The notes beneath the pieces were generated by a model. The model searched no databases. It saw only the letters and a list, made by a program, of their open reading frames with translations, and had not been told where the DNA came from. Position numbers and translations under genes: made by a program. 64,000 bases of DNA from Mycobacteroides saopaulense (GTDB lineage: Bacteria > Actinomycetota > Actinomycetes > Mycobacteriales > Mycobacteriaceae), in assembly GCF_001456355.1 (NCBI RefSeq), contig NZ_CP010271.1, positions 2,046,001 to 2,110,000 of the forward strand. Reading direction: 5' to 3'. Shown in pieces: positions 1 to 64,000 of this stretch; within the stretch, counting starts at the first letter, position 1; the number at the start of each line of letters is the position of its first letter.

Positions 1-1460
1 CTGATCTCGACAGCACGTTCGGCTGCCCGGTCGGTGATGTTGCTGAGCACCTTGTCCCAGTCTGGATCCTCACGTAGCAAGGTCCGCAGCGGAGACAGCG
101 CAGCTTCGGGGTCCTGGCTGACGAAGACACTTGCGGTACCGACTGGAGTTGGCGACTCGGTCCGAGCTATTCGCCCGATGAGTTGAATCGTAGGGCTAAG
201 CGACTTATGAGTCTCATGTATCGCGGCGATCTTGAGAGTCGGAAGATCATAGCCCTCTCCAAGCATGTTGACACACACCACGATCCGAGAGGCACCAGCG
301 CGCAGCGCCGCCAGGGCCTCCTTTGTCTTCTGTGGTGCTACCCGATCGTGCACCAGGCGTGGCGTGTACTGCGGGCCCAAGCGCGAATATATGGCGTGTA
401 CTACTTCTGCCTGTGCCTGAGTTTTGACCCTTGCGAGCAGGATGTGATCTAGCCCTTTGTCGAGGTCCTTTTTCAAACGTGCGATCGCTGCTCGCGCGAG
501 CTCCTCATCAGAGTCCTCCAGCGCTACAATAGATGTGAAATCTATCTTGCTGAAGTACTTTTCACGTTGCGCTTCTCTGAGCGGAAATCGAAAGATGGTT
601 CGGCCAGGCAGGCTTCGTCCATCCGTGCGAAATGGAGTAGCGGTGAAGAGAAGCACAGGCCGATCGGCGAACGCGCGAATCACGCTGGACCACATCGGTG
701 CCGGTGCGTGATGGGCCTCGTCAACAACCAGATGGGTGCAGCTGTCGAGCAGGATCGACTTCGACTCGGCATCGCAGGCCAGGATTGAATTAGGTGTCGC
801 GACAACCACGTTGGAAGCGGCGAGGAACCCCCTGGCATCATCGGGATCACTGAAGCCGTGCTCAAGTCGGCCGACGCAAGGCCTGAGTGCCGTGTGAGCC
901 ACGATACGTTCGCGCTGGAGTATGCCAAGTGTTTCGAACTTCTCCGCGATCTGATTCCGTAGCGCTGTTGTTGGTACAACGACTAGCAGCTTTTCGGGAC
1001 GTGCGGCGACCATCCATGCGAGCATCGTTTCGGTCTTACCCGTGCCAGTTGGCATGATGACCAATGCTGGATCAGTCAGCCCTGATGACTGATAGCCGAC
1101 GATCGAGTGCAGGGCAGCAATTTGGGGGCGCCGCAGGCTGTGTGGATCTTCGTGCGGCCGGAATCCAATGGATCCCTGATAGGACGCGAGTACGTCAGAA
1201 GGAGCGGTCAGCGCGCGATTGCCCGCCCATCCCAATCTGATTCGTGACTGCTTTATTACCGGAAGCACGGCAGTCAGGGGACCGTCACTGCCCGCGAGGG
1301 GGCCACGGTGCGCGGGCCAAGACCCGTACGGGCCCGCCACTTCCAGGAGTTCGCCGTCGTGAATGGTCATCTGATTGCATACCGGGACCAAAAGTTGCCG
1401 AACCTTGTTACCGCTGAAAACGGTCGGGCGTGCCCACTCATTGGCCGTGCTAACGGTCAT
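1..1460 (-). CDS. DEAD/DEAH-box superfamily 2 helicase, C-terminus beyond the window
   Basis: The reading frame is open from an ATG at 1460, with AGGGGGG just upstream, to the window edge (about 486 codons). Superfamily 2 ATPase motifs follow in order: Walker A in MPTGTGKTE near residue 130, a DEAH box (VVDEAHHA) near 248, motif III LLFTATPF, and motif VI QLIGRIART near 430. About 120 residues of unassigned N-terminal domain precede the ATPase. This is the arrangement of ATP-dependent nucleic-acid translocases, often found in restriction or defence systems, but no nuclease domain is visible in the part present. The substrate is unknown. It abuts a truncated permease gene on the other strand, which suggests an inserted or rearranged segment. 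Confidence 0.85.
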   Translation of the reverse strand, partial: MTVSTANEWARPTVFSGNKVRQLLVPVCNQMTIHDGELLEVAGPYGSWPAHRGPLAGSDGPLTAVLPVIKQSRIRLGWAGNRALTAPSDVLASYQGSIGFRPHEDPHSLRRPQIAALHSIVGYQSSGLTDPALVIMPTGTGKTETMLAWMVAARPEKLLVVVPTTALRNQIAEKFETLGILQRERIVAHTALRPCVGRLEHGFSDPDDARGFLAASNVVVATPNSILACDAESKSILLDSCTHLVVDEAHHAPAPMWSSVIRAFADRPVLLFTATPFRTDGRSLPGRTIFRFPLREAQREKYFSKIDFTSIVALEDSDEELARAAIARLKKDLDKGLDHILLARVKTQAQAEVVHAIYSRLGPQYTPRLVHDRVAPQKTKEALAALRAGASRIVVCVNMLGEGYDLPTLKIAAIHETHKSLSPTIQLIGRIARTESPTPVGTASVFVSQDPEAALSPLRTLLREDPDWDKVLSNITDRAAERAVEI

Positions 1461-1518
1461 TTACCCCCCTTTGCACGCCCGCGCTGATTAACTTGCGGCT
1501 GGGCACGCGCTATCGTCG

Positions 1519-2136
1519 GTGTCGCTTGGACAAGCCTTTATCATACTGCTGGCCAGCCCTATTCCGGTGGCGAATGGTGTGGCGAACCCTCTTCGAGCGG
1601 CTCGCGGCGGCGTTGCTCTGGTGTCAAGAGTCAAAGCCAGCCGCATCCAACTGTTCCTGATCAACTGGGTCGCGGTGATACTGCTCGCGGTAGTGCTGCC
1701 CGCGGGCTACCTGCTCGTGCTGACCACCATCGGCGTCGATCTGCCGCACCTGCTTGCCCTCTACGGATTCAGCGTCCTGACCATCGCCGCGGTCGGCATG
1801 ACCGCCATCTCAATCCTGACAGTGGTCGGCGCCTGGGGCATGCGCATCAACCTGATCTTCTTCATCGCCCTGGGCCTCCCCTCATCAGGCGGCGTGATCG
1901 CCCTGCAGGCCGCCCCACCCATCTACCGGTACCTGTCAACCTTCGAACCCATGCACCAGATCTACCTGGGCACACGATCATTGCTCTACTTCGACGCGAA
2001 CATGGGCGCCGGACTCCGACAAGCCCTGCTGCTGATCACGGCGTGTCTGGTGGCCGGACTTGTGGTCGGGCTGGCCGGCAACCACCTCTACGACCGCCGA
2101 GGCCTCGTCCGTGAACCTGTGGCCGCACATCAATGA
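1519..2136 (+). pseudogene. 5'-truncated DUF3533 (YhgE/Pip-like) membrane protein, C-terminal half only
   Basis: The 205-codon frame has about five hydrophobic segments and ends in the family's C-terminal signature: LPSSGG, then FEPMHQIYLGTRSLLYFD, a last membrane helix and a basic tail. Full-length mycobacterial DUF3533 proteins, as remembered, are roughly twice as long, with an N-terminal membrane helix and a large extracytoplasmic domain. Both are missing, and nothing in the 58 bases before the GTG continues the frame. The gene was therefore probably cut at its 5' side, next to the divergent helicase. It could still be expressed as a short integral membrane protein from the GTG, but function is doubtful. 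Confidence 0.6.
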
Positions 2137-2182
2137 CCAGCGGGCCCGACACATCCGATAAGCCTGAGGGCAGATGGCAACT

Positions 2183-2425
2183 CTAGTCGAGCTCTGATCG
2201 ACTTTTGTTGCTCTGAGCGCGGCGCTCGGACCATGACGCTCTGCTCTGAGGAGTCAGCAGATCATTGTCGTGGACGACACGCCAGGCCGCGATGAGATTG
2301 GCCTCGCGACTGTGTGCGGTGACCTCGCCAAGCAACAATTCGCGGCGATCAGGTTGAAGCCACACAAGATAGGCGTAGACCCGTCGAGTTCGTGGACGTT
2401 GAACGAACCGTATGCGCGATAAAAC
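2183..2425 (-). other. possible remnant of a hypothetical gene
   Basis: The C-terminal 80 residues of a minus-strand frame look protein-like (RTRRVYAYLVWL..., AAWRVVHDNDLLT). The preceding 50 codons look random and no start with a ribosome-binding site is visible. I cannot assign a family; the pattern recalls short actinobacterial hypotheticals of mobile regions. It could be a chance frame. Confidence 0.2.
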
Positions 2426-2533
2426 CCGGTTGGAGCCTCCCGTGTCGAGCAGGCGATGTGCGTGGCCCCCGGCGGCCAGGTCCTGCCTGTCAGCCGACTC
2501 CGAGCGCCCTACGCCGTCCATCGCGGCGAACGC

Positions 2534-3226
2534 ATGACGCGGCAAAGACGTGGCGCGCCAGCGTCCCCCCACGTGATCCCGCTGTTCCTAGGTCGCCGAG
2601 CCTACGGCCAGCTGCGCACGTTGGTAGCAGAACTCGCTGCACCGCTGGCTGCCGGTAGATCCATAGCGCCAGGCATACAGTCTGGCCAGCCTGCTGAATC
2701 CGAGAACGCTGCCTCGACCTTGCCGGCACCCACGCCTCCAGCCGCGGCGTCCGGGAACCGCCGGGCGCGATCGGCGGTAGTCGCAGCTGTCGCAGTACTA
2801 ATGATCGCGGGAGGCACCACTGCCTACTTCGTGATCCGACGCACCTCGAACCACTGCGACACCACGGCCGCCGCCGCCGAGGAGGTTGCCCACCTGAGCT
2901 TTGAGTTCACCGGTCTCGCAGATCAGAACCTGCCCGCGCTCAAGGAGCGTCTATCCCCTGAGGTTTACACACAGTCCGAACAGGCATTCCGCTCCGTCAG
3001 CACGATTCCCGGCGCAGATCGATACGTTTCGCATATCGCCGAGCTGACCAGCAAGCAGGTCGAGTGCTCCGGCACCAACGCCCGCGTTGAGTCACAGATC
3101 GCCTGGTCGGTAACTACACCGAGAAGCACTGCACCGCAGACCACGCACGGGACCTGGGCCACCACTCTCGAGTACCAGAAGAACAGGTGGATCGTCACCA
3201 AGGTTGACTACGCGTCTAAGCACTGA
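2534..3226 (+). CDS. single-pass membrane protein, Mce-associated-like
   Basis: The layout is a variable Pro/Ala-rich cytoplasmic N-terminus, one membrane helix (VVAAVAVLMIAGGTTAYFVI), then an extracytoplasmic domain of about 125 residues ending WIVTKVDYASKH. This matches Mce-associated membrane proteins, which have a cytoplasmic stub, one helix and an NTF2/SnoaL-like fold. No mce operon is nearby, so the role is open. The start is uncertain: the frame is open from 2456, ATG 2534 lacks a clear ribosome-binding site, and a later start closer to the helix is possible. Two cysteines flank the soluble domain. Confidence 0.6.
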   Translation: MTRQRRGAPASPHVIPLFLGRRAYGQLRTLVAELAAPLAAGRSIAPGIQSGQPAESENAASTLPAPTPPAAASGNRRARSAVVAAVAVLMIAGGTTAYFVIRRTSNHCDTTAAAAEEVAHLSFEFTGLADQNLPALKERLSPEVYTQSEQAFRSVSTIPGADRYVSHIAELTSKQVECSGTNARVESQIAWSVTTPRSTAPQTTHGTWATTLEYQKNRWIVTKVDYASKH

Positions 3227-3374
3227 ATGTGGCCGGTCCTAAGCGATTTCGCCGCCGGCGGGCCATTCTGCCCGTGTCCAGGCCCTTGTCCTGGTTTCGG
3301 CTTATCCGGTTTCGGAAGTTGCCGGCCACCGGAGTTGGAGCCGCCAGAAATCCAGGGGGCGTCCGCATTCTTGC

Positions 3375-3623
3375 TCAGCGGAAAAAAGGTTCAACCGTGC
3401 CACTGAGCTTGACGACCATCGGATTTCCGCGGCGATCCTTCGCGGTGGGGACTTCAACACGCACCCAACCCTCGGCCACGTTGTATTCGTGAACATTGGT
3501 TTTCTCGACACCATTAAAGCGAATACCCACGTCGCGGCGAAGCACCTCTTCGCTATAAAAGGCACTACGCGGATCGATGGAGAGGTGATTCGGCGGAACG
3601 TCTGTGTTCTGATCCTCGGACAT
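3375..3623 (-). CDS. DUF3297 family small protein
   Basis: The 82-residue protein matches the DUF3297 pattern as I know it: an N-terminal PPNHLSIDPRSAFY, a central IRFNGVEKTNVHEYNVAEGW, and the closing GNPMVVKLSGTVEPFF. The family is common in proteobacteria, appears as a single-domain cytoplasmic protein, and has no established reaction (some entries carry a glutathione-peroxidase label without proof). It stands alone, with degraded sequence upstream and a convergent membrane protein downstream. A patchy occurrence in actinobacteria would fit horizontal acquisition, which is an inference. Confidence 0.8.
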   Translation of the reverse strand: MSEDQNTDVPPNHLSIDPRSAFYSEEVLRRDVGIRFNGVEKTNVHEYNVAEGWVRVEVPTAKDRRGNPMVVKLSGTVEPFFR

Positions 3624-3709
3624 GATGGCCTTCGTTGAATGCTGCGTTAGGTGCTCGGATTGTTCTCAAAGAATCTACGCGACCCTGCAGTAGTGGGTTG
3701 CGCGTAGGT

Positions 3710-3951
3710 CTAGGGGGGCCGCTCTCCCCTGCTGCTTCTGATGAATTCCGCACGTTCGTATCGGGAGGAATGCGCCACCCTCCCATCGTGTGCATCTACC
3801 AACCTGAGGACCGCATCTTCGTAGGCGGGGACGCAAGATCCTTGATCTGTGCCTTGCCAATCATTCGATTCTGTTCCAGGACCAGGCCGTCGATCCTGTC
3901 GATGCGGAGTTGGCACTGCGGATAATCGTCGCGGGTGGCGTGAATGGTCAT
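3710..3951 (-). pseudogene. decayed hypothetical gene in two frames
   Basis: ATG 3951 opens a 51-codon frame to a stop at 3796 (MTIHATRDDYPQCQLRIDRI...). Protein-like sequence then continues in another frame, AYEDAVLRLVDAHDGRV, ending at 3710. The second piece resembles the start of DUF1330-type ferredoxin-like proteins (acidic helix, then a basic strand). This looks like a frameshifted, truncated remnant. No ribosome-binding site is visible. The evidence is weak and the two parts may be unrelated. Confidence 0.25.
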
Positions 3952-4000
3952 CAAGGGTTGTTACGGCCAACTTCTTCGTGAATGGCTTCACGAGAGGTTT

Positions 4001-4528
4001 CTAGAATGTCGAGCTATCGTCTGGGCCGAGCACGAACCCGTGCGGGCCCCTTGAGGTCGACTCGGCAGGTCCCGGGACGGTGTCGACAACACAGGCCGTC
4101 ATCGCCTGGTCAACCGCGCACGTGCCTGTCCATACCCCGCGCGTGAACACGACCTTGCTGCCAGCCGGCAGCAGTTTCGCCTGCCCGGGACCGGACGGAG
4201 AGTTGCCGAACTTACCGGCTTCCATGTAGCTCGCGGTCACGCTGCTATGGCTACTCCCCGGAATCGGCCCGGTGCACGTCGCGATGTCCCACATACCTCG
4301 AACATTGATCACCACACTGCAGTTCTGGCCGGCGGGAGTGCTGAACTGCACGCTGCTCACGGCACCGTTATAGCCGCTGGTCGGGATCGCGACCGTATAG
4401 TCGGACGTCTGCACCGTGGTGTACCGATCCAGATCCGGCATTTGCGGTTCAGCGACGGCCGGCGGCGCCAATGACACGCCGCTGGCTGCCAGTGCTCCGA
4501 TACATCCCAAAGCCCGAGCGGACGCCAT
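4001..4528 (-). CDS. secreted hypothetical protein
   Basis: The 175-residue protein opens with a Sec-type signal peptide (basic start, hydrophobic stretch, likely cleavage after AVA near residue 27). The mature part is Gly/Ser/Thr-rich and predicted beta-rich, with four cysteines that could form two disulfides (CSVVINV, IATCTG, TGTCAVD, TACVVD). It resembles small exported mycobacterial proteins of unknown function; I do not recognise a named family. The start at 4528 follows GGCGGA. It is divergent from the peptidase gene downstream. Confidence 0.7.
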   Translation of the reverse strand: MASARALGCIGALAASGVSLAPPAVAEPQMPDLDRYTTVQTSDYTVAIPTSGYNGAVSSVQFSTPAGQNCSVVINVRGMWDIATCTGPIPGSSHSSVTASYMEAGKFGNSPSGPGQAKLLPAGSKVVFTRGVWTGTCAVDQAMTACVVDTVPGPAESTSRGPHGFVLGPDDSSTF

Positions 4529-4683
4529 TCCGCCAGGTTAACAGCATGCGCCAGCCGTTCCGCTTGGTGACGATATTGACGGCGGCGACTGGAACGACCC
4601 ATACGCCTCAGGCGAATTCGCAACCGACAACACTAGGCAATGGTCAAATCGTTCTTGACTGTGCCGCTACGTCCGGGTGTTGT

Positions 4684-6918
4684 ATGACGGGCGTGACGAC
4701 ATTGCTGAGCGATTCGGATTATGCGCGTGCCGAACAGATGCTTTTCCCTTCTCGGGCCCGGCGGGTGCCGGGCACTGTGCTGACTCCGCAGTGGGTCGCT
4801 GACGGTGCCCGATTCTGGTACCGGATCGGAACCCGCTATGTTGCGGTTGATCCCGGCGTGAAGACTCGTCGTGCCGCCTTCGACCACGATGAGCTGGCCG
4901 CCGCACTGTCGTTGGCGGCGGGGCAGGCGGTGACCGGTGCCGATCTGCCGATACAGGCTGTGGAAATTCGGGCCGACGACACGGTGCTGTTCAGCGCGTT
5001 CGGCCGGAATTGGCAATGGGCGGACAGCGCCTGCACCGAATCTGACACGGCCGCAACTATTCCGGGTGCGATCCCGTCTCCCGATGAGCGGTGGGATGCG
5101 TTCCGCCGCGATGGCGATATCTGGATCCGCAGCCGGGCCGATGGTTCCGAACATGCACTCACCGATGACGCTGAACCCTATTTCGATTACGGTGGCCTGC
5201 CGGATACCACCGGTGCTCGTGCACTGACCCGTGCCCTGGGCATTCCGACGCCGATGATGCTGCACTGGTCGCCCGATTCCACCCGAATCCTGGTCGCGCG
5301 CATCGATCAGCGTGAGGTGCCCGAGTTGGTGCTCGTGGAATCGAGCCCGGCCGAGGGCGGCCGGCCGGTGGAACACCGCACTCGCTACTCGATGCCCGGC
5401 GAGGACACCGTGGCAACGATGACCTGGAACGTGCTGGATGTCGAGCAACGCACGGCAGTACGGCAGCAGAGCGAGCCGGCACCGATCATGCACAATGTCG
5501 CGCTCGTCTATGCCTGGTGGAGCGGTGACGACGTGTACTTCCTGCATCAGTCACGCGATGCACGCACCCTGCAATTGCGTCGCCTGGATCCGTCAACTGG
5601 TGCGGTCACCACGCTGATCACCGACACGTGCCAGACCCGGGTCGACGCCACCGTGGTGCTCGGCGACCCGCACATGGTGCACGTGCTGGACACCGGCGAG
5701 ATCCTGTGGTGGTCACAGCGCGATGGTTGGGGCCACCTATACCTCTATTCGGCCGACGGCGCCGAAGTCACCCAGATAACCACCGGGCCATGGCTGGTGA
5801 GCAACGTGTTATGGGTTGACCAGAGTGCTCGACAGGTGTACTTCACGGCCAACGGTCTGGTCGAGGCCGACCCATACCTGCGGCAGCTCTGTCGAATCGG
5901 ACTGGACGGCAATGGGTTTACCCGACTCACAGACGACGAGCTGGACCATGATGCGGTCAGCCCGCCACAGGGCGGCTACCTGGTGGACCGCGCCTCAAGC
6001 CCTAGCCTGCCACCACGCTCAGTGGTACTCGACAGGGATGGTCAGGTGGTGGTGGAGTTGGAGGCACCCGATACCGAAGACCTCGAGATTTTGGGCTGGC
6101 AACCGCCGGAGCGGTTTCGGACGACCGCCGCGGACGGAAAGACCCCCATCTACGGTCTGCTCTGGCGACCGCACGATCTGGACCCGGACCGCACGTACCC
6201 GATCATCGAACACATCTATCCGGGGCCGCAGCTCTACCGCGCCGGACCGATGTTCAACCCGCCGCACTACGGCGAACCGGAGGCCTTCGCCGCGCTCGGG
6301 TTCGCGGTGGTTGCCATCGACGGTCGTGGAAGCGCGGGGCGCAGCAAGGCATTTCATGACCACTCCTATGGAGATCTCGGCAACGCTGGAGCCCTGGACG
6401 ACCACATCGCCGCAATCCGCGAACTCGGACAGCGGTATCCGTGGCTGGACACTGCCCGGGTCGGGATTACCGGACAGTCCGCTGGTGCGTTCGCCGCGGC
6501 GCGTGCCGTGCTGCGATACCCGGACTTCTATTCGGTGGCCGTCGCGGTCTCGGGCAATCATGACAACGCCCTCAACCTGGCGATGTGGGCCGAGCACTAC
6601 CACGGCGATCTGAGCGCCGAAGGCCAAGCAGCGATCTCGAACACCACGCTGGCCGCCAACCTGAAGGGCAAGCTGCTGCTCATCCACGGTGAACTCGACG
6701 ACAACGCGCACCCGTACATGACGATGCGGCTGGCCGACGCACTCATCAAGGCGGACAAGGACTTCGACCTGATCATGATTCCCGGCGCCGAGCACTCGCT
6801 GTACGGTTGGCTGCACTACTCACTGCGCCGAACCTGGGACTACTTCGTGCGACATCTACACGGCACCGAGCCACCCGGCTACCGACTACAGCCGCTGCTG
6901 CTCCCCTCGCTCGGCTGA
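4684..6918 (+). CDS. prolyl oligopeptidase family peptidase (S9B, DPP IV-like)
   Basis: A serine peptidase of 744 residues: an N-terminal DPP IV beta-propeller region (roughly 60-480) followed by an alpha/beta-hydrolase domain. The predicted triad is Ser599 in GQSAG, Asp672 in HGELDD and His704 in GAEHSLYG. The S9 family cleaves short peptides, often after proline or alanine. No signal peptide is seen from this start, so it is probably cytoplasmic. ATG 4684 is preferred because the in-frame sequence upstream (open from 4471) is unlike the family and overlaps the divergent secreted gene; no strong ribosome-binding site is visible. GQSAGAF replaces the usual GxSYGG nucleophile context. Confidence 0.87.
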   Translation: MTGVTTLLSDSDYARAEQMLFPSRARRVPGTVLTPQWVADGARFWYRIGTRYVAVDPGVKTRRAAFDHDELAAALSLAAGQAVTGADLPIQAVEIRADDTVLFSAFGRNWQWADSACTESDTAATIPGAIPSPDERWDAFRRDGDIWIRSRADGSEHALTDDAEPYFDYGGLPDTTGARALTRALGIPTPMMLHWSPDSTRILVARIDQREVPELVLVESSPAEGGRPVEHRTRYSMPGEDTVATMTWNVLDVEQRTAVRQQSEPAPIMHNVALVYAWWSGDDVYFLHQSRDARTLQLRRLDPSTGAVTTLITDTCQTRVDATVVLGDPHMVHVLDTGEILWWSQRDGWGHLYLYSADGAEVTQITTGPWLVSNVLWVDQSARQVYFTANGLVEADPYLRQLCRIGLDGNGFTRLTDDELDHDAVSPPQGGYLVDRASSPSLPPRSVVLDRDGQVVVELEAPDTEDLEILGWQPPERFRTTAADGKTPIYGLLWRPHDLDPDRTYPIIEHIYPGPQLYRAGPMFNPPHYGEPEAFAALGFAVVAIDGRGSAGRSKAFHDHSYGDLGNAGALDDHIAAIRELGQRYPWLDTARVGITGQSAGAFAAARAVLRYPDFYSVAVAVSGNHDNALNLAMWAEHYHGDLSAEGQAAISNTTLAANLKGKLLLIHGELDDNAHPYMTMRLADALIKADKDFDLIMIPGAEHSLYGWLHYSLRRTWDYFVRHLHGTEPPGYRLQPLLLPSLG

Positions 6919-6972
6919 CCGGCGCACGATCTGACCAGCACATCAGGCTGTGCCGAAATGTACAGGCTTGTC

Positions 6973-7323
6973 TTATTCGGATGATTGGTTGATTGTTGCG
7001 CGGAGGGCTGTGTTGTCGTCTTCGAGGTCAAGTATGCGGGCGATGCCGGCTATGTTGACGCCGGCGGCGACGAGAGTGGTGATGCGGCGGATACGGGTGA
7101 GATCGTCGCTGCTGTAGCGGCGAGTGCCGCCGTTTGTACGCGCTGGCACCAGTAGGCCGTGACGTTCCCATAACCGCAGTGAGTCGGCGGCCGTACCGGA
7201 GAGTTCGGCGGCCACCGAGATGCCATATACGCCCAGGGAACGCGACGGATGATCCGCCGGCAGAGCGGTGTTCGAGCCGGAAGCGGGACTATCCCTGGTG
7301 GGTGGAAAATTTTTTGGGATCAC
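6973..7323 (-). CDS. MerR-family regulator, HspR-like
   Basis: A winged-helix MerR domain spans residues 33-100: [34 protein letters not shown] and a closing [13 protein letters not shown]. It ends with a short helix and lacks the metal-binding cysteines of MerR or CueR. The first part closely resembles HspR, the heat-shock repressor. It is divergent from an hsp20 gene across about 110 bases, so control of that gene is likely. The GTG start at 7323 is uncertain: the first 30 residues are not family-like and their DNA is unusually AT-rich. No canonical HAIR operator (CTTGAGT-N7-ACTCAAG) was found nearby. Confidence 0.78.
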
Positions 7324-7434
7324 CTACTTGCGTCTCCATCTTGGTCGGTGCTATATAAAAATCTAGGCCGTATGACACAGATTATCACGCGGCTGACACC
7401 AAATGTGAGAAAGGACTATGTGGAGGTGACCACC

Positions 7435-7887
7435 ATGCTGATGCGTACCGATCCGTTCCGTGACCTGGATCGTTTCACCCAGCAGGTACTGGGCACGGCC
7501 GCGCGCCCGGCGGCGATGCCGATGGATGCCTGGCGCGACGGCGAGAGATTCATTGTGGAATTCGATCTACCGGGAATCGCCCAGGATTCTTTGGATTTGG
7601 ACATCGAGCACAATGTGGTGACGGTGCGCGCTCAGCGTGCACCTGTTGACCCAAATCGGGACATGCTGGCCACCGAACGGCCCCGGGGCGTGTTCTCTCG
7701 TCAGCTTGTTCTCGGCGACAATTTGGATACCGAGAAGATCGCCGCGAACTACCACGATGGGGTGTTGCGCCTCGTGATCCCGGTCGCCGAAAAAGCTAAA
7801 CCCCGCAAGATCATTGTCGACCGGCCCGCCGATAGCGTGATTGTCGATACCGCGTCATCGTCGGCCAGAGAGTCCATCGACGCCTGA
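7435..7887 (+). CDS. hsp20: Hsp20 / alpha-crystallin small heat-shock protein
   Basis: The 150-residue protein has an N-terminal arm, an alpha-crystallin domain (about 40-130) and a short tail. Visible hallmarks are [10 protein letters not shown], the conserved [11 protein letters not shown] strand, and [12 protein letters not shown], the small-Hsp L-x(3)-GVL-like end. It is an ATP-independent holdase that binds unfolding proteins and forms oligomers. ATG 7435 follows GGAGGTGA, a strong ribosome-binding site; the frame is open further upstream but unlike the family. The divergent MerR gene suggests heat or stress control. Mtb Hsp16.3 belongs to the DosR regulon, but no DosR box is visible here. 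Confidence 0.93.
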
Positions 7888-7980
7888 TCGGCAGAGCCGC
7901 CATAGCTCTTCGGCACACAGCTCTGCACCCGGGAAGCCGGATGTTCCACCTCAAGGGCCCGGCGGTCCGGCACTCCCCTT

Positions 7981-8044
7981 GGCCGCGGCTCCGTTCTCAT
8001 CTCTCGTGAACTATCTCCACCTACCAGAGAACGGAGCCGCGGCC
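7981..8044. terminator. perfect 18-bp inverted repeat after hsp20
   Basis: GGCCGCGGCTCCGTTCTC at 7981-7998 pairs without mismatch with 8027-8044 around a 28-base loop. There is no U-run, as is common for mycobacterial terminator candidates. It sits 94 bases past the hsp20 stop. Confidence 0.6.
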
Positions 8045-8103
8045 GGGCAATCGGGTTCAAGGACGAAAGGAGGTGACATCACAACGCACTGATTCAAGGC
8101 GGC

Positions 8104-8177
8104 GGTCTGGCATGCCGCATGCCCTACGGCCTACGCGTGATGCCGGTTGAGTCACGGACGACATGCGGCGCCAGACC
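8104..8177. other. second long hairpin in the hsp20-8225 intergenic region
   Basis: GGTCTGGC + AT bulge + GCCGCATG (8104-8121) pairs with CATGCGGCGCCAGACC (8162-8177). This gives 16 pairs, one 2-base bulge and a 40-base loop. It lies in the presumed leader of the following gene. A perfect anti-16S match (AAGGAGGTGA at 8068-8077) just upstream has no usable start codon at normal spacing. Confidence 0.45.
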
Positions 8178-8224
8178 CGCCTCACTATCCCTTGCCCGCT
8201 TCAAAAAAATTACGGTGACAGCAC

Positions 8225-8911
8225 ATGACAACGATGATCGAACCGTTTCCTCATGCAAACCCCGCCGACCACATCGAACAGCACATCTCTGTCGACGATT
8301 GCGAGGGCTCGGATACGTCCACCGAATTGATCGAATTATCGGTCCCTCTCGAAACCGACCCGGCCGACTACATCGACCAACGACAATGCGTCGCATCGAC
8401 TCTTGACTCCGGCGAACCCCTGCAGGCGGGGTCTCTTTACAGCGATCAGCCCAAGCCTCTAACGCCAAATACGCTCGCCCGCAACAGACTTCTCCTGGCT
8501 ACAGACATCTATCCCACCGGCCATCAAATCCGAATTGAAGATCACGGGACCAACGAAAGCCCCGAGATGCAACAACCCGGCACCGCGGCCCTTGATGTCG
8601 GTGAACACATCCTGTTCGTCTACACCATGACCGCCGACGAAGCGGACACCACCGACAGCACCGTCACAATTCGCATCTACGCTGGCAATGATCACGATAA
8701 TCTCGGCGAACAGATCTACAGTGGCCACCTCATGCTGACACGGCCACAACTGGCTGTTGGCGATGCCCTCGAACCCACCGAAACCATGCTGCGCATCCCA
8801 CTGCAATGCGCCGGTGCAATCCCCCTGCGGATATTCACCCGCACCACCATCAAGAACATCAGCGGCCCCAACGAAATCAACATCCTCCTGCCTCAAGACA
8901 TCTTTCGGTAG
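8225..8911 (+). CDS. hypothetical protein with two N-terminal PAD-x-I-[ED]-Q motifs
   Basis: The 228-residue protein has two parts. Residues 1-65 are acidic and hold two related units, NPADHIEQHISVDD and DPADYIDQRQCVA, about 35 residues apart. Residues 90-228 form a soluble, beta-rich domain (LLLATDIYPTGHQI..., IRIYAGND..., INILLPQDIF) with few charged patches. The short PADxIEQ-type motif recurs in small actinobacterial proteins of unknown role. No signal peptide, membrane helix or catalytic pattern is visible. It lies between stress genes (hsp20 and csp), which hints at a stress role but proves nothing. The ATG at 8225 has only a weak ribosome-binding site. Confidence 0.65.
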   Translation: MTTMIEPFPHANPADHIEQHISVDDCEGSDTSTELIELSVPLETDPADYIDQRQCVASTLDSGEPLQAGSLYSDQPKPLTPNTLARNRLLLATDIYPTGHQIRIEDHGTNESPEMQQPGTAALDVGEHILFVYTMTADEADTTDSTVTIRIYAGNDHDNLGEQIYSGHLMLTRPQLAVGDALEPTETMLRIPLQCAGAIPLRIFTRTTIKNISGPNEINILLPQDIFR

Positions 8912-9151
8912 CTCTCCCCGGCCAAGCCCGCCGGTACGCATCGGACCCTGCGATCGCGTTGCTCCCCCTGATCGTCGAGAAACCACCGACAAACGGATAC
9001 AGCGCGGGCGAAGGCATCACCGTTTGGCTGTGCTATCCTCAAAAAGGTTGATTTTCTTAGTGACACGCTCGCGAAGATTTTCCGCGGCGGACACATACTC
9101 CATCTCCGTGACTCTCACCGGTTGCTTTGATTTTGCGTACCTCCGCAGACC

Positions 9152-9176
9152 CGAGATCGAAGGTCGATCTCGTTTT
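9152..9176 (+). promoter_or_regulatory. terminator-like hairpin in the cold-shock gene leader
   Basis: CGAGATCGA-AGG-TCGATCTCG is a perfect 9-bp stem with a 3-base loop, followed by TTTT. It ends 22 bases before the cspA start codon, next to the ribosome-binding site CAGGAGA. It could attenuate transcription or act as a temperature-dependent RNA switch. Confidence 0.5.
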
Positions 9177-9198
9177 GAATACTCAGGAGAGTTATCGC

Positions 9199-9405
9199 AT
9201 GGCACAAGGCATCGTGAAGTGGTTCAACGCCGAAAAGGGATTTGGTTTCATCACCCCTGACGGTGGCGGCAAAGACCTATTCGTCCACTTCTCTGGCATC
9301 CTCGGCAGCGGCGGATTCCGCAGCCTCAATGAGAACGATCGCGTCAGCTTCGACGAACAAGCCGGCGATCGCGGCCCGCAGGCTGTTTCAGTGCAGACGG
9401 TCTAA
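9199..9405 (+). CDS. cspA: CspA-family cold-shock protein
   Basis: The 68-residue single cold-shock domain has RNP1 (KGFGFITP) and RNP2 (LFVHFSG), the surface aromatic patch that binds single-stranded RNA or DNA. It acts as an RNA chaperone and antiterminator in the cytoplasm. ATG 9199 follows CAGGAGA at good spacing and gives the usual 65-70 residue length. The leader carries a hairpin with a U-run, and a clear intrinsic terminator follows, so it is probably monocistronic. The insertion [11 protein letters not shown] is slightly longer than the usual SAI-GxGFRSL. Confidence 0.95.
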
Positions 9406-9418
9406 TCCCCCTCAGCGC

Positions 9419-9466
9419 AAACAAGCTGGCTGCCTAGGAATTCTTAGGCGGGCCAGCTTGTTTTTT
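9419..9466 (+). terminator. intrinsic terminator of the cold-shock gene
   Basis: AAACAAGCTGGC (9419-9430) pairs perfectly with 9452-9463, an inner GCCTA/TAGGC stem extends it, and a run of six T follows at 9461-9466. It starts 14 bases after the stop codon. Confidence 0.85.
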
Positions 9467-9623
9467 CGTAGATCTCTGTGCATCACCCTACGGCCGCCAA
9501 ACTCGAGACAGCCCCCCCGTAGGAAACAGTACGATCTAGCCATAGCCAGTGAATCCCGTGGTGCGGAAAGTGCTTATGTACCGAGACCGCGGAAGCGAGT
9601 AGCGCATCCCGGGCACGGATCCC

Positions 9624-10049
9624 TCAGGCGGCCAAGATTATTCGTAGCGCGGCAGTCACCTGGTCCTGACTGGAGGAATCAAGTAGAGGCATCTGTGCAG
9701 CCAACCGCATGACCCTTCGAGCAAGGAGCTTGTTGGTGCGCGCAGGCACCAACAGCATCCGGACCGTTCGATACTCGCCCCGGAGCGTGGCAACCCAATG
9801 GAATGGGCGATTCGCGAGGTACTGAGGCATCGCAACCGACCTCATGCTGGAACGCGGCGAGCCCGGCTTCCAGTTCAGTGAGACGTGACCGACCGCACCG
9901 ATGCGCTCAGACAACTCTTCTACTAGGGGCGACAGTTCACGCGCGATCAATCCATCATCCTGCGGCCACCACGCGCCGTTTATTCTGCCGGTCTTGCACT
10001 GCCCCAACGTGAAGCGGACCTGCGGGCCAGGGTATTCAGCCTGTGTCAT
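9624..10049 (-). CDS. DUF5994 family protein
   Basis: The 141-residue cytoplasmic protein has the DUF5994 pattern familiar from mycobacteria: a start of the type VRFTLGQCKTGRINGAWWP, an ARELSPLVEELSERIG helix, HVSLNWKPG, and a strand with LLVPARTN. The function is unknown; paralogues are often numerous in one genome. ATG 10049 is favoured over 10070 because AGGGAAG stands six bases upstream. No partner gene is in the same orientation. Confidence 0.8.
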   Translation of the reverse strand: MTQAEYPGPQVRFTLGQCKTGRINGAWWPQDDGLIARELSPLVEELSERIGAVGHVSLNWKPGSPRSSMRSVAMPQYLANRPFHWVATLRGEYRTVRMLLVPARTNKLLARRVMRLAAQMPLLDSSSQDQVTAALRIILAA

Positions 10050-10548
10050 ACGTACTTCCCTGTTAATCATAGGGACTCAGACAACGGAATTCGCATGAGC
10101 CAGAACTTAGACGCTACCTGTTTCTCACTGCAGCGGTACGTCGTTACGCTACTCTCCCTGCATTGGTTTCAACAGCGCTGTTTGTAAATGGTTGACGCTC
10201 AACAAATCCCAGATCGCTTGACAGGCGCTGTCTCCATGGAGGAATGCGCAGGTCGAACCTGGCGGCATGCCGAGATCGTTCGGGCGGAGGGCTCGTCGAC
10301 GGTGCACGCAAGCGTAATTTGGCTAGACGCTGGGCGATGCCGGACATTCTGCGTACGCAGGCTCACTGAGTTCACCGGCGGGTGTCGGTTTCCACGCCGC
10401 GATGGGCGCGACGGCGGCACCACAGAACGTCGTTTTGGTTGGGGCCGAAACCATGGCGCAGCATGACTCCGCTGTTGCATCGTGAGGCATGATCGATGCG
10501 GTCGGCCATCGGGGCTGCGCATGGTCGAGTGCGAGGAGCGGATGTCCG
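10050..10548. other. 499-bp intergenic region with two palindromes
   Basis: No convincing gene was seen on either strand. It holds a perfect 12-bp palindrome AACAGCGCTGTT (10171-10182) and, about 49 bp on, GACAG-GCG-CTGTC (10220-10232). The two share a CAG/CTG core and could be sites for one dimeric regulator of the flanking genes. The rest looks unstructured. Confidence 0.35.
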
Positions 10549-11481
10549 ATGCGAATCGATAATGAAACTGCCAGCGTGCCATCAGAATCCGTCGATAGTT
10601 GTGTAGGTGATACCGTTATTCGAGTCGAAAAGCTCGAGCACAACGTGTCAGATCTGCAGCGCGAGTTTCACACCGCTGAGCCATTTCCGCACCTGGTGAT
10701 CGACGATCTCCTCCGCTTGTCCTCGAAGTCCGCCAGTGCCTTTCCTGGCATCTCCTGGCCCTGGTGGAACCAATGGGACGACGGATACATCCGGAACAAA
10801 CGGTTCTGTGCGGAAATTGACCTCATTCCGGAACCGTTCAAGGCTGTCATCAGAGAACTCAACGAACCGCGCTTTCTGAGCGTCCTCGAAAAGATAACCG
10901 GCATCGGGCAGCTACTCCCCGACCCCTACCTGTTTGGGGGTGGTATTCACCTCAGCGGGGCGGGCGGCATCCTGACACCCCATACCGACTTCCATTACCT
11001 TCGTGCGTTAAACCTCTACCGCCGCATCAACGTTATCGTCTATTTGAACAAGTCCTGGTCACTAGAGGACGGCGGTTGCCTGTCGCTTTACGACGCGGAG
11101 GGTCGGGCGGTTCAGACAGTTGTTCCCGTCTGGGGCCGGGCGCTCATCTTTCGCACCGACGACCAGTCGGTGCACGGATTCCCCGTCCCCGTCGTTGAAG
11201 GCTCCTGGCGCCAATCACTGGCGCTGTTCTACTACACAGCAGCTCCTGCTGACAGCTTCGGTGGTGACGAGACCACCTACTACAGGGAGCATGGCGAGCA
11301 GCACGGCCTCGCTCGAACGGCCCGACTGCTCGCCTACCGGCGCCTGCTGAACCTGAGCCGCAATATCAGCATGTTTGCGTATGTCGTGAACCCCAATCTC
11401 GGCCTGCCCGCGGTCAAGGCTCATTTCGCCTACCTCCGCAAGGCCAAGGCCCGCGAGATAGCCAGAAAACTGCTGCACTAG
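10549..11481 (+). CDS. 2-oxoglutarate/Fe(II)-dependent oxygenase, prolyl-hydroxylase type
   Basis: The 310-residue protein carries a double-stranded beta-helix with the iron-binding facial triad His145-x-Asp147 (HTDFHY) and a distal His209 (SVHGF). It also has the 2-oxoglutarate-binding Arg near 219 (WRQSLALFYYT). This matches 2OG-FeII_Oxy_3 proteins, which hydroxylate peptides or small molecules; the substrate cannot be told. A Leu/Arg-rich helical tail follows. ATG 10549 follows GGAGCGG; the frame is open from 10489. An SDR gene starts 14 bases after the stop, so the pair is probably cotranscribed in one biosynthetic or modification step. Confidence 0.85.
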   Translation: MRIDNETASVPSESVDSCVGDTVIRVEKLEHNVSDLQREFHTAEPFPHLVIDDLLRLSSKSASAFPGISWPWWNQWDDGYIRNKRFCAEIDLIPEPFKAVIRELNEPRFLSVLEKITGIGQLLPDPYLFGGGIHLSGAGGILTPHTDFHYLRALNLYRRINVIVYLNKSWSLEDGGCLSLYDAEGRAVQTVVPVWGRALIFRTDDQSVHGFPVPVVEGSWRQSLALFYYTAAPADSFGGDETTYYREHGEQHGLARTARLLAYRRLLNLSRNISMFAYVVNPNLGLPAVKAHFAYLRKAKAREIARKLLH

Positions 11482-11495
11482 GAAGGGAGGCAGGA

Positions 11496-12326
11496 ATGGA
11501 AGGCTTTGGCGGCAAGGTGGCCGTGGTCACCGGCGCAGGATCGGGCATCGGGCGTGCCTTGGCGATCGAGCTGGCCCGTTCGGGTGCCAGGGTCGCTATC
11601 AGCGATATCGACGCCGAAGGCATGGCCGAAACCGAACGTCAGGTCAAGGCTCTGGGCGCCGAGGTGCGCTCCGATCTGCTCAATGTCGTTGAACGCGTGC
11701 CCTTTGTTCTCTATGCCGATGCTGTCAAGGAGCACTTCGGCAAGGTCAACCAGATCTACAACAACGCCGGTATCGCCTATGCGGGTGACGTCGGGGTGAG
11801 CCCGTTCAAGGACATCGAGCGCGTCTTCGACGTCAACTTGTGGGGCGTCGTCAACGGCACCAAGGCCTTCCTGCCGCCCCTGATCGCCTCCGGCGACGGC
11901 CATGTCATCAATGTCTCGAGCCTGTTCGGCCTGATGTCTCTGCCCGGCCAGAGTGCCTACAACGCAGCCAAGTTCGCGGTGCGCGGGTTCACGGAGTCCC
12001 TGCGTCAGGAAATGGTCGCCGGCAAGAAGCCGGTCGCCGTCACGTGCGTGCACCCCGGCGGCGTCAAGACCGCATTCGCCCGCAATGCCACTGCCGCCGA
12101 CGGAATCGATGTGCAGGCGGCGGCGGCCGTGTTTGACAAGTACCTGGCGAACACCAGCCCACAAGCCGCCGCGCGCATCATCCTCACCGCCGTGCGCAAG
12201 AAGAAGCCTCGAGTACTGGTCGGCCCCGATGCCAAGGTTCTCGATGTGCTCGTCCGGGTCATGGGAGCTCGCTACCAGGATCTCTTTTCGGTGTTCACAG
12301 GTCTCTCGGTACCCAAGCCAAACTAG
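11496..12326 (+). CDS. short-chain dehydrogenase/reductase
   Basis: A classical SDR of 276 residues. The NAD(P)-binding glycine motif TGAGSGIG is at 12-18, NNAG near 90, the catalytic Ser in NVSSLFG, and YNAAK near 155. ISDID after the second strand, with an acidic residue, favours NAD over NADP. The C-terminal half is longer than in minimal SDRs and basic (RKKKPRVLVGPDAK). AGGGAGGCAGG gives a strong ribosome-binding site just 14 bases after the 2OG oxygenase, so both likely form an operon. The substrate is unknown. Confidence 0.9.
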   Translation: MEGFGGKVAVVTGAGSGIGRALAIELARSGARVAISDIDAEGMAETERQVKALGAEVRSDLLNVVERVPFVLYADAVKEHFGKVNQIYNNAGIAYAGDVGVSPFKDIERVFDVNLWGVVNGTKAFLPPLIASGDGHVINVSSLFGLMSLPGQSAYNAAKFAVRGFTESLRQEMVAGKKPVAVTCVHPGGVKTAFARNATAADGIDVQAAAAVFDKYLANTSPQAAARIILTAVRKKKPRVLVGPDAKVLDVLVRVMGARYQDLFSVFTGLSVPKPN

Positions 12327-12600
12327 TTCGGCCACAACAATGTCTGCTGGCCATGCAGATCAGACGTGGCCGGAGGGCGAACTCATCGCGATGTCGGCTG
12401 GCTGGTCGCCATCCCGAACGGTGGGTCTAGCCGCGGCCTTTCTGCGAGTTGGCTGACAATTCAGCGTCTAGCAGCGTGGCCTGGCCCTCGGCATTGACTC
12501 CGAATGAACTCGCCCTGCGAGCCGATCGGCAGAGCCGTCGACAACTGCCACAACTTCTGAACCTGGTGAATCAGCCAGCCCAGCCCTCTGCTGCAAGGGA

Positions 12601-13506
12601 TTAACTATCGGCGGGCGCAGCCGGCTCCGGGACTGCGTCGCCAGACGTTGTGGACTGTGTGTGCTCGACGGCACCGAACACGGCCACCGCTACCGCGGAT
12701 ACCACCGCGACCAGGAACGCCACGGTGACCAGCCAGCTCAGCCCGGGGCGGGCGGTGTCACCCAAGAGCACTACCCCGGCGACGCCGGGTACCACCGTCT
12801 CCCCCACAACCAGCGCGGCCGCAGCGCCGGTGACGGAACCAACTTGCAGCGCAACGGTGAACAGATAGAAACCCCCTGCCCCCGCAATGATCACGGCGTA
12901 CGCCGCGGGATCGGAGAGCAGTATCTTCGGGCTCACCGGCTCGAGTCCGTCCGCTATCCGCACCGCGACAGCCATTGCCCCGAACAGAATGCCCGCCGAC
13001 AATCCGGCCGGGACTGCGGCACGGCTGCCCAGTAGGCGGATGAGAACGACACCGATGACCAGCACGGTGATCGATACCCACAGAACGCCCCAGTGAACGG
13101 CCGCCACGGCGGCATCCTCGCCGCGATGACCCGCGGTGACGCCCAGCACACACAATGACAACAAGACGGCGGCGATCGCCAGCCAGTCCCGCCGGCGCAA
13201 CCTCACGCCCAGCACCATTGCGCCGAGCACCGCGGTAACCGCCAGGTTGGCGCTCATGATCGTCTGCGAAAGAAACAGCGGAATCAGTCGCGCTGAAATC
13301 AGACTTCCCGCGAAGCCGAGAAGATCGAGAGCCATCCCGGCAATGAACGCAGGAGTCAGCATGGCGGCAACTGTGGACCTGAAGGTCGGGCCGCTGTCGG
13401 CGGTGGGTCCCCTAAGCTCTGATTCACGAGCGCCGTAGCTCTGTAACACCGACGCGGTGCCGTACCCGACACACGCGAGCAACGCTGCGGCGATGCCGAT
13501 CAGCAT
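12601..13506 (-). CDS. EamA/DMT-like membrane protein, about ten helices
   Basis: The 301-residue integral membrane protein begins with a helix (LIGIAAALLACVGYGTASVL) and alternates hydrophobic segments in two five-helix halves, the drug/metabolite transporter plan. GETVVPGVAGVVLLGD near the end matches the EamA second half. The tail is cytoplasmic and acidic (EPAAPADS). The substrate is unknown. It is monocistronic, convergent with the SDR upstream across 274 bases in which nothing else is recognised. Confidence 0.8.
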   Translation of the reverse strand: MLIGIAAALLACVGYGTASVLQSYGARESELRGPTADSGPTFRSTVAAMLTPAFIAGMALDLLGFAGSLISARLIPLFLSQTIMSANLAVTAVLGAMVLGVRLRRRDWLAIAAVLLSLCVLGVTAGHRGEDAAVAAVHWGVLWVSITVLVIGVVLIRLLGSRAAVPAGLSAGILFGAMAVAVRIADGLEPVSPKILLSDPAAYAVIIAGAGGFYLFTVALQVGSVTGAAAALVVGETVVPGVAGVVLLGDTARPGLSWLVTVAFLVAVVSAVAVAVFGAVEHTQSTTSGDAVPEPAAPADS

Positions 13507-13617
13507 GGGGTGGAGGACTCATGGCGCTCGGGTGTCGACATCGCTTGATCGTAGTTTCCGAAGGCGCGATGGTCGGGCGGTGCACGGCGGTGTTAGGCGT
13601 CGATCTCACTCCCCTGC

Positions 13618-14511
13618 TCATGTCTGATGCTGACCCGACGCGACCAGTCGCTCGGCCAGTTGGGCGCTCGCCGGTCCGAGTCGGGATTGTTCGGCCGACG
13701 CGAGGTAGATCTTCCACATGATGGCGGGGCGCACAGCCAGTGCTCGCAGGTGGGGGAACTGCGCGGCCTCACTTGCGGGCATAAAAATCGTGCCAAGTCC
13801 GTGGTGGACCAAGCTCGCGGCGATCGAATACTCCAGAGCGACTTCATGCGGCGTGAATGCGGTGAAGCCTGCGGCCGTGAAGGCGTCCTCGACCAAACGG
13901 CGCAGGCTGAATTGGGCCGGAAATCCAATGAGGTGTTCGTCCACGAGTTCGGCTATTTCGGTGTGACTTCGGCCGGCAAGCCGATGGTCAGGCCGGCACA
14001 CGAACATCATGGGCTCTTGGCACAGCAGCCGCATTTGGATGTCGGCCGGAAACCGGTCCGGCGCCGAGACCAAGGCAAGGTCAAGGGTTCCATCGGCAAT
14101 GGCCGAAAGATATGCGTTCGATCCAGACTGGCTCTGCCGCAAGCGGATTTGAACGAGTGGATAGTCGCGGTGGAATTGTCCCAGCACCTTGGGTATGTCC
14201 AGTGGACCGAAGGAAATGAGCGCACCGAGATCGACGGTGCCGGTCAACTCGCCGCGGAAATCGCCGATGGAATCTTTCGCGTACCGAGCGGCCTGAATCA
14301 CGCGGGTGGCATGCGTGCGGAACAGCTCCCCCGCTGGCGTCAACCTGATCTGTTGTCGCGTTCGGTCGAACAGTTCGACGCCGAGCTCCTTCTCCAGCTT
14401 GCCTACCGAGGTGGATAGGGCGGACTGAACAACGTGAACGCGTTGGACGGCTCGGGAAAAGCTCATCTCGCTGGCAACGGCAACGAAATGCTCCAACTGT
14501 CGAAGTTCCAT
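13618..14511 (-). CDS. LysR-family transcriptional regulator
   Basis: The 297-residue protein has an N-terminal winged helix (MELRQLEHFVAVASEMSFSR, then VQSALSTSVGKLEKELG) and a periplasmic-binding-like effector domain (LGALISFGPLDI onward). It is divergent from the oxidoreductase-cupin-DoxX genes, with a clean palindrome 10-26 bases upstream of its start. This is the standard LysR layout for autoregulation and activation of the neighbour. The inducer is unknown, possibly a reactive carbonyl or quinone judging by the neighbour. Confidence 0.92.
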   Translation of the reverse strand: MELRQLEHFVAVASEMSFSRAVQRVHVVQSALSTSVGKLEKELGVELFDRTRQQIRLTPAGELFRTHATRVIQAARYAKDSIGDFRGELTGTVDLGALISFGPLDIPKVLGQFHRDYPLVQIRLRQSQSGSNAYLSAIADGTLDLALVSAPDRFPADIQMRLLCQEPMMFVCRPDHRLAGRSHTEIAELVDEHLIGFPAQFSLRRLVEDAFTAAGFTAFTPHEVALEYSIAASLVHHGLGTIFMPASEAAQFPHLRALAVRPAIMWKIYLASAEQSRLGPASAQLAERLVASGQHQT

Positions 14512-14521
14512 GGGGACACCT

Positions 14522-14538
14522 CATCTATTTGATAGATG
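14522..14538. promoter_or_regulatory. LysR-type operator palindrome
   Basis: CATCTAT-TTG-ATAGATG is a perfect 7-bp dyad containing the T-N11-A LysR core. It lies between the divergent LysR gene and the oxidoreductase gene. Confidence 0.6.
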
Positions 14539-14618
14539 GAACATATCAAAAGTATCCGTTGGACTAGATGACTTGCGGCGGCTGTGATTGGAGAGACAAC
14601 ACCGACGAAAGGGTGGAC

Positions 14619-15572
14619 ATGTCGACCGTAGGAGATGTGAAGGTCATGAAGGCGATCGCCGCCGAACAAGGTGCCGAGGGCACCGCGCTGTCATTGCGGG
14701 ACATGCCCTATCCGCATGCCGCAGAGAATGACGTCATTGTCCGAGTGCATGCCGCCGGATTCACCCCCGGTGAACTCGACTGGCCGGGAACGTGGTCGGA
14801 CCGCTCGGGCCGGGGCCGTACCCCCAGCATCCCGGGCCATGAAGTATCGGGAGTAGTCGCCGAACTAGGCTATGGCACAACAGGACTGACGGTCGGTCAG
14901 CGAGTATTCGGCCTCGCGGACTGGACGCGCAACGGGACACTAGCGGAGTACGTCGCGGTGGAAGCTCGGAACCTGGCACCGCTTTCCGTCGATGTCGAAC
15001 ACGCGGTCGCGGCGGCCCTACCCATCTCCGGGCTGACGGCCTGGCAAGGACTGTTCGTCCACGGCCGGATTGCCGCAGGACAAAGAGTGCTGATACACGG
15101 CGCGGCCGGTGCGGTCGGCTCCGTGGCCGTGCAACTTGCGCACGAGGCGGGCGCGCACGTCATCGGCACCGGACGCACCGGCCAGCGTGATGAGGTGTTG
15201 GGGCTCAAGGCTGACGATTTTGTTGACCTGACCGCGGACACGCTCGAAGACGTGGGCGAAGTCGACGTCGTATTCGATGTGATTGGTGGGGAGATCCTCG
15301 ATCGCTCAGCGGCACTGGTGCGCGCTGGAGGCACGCTGGTCACTATCGCCGAACCTCCGCGTGTTATCCCCGAAGGAGCGCGTGCGGTCTTCTTTGTCGT
15401 CGAGGCCGACCGTGCGCAATTGGCTCTTCTGCAAAATAAGCTGCGCGAGGGAAGGATCCGTCAGAACATCGGATCAATTCTCCCCCTTGAGGATGCGCCG
15501 AGCGCCTTCGATCCTGACCATAAGACTCGCGGCAAGACGATCATCCAACCGTCCCTGGCCGAAAGAGGTTGA
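14619..15572 (+). CDS. zinc-independent quinone oxidoreductase-like MDR enzyme
   Basis: A 317-residue medium-chain dehydrogenase/reductase: GroES-like N-terminal domain (GHEVSGVVAELG), then a Rossmann fold with the quinone-reductase motif GAAGAVGSVAVQLA. Zinc-binding cysteines of alcohol dehydrogenases are absent. It is likely an NADPH-dependent reductase of quinones or enals. ATG 14619 was chosen because the upstream in-frame ATG at 14568 lacks a good site and family proteins begin with a strand like MKAIAAEQG; a still later start at MKAIA is possible. It is first in an operon with the cupin and DoxX genes. Confidence 0.87.
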   Translation: MSTVGDVKVMKAIAAEQGAEGTALSLRDMPYPHAAENDVIVRVHAAGFTPGELDWPGTWSDRSGRGRTPSIPGHEVSGVVAELGYGTTGLTVGQRVFGLADWTRNGTLAEYVAVEARNLAPLSVDVEHAVAAALPISGLTAWQGLFVHGRIAAGQRVLIHGAAGAVGSVAVQLAHEAGAHVIGTGRTGQRDEVLGLKADDFVDLTADTLEDVGEVDVVFDVIGGEILDRSAALVRAGGTLVTIAEPPRVIPEGARAVFFVVEADRAQLALLQNKLREGRIRQNIGSILPLEDAPSAFDPDHKTRGKTIIQPSLAERG

Positions 15573-15578
15573 GACCAC

Positions 15579-16043
15579 ATGGCCGCTAAGACTTTGTGTG
15601 TGGTACTCGGCGCCGCGGCGATGCTCGCTGCGATCTCCTGTGCCGCACCCGCACCACAGAACCCAGGTGAAAAGCCCACTGTCCGAAAAGTATTCGACCA
15701 AACGACCAACGTTCCGGGCAAGTCATTGATATCCGTTACCGTCAGCTATCCGCCGGGCGCAAAAAGTGAGGCACACCGTCATGCGAAATCGTCATTCATC
15801 ATGGCCTATGTGATATCCGGAGCGATTCGCAGCCAGGTTGACGGTGAGCCTGCGCGTGTTTATCACGCGGGCGAAACCTGGCATGAAGCCCCTGGCGCAC
15901 ATCACACAATCGGCGAAAATGTCAGCAACACAGAACCTGCGGAGTTGCTTGCGGTCTTTCTGCTCGACACCGGCGACGGCCCGCTCACTGTCGACGACAC
16001 GACAGATGCGCCGTCCGGAAGGAGCGCCCATGGAGAAGCTTGA
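15579..16043 (+). CDS. exported cupin-domain protein
   Basis: The 154-residue protein has an N-terminal export signal with a possible, non-ideal lipobox (AAISC). A single cupin barrel follows, with metal-ligand candidates in EAHRHAKSSF and the second cupin motif HEAPGAHHTIGEN. Cupins of this type bind a metal and act on, or sense, small molecules at the cell surface. It starts 6 bases after the reductase and overlaps DoxX by 14 bases, so the three are one transcription unit. A second exported cupin lies at 53604. Confidence 0.82.
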   Translation: MAAKTLCVVLGAAAMLAAISCAAPAPQNPGEKPTVRKVFDQTTNVPGKSLISVTVSYPPGAKSEAHRHAKSSFIMAYVISGAIRSQVDGEPARVYHAGETWHEAPGAHHTIGENVSNTEPAELLAVFLLDTGDGPLTVDDTTDAPSGRSAHGEA

Positions 16044-16476
16044 CCGGGTCCGGTTCATCGAGATGGCGCTTCGGGTGTCGCTCGCGACGGCGTTCCTGTC
16101 TGCTGTCGCCGACCGATTCGGCTGGTGGAAGCCATTCGGACAGGGCGCCTGGGGAAACATGGCGTCCTTCACCGACTATGTCCACCAGCTGGTCCCGTTT
16201 ACTTCTGGATGGTTGCTGACGGTGCTTGTGTGGTCGTCCACGGCTGCTGAAATGATTCTGGGAGTCCTGCTCCTGATCGGATGGCGGCCACGGTACGTCG
16301 GCGCAGCAAGTTGCTTGCTGCTCATAACATTTGGAAGTGCGATGGCGATATCGTTGGGCCCGGAAGCGCCGCTGAGCTATAGCGTCTTCACCGCGGCCAG
16401 CGCTGCGGCGGCCTACGCGATACTCGGCGAAACATCGCCGTCGCCTACAGCCCCGCAGGGACGACCTTGCCGTTGA
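16030..16476 (+). CDS. DoxX-like membrane protein
   Basis: The 148-residue protein has four hydrophobic segments in the DoxX/DoxD arrangement (LRVSLATAFLSAVADRFG, WLLTVLVWSSTAAEMILGVLLL, AASCLLLITFGSAMAI, then a last helix). DoxX proteins of mycobacteria join redox enzymes at the membrane in thiol and oxidative stress responses. Here the partner would be the upstream oxidoreductase. ATG 16030 overlaps the end of the cupin gene. The 3' end overlaps a convergent lipoprotein gene by 32 bases. Confidence 0.78.
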   Translation: MEKLDRVRFIEMALRVSLATAFLSAVADRFGWWKPFGQGAWGNMASFTDYVHQLVPFTSGWLLTVLVWSSTAAEMILGVLLLIGWRPRYVGAASCLLLITFGSAMAISLGPEAPLSYSVFTAASAAAAYAILGETSPSPTAPQGRPCR

Positions 16477-17053
16477 CCGTCACCTCGACCTGGCCGGTCT
16501 TCGTGTTGTACTCAATCTGACCGTGCTCGAACGTCGTCACGAGCAGATCGCCGACGGCGTTCTCGTCGCTGGTAGGGATACCCAGCGGACCTGCTGAGCC
16601 GTTGGCGCCGGTGATCGAAGGCACGCCGTCCGGGTCGCGTTGGACATTCCACGCCTCGCGAGTCTTGCCCAGGGTGATGTACGCGGGCGTGCCGGGCTGG
16701 TTGTTCTTGGCGGTGATCGCACCACCCTGGAACTGCTGGAACACCACGCCACTGTCCCGGGTGCCCGCATTGTGGTCGCCCGTCAGAGGCTTGCCGAGTG
16801 CCTGCTTCTGATTCGCGGTTGCCGACGAGTACTTGGCAGCGATTGGGCCAGTCAGTGTCACTTCGACGTCTCTGTCCCCGATGAGCTTCACTTCGGTGGG
16901 CTGCGCCGGGGCCTGAGATGATGTGGTGGCGATCAACCCGATCCGAGGTGGAGCCGACGGGCCCAGGCTCGGGTCGTCACTGCAGCCCGCCGCGACAAAT
17001 GCCACGGCTGCCAGGCCGACAACGGCCGTGCTGCGGTATGCGATTTTCCTCAT
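16445..17053 (-). CDS. lipoprotein with LGFP-type repeats
   Basis: The 202-residue protein has a signal peptide with a good lipobox (VAAGC), a Pro/Thr-rich spacer, then a domain containing LGFP-like units (QQFQGGAITAKN, TPAYITLGKTREAWN, SAGPLGIPTSDE). LGFP repeats occur in mycolate-layer proteins and are thought to bind arabinogalactan or cell-wall lipids. It is anchored outside the membrane. It is convergent with, and overlaps, the DoxX gene. Confidence 0.82.
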   Translation of the reverse strand: MRKIAYRSTAVVGLAAVAFVAAGCSDDPSLGPSAPPRIGLIATTSSQAPAQPTEVKLIGDRDVEVTLTGPIAAKYSSATANQKQALGKPLTGDHNAGTRDSGVVFQQFQGGAITAKNNQPGTPAYITLGKTREAWNVQRDPDGVPSITGANGSAGPLGIPTSDENAVGDLLVTTFEHGQIEYNTKTGQVEVTVNGKVVPAGL

Positions 17054-17197
17054 GGGCTTCCTCTCGCGTCTCCTGCGTCGATCAAGCGGCGGCTAAACCC
17101 CTGCCCGGCCGGGACTCTAACCGAACTCGCCGACTGGCGCAGGAGATCGCGGTCCTGATGCCCGGGCTGGCCGAACTCGCAGCCGCTCGTGATGCGC

Positions 17198-17893
17198 CTA
17201 CTGGTCCAGCCAGCTGACGATGCCGGTGTCGAGTGCGTAATACGCGCCGGCGATACGCAGCTCGTTGTTCTTGGCGTTCGATGCCAGCGGCGGATCGGCG
17301 CGTAAAGCGTTGACCGTCAATCGGATCTGGGCGCGAATAGTTCCCTCGATCAGATCGTCGAGGGATTTCCACTGTGCTTGTTTGGCCTCCAAGTAGGCGG
17401 GTTTGAGCGCTTCGACGACGTCGGCAAGGTGAGCGGGTGCAGGAGCTCTTTGCTCAAGGGATTTCACGGCCGCAGTTGCGGCACCGCAGCGCTGGTGGCC
17501 CAGTACCACCATCAGCGGGGTGTGGTCCATGATAGCGCCGTATTCGATGCTGCCCTCGATGAGGGCATCGTAATCCTGTGCCCCGGTGCGTATTACGAAT
17601 AGGTCGCCGAGGCCTTGGTCGAAGATGATTTCCGGTGGGACTCGAGAGTCGATGCAGCTGAACACGATTGCCGCGGGATCCTGGCCGTCGGCTAGTTCTT
17701 GCCGCCGTCGCGCAGATTGATGTGGATGGGTCATCTGTCCGCTGGCGAAGCGGGCATTGCCGGCCTTCAGCGCCGCAAGTGGGTCTGCGTGTTCGGGCAT
17801 CGCCGAGGTGGTGGTAGGTGTTGGAATGCCGCGCTCACACGCGGCGACGGCTACGAGTGTGAGCCCGCCGAGAAGCAGCGTCCGCCGGTTCAT
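17198..17893 (-). CDS. exported beta-class carbonic anhydrase, lipoprotein
   Basis: A 231-residue protein with signal peptide MNRRTLLLGGLTLVAVAAC whose Cys19 fits a lipobox, so it is probably anchored on the outer face of the membrane. The beta-CA zinc site is complete: Cys in FSCIDSRVPPE with the Asp-Arg dyad, and His/Cys in VVLGHQRCGAA. It interconverts CO2 and bicarbonate. ATG 17893 gives the exact signal peptide; the frame is open further but unlike the family. It lies 14 bases downstream of DUF5313 in the same orientation, back to back with the ArsR-PEPCK-SulP operon. Confidence 0.93.
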   Translation of the reverse strand: MNRRTLLLGGLTLVAVAACERGIPTPTTTSAMPEHADPLAALKAGNARFASGQMTHPHQSARRRQELADGQDPAAIVFSCIDSRVPPEIIFDQGLGDLFVIRTGAQDYDALIEGSIEYGAIMDHTPLMVVLGHQRCGAATAAVKSLEQRAPAPAHLADVVEALKPAYLEAKQAQWKSLDDLIEGTIRAQIRLTVNALRADPPLASNAKNNELRIAGAYYALDTGIVSWLDQ

Positions 17894-17906
17894 GGGAACT
17901 GCGTGT

Positions 17907-18323
17907 CTAGATGGGGTCGCTGCTGGAGTAGTTGTCGGCTGTTTGTGTCCGCGCGCCATAGCGCTGGGCGTACGCCTCGTGCTTGCGTGCGTTCTTTTCC
18001 CTGTTGACGTTGTCGGCGAGCTTGGGGTCAAGGCCGTGGGTTGCGAGCCGGTGGCGGCGCCAGATCTTGTTGAGGGCATGGGTCATCAGGATGGCCCACA
18101 CATAGATGGGCAGTGTGATCGCTGTGTGTAATAGCAACCCGCCGGGCAGCAGCCAAAAGGGGGCCAGGATGAAGTGCGGCGGGATCACGTAACGGACCAT
18201 GTGTCGTCGGATAGCGCCTGGGCCAGAGAGATCGTTGGCGACCCAGTCACGCATGCTGTCGGGCAGACGCTTGCCGTAGCAATAGGTGACGTATTGCCAT
18301 CCGGTGGGTCGATCGGTGGCCAT
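17907..18323 (-). CDS. DUF5313 family membrane protein
   Basis: The 138-residue protein matches DUF5313: an N-terminal RPTGWQYVTYCYGKRLPDSMRDWV, then two membrane helices (FILAPFWLLPGGLLLH, LPIYVWAILMTHALNKI). A basic tail full of Arg/Lys follows. The family is mycobacterial and of unknown function. ATG 18323 has AGGAG eight bases upstream, better than the TTG at 18329. It is first in a two-gene unit with the carbonic anhydrase, so it may help transport or place its substrate; that is inference. Confidence 0.82.
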   Translation of the reverse strand: MATDRPTGWQYVTYCYGKRLPDSMRDWVANDLSGPGAIRRHMVRYVIPPHFILAPFWLLPGGLLLHTAITLPIYVWAILMTHALNKIWRRHRLATHGLDPKLADNVNREKNARKHEAYAQRYGARTQTADNYSSSDPI

Positions 18324-18407
18324 AGACAAGACTCCTGGGCGTTGTTGATTGTCCGCATTGTCGGTGCGCCCGCTGGGGCCCGGTTCCTCCGGGACGTCGG
18401 GGTGTGG

Positions 18408-18471
18408 TGGTTCCCACCGGGGCCTGTGTAGCAGACAGCCCTGCTGAATAGGGTAACCGCGGTGGGAACCA
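18408..18471. promoter_or_regulatory. inverted repeat between the divergent DUF5313 and arsR genes
   Basis: TGGTTCCCACCG (18408-18419) has a perfect reverse complement at 18460-18471, 40 bases apart. The left arm is itself part of GGTGG-TTC-CCACC. Paired sites between divergent genes suggest a looping or two-site operator for the ArsR protein. Confidence 0.5.
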
Positions 18472-18553
18472 AACCGAACTATAGACCACCGTTGTCCTGC
18501 AGCATTGCCGGGTTGCTAATCTTTGCATGTTGTCGTATTGGTGAGGTGGAGTT

Positions 18554-18925
18554 GTGGTGGATGCGCGTCAGCCGCTGTATCGGATGAAGGCGGACTTCTT
18601 CAAAACCCTGGGGCACCCGGTGCGGATCCGGGTGTTGGAGTTGCTTAGCGAGCGGGATCGGGCGGTCTCGGAGATGCTGCCGGAAGTCGGGATCGAAGCG
18701 GCAAACCTATCCCAGCAGTTGGCGGTGTTGCGCCGTGCTGGCTTGGTGACCGCACGGCGCGAAGGTTTGTCGGTGCTGTACACGTTGACCTCGCCGCAGG
18801 TGGCCGAGCTGCTGGCGACCGCACGCACAATCTTGACCGGGGTCGTCGCCGATCAGGCCGAATGGCTCGACGGCGCTGATCCGGTCCCTGTGGGGCCCGC
18901 GGAGGCGACGCGGGCCCGGCGCTAG
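18554..18925 (+). CDS. ArsR/SmtB-family regulator, cysteine-free
   Basis: The 123-residue winged-helix protein has FKTLGHPVRIRVLELLSERD, an HTH of the type EAANLSQQLAVLRRAGLV, and the wing RREGLSVLYTL. It contains no cysteine, so the usual thiol metal sites of ArsR, CmtR or CadC cannot exist. The signal may be another ligand or a His/Asp metal site. A GTG at 18554 (or 18557) follows GAGGTGGAG. It heads the PEPCK-SulP genes, though a hairpin overlaps its stop codon. It probably regulates these and the divergent carbonic anhydrase unit. Confidence 0.88.
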   Translation: MVDARQPLYRMKADFFKTLGHPVRIRVLELLSERDRAVSEMLPEVGIEAANLSQQLAVLRRAGLVTARREGLSVLYTLTSPQVAELLATARTILTGVVADQAEWLDGADPVPVGPAEATRARR

Positions 18926-18959
18926 CCGGAGGTATCGGACGCTGCCTCCGGCTAGCGCC
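18918..18959 (+). terminator. hairpin at the end of arsR
   Basis: GGCGCTAGCCGGAGG (18918-18932) pairs perfectly with 18945-18959 around a 12-base loop. It includes the arsR stop codon. There is no U-run. It may be a partial terminator that sets the ratio of arsR to PEPCK message. Confidence 0.6.
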
Positions 18960-19030
18960 CACTAGTTGCTTGTTTTCTTAATTAGCGTGATGTGTTGATA
19001 GTCGAGTTGCGAAGGACATAAGGAGTGGTT

Positions 19031-20902
19031 GTGTCGGATGCGGTTGGCATAGCAGGTACGGCGCCAGTGATGCAGGGTTTGGCGCCGGCGCCCACGACTC
19101 ATGCCGGGGTGTTGTTGTGGGTGGCCGAGATGGCCGAGCTATTGGGGCCGGACAAGGTGGTGTGGTGTGACGGGTCTGATGCTGAATGGAACCGCCTGAC
19201 GGCACTGCTGATCAAGAAGGGCACCTTCGTTCCGCTGACCGGTAAGCCGAACTCTTTCTGGGCCGTCTCAGATCCGGCGGATGTGGCACGTGTGGAGGAC
19301 CGCACGTTCATCTGTTCGGATGATTCCGCCGATGCGGGGCCGACCAACAACTGGATGGACCCGGTCGACATGACCACCATCATGACCGAGGAATACCGCG
19401 GCGCGATGGCCGGGCGCACCATGTACGTGATCGCCTTCTGTATGGGCCCGTTGGGCTCTGATGAACCGAAATTCGGTGTTCAGGTAACGGATTCAGAGTA
19501 CGTGGCGGTCTCGATGCAGATCATGACCCGTTCCGGCACCGCGGTGTGGGATCGACTGGGGCTGCGCGGCCGATTCGTCAAATGTGTGCACTCGGTCGGT
19601 GCCCCACTTGCGCCCGGGCAGGCCGATGTGCCCTGGCCGTGCGACGAAACCAAGTACATTTCACATTTCCCGGCCACCCGCACCATCTGGAGTTACGGCT
19701 CCGGGTACGGCGGCAACGCGTTGTTGGGTAAGAAATGTTTCGCCCTGCGGATCGCCTCGGTGATGGCCCGCGACGAAGGCTGGCTGGCCGAGCACATGCT
19801 GATTCTCAAACTGACCTCCCCCGAAGGGGTCGTGAGATATGTAGCCGCAGCGTTCCCGTCCTCGTGCGGCAAGACAAACATGGCGATGCTACAACCCGCA
19901 TTGCCGGGGTGGACGGCCGAGACGATCGGCGATGACATCGCATGGATGCGCTTCGGGGCAGATGGACGTCTATATGCGGTCAACCCCGAAGCCGGATTCT
20001 TCGGAGTGGCACCCGGCACTGGCGGCCGCACCAACCCGAACGCGATGGACACCATCGAGCTTGGCAACTCCATTTTCACCAACACCGCATTTACCAATGA
20101 CGGCGATGTCTGGTGGGAGGGTATGACTGAGGCGCCGCCAGAACATCTGACTGACTGGCGCGGCCAGCATTGGACACCTACCTCCACCGAGCCTGCCGCG
20201 CATCCGAATTCACGGTATTGCACACCCATTGCGCAATGCCCGACGGTCGCCCCGGAATGGGACGATCCCGCCGGAGTACCGATCTCGGCAATCTTCTTCG
20301 GCGGCAGACGCGCCAGCACAGTCCCGCTGATCACCGAATCCCTCAACTGGCGCCATGGAGTGTTCCTGGCCTCCACGCTGTCCTCGGAAACCACCGCGGC
20401 CGCCGCCGGCCAAGTCGGGGTGTTGCGCCGCGACCCCATGGCAATGCGCCCCTTCCTTGGATATCACGTCGGCGACTACTTCCAGCACTGGCTCAACATC
20501 GGCACCCGCACCGACCCGGATCTGCTGCCGAAGATCTTCTACGTCAACTGGTTCCGCCGCAGTGGCGACGGCAGGTTCCTGTGGCCCGGTTTCGGGGAGA
20601 ACGCCCGGGTCCTCAAATGGGCACTGGAACGCCTCGACGCCACCGCCGACGCCGTAGCCACTCCCATCGGCTACCTACCCTCCCTCGATGCCCTCGATCG
20701 CACCGGTCTCGACATCAGTGACCAGGACCTCGAAGCAGCGCTAGCGATCAACATCGACGAATGGGTCACCGAAACCGAATCCATCGACGAGTGGTACGCC
20801 CACATCGGCGGCAACCGCTTGCCCGACGAGCTACGGCTAGAACTCGGCGCCCTCCGGGCACGATTGGCGGAAGCTCGGCGGGGATGCGCCGAATTGCGAT
20901 GA
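19031..20902 (+). CDS. pckG: GTP-dependent phosphoenolpyruvate carboxykinase
   Basis: The 623-residue protein is slightly longer than usual (about 605-610). Family motifs are all present: P-loop [12 protein letters not shown] with the reactive Cys, kinase-2-like [21 protein letters not shown], and the guanine site [19 protein letters not shown]. It interconverts oxaloacetate + GTP and PEP + CO2 + GDP in the cytoplasm. The GTG at 19031 lies five bases after AAGGAG; the GTG at 19025 is too close. Sitting between an ArsR regulator, a SulP transporter and a carbonic anhydrase, it may work in the carboxylating direction. It could be a second copy beside a housekeeping pckG outside the window. Confidence 0.95.
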
Positions 20903-20963
20903 CAACAAAGGTAATCAGCCTGCGTGCGGCACGTAGTGGCCTCCGTGGATGTGGGCCCAGGTG

Positions 20964-22616
20964 ATGCGTCTCGCCAGCGGTGTCGCAGCACGGCTGCTGC
21001 CGCAACACGACGACTATGCAGGACTGAGCCGCTCGTGGCGCCGCGATATCCTTGCCGGCACAACCGTGGGGGTGGTCGCACTTCCCCTGGCCTTAGCGTT
21101 CGGCATCAGCTCGGGAGCCGGTGCCGCGGCCGGCCTGATCACTGCCGTCATTGCCGGTGTGGTGGCTGCTGTGTTCGGCGGGTCCCACGTGCAGGTCTCC
21201 GGGCCGACTGGAGCCATGGCAGTGGTGCTGGCGCCCATCGTCTTCCAGTACGGTGCAGGCAGTCTGGCTTTGGTCACCGTGCTGGCTGGAGTCATCGTGC
21301 TTACAGCCGGGATAACAGGTCTCGGACGGGCCGTCACCTTTATCCCCTGGCCGGTCATCGAAGGCTTCACTCTCGGAATCGCCACCATTATCTTCATGCA
21401 GCAAGTCCCCGCTGCTGTCGGACAGCCCGTACCCCAGGGCCAACGCCCACTGCTGGCAGCCATCGAAGTCCTCACCCACGCACGGTGGAACACAGCGTGG
21501 CCGCCGCTGCTGGTGGTGGTGTTGGTTGCCGCGTTGATGATCGGCCTGCCGCGAGTACACCGCGCGATCCCCGAATCCTTGGCCGCGGTAGTTGTTGCCA
21601 CGGTGCTCGTGGCAACAACCGGGCTTGCGGTGGCACGAATCGGGCAGTTGCCGTCGAGGCTACCTGCACCACTCCTTCCGCACGCCGACCTGGCTGCGCT
21701 GCAGGCGCTTTTGGGGGCTGCCGTAGCGATAGCGGCCTTGGCTGCAATCGAATCATTGCTTTCGGCCCGGGTTGCAGCCACTATGTCGCCGACCGGACCC
21801 TACGACCCCGACCGCGAGCTCGTCGGCCAGGGGCTGGCGTCGGTTGCATCCGGTCTGTTCGGTGGTATGCCCGCCACCGGTGCTATCGCCCGAACCGCCG
21901 TCAACATTCGTTCAGGTGCACGTACCCGATTGGCCGCCATCACTCACTCGGTCCTGTTGCTCGCGGTGGTGTATCTGGCCAGCGGGCCCGTGGCCGGAAT
22001 ACCCTTAGCCGCATTGTCTGCGGTACTGATGATCACCTCGCTACGCATGTTCCCCCTGCGCACTGCGGTTACGATCCTGCGCTCGACTCGCTCGGATGCC
22101 CTCACCTTCGTCCTCACCGCACTCGTTACGATCTGCTTCGACCTCATCGAGGCCGTCGAGATCGGCATCGTGGTTGCCGCCTTCTTCGCCCTGCGTGTCG
22201 TTGCCCGCCGCAGCAGCGTCACCCGAGAGGAACTACCCGGCCCACCTCAACCGGGTGATGAGAAAATCGCACTACTGCGGCTCGATGGCGCGATGTTCTT
22301 CGGTGCAGCCGAACGCATCTCGAACTCAATCACCGACACTGAGCACCCCGACACCAGTGTTGTGATCATCCGCATGTCCCAACTCGGCATGCTCGACGCC
22401 ACTGGCGCACACACCTTGGCGCAGATCGCCGAAGAACTCGAATCCCGCGGTATCACCGTCATCATCAAAGGTGTTCAGCCAGAACACCTCAAACTCCTCA
22501 CCAACGTCGGCGTCATTGAGTCCCTACGGCACGAGAACCACCTCATCGGTTCCCTCGAGGAAGCCATCGCTCACGCCCGGCGTCATGCTACTGGTACTCA
22601 CTCGAAAGGCGATTGA
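20964..22616 (+). CDS. SulP/SLC26 anion transporter with STAS domain, BicA-like
   Basis: The 550-residue protein has a membrane domain of about 10-12 helices (LAGTTVGVVALPLALAFGI, GGSHVQVSGPTGAMAVVL, then VASGLFGGMPATGAIARTAVN). A cytoplasmic STAS domain follows from about 440 (LRLDGAMFFGAAERI, MLDATGAHTL). The start of the membrane domain resembles the BicA/DauA branch, which carries bicarbonate or dicarboxylates, more than sulfate carriers. It starts about 60 bases after pckG, so they are likely co-transcribed; ATG 20949 is an alternative start. Supplying bicarbonate to PEPCK is the simplest role, by inference. Confidence 0.88.
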   Translation: MRLASGVAARLLPQHDDYAGLSRSWRRDILAGTTVGVVALPLALAFGISSGAGAAAGLITAVIAGVVAAVFGGSHVQVSGPTGAMAVVLAPIVFQYGAGSLALVTVLAGVIVLTAGITGLGRAVTFIPWPVIEGFTLGIATIIFMQQVPAAVGQPVPQGQRPLLAAIEVLTHARWNTAWPPLLVVVLVAALMIGLPRVHRAIPESLAAVVVATVLVATTGLAVARIGQLPSRLPAPLLPHADLAALQALLGAAVAIAALAAIESLLSARVAATMSPTGPYDPDRELVGQGLASVASGLFGGMPATGAIARTAVNIRSGARTRLAAITHSVLLLAVVYLASGPVAGIPLAALSAVLMITSLRMFPLRTAVTILRSTRSDALTFVLTALVTICFDLIEAVEIGIVVAAFFALRVVARRSSVTREELPGPPQPGDEKIALLRLDGAMFFGAAERISNSITDTEHPDTSVVIIRMSQLGMLDATGAHTLAQIAEELESRGITVIIKGVQPEHLKLLTNVGVIESLRHENHLIGSLEEAIAHARRHATGTHSKGD

Positions 22617-22656
22617 CAGTAGCGTCGGTGTGGTGAAGCCTTTCCCCGCTGCCGAC

Positions 22657-23127
22657 TTACGCGGTCTCTGACAGATCCTGCTGCTGAGTTTTCGGACTAT
22701 GAGAGACCCCGTTTCGCGCCGGGGACCAACCGATAACAGTCAAATACAGACCTGCGAGTGCCATCGCAGCCGACATCGCCTGCCACCAGGGTGCCATCTC
22801 GATGAGACGGTTCCCCATCGAGAGATAGATACCGGGAAAGATCATCAGCGCCGCACCCTTGAACGCCGTCAACCATCCCAATATCGATATCAGTGCCGCT
22901 GTCGCACCACGCCACCACGGGTGCAGAACAATGATGACCAAGCCCATCGGGAGAACGAACGCGCCGAGCGCCCACGTCCACGTACCGGCGCTGGTGTCGG
23001 TGAGCTCTGAGAGGAGCGTCTGAATATTCGCGGGTCTCCCGAGTACCGTGAGCGCTGATATCAACAGGTACGGACCCAGAACACGTGCGAATAGCTTTGT
23101 CCTGAAATGAATTTGTGGTGATGTCAT
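22657..23127 (-). CDS. four-helix membrane protein, unknown family
   Basis: The 156-residue protein has four predicted membrane helices (VLGPYLLISALTVL, WALGAFVLPMGLVIIVL, ALISILGWLTAFKGAALMIF, MSAAMALAGLYLTVIG) and a polar tail. I do not recognise the family. Its ATG overlaps the stop of the SHOCT gene (ATGA), so the two are translationally coupled. They follow a universal stress gene in the same direction, suggesting a stress-induced membrane unit. It is convergent with the SulP gene. Confidence 0.72.
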   Translation of the reverse strand: MTSPQIHFRTKLFARVLGPYLLISALTVLGRPANIQTLLSELTDTSAGTWTWALGAFVLPMGLVIIVLHPWWRGATAALISILGWLTAFKGAALMIFPGIYLSMGNRLIEMAPWWQAMSAAMALAGLYLTVIGWSPARNGVSHSPKTQQQDLSETA

Positions 23128-23411
23128 GGCTGGATCCTTCCAGTGGGATGAGAATCGGCGGCCCCTCGCAAGGTTGCGATCTGCCGCTGGAATTGGTTTT
23201 CATCGATTTCTCCACGTGCGAACTTCTCGGCCAAAATGCGCTTCGCGGAATCGGTGCCGCGCATAGGAACGGACTCTGTTGTGTTCGTGCTGAACACTTG
23301 CCGAAGCAATACAACGCCACCGACGATCAGCGCTGCCCAGAACAGCATCATGACGATCGCCATCCCGGCGTATGCCCACCCGCTCATGTCTGGTCCATAC
23401 CAAAGCATCAT
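23124..23411 (-). CDS. SHOCT-domain small membrane protein
   Basis: The 95-residue protein has one helix (AYAGMAIVMMLFWAALIVGGVVLL) and a C-terminal SHOCT motif (RILAEKFARGEIDENQFQRQI). The SHOCT module is common in small stress-linked membrane proteins and is thought to mediate oligomerisation. ATG 23411 follows AAGGAGACACC. It lies between a universal stress gene (20 bases upstream) and a four-helix membrane protein that it overlaps. Confidence 0.85.
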   Translation of the reverse strand: MMLWYGPDMSGWAYAGMAIVMMLFWAALIVGGVVLLRQVFSTNTTESVPMRGTDSAKRILAEKFARGEIDENQFQRQIATLRGAADSHPTGRIQP

Positions 23412-23430
23412 GGTGTCTCCTTAATGTCGA

Positions 23431-24303
23431 TCAGAGTTGTTGGTTGTGCCCGCAGATCATGAGCGTGCAGTCCGCGCCCGGGTATGTGGTGGCCTGCTGC
23501 TGTCCCAACAGTTCGCTAAGCCCGCCTCTGCGACCTCTGCCTATCACGGCCATTTGAATCGAATCACCCTGCTGTGAAATATATTTTGGAAGACCACCGT
23601 GCAGCAGGTGAACCTCGATATGTGTATCGGGATACTTACGTCGCCAGGGTTCGAGGTGCCGCTCCAGGCGTGCATTGAGAATGGCGGCCGAGTTGTCTTT
23701 CGCGTGGCTTCCCGTTTGTGAAGATGGAAGATGGCCGACGACTTGTGCGACCGCATCGCGCTCGGCAGCGGACTCCAAGCCATGTTGAAGCACGACATGC
23801 GAATCGGGTGTGTCCTCGAATTCGATGAGCACGACACCGTATTGCGCCCGTGCGCTCCGATGGCCGCGCACTATGACGACCGGACAGGCTGCGCGCATGG
23901 AAAGCGCGGCGACGGTGGAGGTGTCGCGATGGTTGGCGGCCCGTTCTCGACTCAATGTCCCGACGCACACCAATGCGGCCGCGCACGACTGGTAAGCAAG
24001 GACATCCAGCGCCGTTCCCTGGAGGATCTCGATCTCGATTTTGACCGGCTTGTCGCTGGATTGCACGGCGAGTACAACGCCCTGAGTGGCAATCTCGGCC
24101 GCGGCCACGTCGTGTGCGGCGTAGATTTCACTCGACATCCCCGCGCGAGGCTCGATCGCGTATACGAGACGCAACGGGATATCACGTTCGTACGCTTCAT
24201 CGGCGGCCCACAAGGCCGCTGCGACGGCTCGGTGAGATCCATCAACCCCGACCACCACGACCTGCGAGGGTCTGCCGATCTCGGAGCGGATTCGTTCCGT
24301 CAT
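23431..24303 (-). CDS. tandem universal stress protein, degenerate nucleotide sites
   Basis: The 290-residue protein has two USP domains. The first opens with VVVGVDGSHRA but its glycine loop is lost (VCVGTLSRERAANHRDTST). The second ends MAVIGRGRRGGLSELLG and lacks the usual GS(V/T)S. It is therefore closest to the non-canonical USPs of the mycobacterial DosR regulon, such as Rv2028c (by pattern). ATP binding is doubtful. It is divergent from the canonical USP at 24541; candidate DosR boxes lie between. It heads a unit with the SHOCT and membrane genes. Confidence 0.88.
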   Translation of the reverse strand: MTERIRSEIGRPSQVVVVGVDGSHRAVAAALWAADEAYERDIPLRLVYAIEPRAGMSSEIYAAHDVAAAEIATQGVVLAVQSSDKPVKIEIEILQGTALDVLAYQSCAAALVCVGTLSRERAANHRDTSTVAALSMRAACPVVIVRGHRSARAQYGVVLIEFEDTPDSHVVLQHGLESAAERDAVAQVVGHLPSSQTGSHAKDNSAAILNARLERHLEPWRRKYPDTHIEVHLLHGGLPKYISQQGDSIQMAVIGRGRRGGLSELLGQQQATTYPGADCTLMICGHNQQL

Positions 24304-24444
24304 GATGGAACCTATCTATGCCGTCAGTTGCTTCCAGACATGTTGTCGTGCAATGAATATGTTCGCGGGAACGCGCGCAGCGGAGCAGGGTCGAGCGCTC
24401 TCGGACGGTGAGGTACAAAGTCCGCGTTCGAGTGGTCCGGGCAT

Positions 24445-24479
24445 GGGACCAACGGCGTCCCGGCAGGGACTGCGGACCC
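24445..24479. promoter_or_regulatory. two candidate DosR boxes between divergent USP genes
   Basis: GGGACCAACGGCGT (24445-24458) and GGGACTGCGGACCC (24466-24479) match 9 and 10 of the 14 core positions of the published Mtb DosR consensus (GGGACTWWAGTCCC). They lie 21 bp apart, two helical turns, 62-96 bases before the USP start at 24541. Confidence 0.55.
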
Positions 24480-24540
24480 CATCGCGACGTAGGTGCCGTT
24501 CCATAGCGTGATGTGAGGAGGAGCGGAAGGAGCATTCGAT

Positions 24541-25416
24541 ATGCCTGGCACTGCACAGAAGTCCGGCGTTGTCGTCGCGATAGACGGGTCAGAGGAGTCG
24601 AATGCCGCCGTGCGGTGGGCTACGCGGGAAGCCGCGATGCGTCGGGACAGATTGACCATCGTCTCCGTGGTCAATCGGGAGTATCTCTATATTCGTGACC
24701 CCGAGACGCAGGATAGGGTCCACCAATGGCAGCGGCAACATGCCGAAGACGTGCTTCGTCGGGCTCAGGCGGCCGTCGAGGATTCGGACGGCGCCACCGC
24801 GATTCCGGAGATAGATACGCAGCTGATATACGGCAAATCGGTGCCGGTACTTGCCGACATGTCCAAGGACTGCCGAATCCTCGCGGTGGGTCGGCGCGGT
24901 CTGGGGGCCTTTGATCGGCTGGTACTCGGTTCGGTGAGCATGGGGTTGGTGCACTACGCGCATTGTCCTGTCGCCGTTATACATAGCGATAATCAACCCG
25001 ATCTGTCTCAACCGGTATTGGTCGGTGTTGACGGCTCCCCCATCTCGGAGTCGGCCATTGCAGTGGCGTTCGACGAGGCGTCTCACCGTGAGGTCGCGTT
25101 GATCGCCATGCATGCCTGGGTGGATGTTCTCGATGTGGCGCCGGAATTCGACTGGCGTGTAGAACGCGAAGAGGCGCAAGAAGTCCTGGGCGAGCGATTG
25201 GCCGGCTGGCAGGAGCGATACCCCGACGTGCAGGTGATCCGCAAGGTGGTGAAGGGAAACCCAGGGCGCTGGCTTGTCGAACACTCTGGGCAGGCACAAC
25301 TGGTCGTCTTGGGCAGCCACGGCCGAGGTGGATTCGCGGGGATGTTGCTGGGGTCAGTTAGCCGACGCGTCGTGGAGGCGGCCCACAGCCCCGTGATCGT
25401 GGTCCGACCCTCGTAG
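24541..25416 (+). CDS. tandem universal stress protein, canonical
   Basis: The 291-residue protein has two complete USP domains. Each has the start motif (VVVAIDGSEES, VLVGVDGSPIS) and the nucleotide loop G-2x-G-9x-G[ST] (GRRGLGAFDRLVLGS, GSHGRGGFAGMLLGSVS). It resembles Rv1996, Rv2005c and Rv2623, ATP-binding stress proteins of dormancy. ATG 24541 follows GGAAGGAG. Two DosR-like boxes lie upstream. A 68-codon ORF and a VIT1-type transporter follow closely. Confidence 0.93.
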   Translation: MPGTAQKSGVVVAIDGSEESNAAVRWATREAAMRRDRLTIVSVVNREYLYIRDPETQDRVHQWQRQHAEDVLRRAQAAVEDSDGATAIPEIDTQLIYGKSVPVLADMSKDCRILAVGRRGLGAFDRLVLGSVSMGLVHYAHCPVAVIHSDNQPDLSQPVLVGVDGSPISESAIAVAFDEASHREVALIAMHAWVDVLDVAPEFDWRVEREEAQEVLGERLAGWQERYPDVQVIRKVVKGNPGRWLVEHSGQAQLVVLGSHGRGGFAGMLLGSVSRRVVEAAHSPVIVVRPS

Positions 25417-25434
25417 ATGCCGAGAGGAGTCGCG

Positions 25435-25641
25435 ATGGACATGTTCGTCATCGAATTCTGGCGGTACTTGATCGGCCGTGCGTGCTCTCTCGATCGGAAG
25501 ATGACGCCCACTGAGCGAGTTGTCGCGTTCAAGCGCCTCGTCGAAGCACTGACGTTGATGTTGGCGCTAGCTACGCTAACCGGGATACGGAGCATTTGTG
25601 GCCACCGTAATCAATTGTCAATCAGTGCAAGTGTGTCATGA
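25435..25641 (+). CDS. small protein coupled to the VIT1-type transporter
   Basis: The 68-codon frame has a strong ribosome-binding site (AGAGGAGTCGCG-ATG), begins 19 bases after the USP stop, and ends in an ATGA overlap with the transporter, which has no ribosome-binding site of its own. The product starts MDMFVIEFWRYLIGRACSL, with one amphipathic to hydrophobic stretch (LVEALTLMLALATLTGI). I recognise no family. Its last 20 codons look random, so it may be a leader peptide whose translation opens the transporter start, or a true small membrane protein. Confidence 0.5.
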   Translation: MDMFVIEFWRYLIGRACSLDRKMTPTERVVAFKRLVEALTLMLALATLTGIRSICGHRNQLSISASVS

Positions 25642-26357
25642 GCGGTGAACTGACCCGCCATTCGGGTGAGCCACATAGGCAGGATACGGGGAGCCGATTG
25701 AACTGGCTCCGTGCGGGTGTCCTCGGCGCCAACGACGGAATCGTGTCGACCGCCGGCATGGTGGTGGGCGTGGCTGCGGCAACTGCGGAGCGCGGTTCCA
25801 TCTTTACCGCCGGAGTCGCGGGCATTGCGGCCGGAGCGATATCCATGGCGCTGGGTGAGTATGTTTCGGTCAGCACTCAGCGCGATACCGAGCGGGCGCT
25901 GCTGGAGAAGGAACGCACGGAGCTCCGAGACTCCCCCGAGCCTGAACTGGCAGAGCTAGCCTCCATTTATGAGTCGAAGGGTCTATCACCGAGCACGGCT
26001 CGACAGGTCGCCACGGAACTGACCGCGCACGACGCCTTTGCCGCACACGCCGAGGCCGAGCTCCATATCGATCCGCACGGGTTGACGAATCCATGGCATG
26101 CTGCGGTGTCCTCGGCAATCTCCTTCCTGACCGGAGCCATGCTGCCGATGATTGCCATCCTGCTGCCGCCCGCGGCTTGGCGAATCCCGGTGACAGCGCT
26201 GGGCGTATGTATCGCCCTGGTGCTGACAGGATGGATCAGCGCCGCCCTTGGCGAGGCCGGCCGTATCCGGGCCATTTCACGGGTCACCTTTGGCGGATTG
26301 ACGGCCATGGGGGTGACTTATCTGATCGGTACGCTCGTTGGGCACGCTATGTCTTGA
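25638..26357 (+). CDS. VIT1/CCC1-family iron/manganese transporter
   Basis: The 239-residue protein shows the VIT signature: RLNWLRAGVLGANDGIVSTAGMVVGVAAA, an amphipathic MALGEYVSVSTQRDTE helix with acidic metal ligands, and three C-terminal helices (SSAISFLTGAMLPMI, IPVTALGVCIALVLTGW, GLTAMGVTYLIGTLVG). It moves Fe2+ or Mn2+ across the membrane, probably outward or into storage. ATG 25638 lacks a ribosome-binding site but overlaps the preceding stop (ATGA). It overlaps the convergent SulP gene by 11 bases. Confidence 0.88.
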   Translation: MSGELTRHSGEPHRQDTGSRLNWLRAGVLGANDGIVSTAGMVVGVAAATAERGSIFTAGVAGIAAGAISMALGEYVSVSTQRDTERALLEKERTELRDSPEPELAELASIYESKGLSPSTARQVATELTAHDAFAAHAEAELHIDPHGLTNPWHAAVSSAISFLTGAMLPMIAILLPPAAWRIPVTALGVCIALVLTGWISAALGEAGRIRAISRVTFGGLTAMGVTYLIGTLVGHAMS

Positions 26358-28041
26358 GATCCTCAGGGCGGGCATGGAACGCATCGACTGCCGTCGGGAG
26401 CGTCACGAAAATTCTGCTCTCGCCGATCCGCGACAGCAGATCTGCTGCGGCCAAAGCATCGCGCAGATCTTGTTTGACCCGTGCCATAGCGAAAACTATT
26501 CCCCTGTCGGATAAGTCGCTTCTCAGCCGCTCCAGCGCATCCAATGCGGTGAGGTCCACGTCTACGTTGGCCTCTGCGCTGAGTATGAACCATTCGACGG
26601 GCTCCGGGGCCGTGGTTACTGCATTCATCGCGCGACGGCGGAAATCCTCGGCATTGGCGAAACACAGTGGTGCGTCATACCGGTAGACGACCAGCCCTGG
26701 CACCGGGCTTGCGTTCGGATAGTCGTCGACATCGTGCATGCCCGGTACTCCGGGGACGTAGCCGAGTACTCCGTCATGCGGATGCGCGACCCTGCGGAGC
26801 AAGTCGAGTATCGACAAGGCGACTGCGGCCAAAATCCCATACAGCACACCAAGCCCGAGGACAGCCAGCGTTGTCGCGAGCGCCAGAACGAACTCGCTGC
26901 GGCGGAATCGGGCGAAGCGGCGGTACTCGGACACGTCGATGAGCCTGAGTGCGGCATACACCACCAGTGCGCCCAGGGCAGCTCGCGGGACCAGAGCCAA
27001 AACCCCATGTGCAAAAAGCAGCACCGTCAGCACAAGGACGAATGCGATCAGGGAGAACAGTTGACTGCGGCTTCCCGTCGAATCACCGAGTGCGGTGCGG
27101 CTACCGCTGGAACTGACCGGAAAGCCTTGCATCAAACCAGATCCCATGTTGCACAGACCTAGCGCGCGTAGCTCGGTGTTGGGATCGATGTCTTCGTTCC
27201 GGCGGGTCGCGAATGCGCGCGCAGTCAGTATGTTGTCGGAGAACGCGACCATGGCTACACCCATCGCGGGTATGACCAGCGTCCCTAGTTGGCTTACGTC
27301 GATGTGGGGCACATCGGGAATCGGGAGGCCCGCCGGAACCCGGCCCACGAGGTCAAAACCGGGTGAGGGCAGGGCCGATGCGGCCGCGGCGGCAACGGCA
27401 ACCGCGATAAGTGGACCGGGCATGCGAGAGGCCCAGCGGGTAAGAGCCGCCAATAGCGTGAGTACGGATGCGGCCAGTATGAGCGTCGGCCACCGAATGT
27501 GCTCGAACTGTCCTGCCAACGATCTCACCTGGGCGATGAAATCGTCGCCGGAGTTCCGAGTGCCGGTTATCGTACCGATCTGACTGCCCGCCATGGTGAT
27601 TCCAACACCACCCATGTAGCCGACGAGCACCGGATGCGAGAGCAGATTGGCGAGCACTCCGAGCTTGATGAGGCCTGCCGCAAGACACACAACCCCCACT
27701 AACAGCGCCAATGCGGCTGCCAAAACCGCATAGCGCCCCGAGTCTCCAGATGCCAACGGCACCAGGACAATCGCCGTCATTAGGGCGGTAGTGGACTCGG
27801 GTCCGACGGACAGTTGTCTTGACGATCCCAGGAAAGCGTAGATGACCAACGGTGCCAAGGAGGCCCACAGGCCGCTGACCGGCGGCAGGCCCGCGAGTGC
27901 GGCATAGGCCATGACCTGCGGAACGAGATATGCCGCGACGGTGATGCCGGCGAGAACATCTCCGCGCAGCCAGGTGCGTCGGTAATCTGACAACAGCCCT
28001 AGACCAGGTGCGAAATTCTTCCATCGCATGAGGACCGTCAT
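26347..28041 (-). CDS. SulP/SLC26 anion transporter with STAS domain, Rv1739c-like
   Basis: The 564-residue protein has a membrane domain (DVLAGITVAAYLVPQVMAYA, SVGPESTTALMTA, and GFPVSSSGSRTALGDS between helices) and a STAS domain from about 440 (YRYDAPLCFANAEDFR, DLTALDALERL). It follows the sulfate-permease branch represented by Mtb Rv1739c. It starts 17 bases after the dosS stop in the same direction and is the last gene of the usp-xfp-dosR-dosS run. The substrate may be sulfate, bicarbonate or a dicarboxylate. Confidence 0.9.
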   Translation of the reverse strand: MTVLMRWKNFAPGLGLLSDYRRTWLRGDVLAGITVAAYLVPQVMAYAALAGLPPVSGLWASLAPLVIYAFLGSSRQLSVGPESTTALMTAIVLVPLASGDSGRYAVLAAALALLVGVVCLAAGLIKLGVLANLLSHPVLVGYMGGVGITMAGSQIGTITGTRNSGDDFIAQVRSLAGQFEHIRWPTLILAASVLTLLAALTRWASRMPGPLIAVAVAAAAASALPSPGFDLVGRVPAGLPIPDVPHIDVSQLGTLVIPAMGVAMVAFSDNILTARAFATRRNEDIDPNTELRALGLCNMGSGLMQGFPVSSSGSRTALGDSTGSRSQLFSLIAFVLVLTVLLFAHGVLALVPRAALGALVVYAALRLIDVSEYRRFARFRRSEFVLALATTLAVLGLGVLYGILAAVALSILDLLRRVAHPHDGVLGYVPGVPGMHDVDDYPNASPVPGLVVYRYDAPLCFANAEDFRRRAMNAVTTAPEPVEWFILSAEANVDVDLTALDALERLRSDLSDRGIVFAMARVKQDLRDALAAADLLSRIGESRIFVTLPTAVDAFHARPEDLKT

Positions 28042-28058
28042 GGTGTCTCGCCAGTCCG

Positions 28059-30489
<2,431 letters not shown>

Positions 30490-30493
<4 letters not shown>

Positions 30494-32901
30494 GATGGGG
30501 CTCCCTCCCACCGCCAATGTCGGACCTCGGGAAGGTCTTCTCCATAGGTGCGGATCCAGTCATGGTGGCGGGCGTGCATTGCGTGCATGTCTTCCCGCAG
30601 CTGTCGGGCGCACGCGTCATCAAGTAATCCGGGCGTCCGCTCGAGTACGTCGATCACCAGCTGGAAGCGGTCCATCTTGTTCAAGACCAACATGTCGAAC
30701 GGTGTTGTGGTGGTGCCCTCTTCCAAGTAACCCCGGACATGCATGTTTGCGTGACCGGCACGGCGATAGGTGAGCTTGTGGATCAGCGATGGGTATCCAT
30801 GGAACGCGAAGATCACCGGGCTTTCCTTGGTGAACAGGGTGTTGTACTCGGTGTCAGTCATACCGTGCGGATGCTGACTGTCTGATTGCAAACGAAACAG
30901 GTCGACAACATTGACCACGCGAATCTTCAATTGCAGCAGCCGCTTTCGCAGTACTGATACCGCTGCCAGCACCTCGATGGTGGGAACATCTCCGGCGCAG
31001 GCCAATACGACATCGGGTACTGAGCCGGCATCGCTACTGGCCCATTCGAAGATATCGGCACCGCGGGCGCAGTGCAGCGCGGCTTGCTCGGGATTGAGCC
31101 AGACCGGCGTGTAGTTCTTCCCGGCGACGATGACATTGATGTAGTCGCGGCTGGCTAGGCAATGCGCCGCAACCGACAGCAGTGTGTTGGCGTCGGGCGG
31201 CAGGTAGATTCGCGCCACTTCGGCTCGTTTATTTGCGACATGATCGATGAAGCCGGGATCCTGGTGCGAGAAGCCGTTGTGGTCCTGGCGCCAGACATGC
31301 GAGGTGAGTAGATAGTTGAGTGAGGCGATCGGGCGGCGCCACGGGAGTTGCCTACTGACCTTGAGCCACTTGGCATGCTGGTTGACCATGGAGTCCACGA
31401 TGTGCGTGAAAGCTTCGTAGCACGAGAATAGGCCGTGCCGTCCGGTGAGCAGGTAGCCCTCCAGCCAGCCCTGGCACAGGTGTTCCGAGAGCACCTCCAG
31501 TACCCGACCGTCGCGACCCAGATGATTGTCGGTGGGCAGAATCGTTGCGCTCCATTGCTTGTCCGTCACATCGAAGACATCCCCAAGCTTGTTCGATTCG
31601 GTTTCATCCGGGCCGAACAGCCGGAAGTTTCGTTGCTCCGCGTTATGGACCATCAGCTCTCTCAGATACCGGCCCAGAATCCTGGTCGGGGAGGCGGGCA
31701 CTCCCCCGGGCTGGCCCGTCACCACACCAAAAGTGCCGGGATCCGGCAAGACAAGCGGTCTTAGTGTGGCACCGCCGTTGGTATGCGGATTGGACCCCAT
31801 TCGCCGATGACCTGATGGAACCAGTTGCTTGACGGTGCTATTCGGTGCTCCGCAATGATCGAAGAGCTCTTCTGGACGATAGGACCGCATCCATTCATCA
31901 AGCAGAACACGATGTCCGGCATTCTCGCGGACATCGCCGACGGGCACCTGGTGGGACCGCCACGTGCCTTCGACCTGAACTCCGTCTACGGCGGCCGGGC
32001 CCGTCCAACCCTTGGGGGTGCGTAACACGATCATCGGCCATATCGCGCGATGCAATGGCGCTCCTTGGCATCGGGATAGCAACTGGAGATCACGGATCTC
32101 CATGATCGCCCGATCCAGCGCCGCTGCCATCTGTTGATGCATGTCCGCTGGTTCGTGGCCGCTCACGTAGATCGGGCTATATCCGTATCCGCGGAGCAGA
32201 TCCTCAAGCTCTTCTTCGGTAATCCGAGACAGCACAGTGGGGTTGGCGATCTTGTAACCGTTGAGATGAAGGATCGGCAGCACCACTCCATCAGTCGCCG
32301 GGTTGAGGAACTTGTTGGCGTGCCAGCTTGCGGCCAACGGCCCGGTCTCGGCTTCACCGTCGCCGACTACACAGACCGCGACCAAGTCTGGATTGTCAAG
32401 CACGGCACCGTAGGCGTGCGCCAAGCTGTATCCCAGCTCGCCTCCCTCGTGTATCGACCCGGGGACGTCTGGGGCTACGTGGCTGGGCACTCCTCCAGGA
32501 AAAGAAAACTCGCGAAACAACATTCGCATGCCATCGACATTCTGCGGGATGTCGGGGCGGACGTCACTGTAGCTGCCCTCCAGCCAGGTGTTCGCGAACA
32601 TCGCGGGCCCTCCGTGCCCCGGACCAACGACGAACAGTGCGTTGATGTCGTGCGTAATGATGGCTCGGTTCATGTGGGCATAGACGAAGTTCAGGCCGGG
32701 CGAGGTGCCCCAGTGTCCCAACAACCGTGGTTTGATGTGCTCGCTCTGAAGGGGTTCCGTCAGCAACGGGTTGTCCAGCAGATAGATCTGCCCCACCGTG
32801 AGATAGTTCGCTGCGCGCCATTGAGCATCAAGGGCGTGCAGTTGATCGTCCGACAACGGGTGTCGATGATGTTGGGCCGCACTAGGCATCGCAGTGGTCA
32901 T
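30490..32901 (-). CDS. xfp: xylulose-5-phosphate/fructose-6-phosphate phosphoketolase
   Basis: The 803-residue protein has the usual family length. N-terminal [18 protein letters not shown], the [18 protein letters not shown] loop, and the thiamine-diphosphate motif [14 protein letters not shown]...[10 protein letters not shown] are all clear. It cleaves xylulose-5-P (or fructose-6-P) with phosphate to acetyl-P plus an aldose phosphate, without reducing NAD. Acetate kinase could then yield ATP. The start and stop overlap the USP gene (ATGA) and dosR (GTGA), so it is locked into the dosRS operon. This fits fermentative energy supply in hypoxia. Confidence 0.95.
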
Positions 32902-33803
32902 CGCTTGGTATCCGATGCGTGCGGGCGGGCAATCAAAACCGGACACGTCGCTTGGTGAATCAGCGCGTGGCTCGTCGATCCGAGAAAGAAGCCGGCTACG
33001 TCGCCGCGTCCACGACTTCCCACGACGATCAGCTGAGCATGCTGGGCGCGGCGCAGCAGCACGTCGGCGGGGTTGCCCATGGCCACAACACGATGGACGG
33101 TGACGTCCGGGTACTTCTCCTGCCACCCGGCTAGTCGTTCGGCGAGGATCTCGGACTGCTGTTGCTCGCTAGCTGCCCAATCCATGGTGCTCCATGCGGT
33201 GTATGCGTAGACATAGCCGGGTGGGACATCGTTCCACACGTGCACCGCTACCAACTCCGCGCCGCGCATGGACGCCTCTTCGAAGCCCCAGGCAATGGCA
33301 TCTTCGCTGGACGGAGACCCGCTGACGCCCACGATGACAGGGCCGTCCGCAGGAGTGCCCGATTCACGAATGACGACCACCGGGCTGTGTCCCTTCGCGG
33401 TCAGCGTTACTGATACCGACCCAGCCATCATCCCGGTGAAACGTCCCAAGCCGGTTGATCCGACTACCGTAAGCAGCGCGTTCCGGGAGAGGTCGATGAG
33501 TGTCGGAATCGGTTGCGCCTTTACCAGGGTGGTAGCGACTTCGAGTCTGGGATGCAGCGCGACCACGTGGTCCTTGGCTTGATCGAGGAATGTGGCACCG
33601 TCGGAATCCAGATGCACGTAGAAACTCTCGGCCGCCGCGGGATTGAAACCGTAACCGAAACTGCTGTAGTCGATGGCATGGACGAGCTTCAGCGGAAGGT
33701 TGCGCCGCTCTGCTTCTGCGCTTGCCCAGGTGAGGGCGTGTAGTGCAGATGCGGATCCGTCGATTCCTACCAGGATGTACGGACGCGGGGTGGTTGCGCT
33801 CAT
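32898..33803 (-). CDS. tandem universal stress protein, first gene of the dosRS operon
   Basis: The 301-residue protein has two USP domains. The loops are [17 protein letters not shown] and [17 protein letters not shown], both with G-2x-G-9x-G[ST]. The second start motif is [11 protein letters not shown], with Asp replaced by Ser. ATG 33803 has GGAGGCC upstream; the frame is open to 33842. The stop overlaps the phosphoketolase ATG. A DosR-like box lies about 70 bases upstream. It is probably an ATP-binding stress sensor made with the dormancy regulators. Confidence 0.92.
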
Positions 33804-33867
33804 GGTGGCCTCCGGGCGTGGGAAGTAGCTGATGTACACCACGCTATGACCGCGGCGTGCCTGGTCC

Positions 33868-33885
33868 CACGGCCAAAAGTCCCAT
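33868..33885 (-). promoter_or_regulatory. candidate DosR box for the usp-xfp-dosRS operon
   Basis: On the minus strand the sequence reads ATGGGACTTTTGGCCGTG. GGGACTTTTGGCCG matches 11 of 14 core positions of the DosR consensus. It lies about 65-80 bases upstream of the USP start at 33803. Confidence 0.6.
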
Positions 33886-33975
33886 GCTGGCGGGAACCAG
33901 GGCCATGCTCGGCAAGGTATTCCGCATGTCGTGGACTACCGGCGGTGGTGCGCGGTCCTGTTGTGGTCGTATCCG

Positions 33976-33989
33976 GGGACCAATTGCTC
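33976..33989 (+). promoter_or_regulatory. candidate DosR box for the Acg-like gene
   Basis: GGGACCAATTGCTC lies 58-71 bases before the ATG at 34047. It is nearly the same as the box at 36833 (GGGACCAATGACTC), which suggests a shared local consensus. Confidence 0.5.
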
Positions 33990-34046
33990 TGATGGGTCTG
34001 AACGGCCCGGACGATGATTGAGGCAGTGAACTCGGAGGTACCCGAA

Positions 34047-35021
34047 ATGGCTCAGGATGTTCTTGCCCGCAATGTGGTGATCAAGGCGGTGCAGGCCGCG
34101 TGTCGGGCACCCTCGATTCATAACAGTCAGCCGTGGCGCTGGGTTTTGGATGGCGATCTTCAGCTACATCTTGATGTCAACCGTGTCCTTCACGTCGACC
34201 CTGCTCGTCGTGAGGCGTTGATGAGCTGCGGTGCTGCCCTCGACCATTTTCGGATAGCCATGGCCGCGTTCGGATGGTTGGTCAGGCCCGATTACTTTCC
34301 TAATCCGAATGACAATACTCATTTGGCCACAATGAATTTCGTCAAGATGCACTACGTGACGGATGCTCACCGGAACCGATTGCACGCAGCCGAGCAGCGT
34401 CACACCGATCGGCTTCCGTTTCTGCCCCCGCGCAGCTGGCCGCTGAACGAGCAGCTGATTTGTCAGGCGGTCGGCGATCGGGCCTTTGTCGATGTGTTGC
34501 CGGAAGCAGCGCGACACCGAGTTGTCGAAGCCGCGCAACTGAGCGAAGGGCTCCGTCAGTATGACTCGGATTACAGATATGAAATCGACTGGTGGACTGC
34601 TCCCTTCAAGTTTTCCGAAGGGATTCCGGAAAGTGCGTTGCCTTCCGAGGGTGAACGCGGTCGCGTCGACGTGGCTCGTGAATTTCCGCTTGCATTGCAC
34701 CAGTCCCGGCGTGTCGGCGTATCCAAGGACGAGTCGACGTTGGTTGTGTTATCGACCGGTGGTGACACCCACCGCGACTTTCTGACATGTGGCGAAGCGT
34801 TGTCGGCACTACTGGTGGAGGCCACCGTCGCGGGCCTGTCGACGTGCACCCTCACGCACGTCATCGAACTCGCCGCGAGTAGGCAGATCGTCGGTGGCCT
34901 GGTCGAGCGTGAGTATCCGCAAGCGGTGATCAGAATCGGCAGCGTTCCCCCGCTGGATCCGGTACCTGCTCCTACCCCGCGCCGGCCACTGTCCGCGGTT
35001 TTGCAATTCGAGGGTGGGTAG
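34047..35021 (+). CDS. Acg-like atypical nitroreductase
   Basis: The 324-residue protein begins with the Acg pattern APSIHNSQPWRWVLDGD and RVLHVDPARREALMSCGAAL, followed by a degenerate second nitroreductase half (FLTCGEALSALLVEATVAGLS, REYPQAVIRIG). Acg (Rv2032) in Mtb is DosR-controlled and is reported to bind FMN without normal nitroreductase activity. ATG 34047 follows GGAGGTACCCGAA, far better than the ATG at 34014. It is divergent from the USP-dosRS operon across 243 bases holding at least two DosR-like boxes. Confidence 0.9.
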   Translation: MAQDVLARNVVIKAVQAACRAPSIHNSQPWRWVLDGDLQLHLDVNRVLHVDPARREALMSCGAALDHFRIAMAAFGWLVRPDYFPNPNDNTHLATMNFVKMHYVTDAHRNRLHAAEQRHTDRLPFLPPRSWPLNEQLICQAVGDRAFVDVLPEAARHRVVEAAQLSEGLRQYDSDYRYEIDWWTAPFKFSEGIPESALPSEGERGRVDVAREFPLALHQSRRVGVSKDESTLVVLSTGGDTHRDFLTCGEALSALLVEATVAGLSTCTLTHVIELAASRQIVGGLVEREYPQAVIRIGSVPPLDPVPAPTPRRPLSAVLQFEGG

Positions 35022-35034
35022 TAGCTCCCCGCCG

Positions 35035-36051
35035 CTAAGGGATTAGTACCGCGGCGCCGGTGACACGACCTGCCGCAAGGTCCGAGAGCGCACGGTCCGC
35101 ATGCGCGAGGCTGTATCGCGGGCCGCTGAGATGTAGGTGATGTGCCGAGGCGAAGTTGAGGAAGGCGTGAGAGTCGGCCCGCGTGTTCGCGGTCACCGAT
35201 CGAATCTGCCTCTCCTGAAACAGATGTTGCTGGTAGTTCAGCTGGGGAATGTCCGACAGGTGGATTCCGGCGATCGCCAATGTGCCTCCACGGTCCAACG
35301 CTTCCATTGCGGGAGTGACTAATTCGCCGACCGGTGCGAACAGTATCGCGGCATCGAGAAGAGCAGGAGGGGTATCGGCCGGGCCCTGCGCCGACGCGAC
35401 ACCTAATTCGCGGGCGAGCGCTTGTGCATCCGTGCCCCGTGTCATCACATGGACCTCGGCGCCTTGAGCGAGGGCGACTTGCGCGGTGATGTGCGCGCTG
35501 CCCCCGAAGCCGTAGATGCCTAATCTTCCCCCAGGAGGCAGTTGAGCGCGTTGCAACGAGCGGTATCCGATGATTCCTGCGCAGAGCAAGGGGGCCAGTT
35601 CGACATCGGAGTATCCAGGCGGGAGTGGCAACGCGTATTCGGCTGGTACAACCGCGTACTCCGCGTAGCCGCCGTCCGCGTCCCACCCCGTGTAACGCGA
35701 AGCAGGGCAGAGATTCTCGTCTCCCCGGGCGCAGAATCGGCATGTGCCGCAAGTATGGCGAAGCCATGCGATACCGACCCGTTGCCCCAGGTGGAACTCG
35801 GAGCCCACATCTTCTCCGAGTTCTATCACCTCCCCCACGATCTCGTGTCCCGGTATGACATTCGCCGCGTGCGGTGCGAGGTCCCCCTCGGCGACGTGTA
35901 GATCGGTGCGGCACACCCCACAGGCGAGTACGCGTACCAGCAACTCGCCGGCCGATGCTGCCGGAATCGAGGTCCGGACGCGGCATAACGGGCCATGGGC
36001 GACCGGACCGGGGCGCTGTACCTGCCAGGCAATCATCTCGGTATCGCTCAC
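35035..36051 (-). CDS. zinc-dependent alcohol dehydrogenase, AdhA-like
   Basis: The 338-residue MDR enzyme has catalytic-zinc ligands in [10 protein letters not shown] and GHEIVGEV, and the structural zinc lobe [15 protein letters not shown]. The Rossmann motif is [11 protein letters not shown], varied from GxGxxG. It matches class-III-like AdhA of mycobacteria (Rv1862 type), oxidising primary alcohols or reducing aldehydes with NAD(P). It follows the Rv1733c-like gene by 36 bases on the same strand, so it may share hypoxic induction and could regenerate NAD by reducing acetaldehyde. Confidence 0.92.
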
Positions 36052-36087
36052 GGCGCCCTTCTCTCCTCGGCGAACACTTGTTCAGGA

Positions 36088-36681
36088 TCAATGATCGCTG
36101 TTCTTGTGCCCGTCGTGTTCGGTGAGAGCCTTGAATTCCGTATCCCATTGTCGGGCGCGTGTCTTGTCGATGCGTCGCCCGACGAAGGACACGAGGGCGA
36201 GGACGAAGACCACGCAAGCGACCCACGACAGGACCGCGGCGCCAATAGCGCGGCTGGTCGCCGTTTCCCGCGCCAGCGGGGCATCTACGTGACGGCCGGA
36301 GCTGTCGACCCATATTGAGAGGCGCTCTCCAGCTGCCAAGCTTGTCCCGTATGTCACAGTGTCCCGGCGCGGTACGCCATCGCTGGTCCATTGGGCGGGT
36401 ACGAAGACGGTATCGCTGTGACGCCGCCCCGTGACGTGACTCTTTTCTGTCGCCACTGCTTCAACTTCGTGGCGTGTGCGTACTTGTTCCTCGTGGGTGC
36501 GCAGCGTCGCGTCGTGGACCGCCGTACCGATGGCGCCGGCCACAGAGAGCATCGCAATGGCCGCCAGGCAGCCCATCAACCGGGCCGCGGCATCCACTCG
36601 ATCGCAGCCCCTGATGAGTGGATGCTTACGAAATAGATGTGTGAACAAGCTGTACCAATATCCGAAAGGTAAGGCGTTCAT
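36088..36681 (-). CDS. Rv1733c-like two-helix membrane protein
   Basis: The 197-residue protein has the Rv1733c layout: LFRKHPLIRGCDRVDAAARL, a first helix (MGCLAAIAMLSVAGAIGTAV), an extracytoplasmic domain with VPAQWTSDGVPRRDTV and GERLSIWVDSSGR, and a second helix (IGAAVLSWVACVVFVLALVSFV). It ends in a basic tail. Rv1733c is a DosR-regulated T-cell antigen of unknown function. A palindromic DosR-like box lies in the divergent promoter. The adh gene follows in the same direction. Confidence 0.88.
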   Translation of the reverse strand: MNALPFGYWYSLFTHLFRKHPLIRGCDRVDAAARLMGCLAAIAMLSVAGAIGTAVHDATLRTHEEQVRTRHEVEAVATEKSHVTGRRHSDTVFVPAQWTSDGVPRRDTVTYGTSLAAGERLSIWVDSSGRHVDAPLARETATSRAIGAAVLSWVACVVFVLALVSFVGRRIDKTRARQWDTEFKALTEHDGHKNSDH

Positions 36682-36832
36682 GACATCTCCCGAGGTGAAG
36701 GTCGTGACTATTAGATGCTCGCAACGCGTGCGGCGTATCGGCAGAGGATGCTGACTCCTTATGAGGGGTTCCTAGGTCGTACGGTCGATAGACCTTCTGC
36801 TCGTCGTGTCGCATACCAGCGGCGGGATAACC

Positions 36833-36846
36833 GGGACCAATGACTC
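36833..36846. promoter_or_regulatory. candidate DosR box, palindromic
   Basis: GGGACCAATGACTC sits inside AACCGG-N11-CCGGTT (36829-36851), a strong dyad. It scores 10 of 14 against the DosR core and lies 63 bases before the USP start at 36909. It could also serve the divergent Rv1733c-like gene. Confidence 0.5.
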
Positions 36847-36908
36847 CGGTTGCAGGTCGGCACTGCTCCTACGGTCAATTCAGCTGATCGAGGTAAGGGA
36901 GCACTGCG

Positions 36909-37715
36909 ATGACTGAGTACGACCGTCATGGTCCGGTAGTGGTAGGCATCGACGGGTCCCGGGCGGCCATCCACGCCGCCGAATGGGCGATTGATGAGGC
37001 CATAGACAGGAATGTGCCGCTTTGCCTCGTCCACGTTACGAGAGTTGTCGTCAGCACGAAGTCGTTTGTCGACGAGTATCGGATCGATAAGGAATACGCC
37101 GAGACGGCATTGCGAGCGGCCGCGAGTGCCGTGAAAGCGACAGGAAAGCCGGTAAAGCTTGACTGCATAATCCGTCATGGTCTGGCCGGCGACGCTTTGG
37201 TCGCCGAATCGTGAAACGCCAGTCTGGTGTGTGTCGGTTCGGAAGGGGTCGGCCGCATCGCGAGTGCGTTCTTCGGGTCTACTGCGACAGAGGTCGCCAA
37301 GCGTGCACGTTGCCCGGTAGCGGTAGTCCATCGACCCGAGTCCATCTCTGATACAAGGCAGTTATGGATAGCGGTGGCGGTGAACGAGCCGGGTGAAAGC
37401 GAGGCGGCGATCGATTGCGCCATGCAGGAGGCGCGGCTGCGGCAGCTGCCTGTCCTTGCTGTCGGTACGTGGCAGGAGGACATGGGCGAGCACCCATACG
37501 ACAAGCTCGATCCTCGAGTCGAGGCACTGCGCGAGCGCTACCGGGATGTCCGGATTTATCCGGTCGCAACGCCTGCGGATCTTGGACGCTTTGTCAAGAA
37601 AAGTGACGAACCGGTGGCCATCGCGGTGGTGCGCCGCGCAGAGATTGGGGACGTGATCCACACGCGACCGTCGCCGGGGGGCGGCGAACGTACCTTGCTC
37701 ATCGTTCGCGATTGA
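36909..37715 (+). pseudogene. universal stress protein gene with one in-frame TGA
   Basis: A two-domain USP of 268 codons is interrupted by TGA at 37212-37214. Both sides stay in the same frame and read as one protein: VVVGIDGSRAAIHAAEW up to LVAES, stop, then NASLVCVGSEGVGRIASAFFGS. The paralogue at 37740 reads ATRNASMLVVG at this point, so a CGA (Arg) to TGA change is the simplest cause. The second domain is shortened and lacks the glycine loop. A fragment could re-initiate at GTG 37227. The DosR-like box and start region are intact. Confidence 0.85.
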
Positions 37716-37739
37716 CAGATTCGACAGAGGGCGAAATCA

Positions 37740-38618
37740 ATGAGCGCATCAGGCCTCACCGAGGCGGGAATCGTTGTGGGTGTAGATGGATCGGGCGCCT
37801 CGGATGCCGCCGTCCGGTGGGCCGCGCATGAATCGGGCACCCGGCGCGAGCCACTGATCATGATCGCCGCATTCGATATCGAGTCGACTCACGTCCACGA
37901 TGACCAACGCAGAGAGCGCATTTATCAGTGGCGTGAGCGAGAAGCACAACTCGCGTTGGAAAAGGCGCAAGGCATCGCGCAGTCGGTGACCGACGGCGGA
38001 CCGGTGGCTGTCCATTGCCGGGTCGCATTCGGACATCCGGCGCAGGTGCTCATCGATGCGACGCGCAACGCGAGCATGCTTGTGGTCGGGTGCCGCGGAC
38101 TACGGTCACTGGACCGAATGCTCTTGGGTTCCGTGAGTACCGCAGTGCTGCATCACGCCAACTGCCCGGTAGCGGTCATCCACAACGAGAACGCTGTCGA
38201 TAGCGGGGCTCCGGTATTACTCGGTGTCGATGGAACACCCGCTTCCGAGAAGGCAACGGCGATCGCCTTCGACGAGGCGTCGAGGCGGGACGCTCGGCTG
38301 GTCGCGGTGCACGCGTGGACGGCATCGCACTACTTCTTCGAGCCCGAACTCGACCTGGACGTGACGGAGAACGAGGAGCGCCAGACTCTCGCGGAGAGGC
38401 TGGCGGGATGGCAAGAGCAGTATCCCGAAGTCAAGGTAGAACGCCGAGTAGTGTGCGACGACGCTGCGCACTACCTCATCGAGGAGTCCGCACAAGCGCA
38501 ACTGGTGGTCGTCGGCAGCCACGGCCGCGGCGGATTCGCCGGGATGCTGCTGGGTTCTGTCAGTTTAGCTGTGGCACAAGCTGCCCGAGTGCCGGTTATC
38601 GTGGCAAGGGCGCCATGA
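37740..38618 (+). CDS. tandem universal stress protein, canonical
   Basis: The 292-residue protein has two full USP domains: IVVGVDGSGAS with GCRGLRSLDRMLLGSVS, and VLLGVDGTPAS with GSHGRGGFAGMLLGSVS. It is a close paralogue of the 24541 gene (shared WRE, AGWQE.YP and SHGRGGFAGMLLGSVS stretches). The loops imply ATP binding. It starts 24 bases after the broken USP and its stop overlaps the GNAT start (ATGA). Confidence 0.93.
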   Translation: MSASGLTEAGIVVGVDGSGASDAAVRWAAHESGTRREPLIMIAAFDIESTHVHDDQRRERIYQWREREAQLALEKAQGIAQSVTDGGPVAVHCRVAFGHPAQVLIDATRNASMLVVGCRGLRSLDRMLLGSVSTAVLHHANCPVAVIHNENAVDSGAPVLLGVDGTPASEKATAIAFDEASRRDARLVAVHAWTASHYFFEPELDLDVTENEERQTLAERLAGWQEQYPEVKVERRVVCDDAAHYLIEESAQAQLVVVGSHGRGGFAGMLLGSVSLAVAQAARVPVIVARAP

Positions 38619-39148
38619 ACCTCGCCCTCTCGCCGGGCTCGGAAAACCTGGTGGTAGCGGCCCGCGGTGGGGCTTCGGTGACCTTGAGAAGGCTGACTCA
38701 CGACGACGCATCAGCGGTCGCAGACCTTCATGTCGGCCTTCCCGAGCTAGATCGATACCGGCGTTTCTTCAGTACACACCCGGTAGACGCGGTGGCTCTC
38801 GCCGAGTCGCTCACCGCACAGTCGCAGCTGAATGAGACGGTGGGGGCCTTTAAAAACGGCCGTCTGATCGGTGTGGCGAACTATGCGAGATGCGGTCCGG
38901 CGCAGAGTGCTGACGTTGCGATCGTCGTTGCGCACTCAGAACAACAACGCGGCGTCGGAACGATGCTCATGAAATATTTGGCCGAACTGGCTGTGCGCAA
39001 AGGGATCACCCAACTCACTGCCGATTTCCTAGCCGATAATCACCTGATACTCGGGATGTTTAGGGAACTGGGGCTGTCCTGCAGCATTGAGCACACCGAC
39101 CGAGAGGTGCTCCATGCCTCCATTGACTTGACGACCGGGCGCGTGTAA
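38615..39148 (+). CDS. GNAT-family acetyltransferase coupled to the USP gene
   Basis: The 177-residue GNAT fold starts VTLRRLTHDDASAVADLH. The acetyl-CoA loop is EQQRGVGTMLMKYLAELA (Q/R-x-x-G-x-G/A), followed by ADFLADNHLILGMFRELGL. This sequence type resembles the acetyltransferase domain of Pat-like protein acetylases, without their cAMP domain. The ATGA overlap with the USP stop means coupled translation. In mycobacteria USP and acyl-CoA synthetase proteins are known targets of Pat-type lysine acetylation, so the USP is a plausible substrate. Confidence 0.85.
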   Translation: MNLALSPGSENLVVAARGGASVTLRRLTHDDASAVADLHVGLPELDRYRRFFSTHPVDAVALAESLTAQSQLNETVGAFKNGRLIGVANYARCGPAQSADVAIVVAHSEQQRGVGTMLMKYLAELAVRKGITQLTADFLADNHLILGMFRELGLSCSIEHTDREVLHASIDLTTGRV

Positions 39149-39221
39149 GCAGTGTATTCGAGCCCTCGGGGGCCGAGGAACAATGCGGCAATGCAATGGG
39201 CTGCGTCTCGGCGGGATTCCC

Positions 39222-39650
39222 CTAGCTGCAGGGGTATTGCCCGTTGAGCACGCAATTCAACGGCGGTGAATAGGAACCGGTCAGGACGCCTCTCATCCCA
39301 CCTGTGGCTGAACCGCCCGGCGGGATGATGCGGTTCCAGTTCGCGGGACCGAGGACATAGTGCGTGCCAGATTGTGCAATGGTGCTACTCCACGTATGCC
39401 GCACGGACTCTCCCATCGGCAAGTCGAATTCGAGCCTCCAGTCGGTTAACGGCTCGGTGCTCAAGTTGGTGATGGTGAATCGGGCGATGAATCCGGTCTG
39501 CCATGCCGATGTCACCGACAACGTCGCCGCAGCAGCGGCCGCATGGGCTATGGGTGCCATGAGTACCCCGAAGGCGGTGAGCGTCAATGCCGGCACCGCT
39601 ACGTGAAGCACTGTGCGCCAGCGCTTCACGTAGTTGTCAAGTCTGGCCAT
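39222..39650 (-). CDS. secreted CBM2 cellulose-binding protein, Rv1987-like
   Basis: The 142-residue protein starts with a basic region and signal peptide (VKRWRTVLHVAVPALTLTAF, cleavage near AHA). A single family 2 carbohydrate-binding module follows: WQTGFIARFTITNLS, WRLEFDLPMGESV, the aromatic WNRIIPPGGSATGGM and two cysteines near the end. The match to Mtb Rv1987 as remembered is close along the whole length. No catalytic domain is present. The start is placed at ATG 39650; an ATG seven codons upstream is possible. It may bind cellulose-like polysaccharide or chitin outside the cell. Confidence 0.9.
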   Translation of the reverse strand: MARLDNYVKRWRTVLHVAVPALTLTAFGVLMAPIAHAAAAAATLSVTSAWQTGFIARFTITNLSTEPLTDWRLEFDLPMGESVRHTWSSTIAQSGTHYVLGPANWNRIIPPGGSATGGMRGVLTGSYSPPLNCVLNGQYPCS

Positions 39651-39837
39651 AACCGCTAACACTAAAGCCAAACTGACGAAGTCGGCCCTCGCATCGCAGG
39701 TAAGCTGCCGTACCTTTGCGCAACTGAGACCGTCATGAAATTTGGGCCGCGGCGCGCAGCGGCACCAGCTTCTGGTTTGGGCCCATACTGGCCGAACGGT
39801 GGTGAAGGTAGATGGCTCCGGACAGCCTTCGCAAAGG

Positions 39838-40938
39838 CTATTTGAATGTCGTTGTCGCTGTGGCTAGTTCGGAGATGACGTCAGTGACCTTCTCGCCGCG
39901 AGTCCAAGCGCGGCGTTGCCGCATGGCCCCGTTGCCCTGCTCAGCGATGCGCGTCAGCTCTTCGCGGGCCATGTCGTAGTCCCCGAGCAATTCGAGGGCA
40001 GGCCGGAGGTGCTCGATGAGCCTCATCAACAGAACCTGCGCAGGAACTGTCGAGCAGTTGTCCGCCAGGTCAGCGGCCTGACCATCCAGACCGTCGTGTG
40101 CCGCCCTCCAATTGGCTGCACGTAGGACACAGTCCGGGTATCTGGGCATCGGGTCCCCGCGCTCCTGGGCTTCTAGTGCGCACATCACAGCGGCTCGGAT
40201 GATTGTGGCTACCAGCACCGTCTCGGCCACGGTGGCAGGTACGTCGGCAACCCGGACCTCGACCGTCGGAAAGTGGGCCGACGGCCGCACATCCCAGTAG
40301 ACCATCCCGTCATCGAGCACTGCCCCGGCGCGGCGCAGTGTCTCAACTGTGGTGTCGTACCGACCGGTCGATTCAAAGTATGGCGGTGGCCCAGAACTCG
40401 GCCAGCGGGTCCACAGCATGCTGCGGTAACTCGCATAGCCACTGTCCGCGTTGCGATATACCGCGGAGTTGGCAGTCAAGGCAAGCAAAAGATGCAACAT
40501 TGGCCGCAGGCGGTTGCTCACGTCAATTGCTGACTCGCGGCTGGGTACGGCCACGTGCACGTGGCATCCGCAGATGCCTTGTTCATGGGCCAGCATGCCG
40601 AAATGGTCGGCCATCCGGCGGTAGCGCGGGGTGGTCGTGACCGGGAAGGCGTGCGGCACCGTCGGGGGCAGCGCCACGGCCAACAGGTGCGCTTGCTGAT
40701 TGGCTGCGGCCGCTGCTGTGATACGGCGCAGCCGAGTCAGCTCAGCATGCAACTCGCTGCTGGTACTCGTCACGGCTGTGGTGGTCTCCACCTGGCAGCT
40801 CGTTAGTTCCAGCTGTAACTCGACGCCTTGAGTTGCCGCGTCATGCGCGACAGCCCTGTTGCGTGCGACGGGCTCGCCGCTTTGCCGATCGACGAGGAGA
40901 AATTCCTCTTCCACCCCGACGGTTGGATGGCCCTTCAT
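39838..40938 (-). CDS. YbdK-type carboxylate-amine ligase (GCS2 family)
   Basis: The 366-residue protein has the family opening TVGVEEEFLLVDRQSGEPV with the catalytic acidic cluster. CGCHVHVAVPSRE and the FPTVEVRVADVPATV strand also match glutamate-cysteine ligase type 2/YbdK proteins. These form an amide between glutamate and cysteine or another amine using ATP; mycobacteria use mycothiol, so the true product is uncertain. It is monocistronic and opposite the hydrolase gene downstream. Confidence 0.88.
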   Translation of the reverse strand: MKGHPTVGVEEEFLLVDRQSGEPVARNRAVAHDAATQGVELQLELTSCQVETTTAVTSTSSELHAELTRLRRITAAAAANQQAHLLAVALPPTVPHAFPVTTTPRYRRMADHFGMLAHEQGICGCHVHVAVPSRESAIDVSNRLRPMLHLLLALTANSAVYRNADSGYASYRSMLWTRWPSSGPPPYFESTGRYDTTVETLRRAGAVLDDGMVYWDVRPSAHFPTVEVRVADVPATVAETVLVATIIRAAVMCALEAQERGDPMPRYPDCVLRAANWRAAHDGLDGQAADLADNCSTVPAQVLLMRLIEHLRPALELLGDYDMAREELTRIAEQGNGAMRQRRAWTRGEKVTDVISELATATTTFK

Positions 40939-41062
40939 GGCACAAGGTTTCCCGACACGCGGCGCTCAAAACCTCTGGGGCCGCGATGAGGAGGATCCCC
41001 GTTGTTTGATGTGGTCAGAAATAGATGCGGTTGCCCGTATGCGGAGCGGGTACCCCGGGGAC

Positions 41063-41602
41063 ATGAGTGAAACCGCCCTGCTGGCTGTCGACATGTTCAA
41101 TACGTACCGGCATCCCGATGCCGACAGGTTGGCAGATAACGTGGCTGAAATTGTTAAGCCCTTGTCAGGCCTGATTTCCCGAGCGAAAAACTGCGACGAC
41201 GTGGATCTGATCTACGTCAACGACAACCACGGTGATTTCGCCGCAGGCCCAGGTGCCATCGTGCAGGCTGCCCTCGAGGGCGCCCGCCCGGACCTGGTGC
41301 GGCCACTGGTGCCCAAGGGCGGGTTCAGGTTTATCACCAAGGTCAGGCACAGCATTTTCTACGCCTCCCCGTTGGAGTACCTCTTGGGGCGGCTGGGAGC
41401 GCGGCAGCTCATCTTGTGCGGACAGGTCACCGAACAGTGTGTTCTCTACAGCGCTCTGGATGCGTATGTGCGCCATTTTGACGTGGTCATACCTACCGAT
41501 GCGGTAGCTCCCATCGACCTGGAACTGGGTCAATCTGCTCTGGAAATGATGCGCCGCAACATGCGTGCAACCCTGCGCAGCAGTACGCAATGTCTCCCCT
41601 GA
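41063..41602 (+). CDS. isochorismatase-like cysteine hydrolase
   Basis: The 179-residue protein has the isochorismatase-fold triad Asp10 (AVDMFN), Lys93 (TKVRHSIFY) and Cys126 (VTEQCVLYS), with the expected cis-peptide region GQVTEQC. Members hydrolyse nicotinamide, N-carbamoyl compounds or similar amides. The start was chosen at the ATG just before the first strand; the frame is open upstream with no family-like sequence. The substrate is unknown. A hairpin follows the stop. Confidence 0.85.
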   Translation: MSETALLAVDMFNTYRHPDADRLADNVAEIVKPLSGLISRAKNCDDVDLIYVNDNHGDFAAGPGAIVQAALEGARPDLVRPLVPKGGFRFITKVRHSIFYASPLEYLLGRLGARQLILCGQVTEQCVLYSALDAYVRHFDVVIPTDAVAPIDLELGQSALEMMRRNMRATLRSSTQCLP

Positions 41603-41681
41603 CAGTCCCGGCGGAAAGTGCGCGGGAATGGTTTGAACTCCTTGAGTTTGGATACCACCCCTTGCGTAACTAAACGCAATC

Positions 41682-41699
41682 ACTCCTGACGACAGGAGT
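41682..41699. other. small hairpin before the MPT63-like gene
   Basis: ACTCCTG-ACGA-CAGGAGT forms a 7-bp stem with a 4-base loop, 20 bases before the MPT63-like start. It may end the hydrolase transcript or shape the leader; its right arm resembles a ribosome-binding site (CAGGAG). Confidence 0.35.
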
Positions 41700-41718
41700 A
41701 TGGCGGAGGGAGCTTGAC

Positions 41719-42174
41719 GTGGCATTCTCAGATATTGCACGGACGTTGGCGGTGGCCGTTTCCGGAATCGCGACGGCCGGAATCGTGGCGGCGACGCCGG
41801 CCGCCGCAGACCCGGACACGCTGGATTTCGGCGAAAAGACCGAAATTCCCAGTGCAGGTGGCGCCATCGATTACACCGTGAGCAACCTGCGACCCAGCGG
41901 TCACAACGACGGCGTGTGGTACTCGGACGTAACGGCTCGAGCCGTTAGTGGTTCACCAACTCCCAACATCGCCGATTTCAACGCGCGGGCTGTCAACAGC
42001 TCCACCTACGCGGTCATGAAGGGGAACGAGCCGGATGGCCTTCCCAATCAACCACTTACGTCGGGCGCTCAAACCACTGGGCGAATCTACTTCGACGTAC
42101 GAGGAGGCACGGCGCCCGACAGCGTTGTTTACCGCGATGCCGGGGGTACGGAGAAGGCTGTCTGGAGGGATTAA
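41719..42174 (+). CDS. MPT63-family secreted antigen (DUF1942)
   Basis: The 151-residue protein has a signal peptide (LAVAVSGIATAGIVAATPAAA) and a beta-sandwich domain. It keeps MPT63 landmarks: GSPTPNIADFNARAVNSSTY, LTSGAQTTGRIYFDVRGG, and a closing VYRDAGGTEKAVW. MPT63 is a small immunoglobulin-like secreted protein of unknown function. A GTG start at 41719 follows GAGGGAG. Its 3' end overlaps arsC by four bases in a convergent arrangement. Confidence 0.87.
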   Translation: MAFSDIARTLAVAVSGIATAGIVAATPAAADPDTLDFGEKTEIPSAGGAIDYTVSNLRPSGHNDGVWYSDVTARAVSGSPTPNIADFNARAVNSSTYAVMKGNEPDGLPNQPLTSGAQTTGRIYFDVRGGTAPDSVVYRDAGGTEKAVWRD

Positions 42175-42602
42175 CCTTTATCGCCAAAGAGTTCGGTTAG
42201 GAGGTTCCGGACACGCCGCTCGATGTCGTCACGGATCGGCCGTGTCGCTTCGACGGAAAGCCCGGCAGGGTCGAGCAGCGCCCAATTCTCATAACGCTTC
42301 CCGGGAAAGAAGGGGCAGGTATCTCCGCACCCCATGGTGACCACGACATCCGCGGCACGCACGATCTCATCGGTCCAGGGTTTGGGGTACTCGCCGGTGA
42401 TGTCGATACCGACCTCGCGCATGACTTCGATGGCGGCCGGATTGATCTGATCGGCCGGTTCCGATCCCCCCGATAGGCCGATGGCACGTTCGCCGGCCAG
42501 ATGGCTGAAGAATCCGAGCGCCATCTGTGATCGCCCGGCGTTGTGGGTGCAGAGGAACAGCACCGTTGGCCGGCGGCTGGGGGCGGATTGATTGTCGGTC
42601 AT
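42171..42602 (-). CDS. arsC: arsenate reductase, low-molecular-weight phosphatase fold
   Basis: The 143-residue protein has the P-loop LFLCTHNAGRSQ with catalytic Cys18 and the C-terminal acid in LLDPAGLSVE. Further cysteines at MGCGDTCPFF could complete a relay. Mycobacterial members use mycothiol or thioredoxin to reduce arsenate to arsenite, which Acr3 then exports. Its ATG overlaps the acr3 stop (ATGA). It is third in cadI-acr3-arsC. Confidence 0.9.
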   Translation of the reverse strand: MTDNQSAPSRRPTVLFLCTHNAGRSQMALGFFSHLAGERAIGLSGGSEPADQINPAAIEVMREVGIDITGEYPKPWTDEIVRAADVVVTMGCGDTCPFFPGKRYENWALLDPAGLSVEATRPIRDDIERRVRNLLTELFGDKG

Positions 42603-43669
42603 CGGGACGTGCCCCGGTTTCGCAGCGCTAGTGAGACATACACCAATGCGACGAGCGCAGGCACTTCGATCAAAGGGCCGACAACTCCGGCGAGCGCTTG
42701 ACCGGAGGCGGCGCCGTAGGTGGCGATGGCGACCGCGATGGCCAGCTCGAAGTTGTTTCCGGCGGCGGTGAATGCCAGCGTGGCGGTGCGCGGGTACCCC
42801 AGACGGAGGATCGTGCCGAGCGCATATCCCCCACCCCACATGAGAGCGAAGTAGGCCAGCAGGGGCAGCGCGATACGGGCCACATCCCAAGGCCGAGACG
42901 TGATTTGGCTGCCCTGTAGAGCGAATAGGATGACGATGGTGAACAACAGTCCGCGCAGCGCCCAAGGTTCGACGAGAGGTAAAAACCGGTTCTCATACCA
43001 CTGGCGGCCCTTGACACGCTCCCCCAGGTGTCGAGACAGGTATCCCGCGACCAGGGGAATGCCGAGGAAGATGAGTACGGATTTGGCGATCTGCCACGGT
43101 GAAATGGTGATCGCGGTCTGGGGAAGATGCAGCCAGCCCGGCAGCGCCGAGAGATAGAACCAGCCCAGCGCCGCGAACATCAGCACCTGGAACACCGAGT
43201 TCAATGCCACCAGCACGGCGGCCGCTTCGCGGTCTCCACATGCCAGATCGTTCCAGATAACCACCATGGCAATGCATCTGGCCAGGCCGACGATGATCAG
43301 GCCGGTGCGATACTCGGGCAGGTCCGGCAGCAGTAGCCATGCCAAGGCGAACATCAGCGCCGGCCCCAACACCCAGTTCAGCACTAGAGAGCCGATGAGC
43401 AACTTGCGATCACCGGTGACGGCGTCGAGTCGGTCGTAGCGCACCTTGGCCAGCACCGGGTACATCATGATCAGCAAGCCGATCGCGATCGGCAGCGAAA
43501 TCCCGTCGACCTGAACTCTTTCCAGTGCCGAGTCTAGGCCGGGCACCCAGCGCCCGAGGAGCAGACCGGCGGCCATGGCCAACCCGATCCAGACCGGCAA
43601 GAACATGTCGAGCGTCGACAGTTTTCCTGGCGTGGCGTCGACGGGAGCTGAGTCGACGGCCTGGTTCAC
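42599..43669 (-). CDS. acr3: Acr3-type arsenite efflux permease
   Basis: The 356-residue, ten-helix transporter has the conserved ARCIAMVVIWNDLACGD stretch with the essential Cys, and GYPRTATLAFTAAGNNFELAIAVAI. It exports arsenite driven by the proton gradient. GTG 43669 is preferred: it overlaps the upstream cadI-like stop (GTGA). In Mtb the corresponding permease and reductase are fused in one protein; here they are separate genes with an ATGA overlap. Confidence 0.93.
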   Translation of the reverse strand: MNQAVDSAPVDATPGKLSTLDMFLPVWIGLAMAAGLLLGRWVPGLDSALERVQVDGISLPIAIGLLIMMYPVLAKVRYDRLDAVTGDRKLLIGSLVLNWVLGPALMFALAWLLLPDLPEYRTGLIIVGLARCIAMVVIWNDLACGDREAAAVLVALNSVFQVLMFAALGWFYLSALPGWLHLPQTAITISPWQIAKSVLIFLGIPLVAGYLSRHLGERVKGRQWYENRFLPLVEPWALRGLLFTIVILFALQGSQITSRPWDVARIALPLLAYFALMWGGGYALGTILRLGYPRTATLAFTAAGNNFELAIAVAIATYGAASGQALAGVVGPLIEVPALVALVYVSLALRNRGTSR

Positions 43670-44070
43670 AGCGCCTCGCTGTGCTGTGGCTGGGTTCCGA
43701 AGGTCTCCGAATCGGCCAGCACCGTATAGATTTCCCACTTCTCTTTGTCAGGTGCGGTGACCCACACCTTGTCCTGGGTGGCGAAACAACACGTGGTGCC
43801 GATCTCCTCTTCGGTGAACATGCCTGCCTCGGTCAGGCGAGCGATCTCGGCATGCACCTGCTCGCTGGACTCCACCTGCACCCCCAGATGGTTGATGGTG
43901 CCCCCGCTGCCCGGGTTCTCCAACAGCACTAATTTCAAGGGCGGCGAATCGATCGCAAAGTTGGCGTATCCAGGTTTGCGTTTGGCAGGTTGGGTGCCAA
44001 AGAGTTTGGAATAGAACTCGATCGATGCATCGAGGTCGTCGACGTTGAGAGCGAGTTGCACACGGGACAT
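43666..44070 (-). CDS. cadI: CadI/ArsI-family VOC metal-inducible protein
   Basis: The 134-residue single VOC domain starts MSRVQLALNVDDLDASIEFY, matching Mtb CadI (Rv2641) closely. The vicinal thiols Cys94-Cys95 (GTTCCFATQDKVWV) and His61 are kept. ArsI C-As lyases use His5, His62 and Glu115; here residue 5 is Gln, as in CadI, so lyase activity is uncertain. ATG 44070 follows AGAGGTGG. It is first in the arsenic operon, divergent from arsR across the perfect palindrome. Confidence 0.9.
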   Translation of the reverse strand: MSRVQLALNVDDLDASIEFYSKLFGTQPAKRKPGYANFAIDSPPLKLVLLENPGSGGTINHLGVQVESSEQVHAEIARLTEAGMFTEEEIGTTCCFATQDKVWVTAPDKEKWEIYTVLADSETFGTQPQHSEAL

Positions 44071-44134
44071 CGGGGCCACCTCTGGGGAATGAGACATTCA
44101 TCGAACTATCCGGCCGAGACCCAGTGTGCCACTT

Positions 44135-44152
44135 CTTTGACATATGTCAAAG
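44135..44152. promoter_or_regulatory. ArsR operator, perfect 18-bp palindrome
   Basis: CTTTGACATATGTCAAAG has no mismatch. It lies 20 bases before the arsR start and 65 bases upstream of cadI, so binding would block both promoters. TTGACA within it could double as a -35 element. Confidence 0.75.
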
Positions 44153-44171
44153 CAGCGGGGATGCTGGACTC

Positions 44172-44531
44172 ATGCCGAAGGCACTCCCCCTCGTGGATAC
44201 GTCCGCCCCCGTGTGCTGTGCACCCGTGGCCGCTGGGCCCATGAGCGATCAGCAGGCCCTTGAGGTTGCGCTGCGACTAAAGGCTCTTGCCGATCCGGTG
44301 CGAGTGAAGATCATGTCCCAACTATTCAGTGCGCCGGAGAGGGAGGTCATCGGCGGTGGCCTGGCCGAGCTGCTCGGCCTCACCGAATCCACCGTCAGCC
44401 ATCACATGAACCAGCTCCGTAAGGCCGGAATGGTGGAGTCGGAACGCCGCGGCATGAACGTCTTTCACCGCCCTGTCCCCGATGCGCTCACCGCGATCTG
44501 CACCGTCCTCGATCCCAGCTGCTGCCGGTAG
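44172..44531 (+). CDS. arsR: ArsR-family arsenic/metal repressor
   Basis: The 119-residue winged helix has LRLKALADPVRVKIMSQLF, the HTH LGLTESTVSHHMNQLRKAGMV and the wing RRGMNVFH. Metal-binding cysteines are found in pairs at both ends (VCCAP near residue 15 and SCCR at the end), unlike the E. coli ArsR site. This suggests a three- or four-thiol As(III) or Cd(II) site at the dimer edge. ATG 44172 was chosen by position after the operator; the frame opens at 44124. Confidence 0.9.
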   Translation: MPKALPLVDTSAPVCCAPVAAGPMSDQQALEVALRLKALADPVRVKIMSQLFSAPEREVIGGGLAELLGLTESTVSHHMNQLRKAGMVESERRGMNVFHRPVPDALTAICTVLDPSCCR

Positions 44532-44565
44532 CTCGCCGCGTTCGAGCAGCTGGGTGCCTGCTCCC

Positions 44566-44826
44566 CTAGGTGAAGGTGCGGCGTCCGAGCTCGGTGAAGT
44601 CCACCTCAACTTCGTCACCGTCACGCTCCACCTCGCAGTAACCACTTCGGCGAAGTTCGGCAAGCGCATTCCACGGGGGCTCGTCGTCCGGTAGGTACCA
44701 GCCGATCGCCGTCGGCCACTCGCGATCGTGATGATGATCGACGAGTTGATCCACCACCAATGTGGCCTCAGGGCTGAGCTCAACAGGCTCGGGGCGTTCG
44801 CCGCGTTTGCGTGAGAACCACTTCAT
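44566..44826 (-). CDS. small acidic hypothetical protein
   Basis: The 86-residue protein starts MKWFSRKRGERPEPVELSPE and has a central DREWPTAIGWYLPDDEPPW. It ends with a strand-rich acidic part (CEVERDGDEVEVDFTELG). It is likely cytoplasmic. I recognise no family. It sits between arsR, with which it is convergent, and the amine-oxidase remnant. Confidence 0.55.
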   Translation of the reverse strand: MKWFSRKRGERPEPVELSPEATLVVDQLVDHHHDREWPTAIGWYLPDDEPPWNALAELRRSGYCEVERDGDEVEVDFTELGRRTFT

Positions 44827-44860
44827 GGCAGCAGTTTACGAGTAGGTTGACCAGAGCGCG

Positions 44861-45107
44861 CTACACCTTCTCGGCCATCACCTCGGCGGCCCCACGCTCC
44901 CCCGAACGGATGGCGCCGTCGACCCATCCGAGCATGACGGCGGAACTTTCGGTTCCGGCCCAGTGGATACGGCCACACGGCTGGCGCAACGCGGGACCGA
45001 ACTCGGTGAGCACCCGGTCGGTGCGTGGCTGAGCATTTCAGGCGCAGCGCTGCGACCAGCCCCGCGAACCCCGCGCCGATGACGCAGTAGTCGACGTCCG
45101 CCATCAT
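44861..45107 (-). pseudogene. flavin amine oxidase reduced to its two ends
   Basis: The 5' end reads MMADVDYCVIGAGFAGLVAALRLK, a classic FAD-binding start. Within about 40 bases the other frame continues with the C-terminal signature of the same enzyme class: RIHWAGTESSAVMLGWVDGA, then a stop at 44861. About 1.2 kb of the middle must be gone, and the joint is out of frame. No active enzyme is possible. The full gene would have encoded a monoamine-oxidase-like flavoprotein of around 450 residues. Confidence 0.85.
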
Positions 45108-45238
45108 CCGCCTCCTGTCGGCAGTTGATCCGGGTGCTCTTTCCTGAAAGCTACTCCCGGAGCGGTGGCGACACTGATCGATTGGGCTGGTCGCTGCTGG
45201 TAGGAGGACACCAGGACATTGCTGTTAGCGTGACCATC

Positions 45239-45829
45239 GTGAACTCTTCGCGTGTGTACCCTGCCGCCGCATCTGCGGCCTGTGCGCTTCTGTCCGTCGT
45301 CGCGCTTGCCGCCTGCGGATCCGATACGGAGGCAAAGTCGGCGCCTGCCGATCCGCCGACCGCCGCCAGCGGGTGCCCAACAGCAGCGCCGCAGGCTGGT
45401 GGAACGCCGGAGTGGACGCTGGCCGGGACCACCGGCAACGTTGCGGTGACCGGCTCCACGGACACGGCCGCGCCGTCCGTCAACGTCACCGCTCCGTTCA
45501 GCGTGACCGAGACCCAGGTGCACACGTTGCAGGCTGGAACCGGACAGATTGTCGGAGACTTGGCCACGGTCTCGGTCTGCTACATGGGTGTCAATGGACG
45601 CGACGGTTCGGTGTTCGACAGCAGCTACACCCGGGGCGCGCCGGCTCAGTTCCCGCTTGGTGGTGTCGTGCCGGGCTTCAAGAAGGCAATCGCAGGGCAG
45701 AAGGTCGGGTCCACTGTCGCGGTTGCGATGACCTCCGCCGACGGCTATCCGGCCGGTCAGCCCAGCGCGGGTATCCGTGCGGGCGACTCACTCGTGTTCG
45801 CGATCAAGATCCTCGACGCCGCGAACTGA
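45239..45829 (+). CDS. FKBP-type peptidyl-prolyl isomerase lipoprotein
   Basis: The 196-residue protein has a signal peptide with lipobox (VALAAC), a Thr/Pro/Ala linker, then an FKBP domain: VCYMGVNGRDGSVFDSSY, GVVPGFKKAIAGQKVGSTVAVAM, DSLVFAIKIL. It folds proline bonds of exported proteins outside the membrane. GTG 45239 (or 45230) was chosen for the signal peptide. The catalytic pocket is partly altered (GVVPGFKKA for the usual VIPGWEEG). Confidence 0.85.
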   Translation: MNSSRVYPAAASAACALLSVVALAACGSDTEAKSAPADPPTAASGCPTAAPQAGGTPEWTLAGTTGNVAVTGSTDTAAPSVNVTAPFSVTETQVHTLQAGTGQIVGDLATVSVCYMGVNGRDGSVFDSSYTRGAPAQFPLGGVVPGFKKAIAGQKVGSTVAVAMTSADGYPAGQPSAGIRAGDSLVFAIKILDAAN

Positions 45830-46025
45830 CCGGTCACGCTGCGGCGCCGGCCTGTGTACTGCGCTTGGGCGCCGTGCGACAGTACGTGAGATAGGAAACG
45901 GTGCGCCGTTGTCAGCGTGATGACGTGGTTCTCTCTCCGGTACGTATCATCATCGTGAGAAGTGCCGAAGGGGTTAGCCGTCCCACGGGCGACGATCAAG
46001 ATCGCCCTGACGATATGCTCAAACC

Positions 46026-46937
46026 GTGAGCGTACGCAGCCTGAATCTGGATGATTTGCGCTGCTTCGTGGCGGTTGCGAATCGATTGAGTTTTGCCCAG
46101 GCGGCACGAGAGCTGCATCTGACGCCACCTGTCCTCACCAGGCGGATAAGTAACGCGGAGCGAATCCTCAATGCGAACCTGTTTGTTCGCGATACGCGTA
46201 CGGTCACGCTCACCGGTGAAGGCGCCAGGCTGCTGCCGCTTGCACGGGAGATCATCGAGAAGTTCGACAAGATGCCCGACGAGATTGCCAAGGGGCCGCT
46301 CCCGGTAAGGAAAATAACCTGCGGAGTGCCCCCGTGGTTTCCTCCGACGCTGCAGAACAAGCTGACGGTACTGGGGAAAGACAATGCGGAGAAGTTCACG
46401 CTGACGCAGGCGCCACTGGTCGGCTCTGAGATCATCGACGGCATCCTGCACGAAAGGCTGGACTTCGGGTTCGTCAGGCCAAGCTCGCAGGCCACCGTGC
46501 TCTCCTATACCACCGTGTGGAAGCAGCGGATCGGGGCGGTGCTTTCTCGGGCGCTGTATCAGTCCCGCGAATCTATCTGTGTAGCAGAACTTCTCGCGCT
46601 CGATTACATCGGTGACCGGCGCGACAGCGATACCGAGTATCGGCGCGATGTGGAAGCGGAGCTGGAGAAACACGGTCAGCTGACGCGCGCGGAATTCACC
46701 CCCGGTGATGCGGGACTGGCCAAGCAAGGCATCGCATCGGGTCAAGCCTTCAACCTGGCGCCAGTGCCTTCGCCGGGCGAACCGAGCGCCCTGGAATATG
46801 ACGAGCTGGTGCTCGTACCGGTGTCGGATCTGCACTTCAGACTTCTGACATGCCTGGCCTACCGAGACGACACCGCCGGGCGTGATCGTGAGCTGCAGGG
46901 CGTTCTCGAGACCTTGCTTCTGTTGTTCCGCGAATAG
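46026..46937 (+). CDS. LysR-family transcriptional regulator
   Basis: The 303-residue protein has a winged helix (LDDLRCFVAVANRLSFAQAARELHL, then PPVLTRRISNAERIL) and a LysR effector domain (KITCGVPPWFPPTLQNK). No clear divergent target lies beside it, as the upstream gene runs the same way and the 196-base gap shows no palindrome. The target may be the acyltransferase downstream or a distant gene. The start may be a GTG. Confidence 0.88.
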   Translation: MSVRSLNLDDLRCFVAVANRLSFAQAARELHLTPPVLTRRISNAERILNANLFVRDTRTVTLTGEGARLLPLAREIIEKFDKMPDEIAKGPLPVRKITCGVPPWFPPTLQNKLTVLGKDNAEKFTLTQAPLVGSEIIDGILHERLDFGFVRPSSQATVLSYTTVWKQRIGAVLSRALYQSRESICVAELLALDYIGDRRDSDTEYRRDVEAELEKHGQLTRAEFTPGDAGLAKQGIASGQAFNLAPVPSPGEPSALEYDELVLVPVSDLHFRLLTCLAYRDDTAGRDRELQGVLETLLLLFRE

Positions 46938-46952
46938 CCGGCCATCTCGACA

Positions 46953-46982
46953 TGCCCCGACAGCAAAACGATTAGTCGGGCA
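46953..46982 (+). terminator. hairpin after lysR
   Basis: TGCCCCGAC (46953-46961) pairs with GTCGGGCA (46975-46982) with one bulged C around an A-rich loop, 16 bases after the stop codon. Confidence 0.4.
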
Positions 46983-47299
46983 CGCATTCACCCCGAGAAA
47001 TTTGCTCCGATTGGCGGGCCGCAGGAAAGTCCACTCACGTCCATGTAACCCTGAGCTAGTCGTACGCGTTGTTACCCAATATCTGCTTCCTGCATGGCAT
47101 TCGAATTGGCAAAGCAGGTTGTTTAGCCAACTCAATTCATCTATCCGGCGACGGCAGATCTGAGGAAATTGGCAAACAGCTTGATCAGGAGCTTGCCGGA
47201 AGGCCTCGGGTGCAGATAGGACCGGCACTGATGGGCATTGTGCAGTATGTTCATTTTGCAAAAGTAAAGGCATGTTTGTCGGGCGCCCAAGGGGGTTTT
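46983..47299. other. AT-richer intergenic region, no gene seen
   Basis: The 317 bases between lysR and the acyltransferase are less GC-rich than the surroundings. An open frame runs through part of it (47069 on), but it is not protein-like. No promoter can be named with confidence. Confidence 0.35.
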
Positions 47300-48352
47300 A
47301 TGAAGCTTGGGCAGGTATTCGATCGGCGCCATAACGCGCTCACCACATGGCGTCTCATTCTCGCGGTCGGTGTGGTCTTCTGGCATTCGTGGCCGCTCAC
47401 CGGTCGCGAAATCGACTACGCGCCGGTGACGCGGTTGCTGGGCGACATTTTCGCCGACGGCTTCTTCGTCATTTCCGGATTTCTCATCACCGCGGCCTGG
47501 ATGCGCCGTCCGAACCTGAAGGACTACTGGACCTCCCGCATCCTGCGGATCTTTCCGGGCCTGTGGGTATGTCTGATGGTGATCGCCTTCGTCATCGCAC
47601 CGATTGCGGCAAGAGTTCAACACACGTCGATCACGTTCTCCTCTGAGCTGGGATACGTGGTGAACAACGCCCTGCTCAACGTGACTTACTTCGATATCGA
47701 CGGCACTCCCCTCAACGTTCCCTATTCGGGAGTGTGGGACGGATCGATCTGGACGCTGTTCTTTGTCCTGCTCTGTGACGTGATGGTCTCAGTGGTCGGC
47801 TTTGTCGGGCTATTGAAACGGCGTTGGACCATTCCGACTCTTCTCGTCGTCGCGCTGATCTGTTCCGCATACTTCTCGTACACGCCGGGGGCGTACACCT
47901 GGCCGCAGATGCTGTCACGGTTCTTCGTCGTGTTCCTTGCGGGTGCGTTGTTCTATCAGTACCAAGACCAGATCCCGGCCCGCTGGTGGTTGGTCGCACT
48001 GAGCATCGCGATCGTGCTGGGGTCCGGATTCACGCAGAACTATCGAGTGATCGGTGCCCTGCCGCTGGCCTACGCCTTGATCGTTTCCGGCGCGCTCATT
48101 CGTAAGACGCGACTGCGCAACGACTTTTCGTACGGCGTGTACATATACGCATTCCCGATTCAGCAGCTACTGGCCAGTTTCGGGTTGGTGCGGCTGAATC
48201 TGATCCTGTTCTTTGTGTTGGCAACGGCAGTCACCCTTCCGGTAGCCGCACTGAGTTGGTTCGTGGTGGAGAAGCGAGCTATAGCACTGAAGACGCGGAT
48301 TCTTCGCAGGCCCGCCGCGCAGCCCGCGCCGCGCCGCGCCGCGGTGCCCTAG
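47300..48352 (+). CDS. acyltransferase 3 family membrane protein (OafA-like)
   Basis: The 350-residue protein has about ten helices. It starts NALTTWRLILAVGVVFWHSW, with the catalytic-type His after the first helix, then GFFVISGFLITAAWMRRPN and YWTSRILRIFPGLW with the conserved Arg. It transfers acyl groups to sugars or lipids at the cell surface. ATG 47300 follows AAGGGGG. The family is often part of lipopolysaccharide, glycolipid or peptidoglycan modification. There is no operon partner. Confidence 0.88.
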   Translation: MKLGQVFDRRHNALTTWRLILAVGVVFWHSWPLTGREIDYAPVTRLLGDIFADGFFVISGFLITAAWMRRPNLKDYWTSRILRIFPGLWVCLMVIAFVIAPIAARVQHTSITFSSELGYVVNNALLNVTYFDIDGTPLNVPYSGVWDGSIWTLFFVLLCDVMVSVVGFVGLLKRRWTIPTLLVVALICSAYFSYTPGAYTWPQMLSRFFVVFLAGALFYQYQDQIPARWWLVALSIAIVLGSGFTQNYRVIGALPLAYALIVSGALIRKTRLRNDFSYGVYIYAFPIQQLLASFGLVRLNLILFFVLATAVTLPVAALSWFVVEKRAIALKTRILRRPAAQPAPRRAAVP

Positions 48353-48431
48353 TACCAGTTGCGTTGGCGTTCAGTCTCGTTGCTGAGCCAGTACTCCCGA
48401 GCGTGGGGGGCCATTCAAGTGTTCATTTTCA

Positions 48432-49463
48432 ATGGAAGAACTCTGCACGATCTTGGTGCTAGCTTTTGCTGTTGTGCTCCCCTTCACGCCCCGCCTGATC
48501 GTCGAGCCGGATGACGGACTGGCTCCGGTCCTGCAGTTCATCGAGAGTGCAGAGACATCGCTTCTCATCAAGCAATTCACCTTCACCGAGGAACGCTTGA
48601 TCGAGGCGGTGATCGCGCGCCGCAAAGCGGGTGCGGACGTCCGGGTGATGCTCAACCCACAACGGTCTGGCGGTGACCGCGCCAACGACGACACGTTCGA
48701 GAAGCTCACCGACGCCGGGGTGAACGTGGCCTGGTCCAGTCCGAAATTTTATGTGACACACGAAAAGTCGATCGTCGCCGATGGGCGGGCGGCGCTGGTC
48801 GCGACCTTCAACCTCTGCGAGAAGTACTTCACGCAGACCCGCGACTACGGAGTGGTCACGGTTGTGCCCAGCCATGTGGAGCAGATCATCGAGGTCTTCG
48901 AGGCGGACTGGGAACATCGGGATTGGGCGCCGCGCGTCTTCGAAGGTCTGCTGTGGAGCAATGCGAATTCGAGATACCACATGGCCGAGTTCATCGATGC
49001 GGCCCGCTCGCGGCTCGACATACAACACCCGAAGTATGTCGACGCGGTCATCCTGGACCGTGTCGCCGCCGCGGTCGACCGGGGCGTCAAGGTGCGGGTG
49101 CTGTGCGGCGGCAAGCACGGCATCAGCGAATGGGACATCCTCGATACCTTCGCATCGCTTCGGACTTTGCGTCGCATCGGCGTGAAGGTGCACAAGCAGA
49201 AGAATCTGCGAGTCCACGCCAAGCTGCTCATCGCCGACGACACCCGGGCGTTGGTGGGATCGATGAACATCGACCGCAGCGCCTTCGATTTGCGTCGCGA
49301 ACTCGGGATCACGATCACCGACCCGCTCGTGATCGCCCGGCTGAAGGACGTCTTCGATACCGACTGGGAGCTGTCCCACCACTACGAGCCACCCGATCCG
49401 CTCGACTCGTCTCGGCATCATGAGGACGACTTCCCGCACGACCCGGAATTGATGCATGAGTAG
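48432..49463 (+). CDS. phospholipase D-like protein with two HKD motifs
   Basis: The 343-residue protein has HKD motifs THEKSIVADGRAALVATFN near residue 110 and VHAKLLIADDTRALVGSMN near 260. It is thus a complete PLD-fold enzyme such as a phosphatidyltransferase or nuclease. A weak hydrophobic start (CTILVLAFAVVLPFTP) may be a membrane anchor, or the true start may be GTG at 48474. It overlaps the chromate transporter gene by 8 bases, which indicates an operon. Confidence 0.85.
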   Translation: MEELCTILVLAFAVVLPFTPRLIVEPDDGLAPVLQFIESAETSLLIKQFTFTEERLIEAVIARRKAGADVRVMLNPQRSGGDRANDDTFEKLTDAGVNVAWSSPKFYVTHEKSIVADGRAALVATFNLCEKYFTQTRDYGVVTVVPSHVEQIIEVFEADWEHRDWAPRVFEGLLWSNANSRYHMAEFIDAARSRLDIQHPKYVDAVILDRVAAAVDRGVKVRVLCGGKHGISEWDILDTFASLRTLRRIGVKVHKQKNLRVHAKLLIADDTRALVGSMNIDRSAFDLRRELGITITDPLVIARLKDVFDTDWELSHHYEPPDPLDSSRHHEDDFPHDPELMHE

Positions 49464-50025
49464 CGAGACCGCCGATCCGCCTGTTCCGCGGGTGTCTCTC
49501 TTGCGGTTGGCATGGACGTTCAACCACATCGCACTGGCCTCATTCGGTGGCGGTCTGTCGGCGTGGTCGCGAGAGATACTCGTCGTCGAACGAAAGTGGC
49601 TGGGCGAAGAGGAGTTCCTGTCCGCGATGACGATGTGCCGAATCCTGCCGGGTGCCAATCAGATCAATATGGCTGTCTTCGTCGGCACCAAGATGCGCGG
49701 TGTCCTGGGCGCCGTCGCCGCGGTGGTGGGTCTGTGTCTGGTCCCGTTGGTTCTGGTACTGACGGTGTCCTACTTCTACTTTCGCTTCAAGGAGGTACCG
49801 GCGGTCAAAGGGGTGCTACACGGCGCCTCTGCCGCCGCGGTGGCGCTCACCCTGGCAATGGTGATCAAGACCGGACAGAAATGCCTGACCGGTCTGATAC
49901 CGATCCTGTTGTTCACGGCTAGTTTTGCGCTCAACGGACTGGTGCGCTGGCCCCTGCTGGGGACCCTGGCGCTTCTTGCGCCGTTGGCGATCTTCTGGGC
50001 ATGGCCCAGAAAGGTTCCCGCATGA
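49456..50025 (+). CDS. chromate transporter family protein, N-terminal half
   Basis: The 189-residue CHR domain has FNHIALASFGGGLSAWSREI and a CRILPGANQINMAVFVGTKM loop, with about five helices. CHR proteins export chromate; here the transporter is split into two short CHR subunits encoded in tandem. The stop overlaps the next start (ATGA). The typical GG(P)G loop is GGGLS, a little unusual for chromate proteins, so the true substrate may differ. Confidence 0.85.
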   Translation: MSSETADPPVPRVSLLRLAWTFNHIALASFGGGLSAWSREILVVERKWLGEEEFLSAMTMCRILPGANQINMAVFVGTKMRGVLGAVAAVVGLCLVPLVLVLTVSYFYFRFKEVPAVKGVLHGASAAAVALTLAMVIKTGQKCLTGLIPILLFTASFALNGLVRWPLLGTLALLAPLAIFWAWPRKVPA

Positions 50026-50567
50026 GCACCTACCTGCAGCTGGTGCTGCTGTTCGGATCGCTCTCGCTGATGTCCATCGGCGGCGGCAACGCAGTGCTAC
50101 CCGAGATGCATCTGCGTGCCGTCAGCGGCGAGCATTGGTTGTCCAATTCGCAATTCGCCGACATCTTTTCGATCTCGCAGACCACGCCGGGGCCGAGCAT
50201 TCTGATCGTCGCGATGGTGGGATACGCCGCAGGCGTTCCGGTCGGCGGAGTTGTCGGAGGCATTATCGGCGGTGTCATCGCCACGGTCGCCATGGTGTTG
50301 CCGGCCGCGTCGGTGGTGTACGCCGTCACCCGATTCTGGCAGCGCGCGCAGAACTCGAAATGGCGCATAGCGATCGAGAAGGGACTGGCGCCGTTGACGG
50401 TGGGCTTGATCCTGGCGACCTCTCTAGTGATGAGCAGGGCCGCTGATCACGACTGGCATGCCTACACGCTGACCGGTATCTGCACACTGATCTTCATTTT
50501 CACCAAGATGAATCCGTTGATCGTGGTCGCTGCGGCGGGTGTGCTCGGCTATGTGGGTTTCGTCTAG
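50022..50567 (+). CDS. chromate transporter family protein, C-terminal half
   Basis: The 181-residue CHR domain has LFGSLSLMSIGGGNAVLPEMH, SISQTTPGPSILIVAMVGYAAG, and GGVVGGIIGGVIATVAMVLPA. It is the partner of the upstream half, with opposite predicted topology as in short-chain CHR pairs. ATG 50022 overlaps the upstream stop. A minus-strand secreted gene follows at once. Confidence 0.87.
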   Translation: MSTYLQLVLLFGSLSLMSIGGGNAVLPEMHLRAVSGEHWLSNSQFADIFSISQTTPGPSILIVAMVGYAAGVPVGGVVGGIIGGVIATVAMVLPAASVVYAVTRFWQRAQNSKWRIAIEKGLAPLTVGLILATSLVMSRAADHDWHAYTLTGICTLIFIFTKMNPLIVVAAAGVLGYVGFV

Positions 50568-50574
50568 AGCCGGA

Positions 50575-50790
50575 TCAGCGCCAGCCAATTCCGGGTGCGC
50601 CGAACCCGATCCCAAAGTCGTCATCGCCGGGCCACATCCAGGGTGAGGTGACATCGTCATCAGTGCCTTGCGTGCAGGCGGCGTCGGGGCCCAAGCCCCC
50701 GGAGAACTGGCACGACGGCTCGGCTCGAGCCGGGGCGGCGAGCGCCACCGCTGCCGCCAATACGGCTGTGACACATACGCTATGAAGCAT
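50575..50790 (-). CDS. small secreted protein
   Basis: The 71-residue protein has a signal peptide (MLHSVCVTAVLAAAVALAAPARA) leaving about 48 residues: SCQFSGGLGPDAACTQGTDDD and a Trp/Gly-rich end. ATG 50790 follows GGGGAGGAGA, a strong site. I recognise no family; short acidic secreted proteins of this type are common in mycobacteria. Confidence 0.7.
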   Translation of the reverse strand: MLHSVCVTAVLAAAVALAAPARAEPSCQFSGGLGPDAACTQGTDDDVTSPWMWPGDDDFGIGFGAPGIGWR

Positions 50791-50895
50791 TCTCCTCCCC
50801 CATTTGATGGCAATGACCTGCGGGGTTACCTTGAGATTAGCACTGGATTCGGAGAATCTCCGGCCGTTGGTCGAAGCGTTTGTAAGGTCTGATCC

Positions 50896-51534
50896 GTGGC
50901 ACATCAACTGCTTGCGACAATGACTGGCATGGTCGAGCAGAGCCTCTGGATGCAAAAGGTCGCGGCAGATCCGAATCATTCACAGTGGTACCTCGAGCGC
51001 TTTCGCTCGATGGCGCGTGAGGGGGCAGATTTGGCAGGTGAGGCCCGGCTTGTGGACGCCCTGGTGCCTCGCGGTGCCCGGATTCTCGACGCAGGCTGCG
51101 GCTCCGGTCGGGTGGGCGGATTCTTGGCGGCGGCCGGGCATCGAGTGGTGGGTGTCGACGTCGACCCGACGCTCATCGAGGCGGCTGGACAGGACTACCC
51201 CGGACCACAATGGCTCGTCGGCGATCTGGCAGAACTCGACCTGCCCTCGCGCGGGATCACCGAGCCTTTCGACGTTATCGTCTCGGCGGGCAACGTGATG
51301 GCCTTCTTGGCGCCCAGCACCCGCGTGCGGGTGTTGGGCAGGCTGCGCACACATCTCGCGGGCGACGGTCGCGCGGTCATCGGATTCGGTGCCGGGCGCG
51401 ACTATGCATTCAGCCAATTCTTCGACGATGTCGCCGAGGCTGGGCTTGCCCCAGATTTACTCCTGTCAACCTGGGATCTGCGGCCGTTCACCGACGGCTC
51501 GGACTTTCTGGTCGCGCTGCTGCGAGAAGCCTGA
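50896..51534 (+). CDS. SAM-dependent methyltransferase, class I
   Basis: The 212-residue protein has motif I ILDAGCGSGRVGG, motif II VVGVDVDPTLIEAA and a GDLAELDLP strand. An N-terminal helical cap (NHSQWYLERFRSMA) precedes the fold. It methylates an unknown small molecule or lipid. The GTG at 50896 or the later ATG at 50929 could be the start. It is the first of four tightly linked genes up to 54020. Confidence 0.85.
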   Translation: MAHQLLATMTGMVEQSLWMQKVAADPNHSQWYLERFRSMAREGADLAGEARLVDALVPRGARILDAGCGSGRVGGFLAAAGHRVVGVDVDPTLIEAAGQDYPGPQWLVGDLAELDLPSRGITEPFDVIVSAGNVMAFLAPSTRVRVLGRLRTHLAGDGRAVIGFGAGRDYAFSQFFDDVAEAGLAPDLLLSTWDLRPFTDGSDFLVALLREA

Positions 51535-51544
51535 AACACCCGTC

Positions 51545-52450
51545 ATGAATGCCGAAAGGAAAGGCGCGACCGTCGTGCGGGGCAAGTCGCAATCACTGGT
51601 ATTGATCGGCGCCGCCTACGTGATCGCCGTGGGCGTGGGTGTCCTGTGGTTGTTCTGGGGGCCGAGTACCGGGCGGATGTGGCTGAACTCCTTGATCGCC
51701 GACGTGCTGGCCACCGTGGTGATCTTCGTATTCAGCAGGCTGTACCGCAATTCGAGTTTTTATGACGCGTATTGGAGCGTGATACCGCCACTGCTGTTGA
51801 TCTACTGGTGGAGCCAGTCTGGAGTGCACGCGGTGCGTTGTTGGCTGGTCGCGATGGTGGTCGTGGTGTGGGCGGTGCGGCTCACGGCCAATTGGGTTTA
51901 CGCGTTTCCCGGTCTGCACCATGAGGATTGGCGCTATCCGATGCTGCGTGCCAGTGCGGGTCGATGGGGATTCCTGGTGGACCTGGTGGCCATTCATCTC
52001 ATTCCCACGTTGCTGGTTTTCGCGGGGATGGTGCCGGCGTACGTCACCGTGACGCGTCCAGGGGGCGACGTGGGGTGGCTGACCGCGATCGCGTGTGCCG
52101 TCGGACTCGCGGCGGTTGCGCTGGAGCTGGTCGCCGACACCCAGATGCACCGGTTCACCCGTGACCGTCGCCCCGGTGAGGTGATGGATCGAGGTCTGTG
52201 GTCGTGGTCGCGACATCCGAACTACTTCGGAGAGTTCAGTTTTTGGGTTTCCCTGGCGCTCTTCGGCATTGCGGTCTCCCCCGCCGACGCGTGGTGGCTG
52301 AGTCTGGGCGCGGTAGGCATGTTGGGCATGTTCCTCGGTTCCAGCATTCCGATGATGGAACAGCGCAGCCTGCAGCGCCGCCCCGAGTACCAGGACGTGA
52401 TCAGACGGGTGTCCCGGTTTGTGCCACGCCCGCCGCGGACATCGGCGTGA
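51545..52450 (+). CDS. DUF1295 membrane protein, steroid 5-alpha-reductase-like
   Basis: The 301-residue protein has about seven helices and the family C-terminal motif GLWSWSRHPNYFGEFSFWVSLALFG followed by EYQDVIRRVSRFVP. DUF1295 belongs with isoprenylcysteine methyltransferase and steroid-reductase folds; it probably reduces a polyprenoid or steroid-like lipid with NADPH. The stop overlaps the flavoprotein GTG (GTGA). ATG 51545 comes 10 bases after the methyltransferase stop. Confidence 0.88.
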   Translation: MNAERKGATVVRGKSQSLVLIGAAYVIAVGVGVLWLFWGPSTGRMWLNSLIADVLATVVIFVFSRLYRNSSFYDAYWSVIPPLLLIYWWSQSGVHAVRCWLVAMVVVVWAVRLTANWVYAFPGLHHEDWRYPMLRASAGRWGFLVDLVAIHLIPTLLVFAGMVPAYVTVTRPGGDVGWLTAIACAVGLAAVALELVADTQMHRFTRDRRPGEVMDRGLWSWSRHPNYFGEFSFWVSLALFGIAVSPADAWWLSLGAVGMLGMFLGSSIPMMEQRSLQRRPEYQDVIRRVSRFVPRPPRTSA

Positions 52451-53607
52451 GTCGCAGGCGGATCGTCGTAGCCGGGCTCGGCGACAGTGGGTTGCTGACC
52501 GCGATCCGGCTGGCTGGGCGCCACGATGTGGTGGGCATCTCCACCAAGCCCGCGTTGGTCAGTGGTCAAGAATTGGGCGTGCGGCTCGCGCGGCCCGAGG
52601 AGTGGGCGCAGAACTACTGGATCCCCTTCGACCGGTTCCACGGGCTGGATCGTGTGCGCACCGTGCACGCCATGCTGACTAGCGTGGACCTCGGCGCCCG
52701 AACGGTTTTCGCTGCTACCGGAGACGGCTCGCAGCTGGCGGAACCGTATGACACCTTGATTGTCTCGACTGGTGTCAGCAATGGTTTTTGGAGGCAGCCC
52801 GTCATGCAGTCAAATGCCGATGTGGCCGCGGATCTGCGGGCGGCTCACCAGACTTTCGCCCGCGCGCGCACCGCCATCGTCATCGGAGGTGGAGCCGCGG
52901 CGGTAAGCAGTGCCGCCAATCTGGCCATGACATGGCCGGATCTGCGTGTCGGTCTCTACTTTCCCGGTGAGCGCGCACTGACGCAGCACCCACCCAGAGT
53001 CTGGGACCGAATCCGTCGGCGACTGAGTGAACTACGCGTCGTATTCCATCCCGGACACCGGGCCGTCATCCCTGACGGATTCACGTGCGATCGGATCACG
53101 GCCGAGCCGGTCCGGTGGAGTTCGGGGCAGTCGCCAGCCTCCGCCGATGCGGTGGTGTGGGCCATCGGCCGGGTGCGGCCGAACACGGATTGGCTGCCCG
53201 CCGAGATACTCGACGAACACGGTTTTGTGCGGGTGACACCGCACCTGCAGGTTCTGAATCACCCGAATGTGTTCGCCGTCGGCGATGTCGCGGCCACCGA
53301 TCCGCTGCGCAGCTCCGCGCGGAACCGTGCCGATCGTCTTGTCGCCCATAACGTTCACGCCGGGATGAGCGGCCGGGCATTACGCACCTACCGACCGCCG
53401 AGACATCGATGGGGCTCGGTGCTCGGTGTACAGCCTGACGGGCTGGAAGTCTTCGGGCCCTCCGGACACGCATTCCGATTCCCCGCGTGGTCGATTGAGC
53501 GTGTGCTGCAGCCGTGGATCGTCAGGCGCGGCATCTACCGGGGCGTCCGCCACAATCGGCCGTTCACGTCCGCAGAACCAAACCTTCCGGAAGGACCAAT
53601 CGCATGA
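52447..53607 (+). CDS. FAD-dependent pyridine-nucleotide oxidoreductase (NDH-2/AIF-like)
   Basis: The 386-residue protein has an FAD motif VVAGLGDSGLLTAI in a divergent form, the NAD(P)H motif VIGGGAAAVSSAANLA, ATxxG-type VWAIGRVRPNT, and the second FAD site VFAVGDVAAT. It resembles NDH-2 or AIFM2/FSP1, which reduce quinones, but lacks their membrane helix. Its GTG overlaps the DUF1295 stop and its stop overlaps the cupin ATG. It probably feeds electrons to the DUF1295 partner or a quinone. Confidence 0.85.
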   Translation: MSRRRIVVAGLGDSGLLTAIRLAGRHDVVGISTKPALVSGQELGVRLARPEEWAQNYWIPFDRFHGLDRVRTVHAMLTSVDLGARTVFAATGDGSQLAEPYDTLIVSTGVSNGFWRQPVMQSNADVAADLRAAHQTFARARTAIVIGGGAAAVSSAANLAMTWPDLRVGLYFPGERALTQHPPRVWDRIRRRLSELRVVFHPGHRAVIPDGFTCDRITAEPVRWSSGQSPASADAVVWAIGRVRPNTDWLPAEILDEHGFVRVTPHLQVLNHPNVFAVGDVAATDPLRSSARNRADRLVAHNVHAGMSGRALRTYRPPRHRWGSVLGVQPDGLEVFGPSGHAFRFPAWSIERVLQPWIVRRGIYRGVRHNRPFTSAEPNLPEGPIA

Positions 53608-54020
53608 ACATGGGTAGCAAGATCGCGATAGCCGCATGCGCCGGCGTCGCGACACTGACCGCCGCGTGTGGGTCGTCATCTGATACTCAATCCGGACGTG
53701 ATCCGGTGAGCCGCACCGACTTGCAGCGTCACGACCTGAGCGTCCCGGGCCGAGAGAGCCTGCAGACCCGTGTCGACTTTCAGCCGGGAGCCCAGGCCGC
53801 GCGCCACAAGCACCCCGGCGAGGAGATCATCTACGTACTCAAGGGCACGCTGGTCTACGACATCGACGGTCAAGGGTCCAAGACCGTTACGGCCGGAGAC
53901 GTACTGTTTGTTCCCGCCGAAACCTTCCACTCGGTCCGCAACGTGGGCGACGACGAGGGGTCCGAACTCGCCACCTACGTGGTCGACAAGGACAAGCCGC
54001 TTGTGGTGCTGAACAAGTAA
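53604..54020 (+). CDS. exported cupin lipoprotein
   Basis: The 138-residue protein has a signal peptide with lipobox LTAAC, then a cupin barrel: ARHKHPGEEIIYVLKG (metal ligands His, His, Glu), and FVPAETFHSVRNVG (His). A metal-binding site is thus complete. It is a sister of the exported cupin at 15579. ATGA overlap with the flavoprotein places it in the operon, possibly acting on the same small molecule outside the cell. Confidence 0.88.
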   Translation: MNMGSKIAIAACAGVATLTAACGSSSDTQSGRDPVSRTDLQRHDLSVPGRESLQTRVDFQPGAQAARHKHPGEEIIYVLKGTLVYDIDGQGSKTVTAGDVLFVPAETFHSVRNVGDDEGSELATYVVDKDKPLVVLNK

Positions 54021-54024
54021 GGAA

Positions 54025-54477
54025 CTATCCGGTCGCCGGGTTGGAGTAGACGCGCCGCGGGGAAATCAAGACGGCGGTTCGGCGCTGCTCGGCCATCACT
54101 CGGTCGTAGGTTTCCCAGTCGTCATGCGTGCCGCCAGCGGCTTCAAAGATGTTGCGTAGCAGGAGTCGAAGCTCTTCGTCATCGACTCCGGGATACGGGT
54201 CGTCAGGGCCGGCGAGCTCGGCGGTTCCCTCAACGGTCACCCACCGCCACCCGGCGCGGACCACGATGGTGGCTCGCGGGTCGGCCCGCAGGTGGTCTAA
54301 CTTGCGGCTGCCCCCTACCGCCACCAATGCCACGACGGATTCGCCGGTTCGCGGATGCGGCATGACGCCGGCGTTGATGACCGAGGACTGGACGCTGCTG
54401 TCGTCTCGAACGGTGCTCAACACGCACAGGCCGTGGTCGAGGCCGACGAGTTCGGCGAATGCGGATATGTCCGTCAC
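54025..54477 (-). CDS. PPOX-class F420- or flavin-dependent oxidoreductase
   Basis: The 150-residue split-barrel protein has ELVGLDHGLCVLSTVRDDSSVQ, RKLDHLRADPRATIVVRAGWRWV (cofactor-binding RATIVV) and the VEGTAEL strand. It resembles Rv2074-type F420-binding proteins that reduce biliverdin or other conjugated compounds. GTG 54477 has AAAGGA upstream. It is divergent from a TetR gene whose double operator lies between them, so both are likely controlled together. Confidence 0.85.
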   Translation of the reverse strand: MTDISAFAELVGLDHGLCVLSTVRDDSSVQSSVINAGVMPHPRTGESVVALVAVGGSRKLDHLRADPRATIVVRAGWRWVTVEGTAELAGPDDPYPGVDDEELRLLLRNIFEAAGGTHDDWETYDRVMAEQRRTAVLISPRRVYSNPATG

Positions 54478-54558
54478 AACGGAATCCTTTCGGTGGCCTG
54501 CCGCAGGCGACGTCACCAACTGTAGGCGCTGCCCGCCGGATTGAGGGCCGCGCGAAAT

Positions 54559-54630
54559 TATTTGAATCTGATTCAGAAACCTCTTGACCCTCGCCTACGG
54601 CCGCACTACTTTCTGAATCAGATTCAAATA
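54559..54630. promoter_or_regulatory. double operator of the TetR regulator
   Basis: A perfect 21-bp inverted repeat: 54559-54579 is the exact reverse complement of 54610-54630, 30 bases apart. Each arm contains its own palindrome, TGAATC-T-GATTCA and TGAATC-A-GATTCA, so there are two identical dimer sites 51 bp centre to centre. The right arm ends 11 bases before the TetR start. Confidence 0.8.
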
Positions 54631-54641
54631 CTGGAGGTGCT

Positions 54642-55322
54642 GTGGTCGGCAACAAAAGAGGCGTGGCATCACGCGCCGCGCTGCTGGAGGCCGGCCGAGT
54701 CGCCTTCAGCGCACACCGGTACGACGAGGTGTCGATCGTCGATGTGGCCCGCTCCCTGGGGGTGGCCGCGGGGTCGATCAGCTACCACTTCGGTGGTAAG
54801 CGTGGTTTCTACCTGGCGGTCGTGGAGCAGGCTGCCGACGAATTCTGGAGCGATCTCGTCCAGATGCGCGGCCCCGCGCTGCAGCGATTGTCCGACGGCA
54901 TCGGCAAGTTCCTGGACCGTGCGCACCAAGAGCCGCGTGCCTTCGAGGCGCTGCTCGCCGATGTCGCCGATGCCGAGGTGCGCTGCGTGCGCGAGCAGCA
55001 TCGGCAGCGTCTTGCGCATGCGTTGGCCGTCGAGATCACCGGCACGGAATCGACCCCGGTGCTGCGCGCCGCGATCAGTGGATGCCTGTCCTTCATCGAG
55101 GGAATCGTGCTGCATTGGATGCATACCGATGAGATCTCGCGCGACGCGGTTCGCGATCTGATCATCGCCAATTTCATCGGCACCGTGCTCAGTGCCGTGC
55201 GATCGGACCCGGATATCGAGCTGAGTCAGCGGGTCGTCGATGCGGTGCTGCCCGACGCGCAGATGCTGTCTCTGTTCGCCGACCTGGCGTCGATCGTGCC
55301 AGCCACCAACAACAACCAGTAG
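54642..55322 (+). CDS. TetR-family repressor
   Basis: The 226-residue protein has an N-terminal HTH (ASRAALLEAGRVAFSAHRYD, VAAGSISYHFGGKRGFYLAVV) and a helical ligand domain with SGCLSFIEGIVLHWM. Its start at 54642 (GTG) follows GGAGG. It heads an operon of SDR, acyl-CoA synthetase and lipase, so it probably senses a fatty acid, acyl-CoA or sterol-like product. It autoregulates through the double palindrome upstream. Confidence 0.93.
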   Translation: MVGNKRGVASRAALLEAGRVAFSAHRYDEVSIVDVARSLGVAAGSISYHFGGKRGFYLAVVEQAADEFWSDLVQMRGPALQRLSDGIGKFLDRAHQEPRAFEALLADVADAEVRCVREQHRQRLAHALAVEITGTESTPVLRAAISGCLSFIEGIVLHWMHTDEISRDAVRDLIIANFIGTVLSAVRSDPDIELSQRVVDAVLPDAQMLSLFADLASIVPATNNNQ

Positions 55323-55336
55323 CCGAAAGTATCGAG

Positions 55337-56314
55337 ATGTCAACGCTTTTACCCTCCGGGCCCTCCTCTGTTGTTCACCATCCGATCGCTCGCGCGGCGG
55401 CCTATCTGATCGGGCCACGTGGTCTGCGGGACGTCGAGCGTCTGCGTGCCGAGGTCGCCGGGAAGGTGGTTGTCGTCACCGGCGCCTCCTACGGCCTCGG
55501 AGCCGCCACCGCGGAGCTTTTCGCACACGCCGGTGCGCGGGTGGTGCTGGCCGCCCGATCGATGGACCAGCTCCGCTCGGTAGCTACCGAAATCGCCGAA
55601 AAGGGCGGTGAGGCGGCGGTTTACCAGCTTGATCTGACATCCGAGGAGTCGGTGACGGAGTTCGCTGATGCGGTTCTGCACGACTTCGGTGGGGTCGACT
55701 ACCTAATCCACAACGCCGGTAAATCTCTGCGTCGCTCGGTGCACCTGTCCTATGACCGGCCCAAGGATGTCAATGCGACGTCCGGTGCCAACTATGTGGG
55801 CCCCATGCGGCTCACCCTGGCGCTGCTACCGGGGATGCGTGCTCGCGGCAGCGGCCACATCGTGAACGTGTCGACAGTGGGTGTGATGTTCGGCGTGGTT
55901 CCCAAGTGGGGCTTCTACTTATCGTCCAAGGCGGCATTCGACATCTGGATGCGTGCCGTGGGAATGGAGGCCCGGGGCGACGGCGTCACGCTGACAACGT
56001 TCTACGCGGGACTCATGCATACTCGGATGAGTGCCCCCAGCAGGTGGATGCGCTTGCTTCCCGGCCAGACCCCGTTCGACGCCGCACGGGTCCTGGCCCG
56101 CGCGGTGGTCGAGAAGCCGAGAACGTTGACTCCTGTTTACGGGCACCCATTCGCGATATTGGCTCCGGTGCTGCGGTTTCCCATGGAGCCGATTCTCGGT
56201 TTCGTCTATCGCCGATTGGGTGACACCCAAGCGTCTCTGTCCCGGGTGGCCGCAGGTCAATCCGAGGTCGCTCGCATCGGCGTCGCCGAGAAGGTCGGTG
56301 CTCATGCCGAATGA
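55337..56314 (+). CDS. short-chain dehydrogenase with C-terminal extension
   Basis: The 325-residue protein has a 40-residue lead, then TGASYGLGAATAELF (cofactor), HNAGKSL, VNVSTVGVMFG (Ser) and YLSSKAAFD (Tyr-x3-Lys). ARSM after the second strand suggests NADP. The C-terminal extension (PFAILAPVLRFPMEPILGFVY) is hydrophobic, typical of mycobacterial SDRs working on long lipids at the membrane. It starts 14 bases after tetR and overlaps the acyl-CoA synthetase by 11 bases. Confidence 0.9.
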   Translation: MSTLLPSGPSSVVHHPIARAAAYLIGPRGLRDVERLRAEVAGKVVVVTGASYGLGAATAELFAHAGARVVLAARSMDQLRSVATEIAEKGGEAAVYQLDLTSEESVTEFADAVLHDFGGVDYLIHNAGKSLRRSVHLSYDRPKDVNATSGANYVGPMRLTLALLPGMRARGSGHIVNVSTVGVMFGVVPKWGFYLSSKAAFDIWMRAVGMEARGDGVTLTTFYAGLMHTRMSAPSRWMRLLPGQTPFDAARVLARAVVEKPRTLTPVYGHPFAILAPVLRFPMEPILGFVYRRLGDTQASLSRVAAGQSEVARIGVAEKVGAHAE

Positions 56315-57953
56315 CTTCACTCGGGGCGTCAGGCAATGGGGTGCCGCCGTGCCTGCGGCGATCACTTCGGGCGCGCTCACGCCGATGGGGCCGCGCGCGG
56401 TGGCCGCACTGGCCCGTAGCCTGTGGCAGCTGGGCCCGACACCGGCCCTGCTGTTGGCGGCCAGCGCGATTCGCTTTCCCGACCGTGTCGCGTTGATCGA
56501 CGACTCCGGACCGCTCACCTATCGTCAACTGCAGCTGCGCGCGCAGGCCATTGCCGCATCGGTGTATGCTTTGGCGCCGTCGGCTCCTCGGTCGGTCGGC
56601 ATCGTGTGCCGCAATCACCGCGGGTTCGTCGAGGCGATGATCGCGGGCGCTCAGCTCGGGGCCGAGCTGGTCTTCATCAACACCGAATTGACTCCTCAAC
56701 AGCTGCAGGCGATTCTGCGACGTCACGAACCCGATGTGCTGGTGTTCGACGAAGAGTATGCAGCTGCGGTGCGAGACGCGCAGTACGAGGGACTGCGCGT
56801 GTTGGGTTGGCGCCAGAACCCGGATGCCGAAGACCTGCCCACGCTGGATGATCTTGCCGGGCAACGACACCCCACACCGCCGCGGGTCAGTCGTGCGGTC
56901 AAGCTCACTCTGCTGACCTCGGGCACTACAGGCCTGGCCAAGGGCGTGCCGCGTGCGATCAAGCTCCGCCAGCTGGTGCTCATGTGTGTGACCGCGATGG
57001 CCACGGTGCGGCTACGCTCCCGGGACCGTGTGTTCGTGGCTCCCCCGTTCTTCCACGGCTTCGGTCTGGCCGCACTGTTAGGTCCGTTGGCTCTTGGTGG
57101 AACCGCGCTGTGCCGCAGGAGATTCGATGCCGCGCAGGCCATCGAGGACATCGCACGGGAGCGCCTCACGGTACTGATGGCGGTGCCGGTCATGCTGCAG
57201 CGGATACTGGCGTTGCCGGGGCTTGACAAGGGCATCGCTTGCGGCTTGTCCCTGCGGTTGATCGTCACCGGAGCGGCTCCGATCTCTTCCTCGACGGTCT
57301 CCGGCGTGCTGAACGCGTTCGGGCCGATCCTGGTCAACGGTTACGGCTCCACCGAGGCGGGTGTGGTGGCCATCGCAGCGCCCGAAGACCTTGTCGCTGC
57401 CCCGAACACCATCGGACGGACGGCTCTGGGAGTGTCCGTGCGCATCCTGAGTGAGGACCGGCGCGAGGTTCCGGACGGAGAGACCGGAATGATCTTTGTG
57501 CGCGGTGGCCTGGAGTACGAGGGCTACACCCCCGACAAGGCGGCCCGACCCACGGCCAAGGAGGTCGTCGACGGACACGTAAACACCGGCGATATGGGCC
57601 ATTTTGACGCCGACGGCAGGCTGTACATCGACGGCAGATCGGATGACATGATCGTCTCCGGCGGCGAGAACGTGTTTCCCGGCGAGGTGGAAGACCGGCT
57701 GACCACCCATCCGGATATCGCCGATGCCGTTGTCATCGGAGTGCCCGACGATGAGTACGGGCAGGTTCTGCGCGCGTTTGTGGTGGCGGCGGCCGGCGCC
57801 TGCGCTCCGTCCGAAGACGCGCTCAAGGCCCATATCAGGGATGGGCTGGAGCGCTACAAGGTTCCCAAGCGGTTCGTCGTGCTCGACGAGATACCGCGTA
57901 ACGCGAGCGGAAAGGTGTTTCGCGCACAACTACATTCACTCGGCGCCAGCTAG
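56304..57953 (+). CDS. AMP-binding acyl-CoA/acyl-AMP synthetase
   Basis: The 549-residue ANL enzyme has P-loop LLTSGTTGLAKGVPRAI, substrate-binding GYGSTEAGV, hinge DGRLYIDGRSDDMIVSGGENV, and the catalytic Lys in RNASGKVFRAQ. It activates a fatty acid to acyl-AMP and then acyl-CoA (FadD-like). ATG 56304 overlaps the SDR. The order of SDR, ligase and lipase suggests breakdown or remodelling of a neutral lipid or wax. Confidence 0.93.
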   Translation: MPNDFTRGVRQWGAAVPAAITSGALTPMGPRAVAALARSLWQLGPTPALLLAASAIRFPDRVALIDDSGPLTYRQLQLRAQAIAASVYALAPSAPRSVGIVCRNHRGFVEAMIAGAQLGAELVFINTELTPQQLQAILRRHEPDVLVFDEEYAAAVRDAQYEGLRVLGWRQNPDAEDLPTLDDLAGQRHPTPPRVSRAVKLTLLTSGTTGLAKGVPRAIKLRQLVLMCVTAMATVRLRSRDRVFVAPPFFHGFGLAALLGPLALGGTALCRRRFDAAQAIEDIARERLTVLMAVPVMLQRILALPGLDKGIACGLSLRLIVTGAAPISSSTVSGVLNAFGPILVNGYGSTEAGVVAIAAPEDLVAAPNTIGRTALGVSVRILSEDRREVPDGETGMIFVRGGLEYEGYTPDKAARPTAKEVVDGHVNTGDMGHFDADGRLYIDGRSDDMIVSGGENVFPGEVEDRLTTHPDIADAVVIGVPDDEYGQVLRAFVVAAAGACAPSEDALKAHIRDGLERYKVPKRFVVLDEIPRNASGKVFRAQLHSLGAS

Positions 57954-57975
57954 GCGCCGTCGATACCGGAGGACA

Positions 57976-59139
57976 ATGATGTCTGACTCTCAACTGAGTT
58001 CTCGCCCGCGCCGAGGCGGGTTCTATGAGCCGCCCTATCTCGACGACACAGGTTCCCCGGGGGACCTGCTGCGTGCGGAACCCATGACGGCGCGTCTGTT
58101 GCCGGGCGTAGCGATGTCGGCCCGTGCCTGGCGGGTGCTGTACCGATCGACCAATGCGGCGGGCGATCCCATCGCAGTCTCTGGCGTCATTCTTGTTCCC
58201 GATGTCCCAAACCCGCTGTCGCCCAGGCCACTCCTGGGTTTCGCGCCGGGGACACAGGGGCTGGCGCGCTCGGTCGCGGCACTGTCTCGTCAGCTCGCGA
58301 TCGGGGTGGAGTACGAGGCGATTTTTCTATCCGCCGCGGTGCGCCGCGGATGGGTGGTCGCCGTCACCGACTATCCGGGCCTCGGTACCCCCGGCGTGCA
58401 CCCCTACGTCATCGGAAAGACCAACGGTCGAGCGGTGTTAGACATCATGCGCGCCGCCCGGAACTTGCCCCAGGCGGACCTATCGGCCGACGGGCCGGCA
58501 GGTCTCTACGGATATTCAGAGGGTGGCAACTCCGCGGGCTGGGCTGCCCAGCTGCAGCCCGCCTATGCCCCGGATGTGCCGCTACGGGCGGTCGCAGTGG
58601 GCGCTGCGCCGGTGGACTTTCCGGAGCTGGTGGCCGACCTAGAGGGTGGGCTCTTCGCATTCTTGATGCTATACGCGGGGCTGGGCTTCGATAGTGCCTA
58701 TCCGGACCTGCGTTTGCGTGACTATCTCAATCGAGGTGGTCGGATGGTGGCGGCCATATTGCGTCGCACCCACATCGTCGGTGCGATCGTCCTCGGCTTG
58801 TTCCTGCCCAAGAAGCGGCTGCGATATCTTTCGGCCGATCCGTTCGTCGAGCCGGATTGGGTTGCGCAGCTGCACGACAACAGCCTTGGACACCTAGCCC
58901 CCGCTGCGCCTACGTTGGTGGGTATCGGGCGTCAGGACCAGGTGATCCCCTACCGGCAGGCCGCGCTGCTATTACAGCGCTGGCGAGCTCTGGGGGCCGA
59001 CGTACGGGAGCATCCGATCCGGTTCGGTGAACACATCACGGCAGCACCGCAGTTCGCCAAGGCCGGATTCGCTTTTCTATCGGAGCATTTCAGGCAAGCC
59101 GAGATAGGTGCGACATCGCGGGAAAGACAGGCCGGATGA
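57976..59139 (+). CDS. secretory-lipase-family alpha/beta hydrolase
   Basis: The 387-residue protein has the nucleophile elbow GYSEGGNSAGWAA with Ser and an oxyanion-type GTQGLARSVAAL. It also has a late catalytic Asp (GIGRQDQVIP) and His (RFGEHITAAPQF). This matches the LIP lipases (triacylglycerol lipases of fungi and mycobacteria). No signal peptide is seen, so it is probably cytoplasmic or lipid-body associated. ATG 57976 follows GGAGGACA; ATG 57979 is an alternative. It is last in the TetR operon. Confidence 0.88.
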   Translation: MMSDSQLSSRPRRGGFYEPPYLDDTGSPGDLLRAEPMTARLLPGVAMSARAWRVLYRSTNAAGDPIAVSGVILVPDVPNPLSPRPLLGFAPGTQGLARSVAALSRQLAIGVEYEAIFLSAAVRRGWVVAVTDYPGLGTPGVHPYVIGKTNGRAVLDIMRAARNLPQADLSADGPAGLYGYSEGGNSAGWAAQLQPAYAPDVPLRAVAVGAAPVDFPELVADLEGGLFAFLMLYAGLGFDSAYPDLRLRDYLNRGGRMVAAILRRTHIVGAIVLGLFLPKKRLRYLSADPFVEPDWVAQLHDNSLGHLAPAAPTLVGIGRQDQVIPYRQAALLLQRWRALGADVREHPIRFGEHITAAPQFAKAGFAFLSEHFRQAEIGATSRERQAG

Positions 59140-59181
59140 ACCGGCTCGGTAAGACGCTTGCGGACGCGCGTTAAGCCGCCC

Positions 59182-60540
59182 TCACCACGCCTTCCGGCTG
59201 AGTCGGTATCCCGCGGTGAGGAGTAGCAGCCACGCCGCACCGACGATGAGTGCGACGCGGGTGTCCGTGCTGAAACCGAGCAGGATCATGACGAACACCA
59301 AAAAGCCGGTCGCGAAAACCTGCAGGTATGGCCAGCCAGGTGCCAAGAAGGAGGGCATTGGCACCTCCCCGGCGTTTGGCTGCGTTCGGAACCTGAAGTG
59401 GGACAGCAGGATCATCAACCAGACAAAGACGGTCGCGAAGGTGGCAACAGAGGCGATCATGACGAAAACGCGTTCTTCTATCGCATAGTTCAACACCACA
59501 CCGACGAGCAAGGCCGCCGTCATGACGACGACAGTCATCCAGGGAACGCCGTTGCGCGACACCCGCCGCATGACCGCAGGAGCCTGTCCCCGCTGAGCCA
59601 TCCCGTAGATCATTCGGCCGGCGGCGAAGATATCGCTGTTGATCGCCGACAGTGCCGCCGTCACCACGATGATGTTGAGCACCGTGGCGGCCGATGAGAG
59701 TCCCAGCCCTTCAAATATCTGGACGAAGGGGCTGCTCTGCGCATCGATCGAGCGCCAGGGATTGAGGCACATGATCACGGCAAGCGTCAGGACGTAGAAC
59801 AGGACGATGCGTACCGGAACCGTGTTGATGGCCTGGGGAATGGTGCGCGCGGGATCCTTGGCCTCCCCCGCAGTGATCCCGATGATCTCGGTGCCGCCGA
59901 ACGCGAACATCACGATCATGAAGCTGCCGACGAAGCCGGCCAGACCGTTGGGAAAGAAGCCCCCGTCGTTCCACAGGTTGGCCAGGCCGTGCTGTTCACC
60001 GTTGCCGGTGGACGTCCCCCACAACAGGATCGCGACACCGCCGCCGATCATGGCCACGATGGCGAGGACCTTCACCAGGCTGAGCCAGAACTCGATCTCG
60101 CCGAACACCTTGACGCTGAGCAGATTTACCGCGCCGATGAAGAAGATTATCGACAAGACCCAGATCCAGCGTGGCACATCCGGGAACCAGAACCCCATGT
60201 ACACACCGAAGGCGGTGACATCGGCCAGGCAGACGACGATCATCTCCAGCGCATATGTCCAGCCGGTGAGAAATCCGGCCAGCGGACCCAGGCACCGGGT
60301 CGCGTATTCGCCGAACGATCCCGCGACCGGGCTGCGTACCGCCATCTCCCCCAAAGACCGCAACACGATGTAGATCACGGCACCGCCAAGCAGATAGGCC
60401 AGCAGCACCGATGGGCCGGCTTGTCTGATCGCCTCGGCTGACCCGTAGAACAGCCCGGTACCGATTGCCGAACCCAACGCGATGAAGCGGATGTGGCGGG
60501 CGGAGAGCCCCCGCGTGAGGGTCTCCGACGTGCTGTTCAC
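59182..60540 (-). CDS. amino-acid permease, APC family
   Basis: The 452-residue protein has about twelve helices. Helix 1 reads [22 protein letters not shown], the APC substrate motif with unwound GSAIGTG, followed by [19 protein letters not shown]. It belongs to the AAT subgroup (AnsP, GabP, ProY, LysP), which imports amino acids with protons. GTG 60540 has AGGAG at good spacing; the frame is open to 60585. The substrate cannot be told. Confidence 0.92.
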
Positions 60541-60713
60541 AGGACGAACTCCTATCGCGTGGCCGCATTCGGGGTTGTGGGACAACCGGGAAGTTAGCTG
60601 AGTTTAGGTGCACGGCCGCTGCCCGCTGCCACCGGAGCTGGAGGACGTCGTCGTGAAATCCGTATTCGGCGAGAATTGCCGTGGTTCGACCGTCAACTGG
60701 CAGGATCGTTGTC

Positions 60714-61409
60714 ATGACCGACGACCCAGCTCCCGGCGCGTTCAGCGCGAAGATGGCGGACGTCGCGCGCCGCATGCAACAAGAGCACACCAGCGTCGAG
60801 ATGACACTTCGATCGATCACCGCGGCAGCCCTCGAGAACGTGCCGGGTGTCGAGCAGGCCGGTATCACGTTGGTGACCGGCCGCTACTCGATCGAGTCTC
60901 GCGCGGCGACCTCGGAGGTGCCCCGCCTACTGGATGGAATTCAAGAGGACCTGAGACAGGGCCCCTGTGTGCAATCCGCCTGGGAGCACGAGACGGTACA
61001 CGCGGATGACCTCGCCGCGACCACTCCCTGGCCCGATTTCGCGGCCGCCGCTGTCAAGCTCGGAGTGCGGTCCATGCTGTCCTTCCAGTTGTTCACCTAT
61101 GGTGAAAACCTTGGGGCACTGAATCTCTACTCGAGCTCCCCGCAGGCGTTCGGAGCGGATTCGTACGACGCGGGCCTGGTCTTGGCCACGCACGCGGCCA
61201 TTGTGCTTGTCGCGGCACAAAGGGAACAGCAATGGGTTTCGGCCCTTGCCTCGCGCGACATCATCGGTCAAGCCAAGGGCAAGTTGATGGAGCGGTTCAA
61301 CATTGATGCCGCACAGGCATTCGTACTGATCAAACAATTGTCCCAGGAATCCAACACCAAGCTTGTGGACGTCGCCCGTGCGATCGTGGCAGATCGCCCA
61401 TCTGGGTAA
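60714..61409 (+). CDS. GAF-ANTAR transcription antitermination regulator
   Basis: The 231-residue protein has an N-terminal GAF domain (about 50-165: AGITLVTGRYSIESRAAT, RQGPCVQSAWEHETVHADD) and an ANTAR RNA-binding domain (about 170-220: SALASRDIIGQAKGKLMERFNIDAAQAFVLI). GAF-ANTAR proteins such as Rv1626 relatives bind two-hexaloop RNA to prevent termination. ATG 60714 was chosen for its fit with family starts. The signal is unknown and no target RNA is seen next to it. Confidence 0.9.
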   Translation: MTDDPAPGAFSAKMADVARRMQQEHTSVEMTLRSITAAALENVPGVEQAGITLVTGRYSIESRAATSEVPRLLDGIQEDLRQGPCVQSAWEHETVHADDLAATTPWPDFAAAAVKLGVRSMLSFQLFTYGENLGALNLYSSSPQAFGADSYDAGLVLATHAAIVLVAAQREQQWVSALASRDIIGQAKGKLMERFNIDAAQAFVLIKQLSQESNTKLVDVARAIVADRPSG

Positions 61410-61421
61410 CACGCGACACGG

Positions 61422-61739
61422 TCAGACCGTCCGGCATTCGCGCCGTTTGTCGTCGACCGGTGCCATGATGTCTTTAAGTTCGCGGTCCTGCTGGGGGTGC
61501 GCCGCGAAATAGGCCTTGATGCTGGCGGCACCAACGGATTCGGGCTGCAGGTAAGCCTGTGTGATCACCTCATTGGCTTCCGGGTATTTGTCGAAATAGA
61601 CGCTAAGGGCGTAATCGACCGCCTGGACCGTCTGCGTGATGCTCTCGGGGCTGCACTCCGTTGACGCGTCTCCTACTGGCGTGCCGAACGCGGCGGCCAC
61701 TGAGATTGTCAGGGCCACAGGGAAAATCTTGGTCCACAT
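61422..61739 (-). CDS. hemophore-related small secreted protein
   Basis: The 105-residue protein has a signal peptide (FPVALTISVAAAFGTPVGDA) followed by a helical domain: ECSPESITQTVQAVDYALSVYF, YPEANEVITQAYLQP and AYFAAHPQQDRELKDIM. Two cysteines may pair. This is the pattern of mycobacterial hemophore-related proteins (Rv0203 relatives) that carry heme outside the cell. The histidine or tyrosine that would hold heme is not certain here. Confidence 0.8.
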   Translation of the reverse strand: MWTKIFPVALTISVAAAFGTPVGDASTECSPESITQTVQAVDYALSVYFDKYPEANEVITQAYLQPESVGAASIKAYFAAHPQQDRELKDIMAPVDDKRRECRTV

Positions 61740-61763
61740 GCCGTGATCACCTCCGCGAATCGA

Positions 61764-62096
61764 TCAGGGAATGTTCACACATCCCACATTCGGGATGCAG
61801 CCGCTTCCGCCGCCAGGTCCGCCGCCTCCGGTGGGTCCGCCGGGGATGCTGCCGGCTCCGCCTTCGGGTCCGCCGCCTCCGGTGGGTCCGCCGGGGATGC
61901 TGCCGGCTCCGCCTTCGGGTCCGCCGCCTCCGGTCGGTCCCCCGGGCACACTGCCGCTGCCACCGGGCGGGGGCGGTGTCTGGGTGGTGGTGCCCCCGCT
62001 GGAGGCGGGTGTGCCCGGGCCGCAGGCGACCAGCGAAGCTACTACCGCCAGGGAGCCGACGAGAACACTCACTGATGTTCTGGTTTTTGTATGCAT
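61764..62096 (-). CDS. lipoprotein with Gly/Pro tandem repeats
   Basis: The 110-residue protein has a signal peptide with lipobox VASLVAC. The mature part is low complexity, with a 17-residue unit (PGGPTGGGGPEGGAGSI) repeated almost identically, then a cysteine-flanked end (GCIPNVGCVNI). It is probably anchored at the cell surface as a flexible spacer. Its start codon overlaps a DUF6328 candidate start on the other strand in the palindrome ATGCAT. I recognise no named family. Confidence 0.75.
   Translation of the reverse strand: MHTKTRTSVSVLVGSLAVVASLVACGPGTPASSGGTTTQTPPPPGGSGSVPGGPTGGGGPEGGAGSIPGGPTGGGGPEGGAGSIPGGPTGGGGPGGGSGCIPNVGCVNIP
61819..61971. repeat. 51-bp tandem repeat inside the lipoprotein gene
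   Basis: Copies at 61819-61869 and 61870-61920 agree almost base for base. A third, diverged copy follows to about 61971. The unit length is a multiple of three, so copy-number change would keep the frame. Confidence 0.8.
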
Positions 62097-62112
62097 ACGT
62101 TGCCTCTACCCT

Positions 62113-62138
62113 GGTTTGATCCGGCTCAAACCGGGGAT
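62113..62138 (+). promoter_or_regulatory. dyad and SigF-like promoter before the DUF6328 gene
   Basis: GGTTTGA-N6-TCAAACC (62113-62132) is a perfect 7-bp dyad. On the plus strand GTTT-N15-GGGGAT is close to the mycobacterial SigF pattern (GTTT-N15-17-GGGTAT). Transcription would start near 62145, almost at GTG 62148. Confidence 0.4.
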
Positions 62139-62147
62139 TCTCAGAAT

Positions 62148-62681
62148 GTGGACGTGGACCACCCCGAGGATGACCAGCGGTGGAACGAGTCGGCCCGTCA
62201 CGAGACCCCCACCGAACGCCTCGACCGGAATTGGACCAGCCTCCTGCAGGAGCTGCGGGTCGTGCAGACGGGTGTGCAGCTCCTCACCGGCCTGCTGCTC
62301 ACGCTTCCCTTTCAACAACGCTTCGACATGCTCGATCATTCGACGCGGATGGTGTACCTAGCCACCGTGACTTTCTCTGTGGCGTCCACCGTGTTGCTGG
62401 TGGCGCCGGTGGGCCTGCATCGAGTGCTGTTCCGCCAACATCGCCTTCCCGTCCTGGTCTCTGCTGCGCATCGACTGGCGTTCGCGGGCTTGCTGTTGCT
62501 CGGGTTGGCCATGGCAGGTGTCACCGACATCATCTTCGACGCGGTTCTGGGGCAGAGCGCAGGCGTTACATCGGGAATCATTGCACTGATCACGTTCGGT
62601 CTCTGCTGGGTGGCGTTGCCACTTGCTCTCCGTCACAGGCACCTCGTGAGTACACCTCGCGAGCCACGACTCCCCTTGTAA
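62148..62681 (+). CDS. DUF6328 family membrane protein
   Basis: The 177-residue protein has an acidic lead ([11 protein letters not shown]), then [30 protein letters not shown], the family signature, and four helices in all ([56 protein letters not shown]). The function is unknown. GTG 62148 is preferred to ATG 62091, which overlaps the divergent lipoprotein start; it would give a nearly leaderless message from the SigF-like promoter. Confidence 0.78.
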
Positions 62682-62713
62682 GGCAACAACTTAACCCTGG
62701 GCAGGCCGGCGAT

Positions 62714-62738
62714 GTTTGTCTTGCGGTCAGTGGGGTAC
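62714..62738 (+). promoter_or_regulatory. SigF-like promoter of the catalase gene
   Basis: GTTT (62714-62717), 15 bases, then GGGTAC (62733-62738) fits the mycobacterial SigF pattern GTTT-N15-17-GGGTA. It lies 38-63 bases before the catalase GTG at 62777. Confidence 0.55.
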
Positions 62739-62776
62739 CCGGCGGCAGCCTTTCCGTGCCGCAAAAGGAGAACATT

Positions 62777-64000
62777 GTGGACAGCCCGTCGAATCCGAAA
62801 CAAGAACAACTCGACACGTCCCGGGTGGACCGTGACTCTGGCTACTTGACCACCCAGCAAGGCGTTCGCGTCGACCACACCGATGACGCACTGACCGCGG
62901 GAGTACGCGGCCCGACCCTGCTCGAAGACTTCCATGCTCGCGAGAAGATTACACATTTCGACCACGAGAGAATTCCCGAGCGTGTTGTCCATGCGCGCGG
63001 TGCGGGTGCATACGGCTACTTCGAGCCCTACGACGCTTGGCTTTCGGATTTCACGGCCGCGAAGTTTCTCACCACCCCCGGGTTGCGGACACCGGTGTTT
63101 GTCCGGTTCTCCACCGTGGCTGGCTCCCGGGGTTCGGCCGACACAGTCCGGGATGTGCGCGGGTTCGCGACGAAGTTCTATACCCAGCAAGGAAATTACG
63201 ACCTGGTCGGCAATAACTTCCCCGTCTTCTTTATCCAGGACGGCATCAAGTTTCCGGACTTTGTGCATGCGGTGAAGCCTGAGCCCGACAACGAGATTCC
63301 GCAGGCCGCCTCGGCTCATGACACGTTGTGGGACTTCGTCTCCCAGCAGCCGGAGACGCTTCACGCCATCATGTGGCTGATGTCCGACAGGGCACTGCCA
63401 CGCAGTTACCGGATGATGCAGGGTTTTGGCGTGCACACCTTCCGTCTGGTTAACGACACCGGCGAAGGCGTATTTGTGAAGTTCCATTGGAAGCCGATGC
63501 TCGGCGTGCATTCGCTGCTCTGGGACGAGTGCCAGCAGATCGCCGGCAAGGATCCCGATTACAACAGGCGTGATTTATGGGATGCCATTGAGGCGGGCCA
63601 GTATCCGGAATGGGAACTCGGGGTGCAGCTCGTGCCGGAATCCGATGAGTTCAGGTTCCCCTTCGACCTGCTGGATGCCACCAAAATCATTCCAGAGGAG
63701 CAGGTTCCGGTGCAGCCCGTCGGCCGGATGGTTCTCGATCAGAATCCGGATAACTTCTTCGCAGAAACCGAACAGGTGGCTTTTCACACGGCTAACGTCG
63801 TTCCTGGAATCGACTTCACCAACGATCCGCTGCTGCAGTTTCGTAATTTCTCGTATCTCGACACCCAGCTGATCCGTTTGGGCGGACCCAATTTCGCGCA
63901 GTTGCCGATCAATCGGCCGGTGGCCGAAGTCCGCAACAACCAACAGGATGGCTTTGCGCAGCACGATATTCCGCAGGGCAGGTCGAGCTACTTCAAGAAC
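62777..64000 (+). CDS. katE: large-subunit (HPII/KatE-type) catalase, 3' end beyond the window
   Basis: 408 codons are present and open at the window edge. Catalytic His72 ([14 protein letters not shown]), the Asn in [11 protein letters not shown], and the Ser/Arg heme pocket in [19 protein letters not shown] are all clear. [27 protein letters not shown] matches the clade II, HPII-like branch rather than small-subunit KatA, so a C-terminal flavodoxin-like domain should lie downstream. It degrades H2O2. GTG 62777 follows AAGGAG, with a SigF-like promoter upstream, so general stress control is likely. Confidence 0.92.

What the first reader, a model, noticed from the sequence alone, without database searches (positions are those of the whole stretch)
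17198..22616. Candidate CO2-fixing cassette: exported carbonic anhydrase and DUF5313 opposite ArsR-PEPCK-SulP
All parts for capturing CO2/bicarbonate and making oxaloacetate are together: surface carbonic anhydrase, a BicA-like SulP carrier and a GTP PEPCK, around one shared operator with a cysteine-free ArsR. Mtb PEPCK has been reported to act in the anaplerotic direction under reducing or hypoxic conditions. The cluster lies 10 kb from dosRS. The regulator, with no thiol site, may sense a metabolite. I know of no description of this combined unit.
Basis: partly seen in the sequence, partly recalled or inferred. Interest (0 to 1): 0.78.

Follow-up and report, generated by a model that had tools for sequence, protein, structure and literature searches.

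The report
Rv0081-type operon with second PEP carboxykinase
A mycobacterial genome carries a patchily spread gene set in which a repressor related to a tuberculosis low-oxygen regulator sits before a second copy of the enzyme that can join CO2 to phosphoenolpyruvate and before an anion carrier, which may be a spare route for handling CO2 and four-carbon acids when oxygen is short.

Summary
The genes are real: a beta-carbonic anhydrase and DUF5313 (minus strand) face ArsR, GTP-PEPCK and SulP (plus strand). This PEPCK is one of two in the genome; ArsR-linked PEPCKs form one clade apart from unlinked ones (39 and 29 rows, support 100). The ArsR is Rv0081-type. PEPCK follows ArsR in 35 of 80 related loci, with SulP behind in 27, and on two Rhodococcus plasmids. 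Mycobacteroides SulPs belong to another lineage than those of Nocardia and Rhodococcus, yet the pairing is kept. In six loci PEPCK lies near an Rv0082-87-like membrane complex. Carbonic anhydrase is an optional neighbour (8 of 88 loci). SulP is not sulfate-type, but three of four BicA sodium positions differ, so bicarbonate or C4-dicarboxylate stay open. CO2 fixation is plausible, not shown.

The parts
17198..17893 (-). beta-carbonic anhydrase, probable exported lipoprotein
   Evidence: Pro_CA 109.6 bits; closest solved chain 2a5v 131.9 bits; CIDSR and GHQRC motifs seen (motifs recalled)
17907..18323 (-). DUF5313, small protein with a hydrophobic middle
   Evidence: PF17240 167.1 bits; hydropathy
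18402..18481 (-). nested inverted repeat/hairpin with paired changes between relatives; RNA leader of DUF5313-CA or DNA-level site, strand undecided
   Evidence: 5 of 19 pairs changed on both sides in 10 sequences; the 12 strong model hits in 9 of 396 genomes all lie between DUF5313 and ArsR; GU cells 6 versus 6; RNAalifold draws another inner stem
18492..18520 (+). possible promoter TTGTCC-17-GCTAAT of arsR; the -10 lies inside the operator
   Evidence: by eye; conserved in the Mycobacteroides alignment; not found by the consensus scan
18513..18528 (+). predicted ArsR operator TTGCTAATCTTTGCAT
18554..18925 (+). Rv0081-type ArsR repressor, cysteine-free
   Evidence: 6jmi (Rv0081) 122.9 bits, next 51.2
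19031..20902 (+). second GTP-PEPCK (PckG2 clade)
   Evidence: PRK04210 957.9 bits over cut-off; clade
20949..22616 (+). SulP/SLC26 anion carrier with STAS domain
   Evidence: PF00916 230.7 and PF01740 61.9 bits; ligand positions

Best explanation
The unit is a local, self-repressed accessory operon. The Rv0081-type ArsR dimer binds TGC-TAAnnTTn-GCA, which covers its own -10 box, and so keeps arsR-pckG2-sulP off (inferred from the operator). An unknown, non-thiol signal of low oxygen or over-reduction lifts it (inferred). PckG2 then gives extra capacity at the PEP-oxaloacetate-CO2 node, most likely running PEP + CO2 + GDP to oxaloacetate + GTP, which feeds the reductive C4 branch; SulP moves a matching anion (bicarbonate in, or C4-dicarboxylate). 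The exported carbonic anhydrase and DUF5313, on the other strand and so from another transcript, are a local add-on that would supply or recycle CO2/bicarbonate at the cell surface. Shown: gene content, conservation, two PEPCK clades, regulator family, operator motif. Inferred: binding, signal, direction, substrate.
For: Recurrence: 35 of 80 loci ArsR then PEPCK, 27 with SulP behind; a further 17 ArsR then SulP. Extra copy: exactly 2 pckG in 32 of 38 genomes searched; of the 6 genomes picked for an ArsR locus without PEPCK, 4 have 1. Clade split. SulP of another lineage in Mycobacteroides with the order kept. Rv0081 kinship, and six loci where PEPCK lies near an Rv0082-87-like complex. Carbonic anhydrase beside the locus in three groups of genera. 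PEPCK keeps the Cys391/Cys397 equivalents in 39 of 39, the pair reported to influence the anaplerotic direction in the Mtb enzyme (PMC5279734, passages). In Rhodococcus and Mycolicibacterium cassettes a protein of malic-enzyme fold sits before PEPCK, pointing to C4 acids.
Against: No expression data. No DosR box at the cassette and no Rv0082-87-like complex in this genome (one weaker match, 46% over 110 residues, probably NuoB). A thiolase-like cluster appears in 7 of 80 loci drawn, and plasmids from oil-contaminated water and river sediment carry the cassette, which fits a gluconeogenic use as well. Unlinked PEPCKs keep the same cysteines (29 of 29), so these do not mark direction. One genome with a linked PEPCK shows a single copy (G105, a MAG) and one shows seven matches, fragments included (G104). 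Carbonic anhydrase was found in 8 of 88 loci only.
Confidence: 0.5

Rival explanations
1. C4-dicarboxylate module: SulP carries succinate, fumarate or malate, and PckG2 links them to PEP, either for use as food or for succinate export; carbonic anhydrase is incidental.
For: Best NCBIfam model for the SulP is DauA (329.6 bits; BicA 235.4; both under cut-off). Glu stands at the BicA Asp258 position and Ile at the Thr302 position in 48 of 49 aligned rows each; in the alignment chain 5da0 (SLC26Dg, name recalled) also has Glu and Ile there. DauA is a C4-dicarboxylate carrier (PMC5703999, abstract start in the listing). A malic-enzyme-fold partner occurs in related cassettes.
Against: Bicarbonate-contact positions Thr69 and Ala301 are kept in the window protein. 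Carbonic anhydrase lies beside the locus in three groups of genera. The transmembrane part is slightly closer to 6ki1 (BicA, name recalled; 164.9 bits) than to 5da0 (153.8).
Confidence: 0.3
2. Gluconeogenic reserve: PckG2 raises OAA to PEP flux during growth on lipids, sterols or hydrocarbons.
For: A thiolase-like cluster (named thiolase in the record) appears in 7 of 80 loci drawn; the cassette lies on plasmids of strains from oil-contaminated water and river sediment.
Against: The other 73 of 80 loci drawn lack that cluster among the nearest genes; it does not explain SulP, carbonic anhydrase or the Rv0081-type regulator.
Confidence: 0.2
3. Sulfur unit: the ArsR senses sulfite or sulfide and SulP moves sulfate.
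For: ArsR also matches BigR (58.7 bits, cut-off 155); the SulP family name.
Against: ArsR has no cysteine; SulP is below the sulfate permease cut-off while the neighbour SulP at 26347-28041 passes it.
Confidence: 0.03

Closest known systems
Rv0081 and the Rv0081-Rv0088 locus of M. tuberculosis
   Same: same ArsR subfamily; own-promoter inverted repeat (reported for Rv0081, PMC6177252 passages); in relatives the same kind of regulator precedes genes like Rv0082-87 (gene names recalled)
   Different: PEPCK and SulP follow here; half-site TGC/GCA where genus orthologues of Rv0081 have TGA/TCA; no complex genes found in this genome; no DosR box
M. tuberculosis PEPCK (4wie, 4r43)
   Same: nearly whole length, 921 bits, P-loop and the two regulatory cysteines kept
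   Different: separate clade, P-loop SSCGKT in 36 of 39, eight diagnostic positions, operon context
BicA bicarbonate carrier
   Same: same SulP family; Thr69, Gly300 and Ala301 positions kept
   Different: Asp258 to Glu, Thr262 to Ser, Thr302 to Ile; far below the BicA cut-off
DauA / SLC26Dg
   Same: DauA is the best family model; Glu and Ile positions shared with 5da0
   Different: below the DauA cut-off; different partners
mycobacterial ArsR-SulP gene pair
   Same: SulP 68-81% identical; an Rv0081-like ArsR next to it in 29 of the 34 genomes that have a match in both
   Different: no PEPCK between

Membership tests
Rv0081-type ArsR | closest sequence kin among solved structures is Rv0081 | tested here: met
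   6jmi 122.9 bits, next 51.2
Rv0081-type ArsR | no thiol metal site | tested here: met
   no cysteine
Rv0081-type ArsR | inverted repeat in its own promoter | tested here: met
   motif only; binding not tested
Rv0081-type ArsR | precedes a group-4-like membrane complex | tested here: not met
   not found in this genome; present in relatives
Rv0081-type ArsR | induced by DosR | tested here: inconclusive
   no box at the cassette with a recalled consensus
GTP-PEPCK | family model over cut-off, active-site P-loop | tested here: met
   957.9 bits, cut-off 504; FPSSCGKTN
beta-carbonic anhydrase | Pro_CA over cut-off; Cys-Asp-Arg and His-Cys motifs (recalled) | tested here: met
BicA | Na+ ligands Asp258, Thr262, Gly300, Thr302 | tested here: not met
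   Glu, Ser, Gly, Ile
BicA | NCBIfam BicA cut-off 880 | tested here: not met
   235.4
DauA | NCBIfam cut-off 614 | tested here: not met
   329.6
sulfate permease TIGR00815 | cut-off 380.45 | tested here: not met
   264.4
CO2-fixing cassette | net carboxylation by PEPCK in vivo | not testable with these tools
   needs tracing

The most novel reading that the evidence does not exclude
Rv0081-type repressors are a family of local switches, each keeping one of several exchangeable low-oxygen carbon and energy modules off: a membrane complex without hydrogenase cysteines, SulP alone, or PEPCK with SulP and sometimes carbonic anhydrase or a malic-enzyme-like partner. The window holds the CO2-handling version, and the hypoxia hub of M. 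tuberculosis is a member that later gained a wider role. A base change in the operator (C to A) goes with Ala to Ser/Thr in the recognition helix.
Probability: 0.35. Interest if true: 0.7.

Novelty: new variant of a known kind. Interest (0 to 1): 0.5.

Why it matters
What Rv0081 senses is not given in the passages that I read (PMC6177252: no defined metal site), yet it is called a regulatory hub of the initial hypoxic response (PMC4757040, passages). A relative with one clear target operon, whose genes have known chemistry (PEP, oxaloacetate, CO2, an anion carrier), narrows the candidates to a few metabolites and makes the question testable in harmless hosts. It also gives a case in which the anaplerotic use of PEPCK may have its own dedicated gene.

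Tried and rejected
Its strong model hits are confined to the DUF5313-ArsR gap of 9 of 396 genus genomes (12 places), whereas the TTGC/GCAA motif is found across genera. RNA reading of that repeat: not settled. For it: 5 of 19 pairs changed on both sides, 92.2% of cells paired. Against: 6 cells favour each strand; RNAalifold keeps the outer stem but draws a different inner one, with a small covariation term (-1.12); the count of further pair types is no higher than in shuffles (500 of 500 reach it); Rfam has no match. Weak model hits in seven other genomes (L189-L195) have no DUF5313 or ArsR beside them and are taken as chance.

DosR control of the cassette: no box between DUF5313 and ArsR; the pattern as a whole is below chance in the window (20 found, 34.6 expected). 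Wider regulon of ArsR: 61 loose matches in the genome against 110 for the reversed control, so no enrichment.

Recognition-helix/operator rule: strong by group (Ala with TGC 67, with TGA 0; Ser or Thr with TGA 29, with TGC 3, one of which, L016, is a far-off match that looks spurious; no operator called in 29; 128 in all), but on the tree there are few changes (5 for the residue, 3 for the operator) and one independent pair on supported branches, so it is weak as independent proof.

Limits of counts. In one search two of the six carbonic anhydrase queries (L103, L106) were read in a wrong frame, so four good queries did the work and carbonic anhydrases may be undercounted; L140 repeats the contig of L021. 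PEPCK hits under 500 residues (L028 split in two frames, L048, L062) and duplicates L156 and L140 were left out of the PEPCK tree; its 29 unlinked rows are the 30 best-scoring matches returned as loci, less one duplicate. G032 and G101 look like one assembly. The 49 SulP rows include the neighbour SulP, four SulP-CA fusions, L042_13 and a second copy of the window's own. L015 among the 19 loci with complex-like genes is probably ordinary NADH dehydrogenase.
Full report
Observation. The window is G000:C1:2046001-2110000 of a 4.65 Mb single-contig genome; the nearest named relatives of the ArsR are Mycobacterium sp. D16Q13, D16Q14 and D16R12 and Mycobacteroides franklinii, so a Mycobacteroides-type species is inferred. 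All five genes are present and over their Pfam cut-offs. The genome has two pckG, four SulP over the cut-off and five carbonic anhydrase domains.

Conservation. tblastn with the window's proteins and a count give: PEPCK within 2.5 kb downstream on the same strand 35 of 80 (27 with SulP behind, 8 without), SulP without PEPCK 17, neither 28; PEPCK on any strand within 6.5 kb 38; DUF5313 21. Two Rhodococcus plasmid stretches carry ArsR, a hypothetical protein, PEPCK and DUF5313, one with SulP and the other with carbonic anhydrase; two Streptomyces plasmid stretches have ArsR and SulP but no annotated PEPCK. The cassette is patchy in the genus: of 98 genomes searched, only G000, G087, G091 and G032 have an ArsR match of 75% identity or more over at least 100 residues (shorter pieces occur in G000 and G088), and G087 has no second pckG.

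PEPCK. Of 38 genomes searched, 32 have exactly two pckG, five have one and one has seven matches, fragments included. A tree of 39 ArsR-linked and 29 unlinked PEPCKs splits them on one branch, SH-aLRT 100. The window protein matches the Mtb enzyme over nearly its whole length (921 bits). Eight positions separate the clades; the P-loop is SSCGKT in 36 of 39 linked and SACGKT in 29 of 29 unlinked; the Cys391/Cys397 equivalents are kept in all 68. Passages of PMC5279734 report that Mtb PEPCK makes oxaloacetate only under reducing conditions and that these cysteines influence stability and preference.

Regulator and operator. The ArsR is closest to Rv0081 among solved structures. The pattern TTGCTAANNTTNGCAA was read off the upstream regions and occurs within two mismatches in 76 of 85 of them, against 0 of 1700 Markov shuffles; because the pattern came from the same set, the shuffles test strength, not discovery. 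In the window it ends 25 nt before arsR, and the 15-base core has one perfect copy in the genome. Rv0081-like genes of the genus (about 60% identical) do not carry it (3-5 mismatches in L110-L135) but in most cases a TGATAAATTCTTCA-like site of the same 14-base geometry, with A for C at the third base pair. [quoted passage not shown] the original paper was not held, so its exact site was not compared.

SulP. Positions of the BicA ligands (PMC13249358, one passage) were read from the alignment and counted over 49 rows: Thr69 48 Thr; Asp258 48 Glu; Thr262 46 Ser; Gly300 43 Gly; Ala301 43 Ala; Thr302 48 Ile. By model and structure scores the cassette SulP is nearer BicA, SLC26Dg and DauA than the sulfate carriers, but it is not a BicA by its sodium site. 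The neighbour SulP at 26347-28041 passes the sulfate permease cut-off and matches the STAS structure 2kln. In the genus 146 of 396 genomes have a SulP at E 1e-100 or better. Reading by eye the 34 genomes that have a match in both, an Rv0081-like ArsR lies within 0.4 kb before SulP in 29, PEPCK stands between in 2 (G000, G091), and 3 have no such neighbour among the matches listed (G021, G035, G086). The tree of 65 SulPs puts the Mycobacteroides cassette SulPs inside that mycobacterial group and apart from the Nocardia and Rhodococcus cassette SulPs, so two SulP lineages are paired with the same PEPCK clade. In L213 (G420) an ArsR 84% like the window's stands directly before SulP without PEPCK.

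Wider modules. 19 of 80 loci hold genes of a complex like Rv0082-87 (Oxidored_q6, Proton_antipo_M, NADHdh), and all 26 loci L110-L135 around the Rv0081-like ArsRs hold such genes. Six of the 19 also hold PEPCK: L016, L021, L029, L043 and L054 with the complex directly upstream on the same strand, L058 with it on the other strand beyond two thiolase-like genes. In L016 the order is ArsR, complex genes, second ArsR, PEPCK; in L043 the same with the extra protein before PEPCK. Nine of ten large-subunit-like proteins have no CxxC, and the tenth only in an added N-terminus (one of the nine, L015, is probably NuoD), so a working hydrogenase is unlikely. The extra protein before PEPCK has no Pfam match in the two Rhodococcus plasmid copies scanned, but the model of a relative (pLDDT 82.7) matches malic enzymes (best E 1e-12, TM 0.68, 17% identity).

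Carbonic anhydrase. Among 88 loci examined, 8 hold one: stand-alone in L004, L026, L028, L030 (the last three one genome), SulP fusions in L054, L056, L067, and the lipoprotein type in L136. It is optional; three kinds in three groups of genera suggest that it joined more than once.

Hairpin. Five of 19 pairs show changes on both sides; the strand is undecided and the inner stem is not the one RNAalifold draws.

Print. Searches for PEPCK with SulP and carbonic anhydrase (86 papers, 12 listed), PEPCK with ArsR and SulP (8 listed), DUF5313 (1) and Rv0081 with ArsR (17, 15 listed) showed no title or abstract start about this unit; papers not listed were not seen, and subscription papers are mostly not held.

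Verdict. A real conserved operon with a known kind of regulator and known enzymes in a combination that I did not find described. The CO2-fixing reading is plausible and testable; the C4-acid reading is nearly as good.

Noticed in passing
18402-18481 (-): Nested inverted repeat with paired changes between DUF5313 and ArsR, strong hits only in Mycobacteroides-like genomes; may be a new RNA leader or a paired DNA site.
   Followed up: partly
L139 (G000:C1:2438000-2450000), about 5387-5800: Remnant of a second DUF5313-ArsR locus in this genome, with the middle missing; intact copies exist in relatives (L137, L138).
   Followed up: partly
26347-28041 (-): A second SulP 4 kb from the cassette, sulfate-permease type.
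   Followed up: yes
30490-33126 (-): Phosphoketolase (XFP) directly beside the dosR-like gene.
   Followed up: no
24466-24479 and 33870-33883: DosR-box-like sites (recalled consensus, 0 and 1 mismatch) between divergent Usp genes and between Usp and a nitroreductase-like gene.
   Followed up: partly
L016 519-7905, L043 454-7447: Rv0082-87-like complex in tandem with the ArsR-PEPCK cassette; the large-subunit-like proteins checked lack CxxC.
   Followed up: partly
L003 6486-7343, L004 6477-7358: Protein without a Pfam match between ArsR and PEPCK; the model of a relative has a malic-enzyme fold.
   Followed up: yes
L005 1225-4504: Streptomyces plasmid with ArsR, SulP, a pyridoxamine-phosphate-oxidase-like protein, an ATP-binding protein and a STAS protein in a row.
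   Followed up: no
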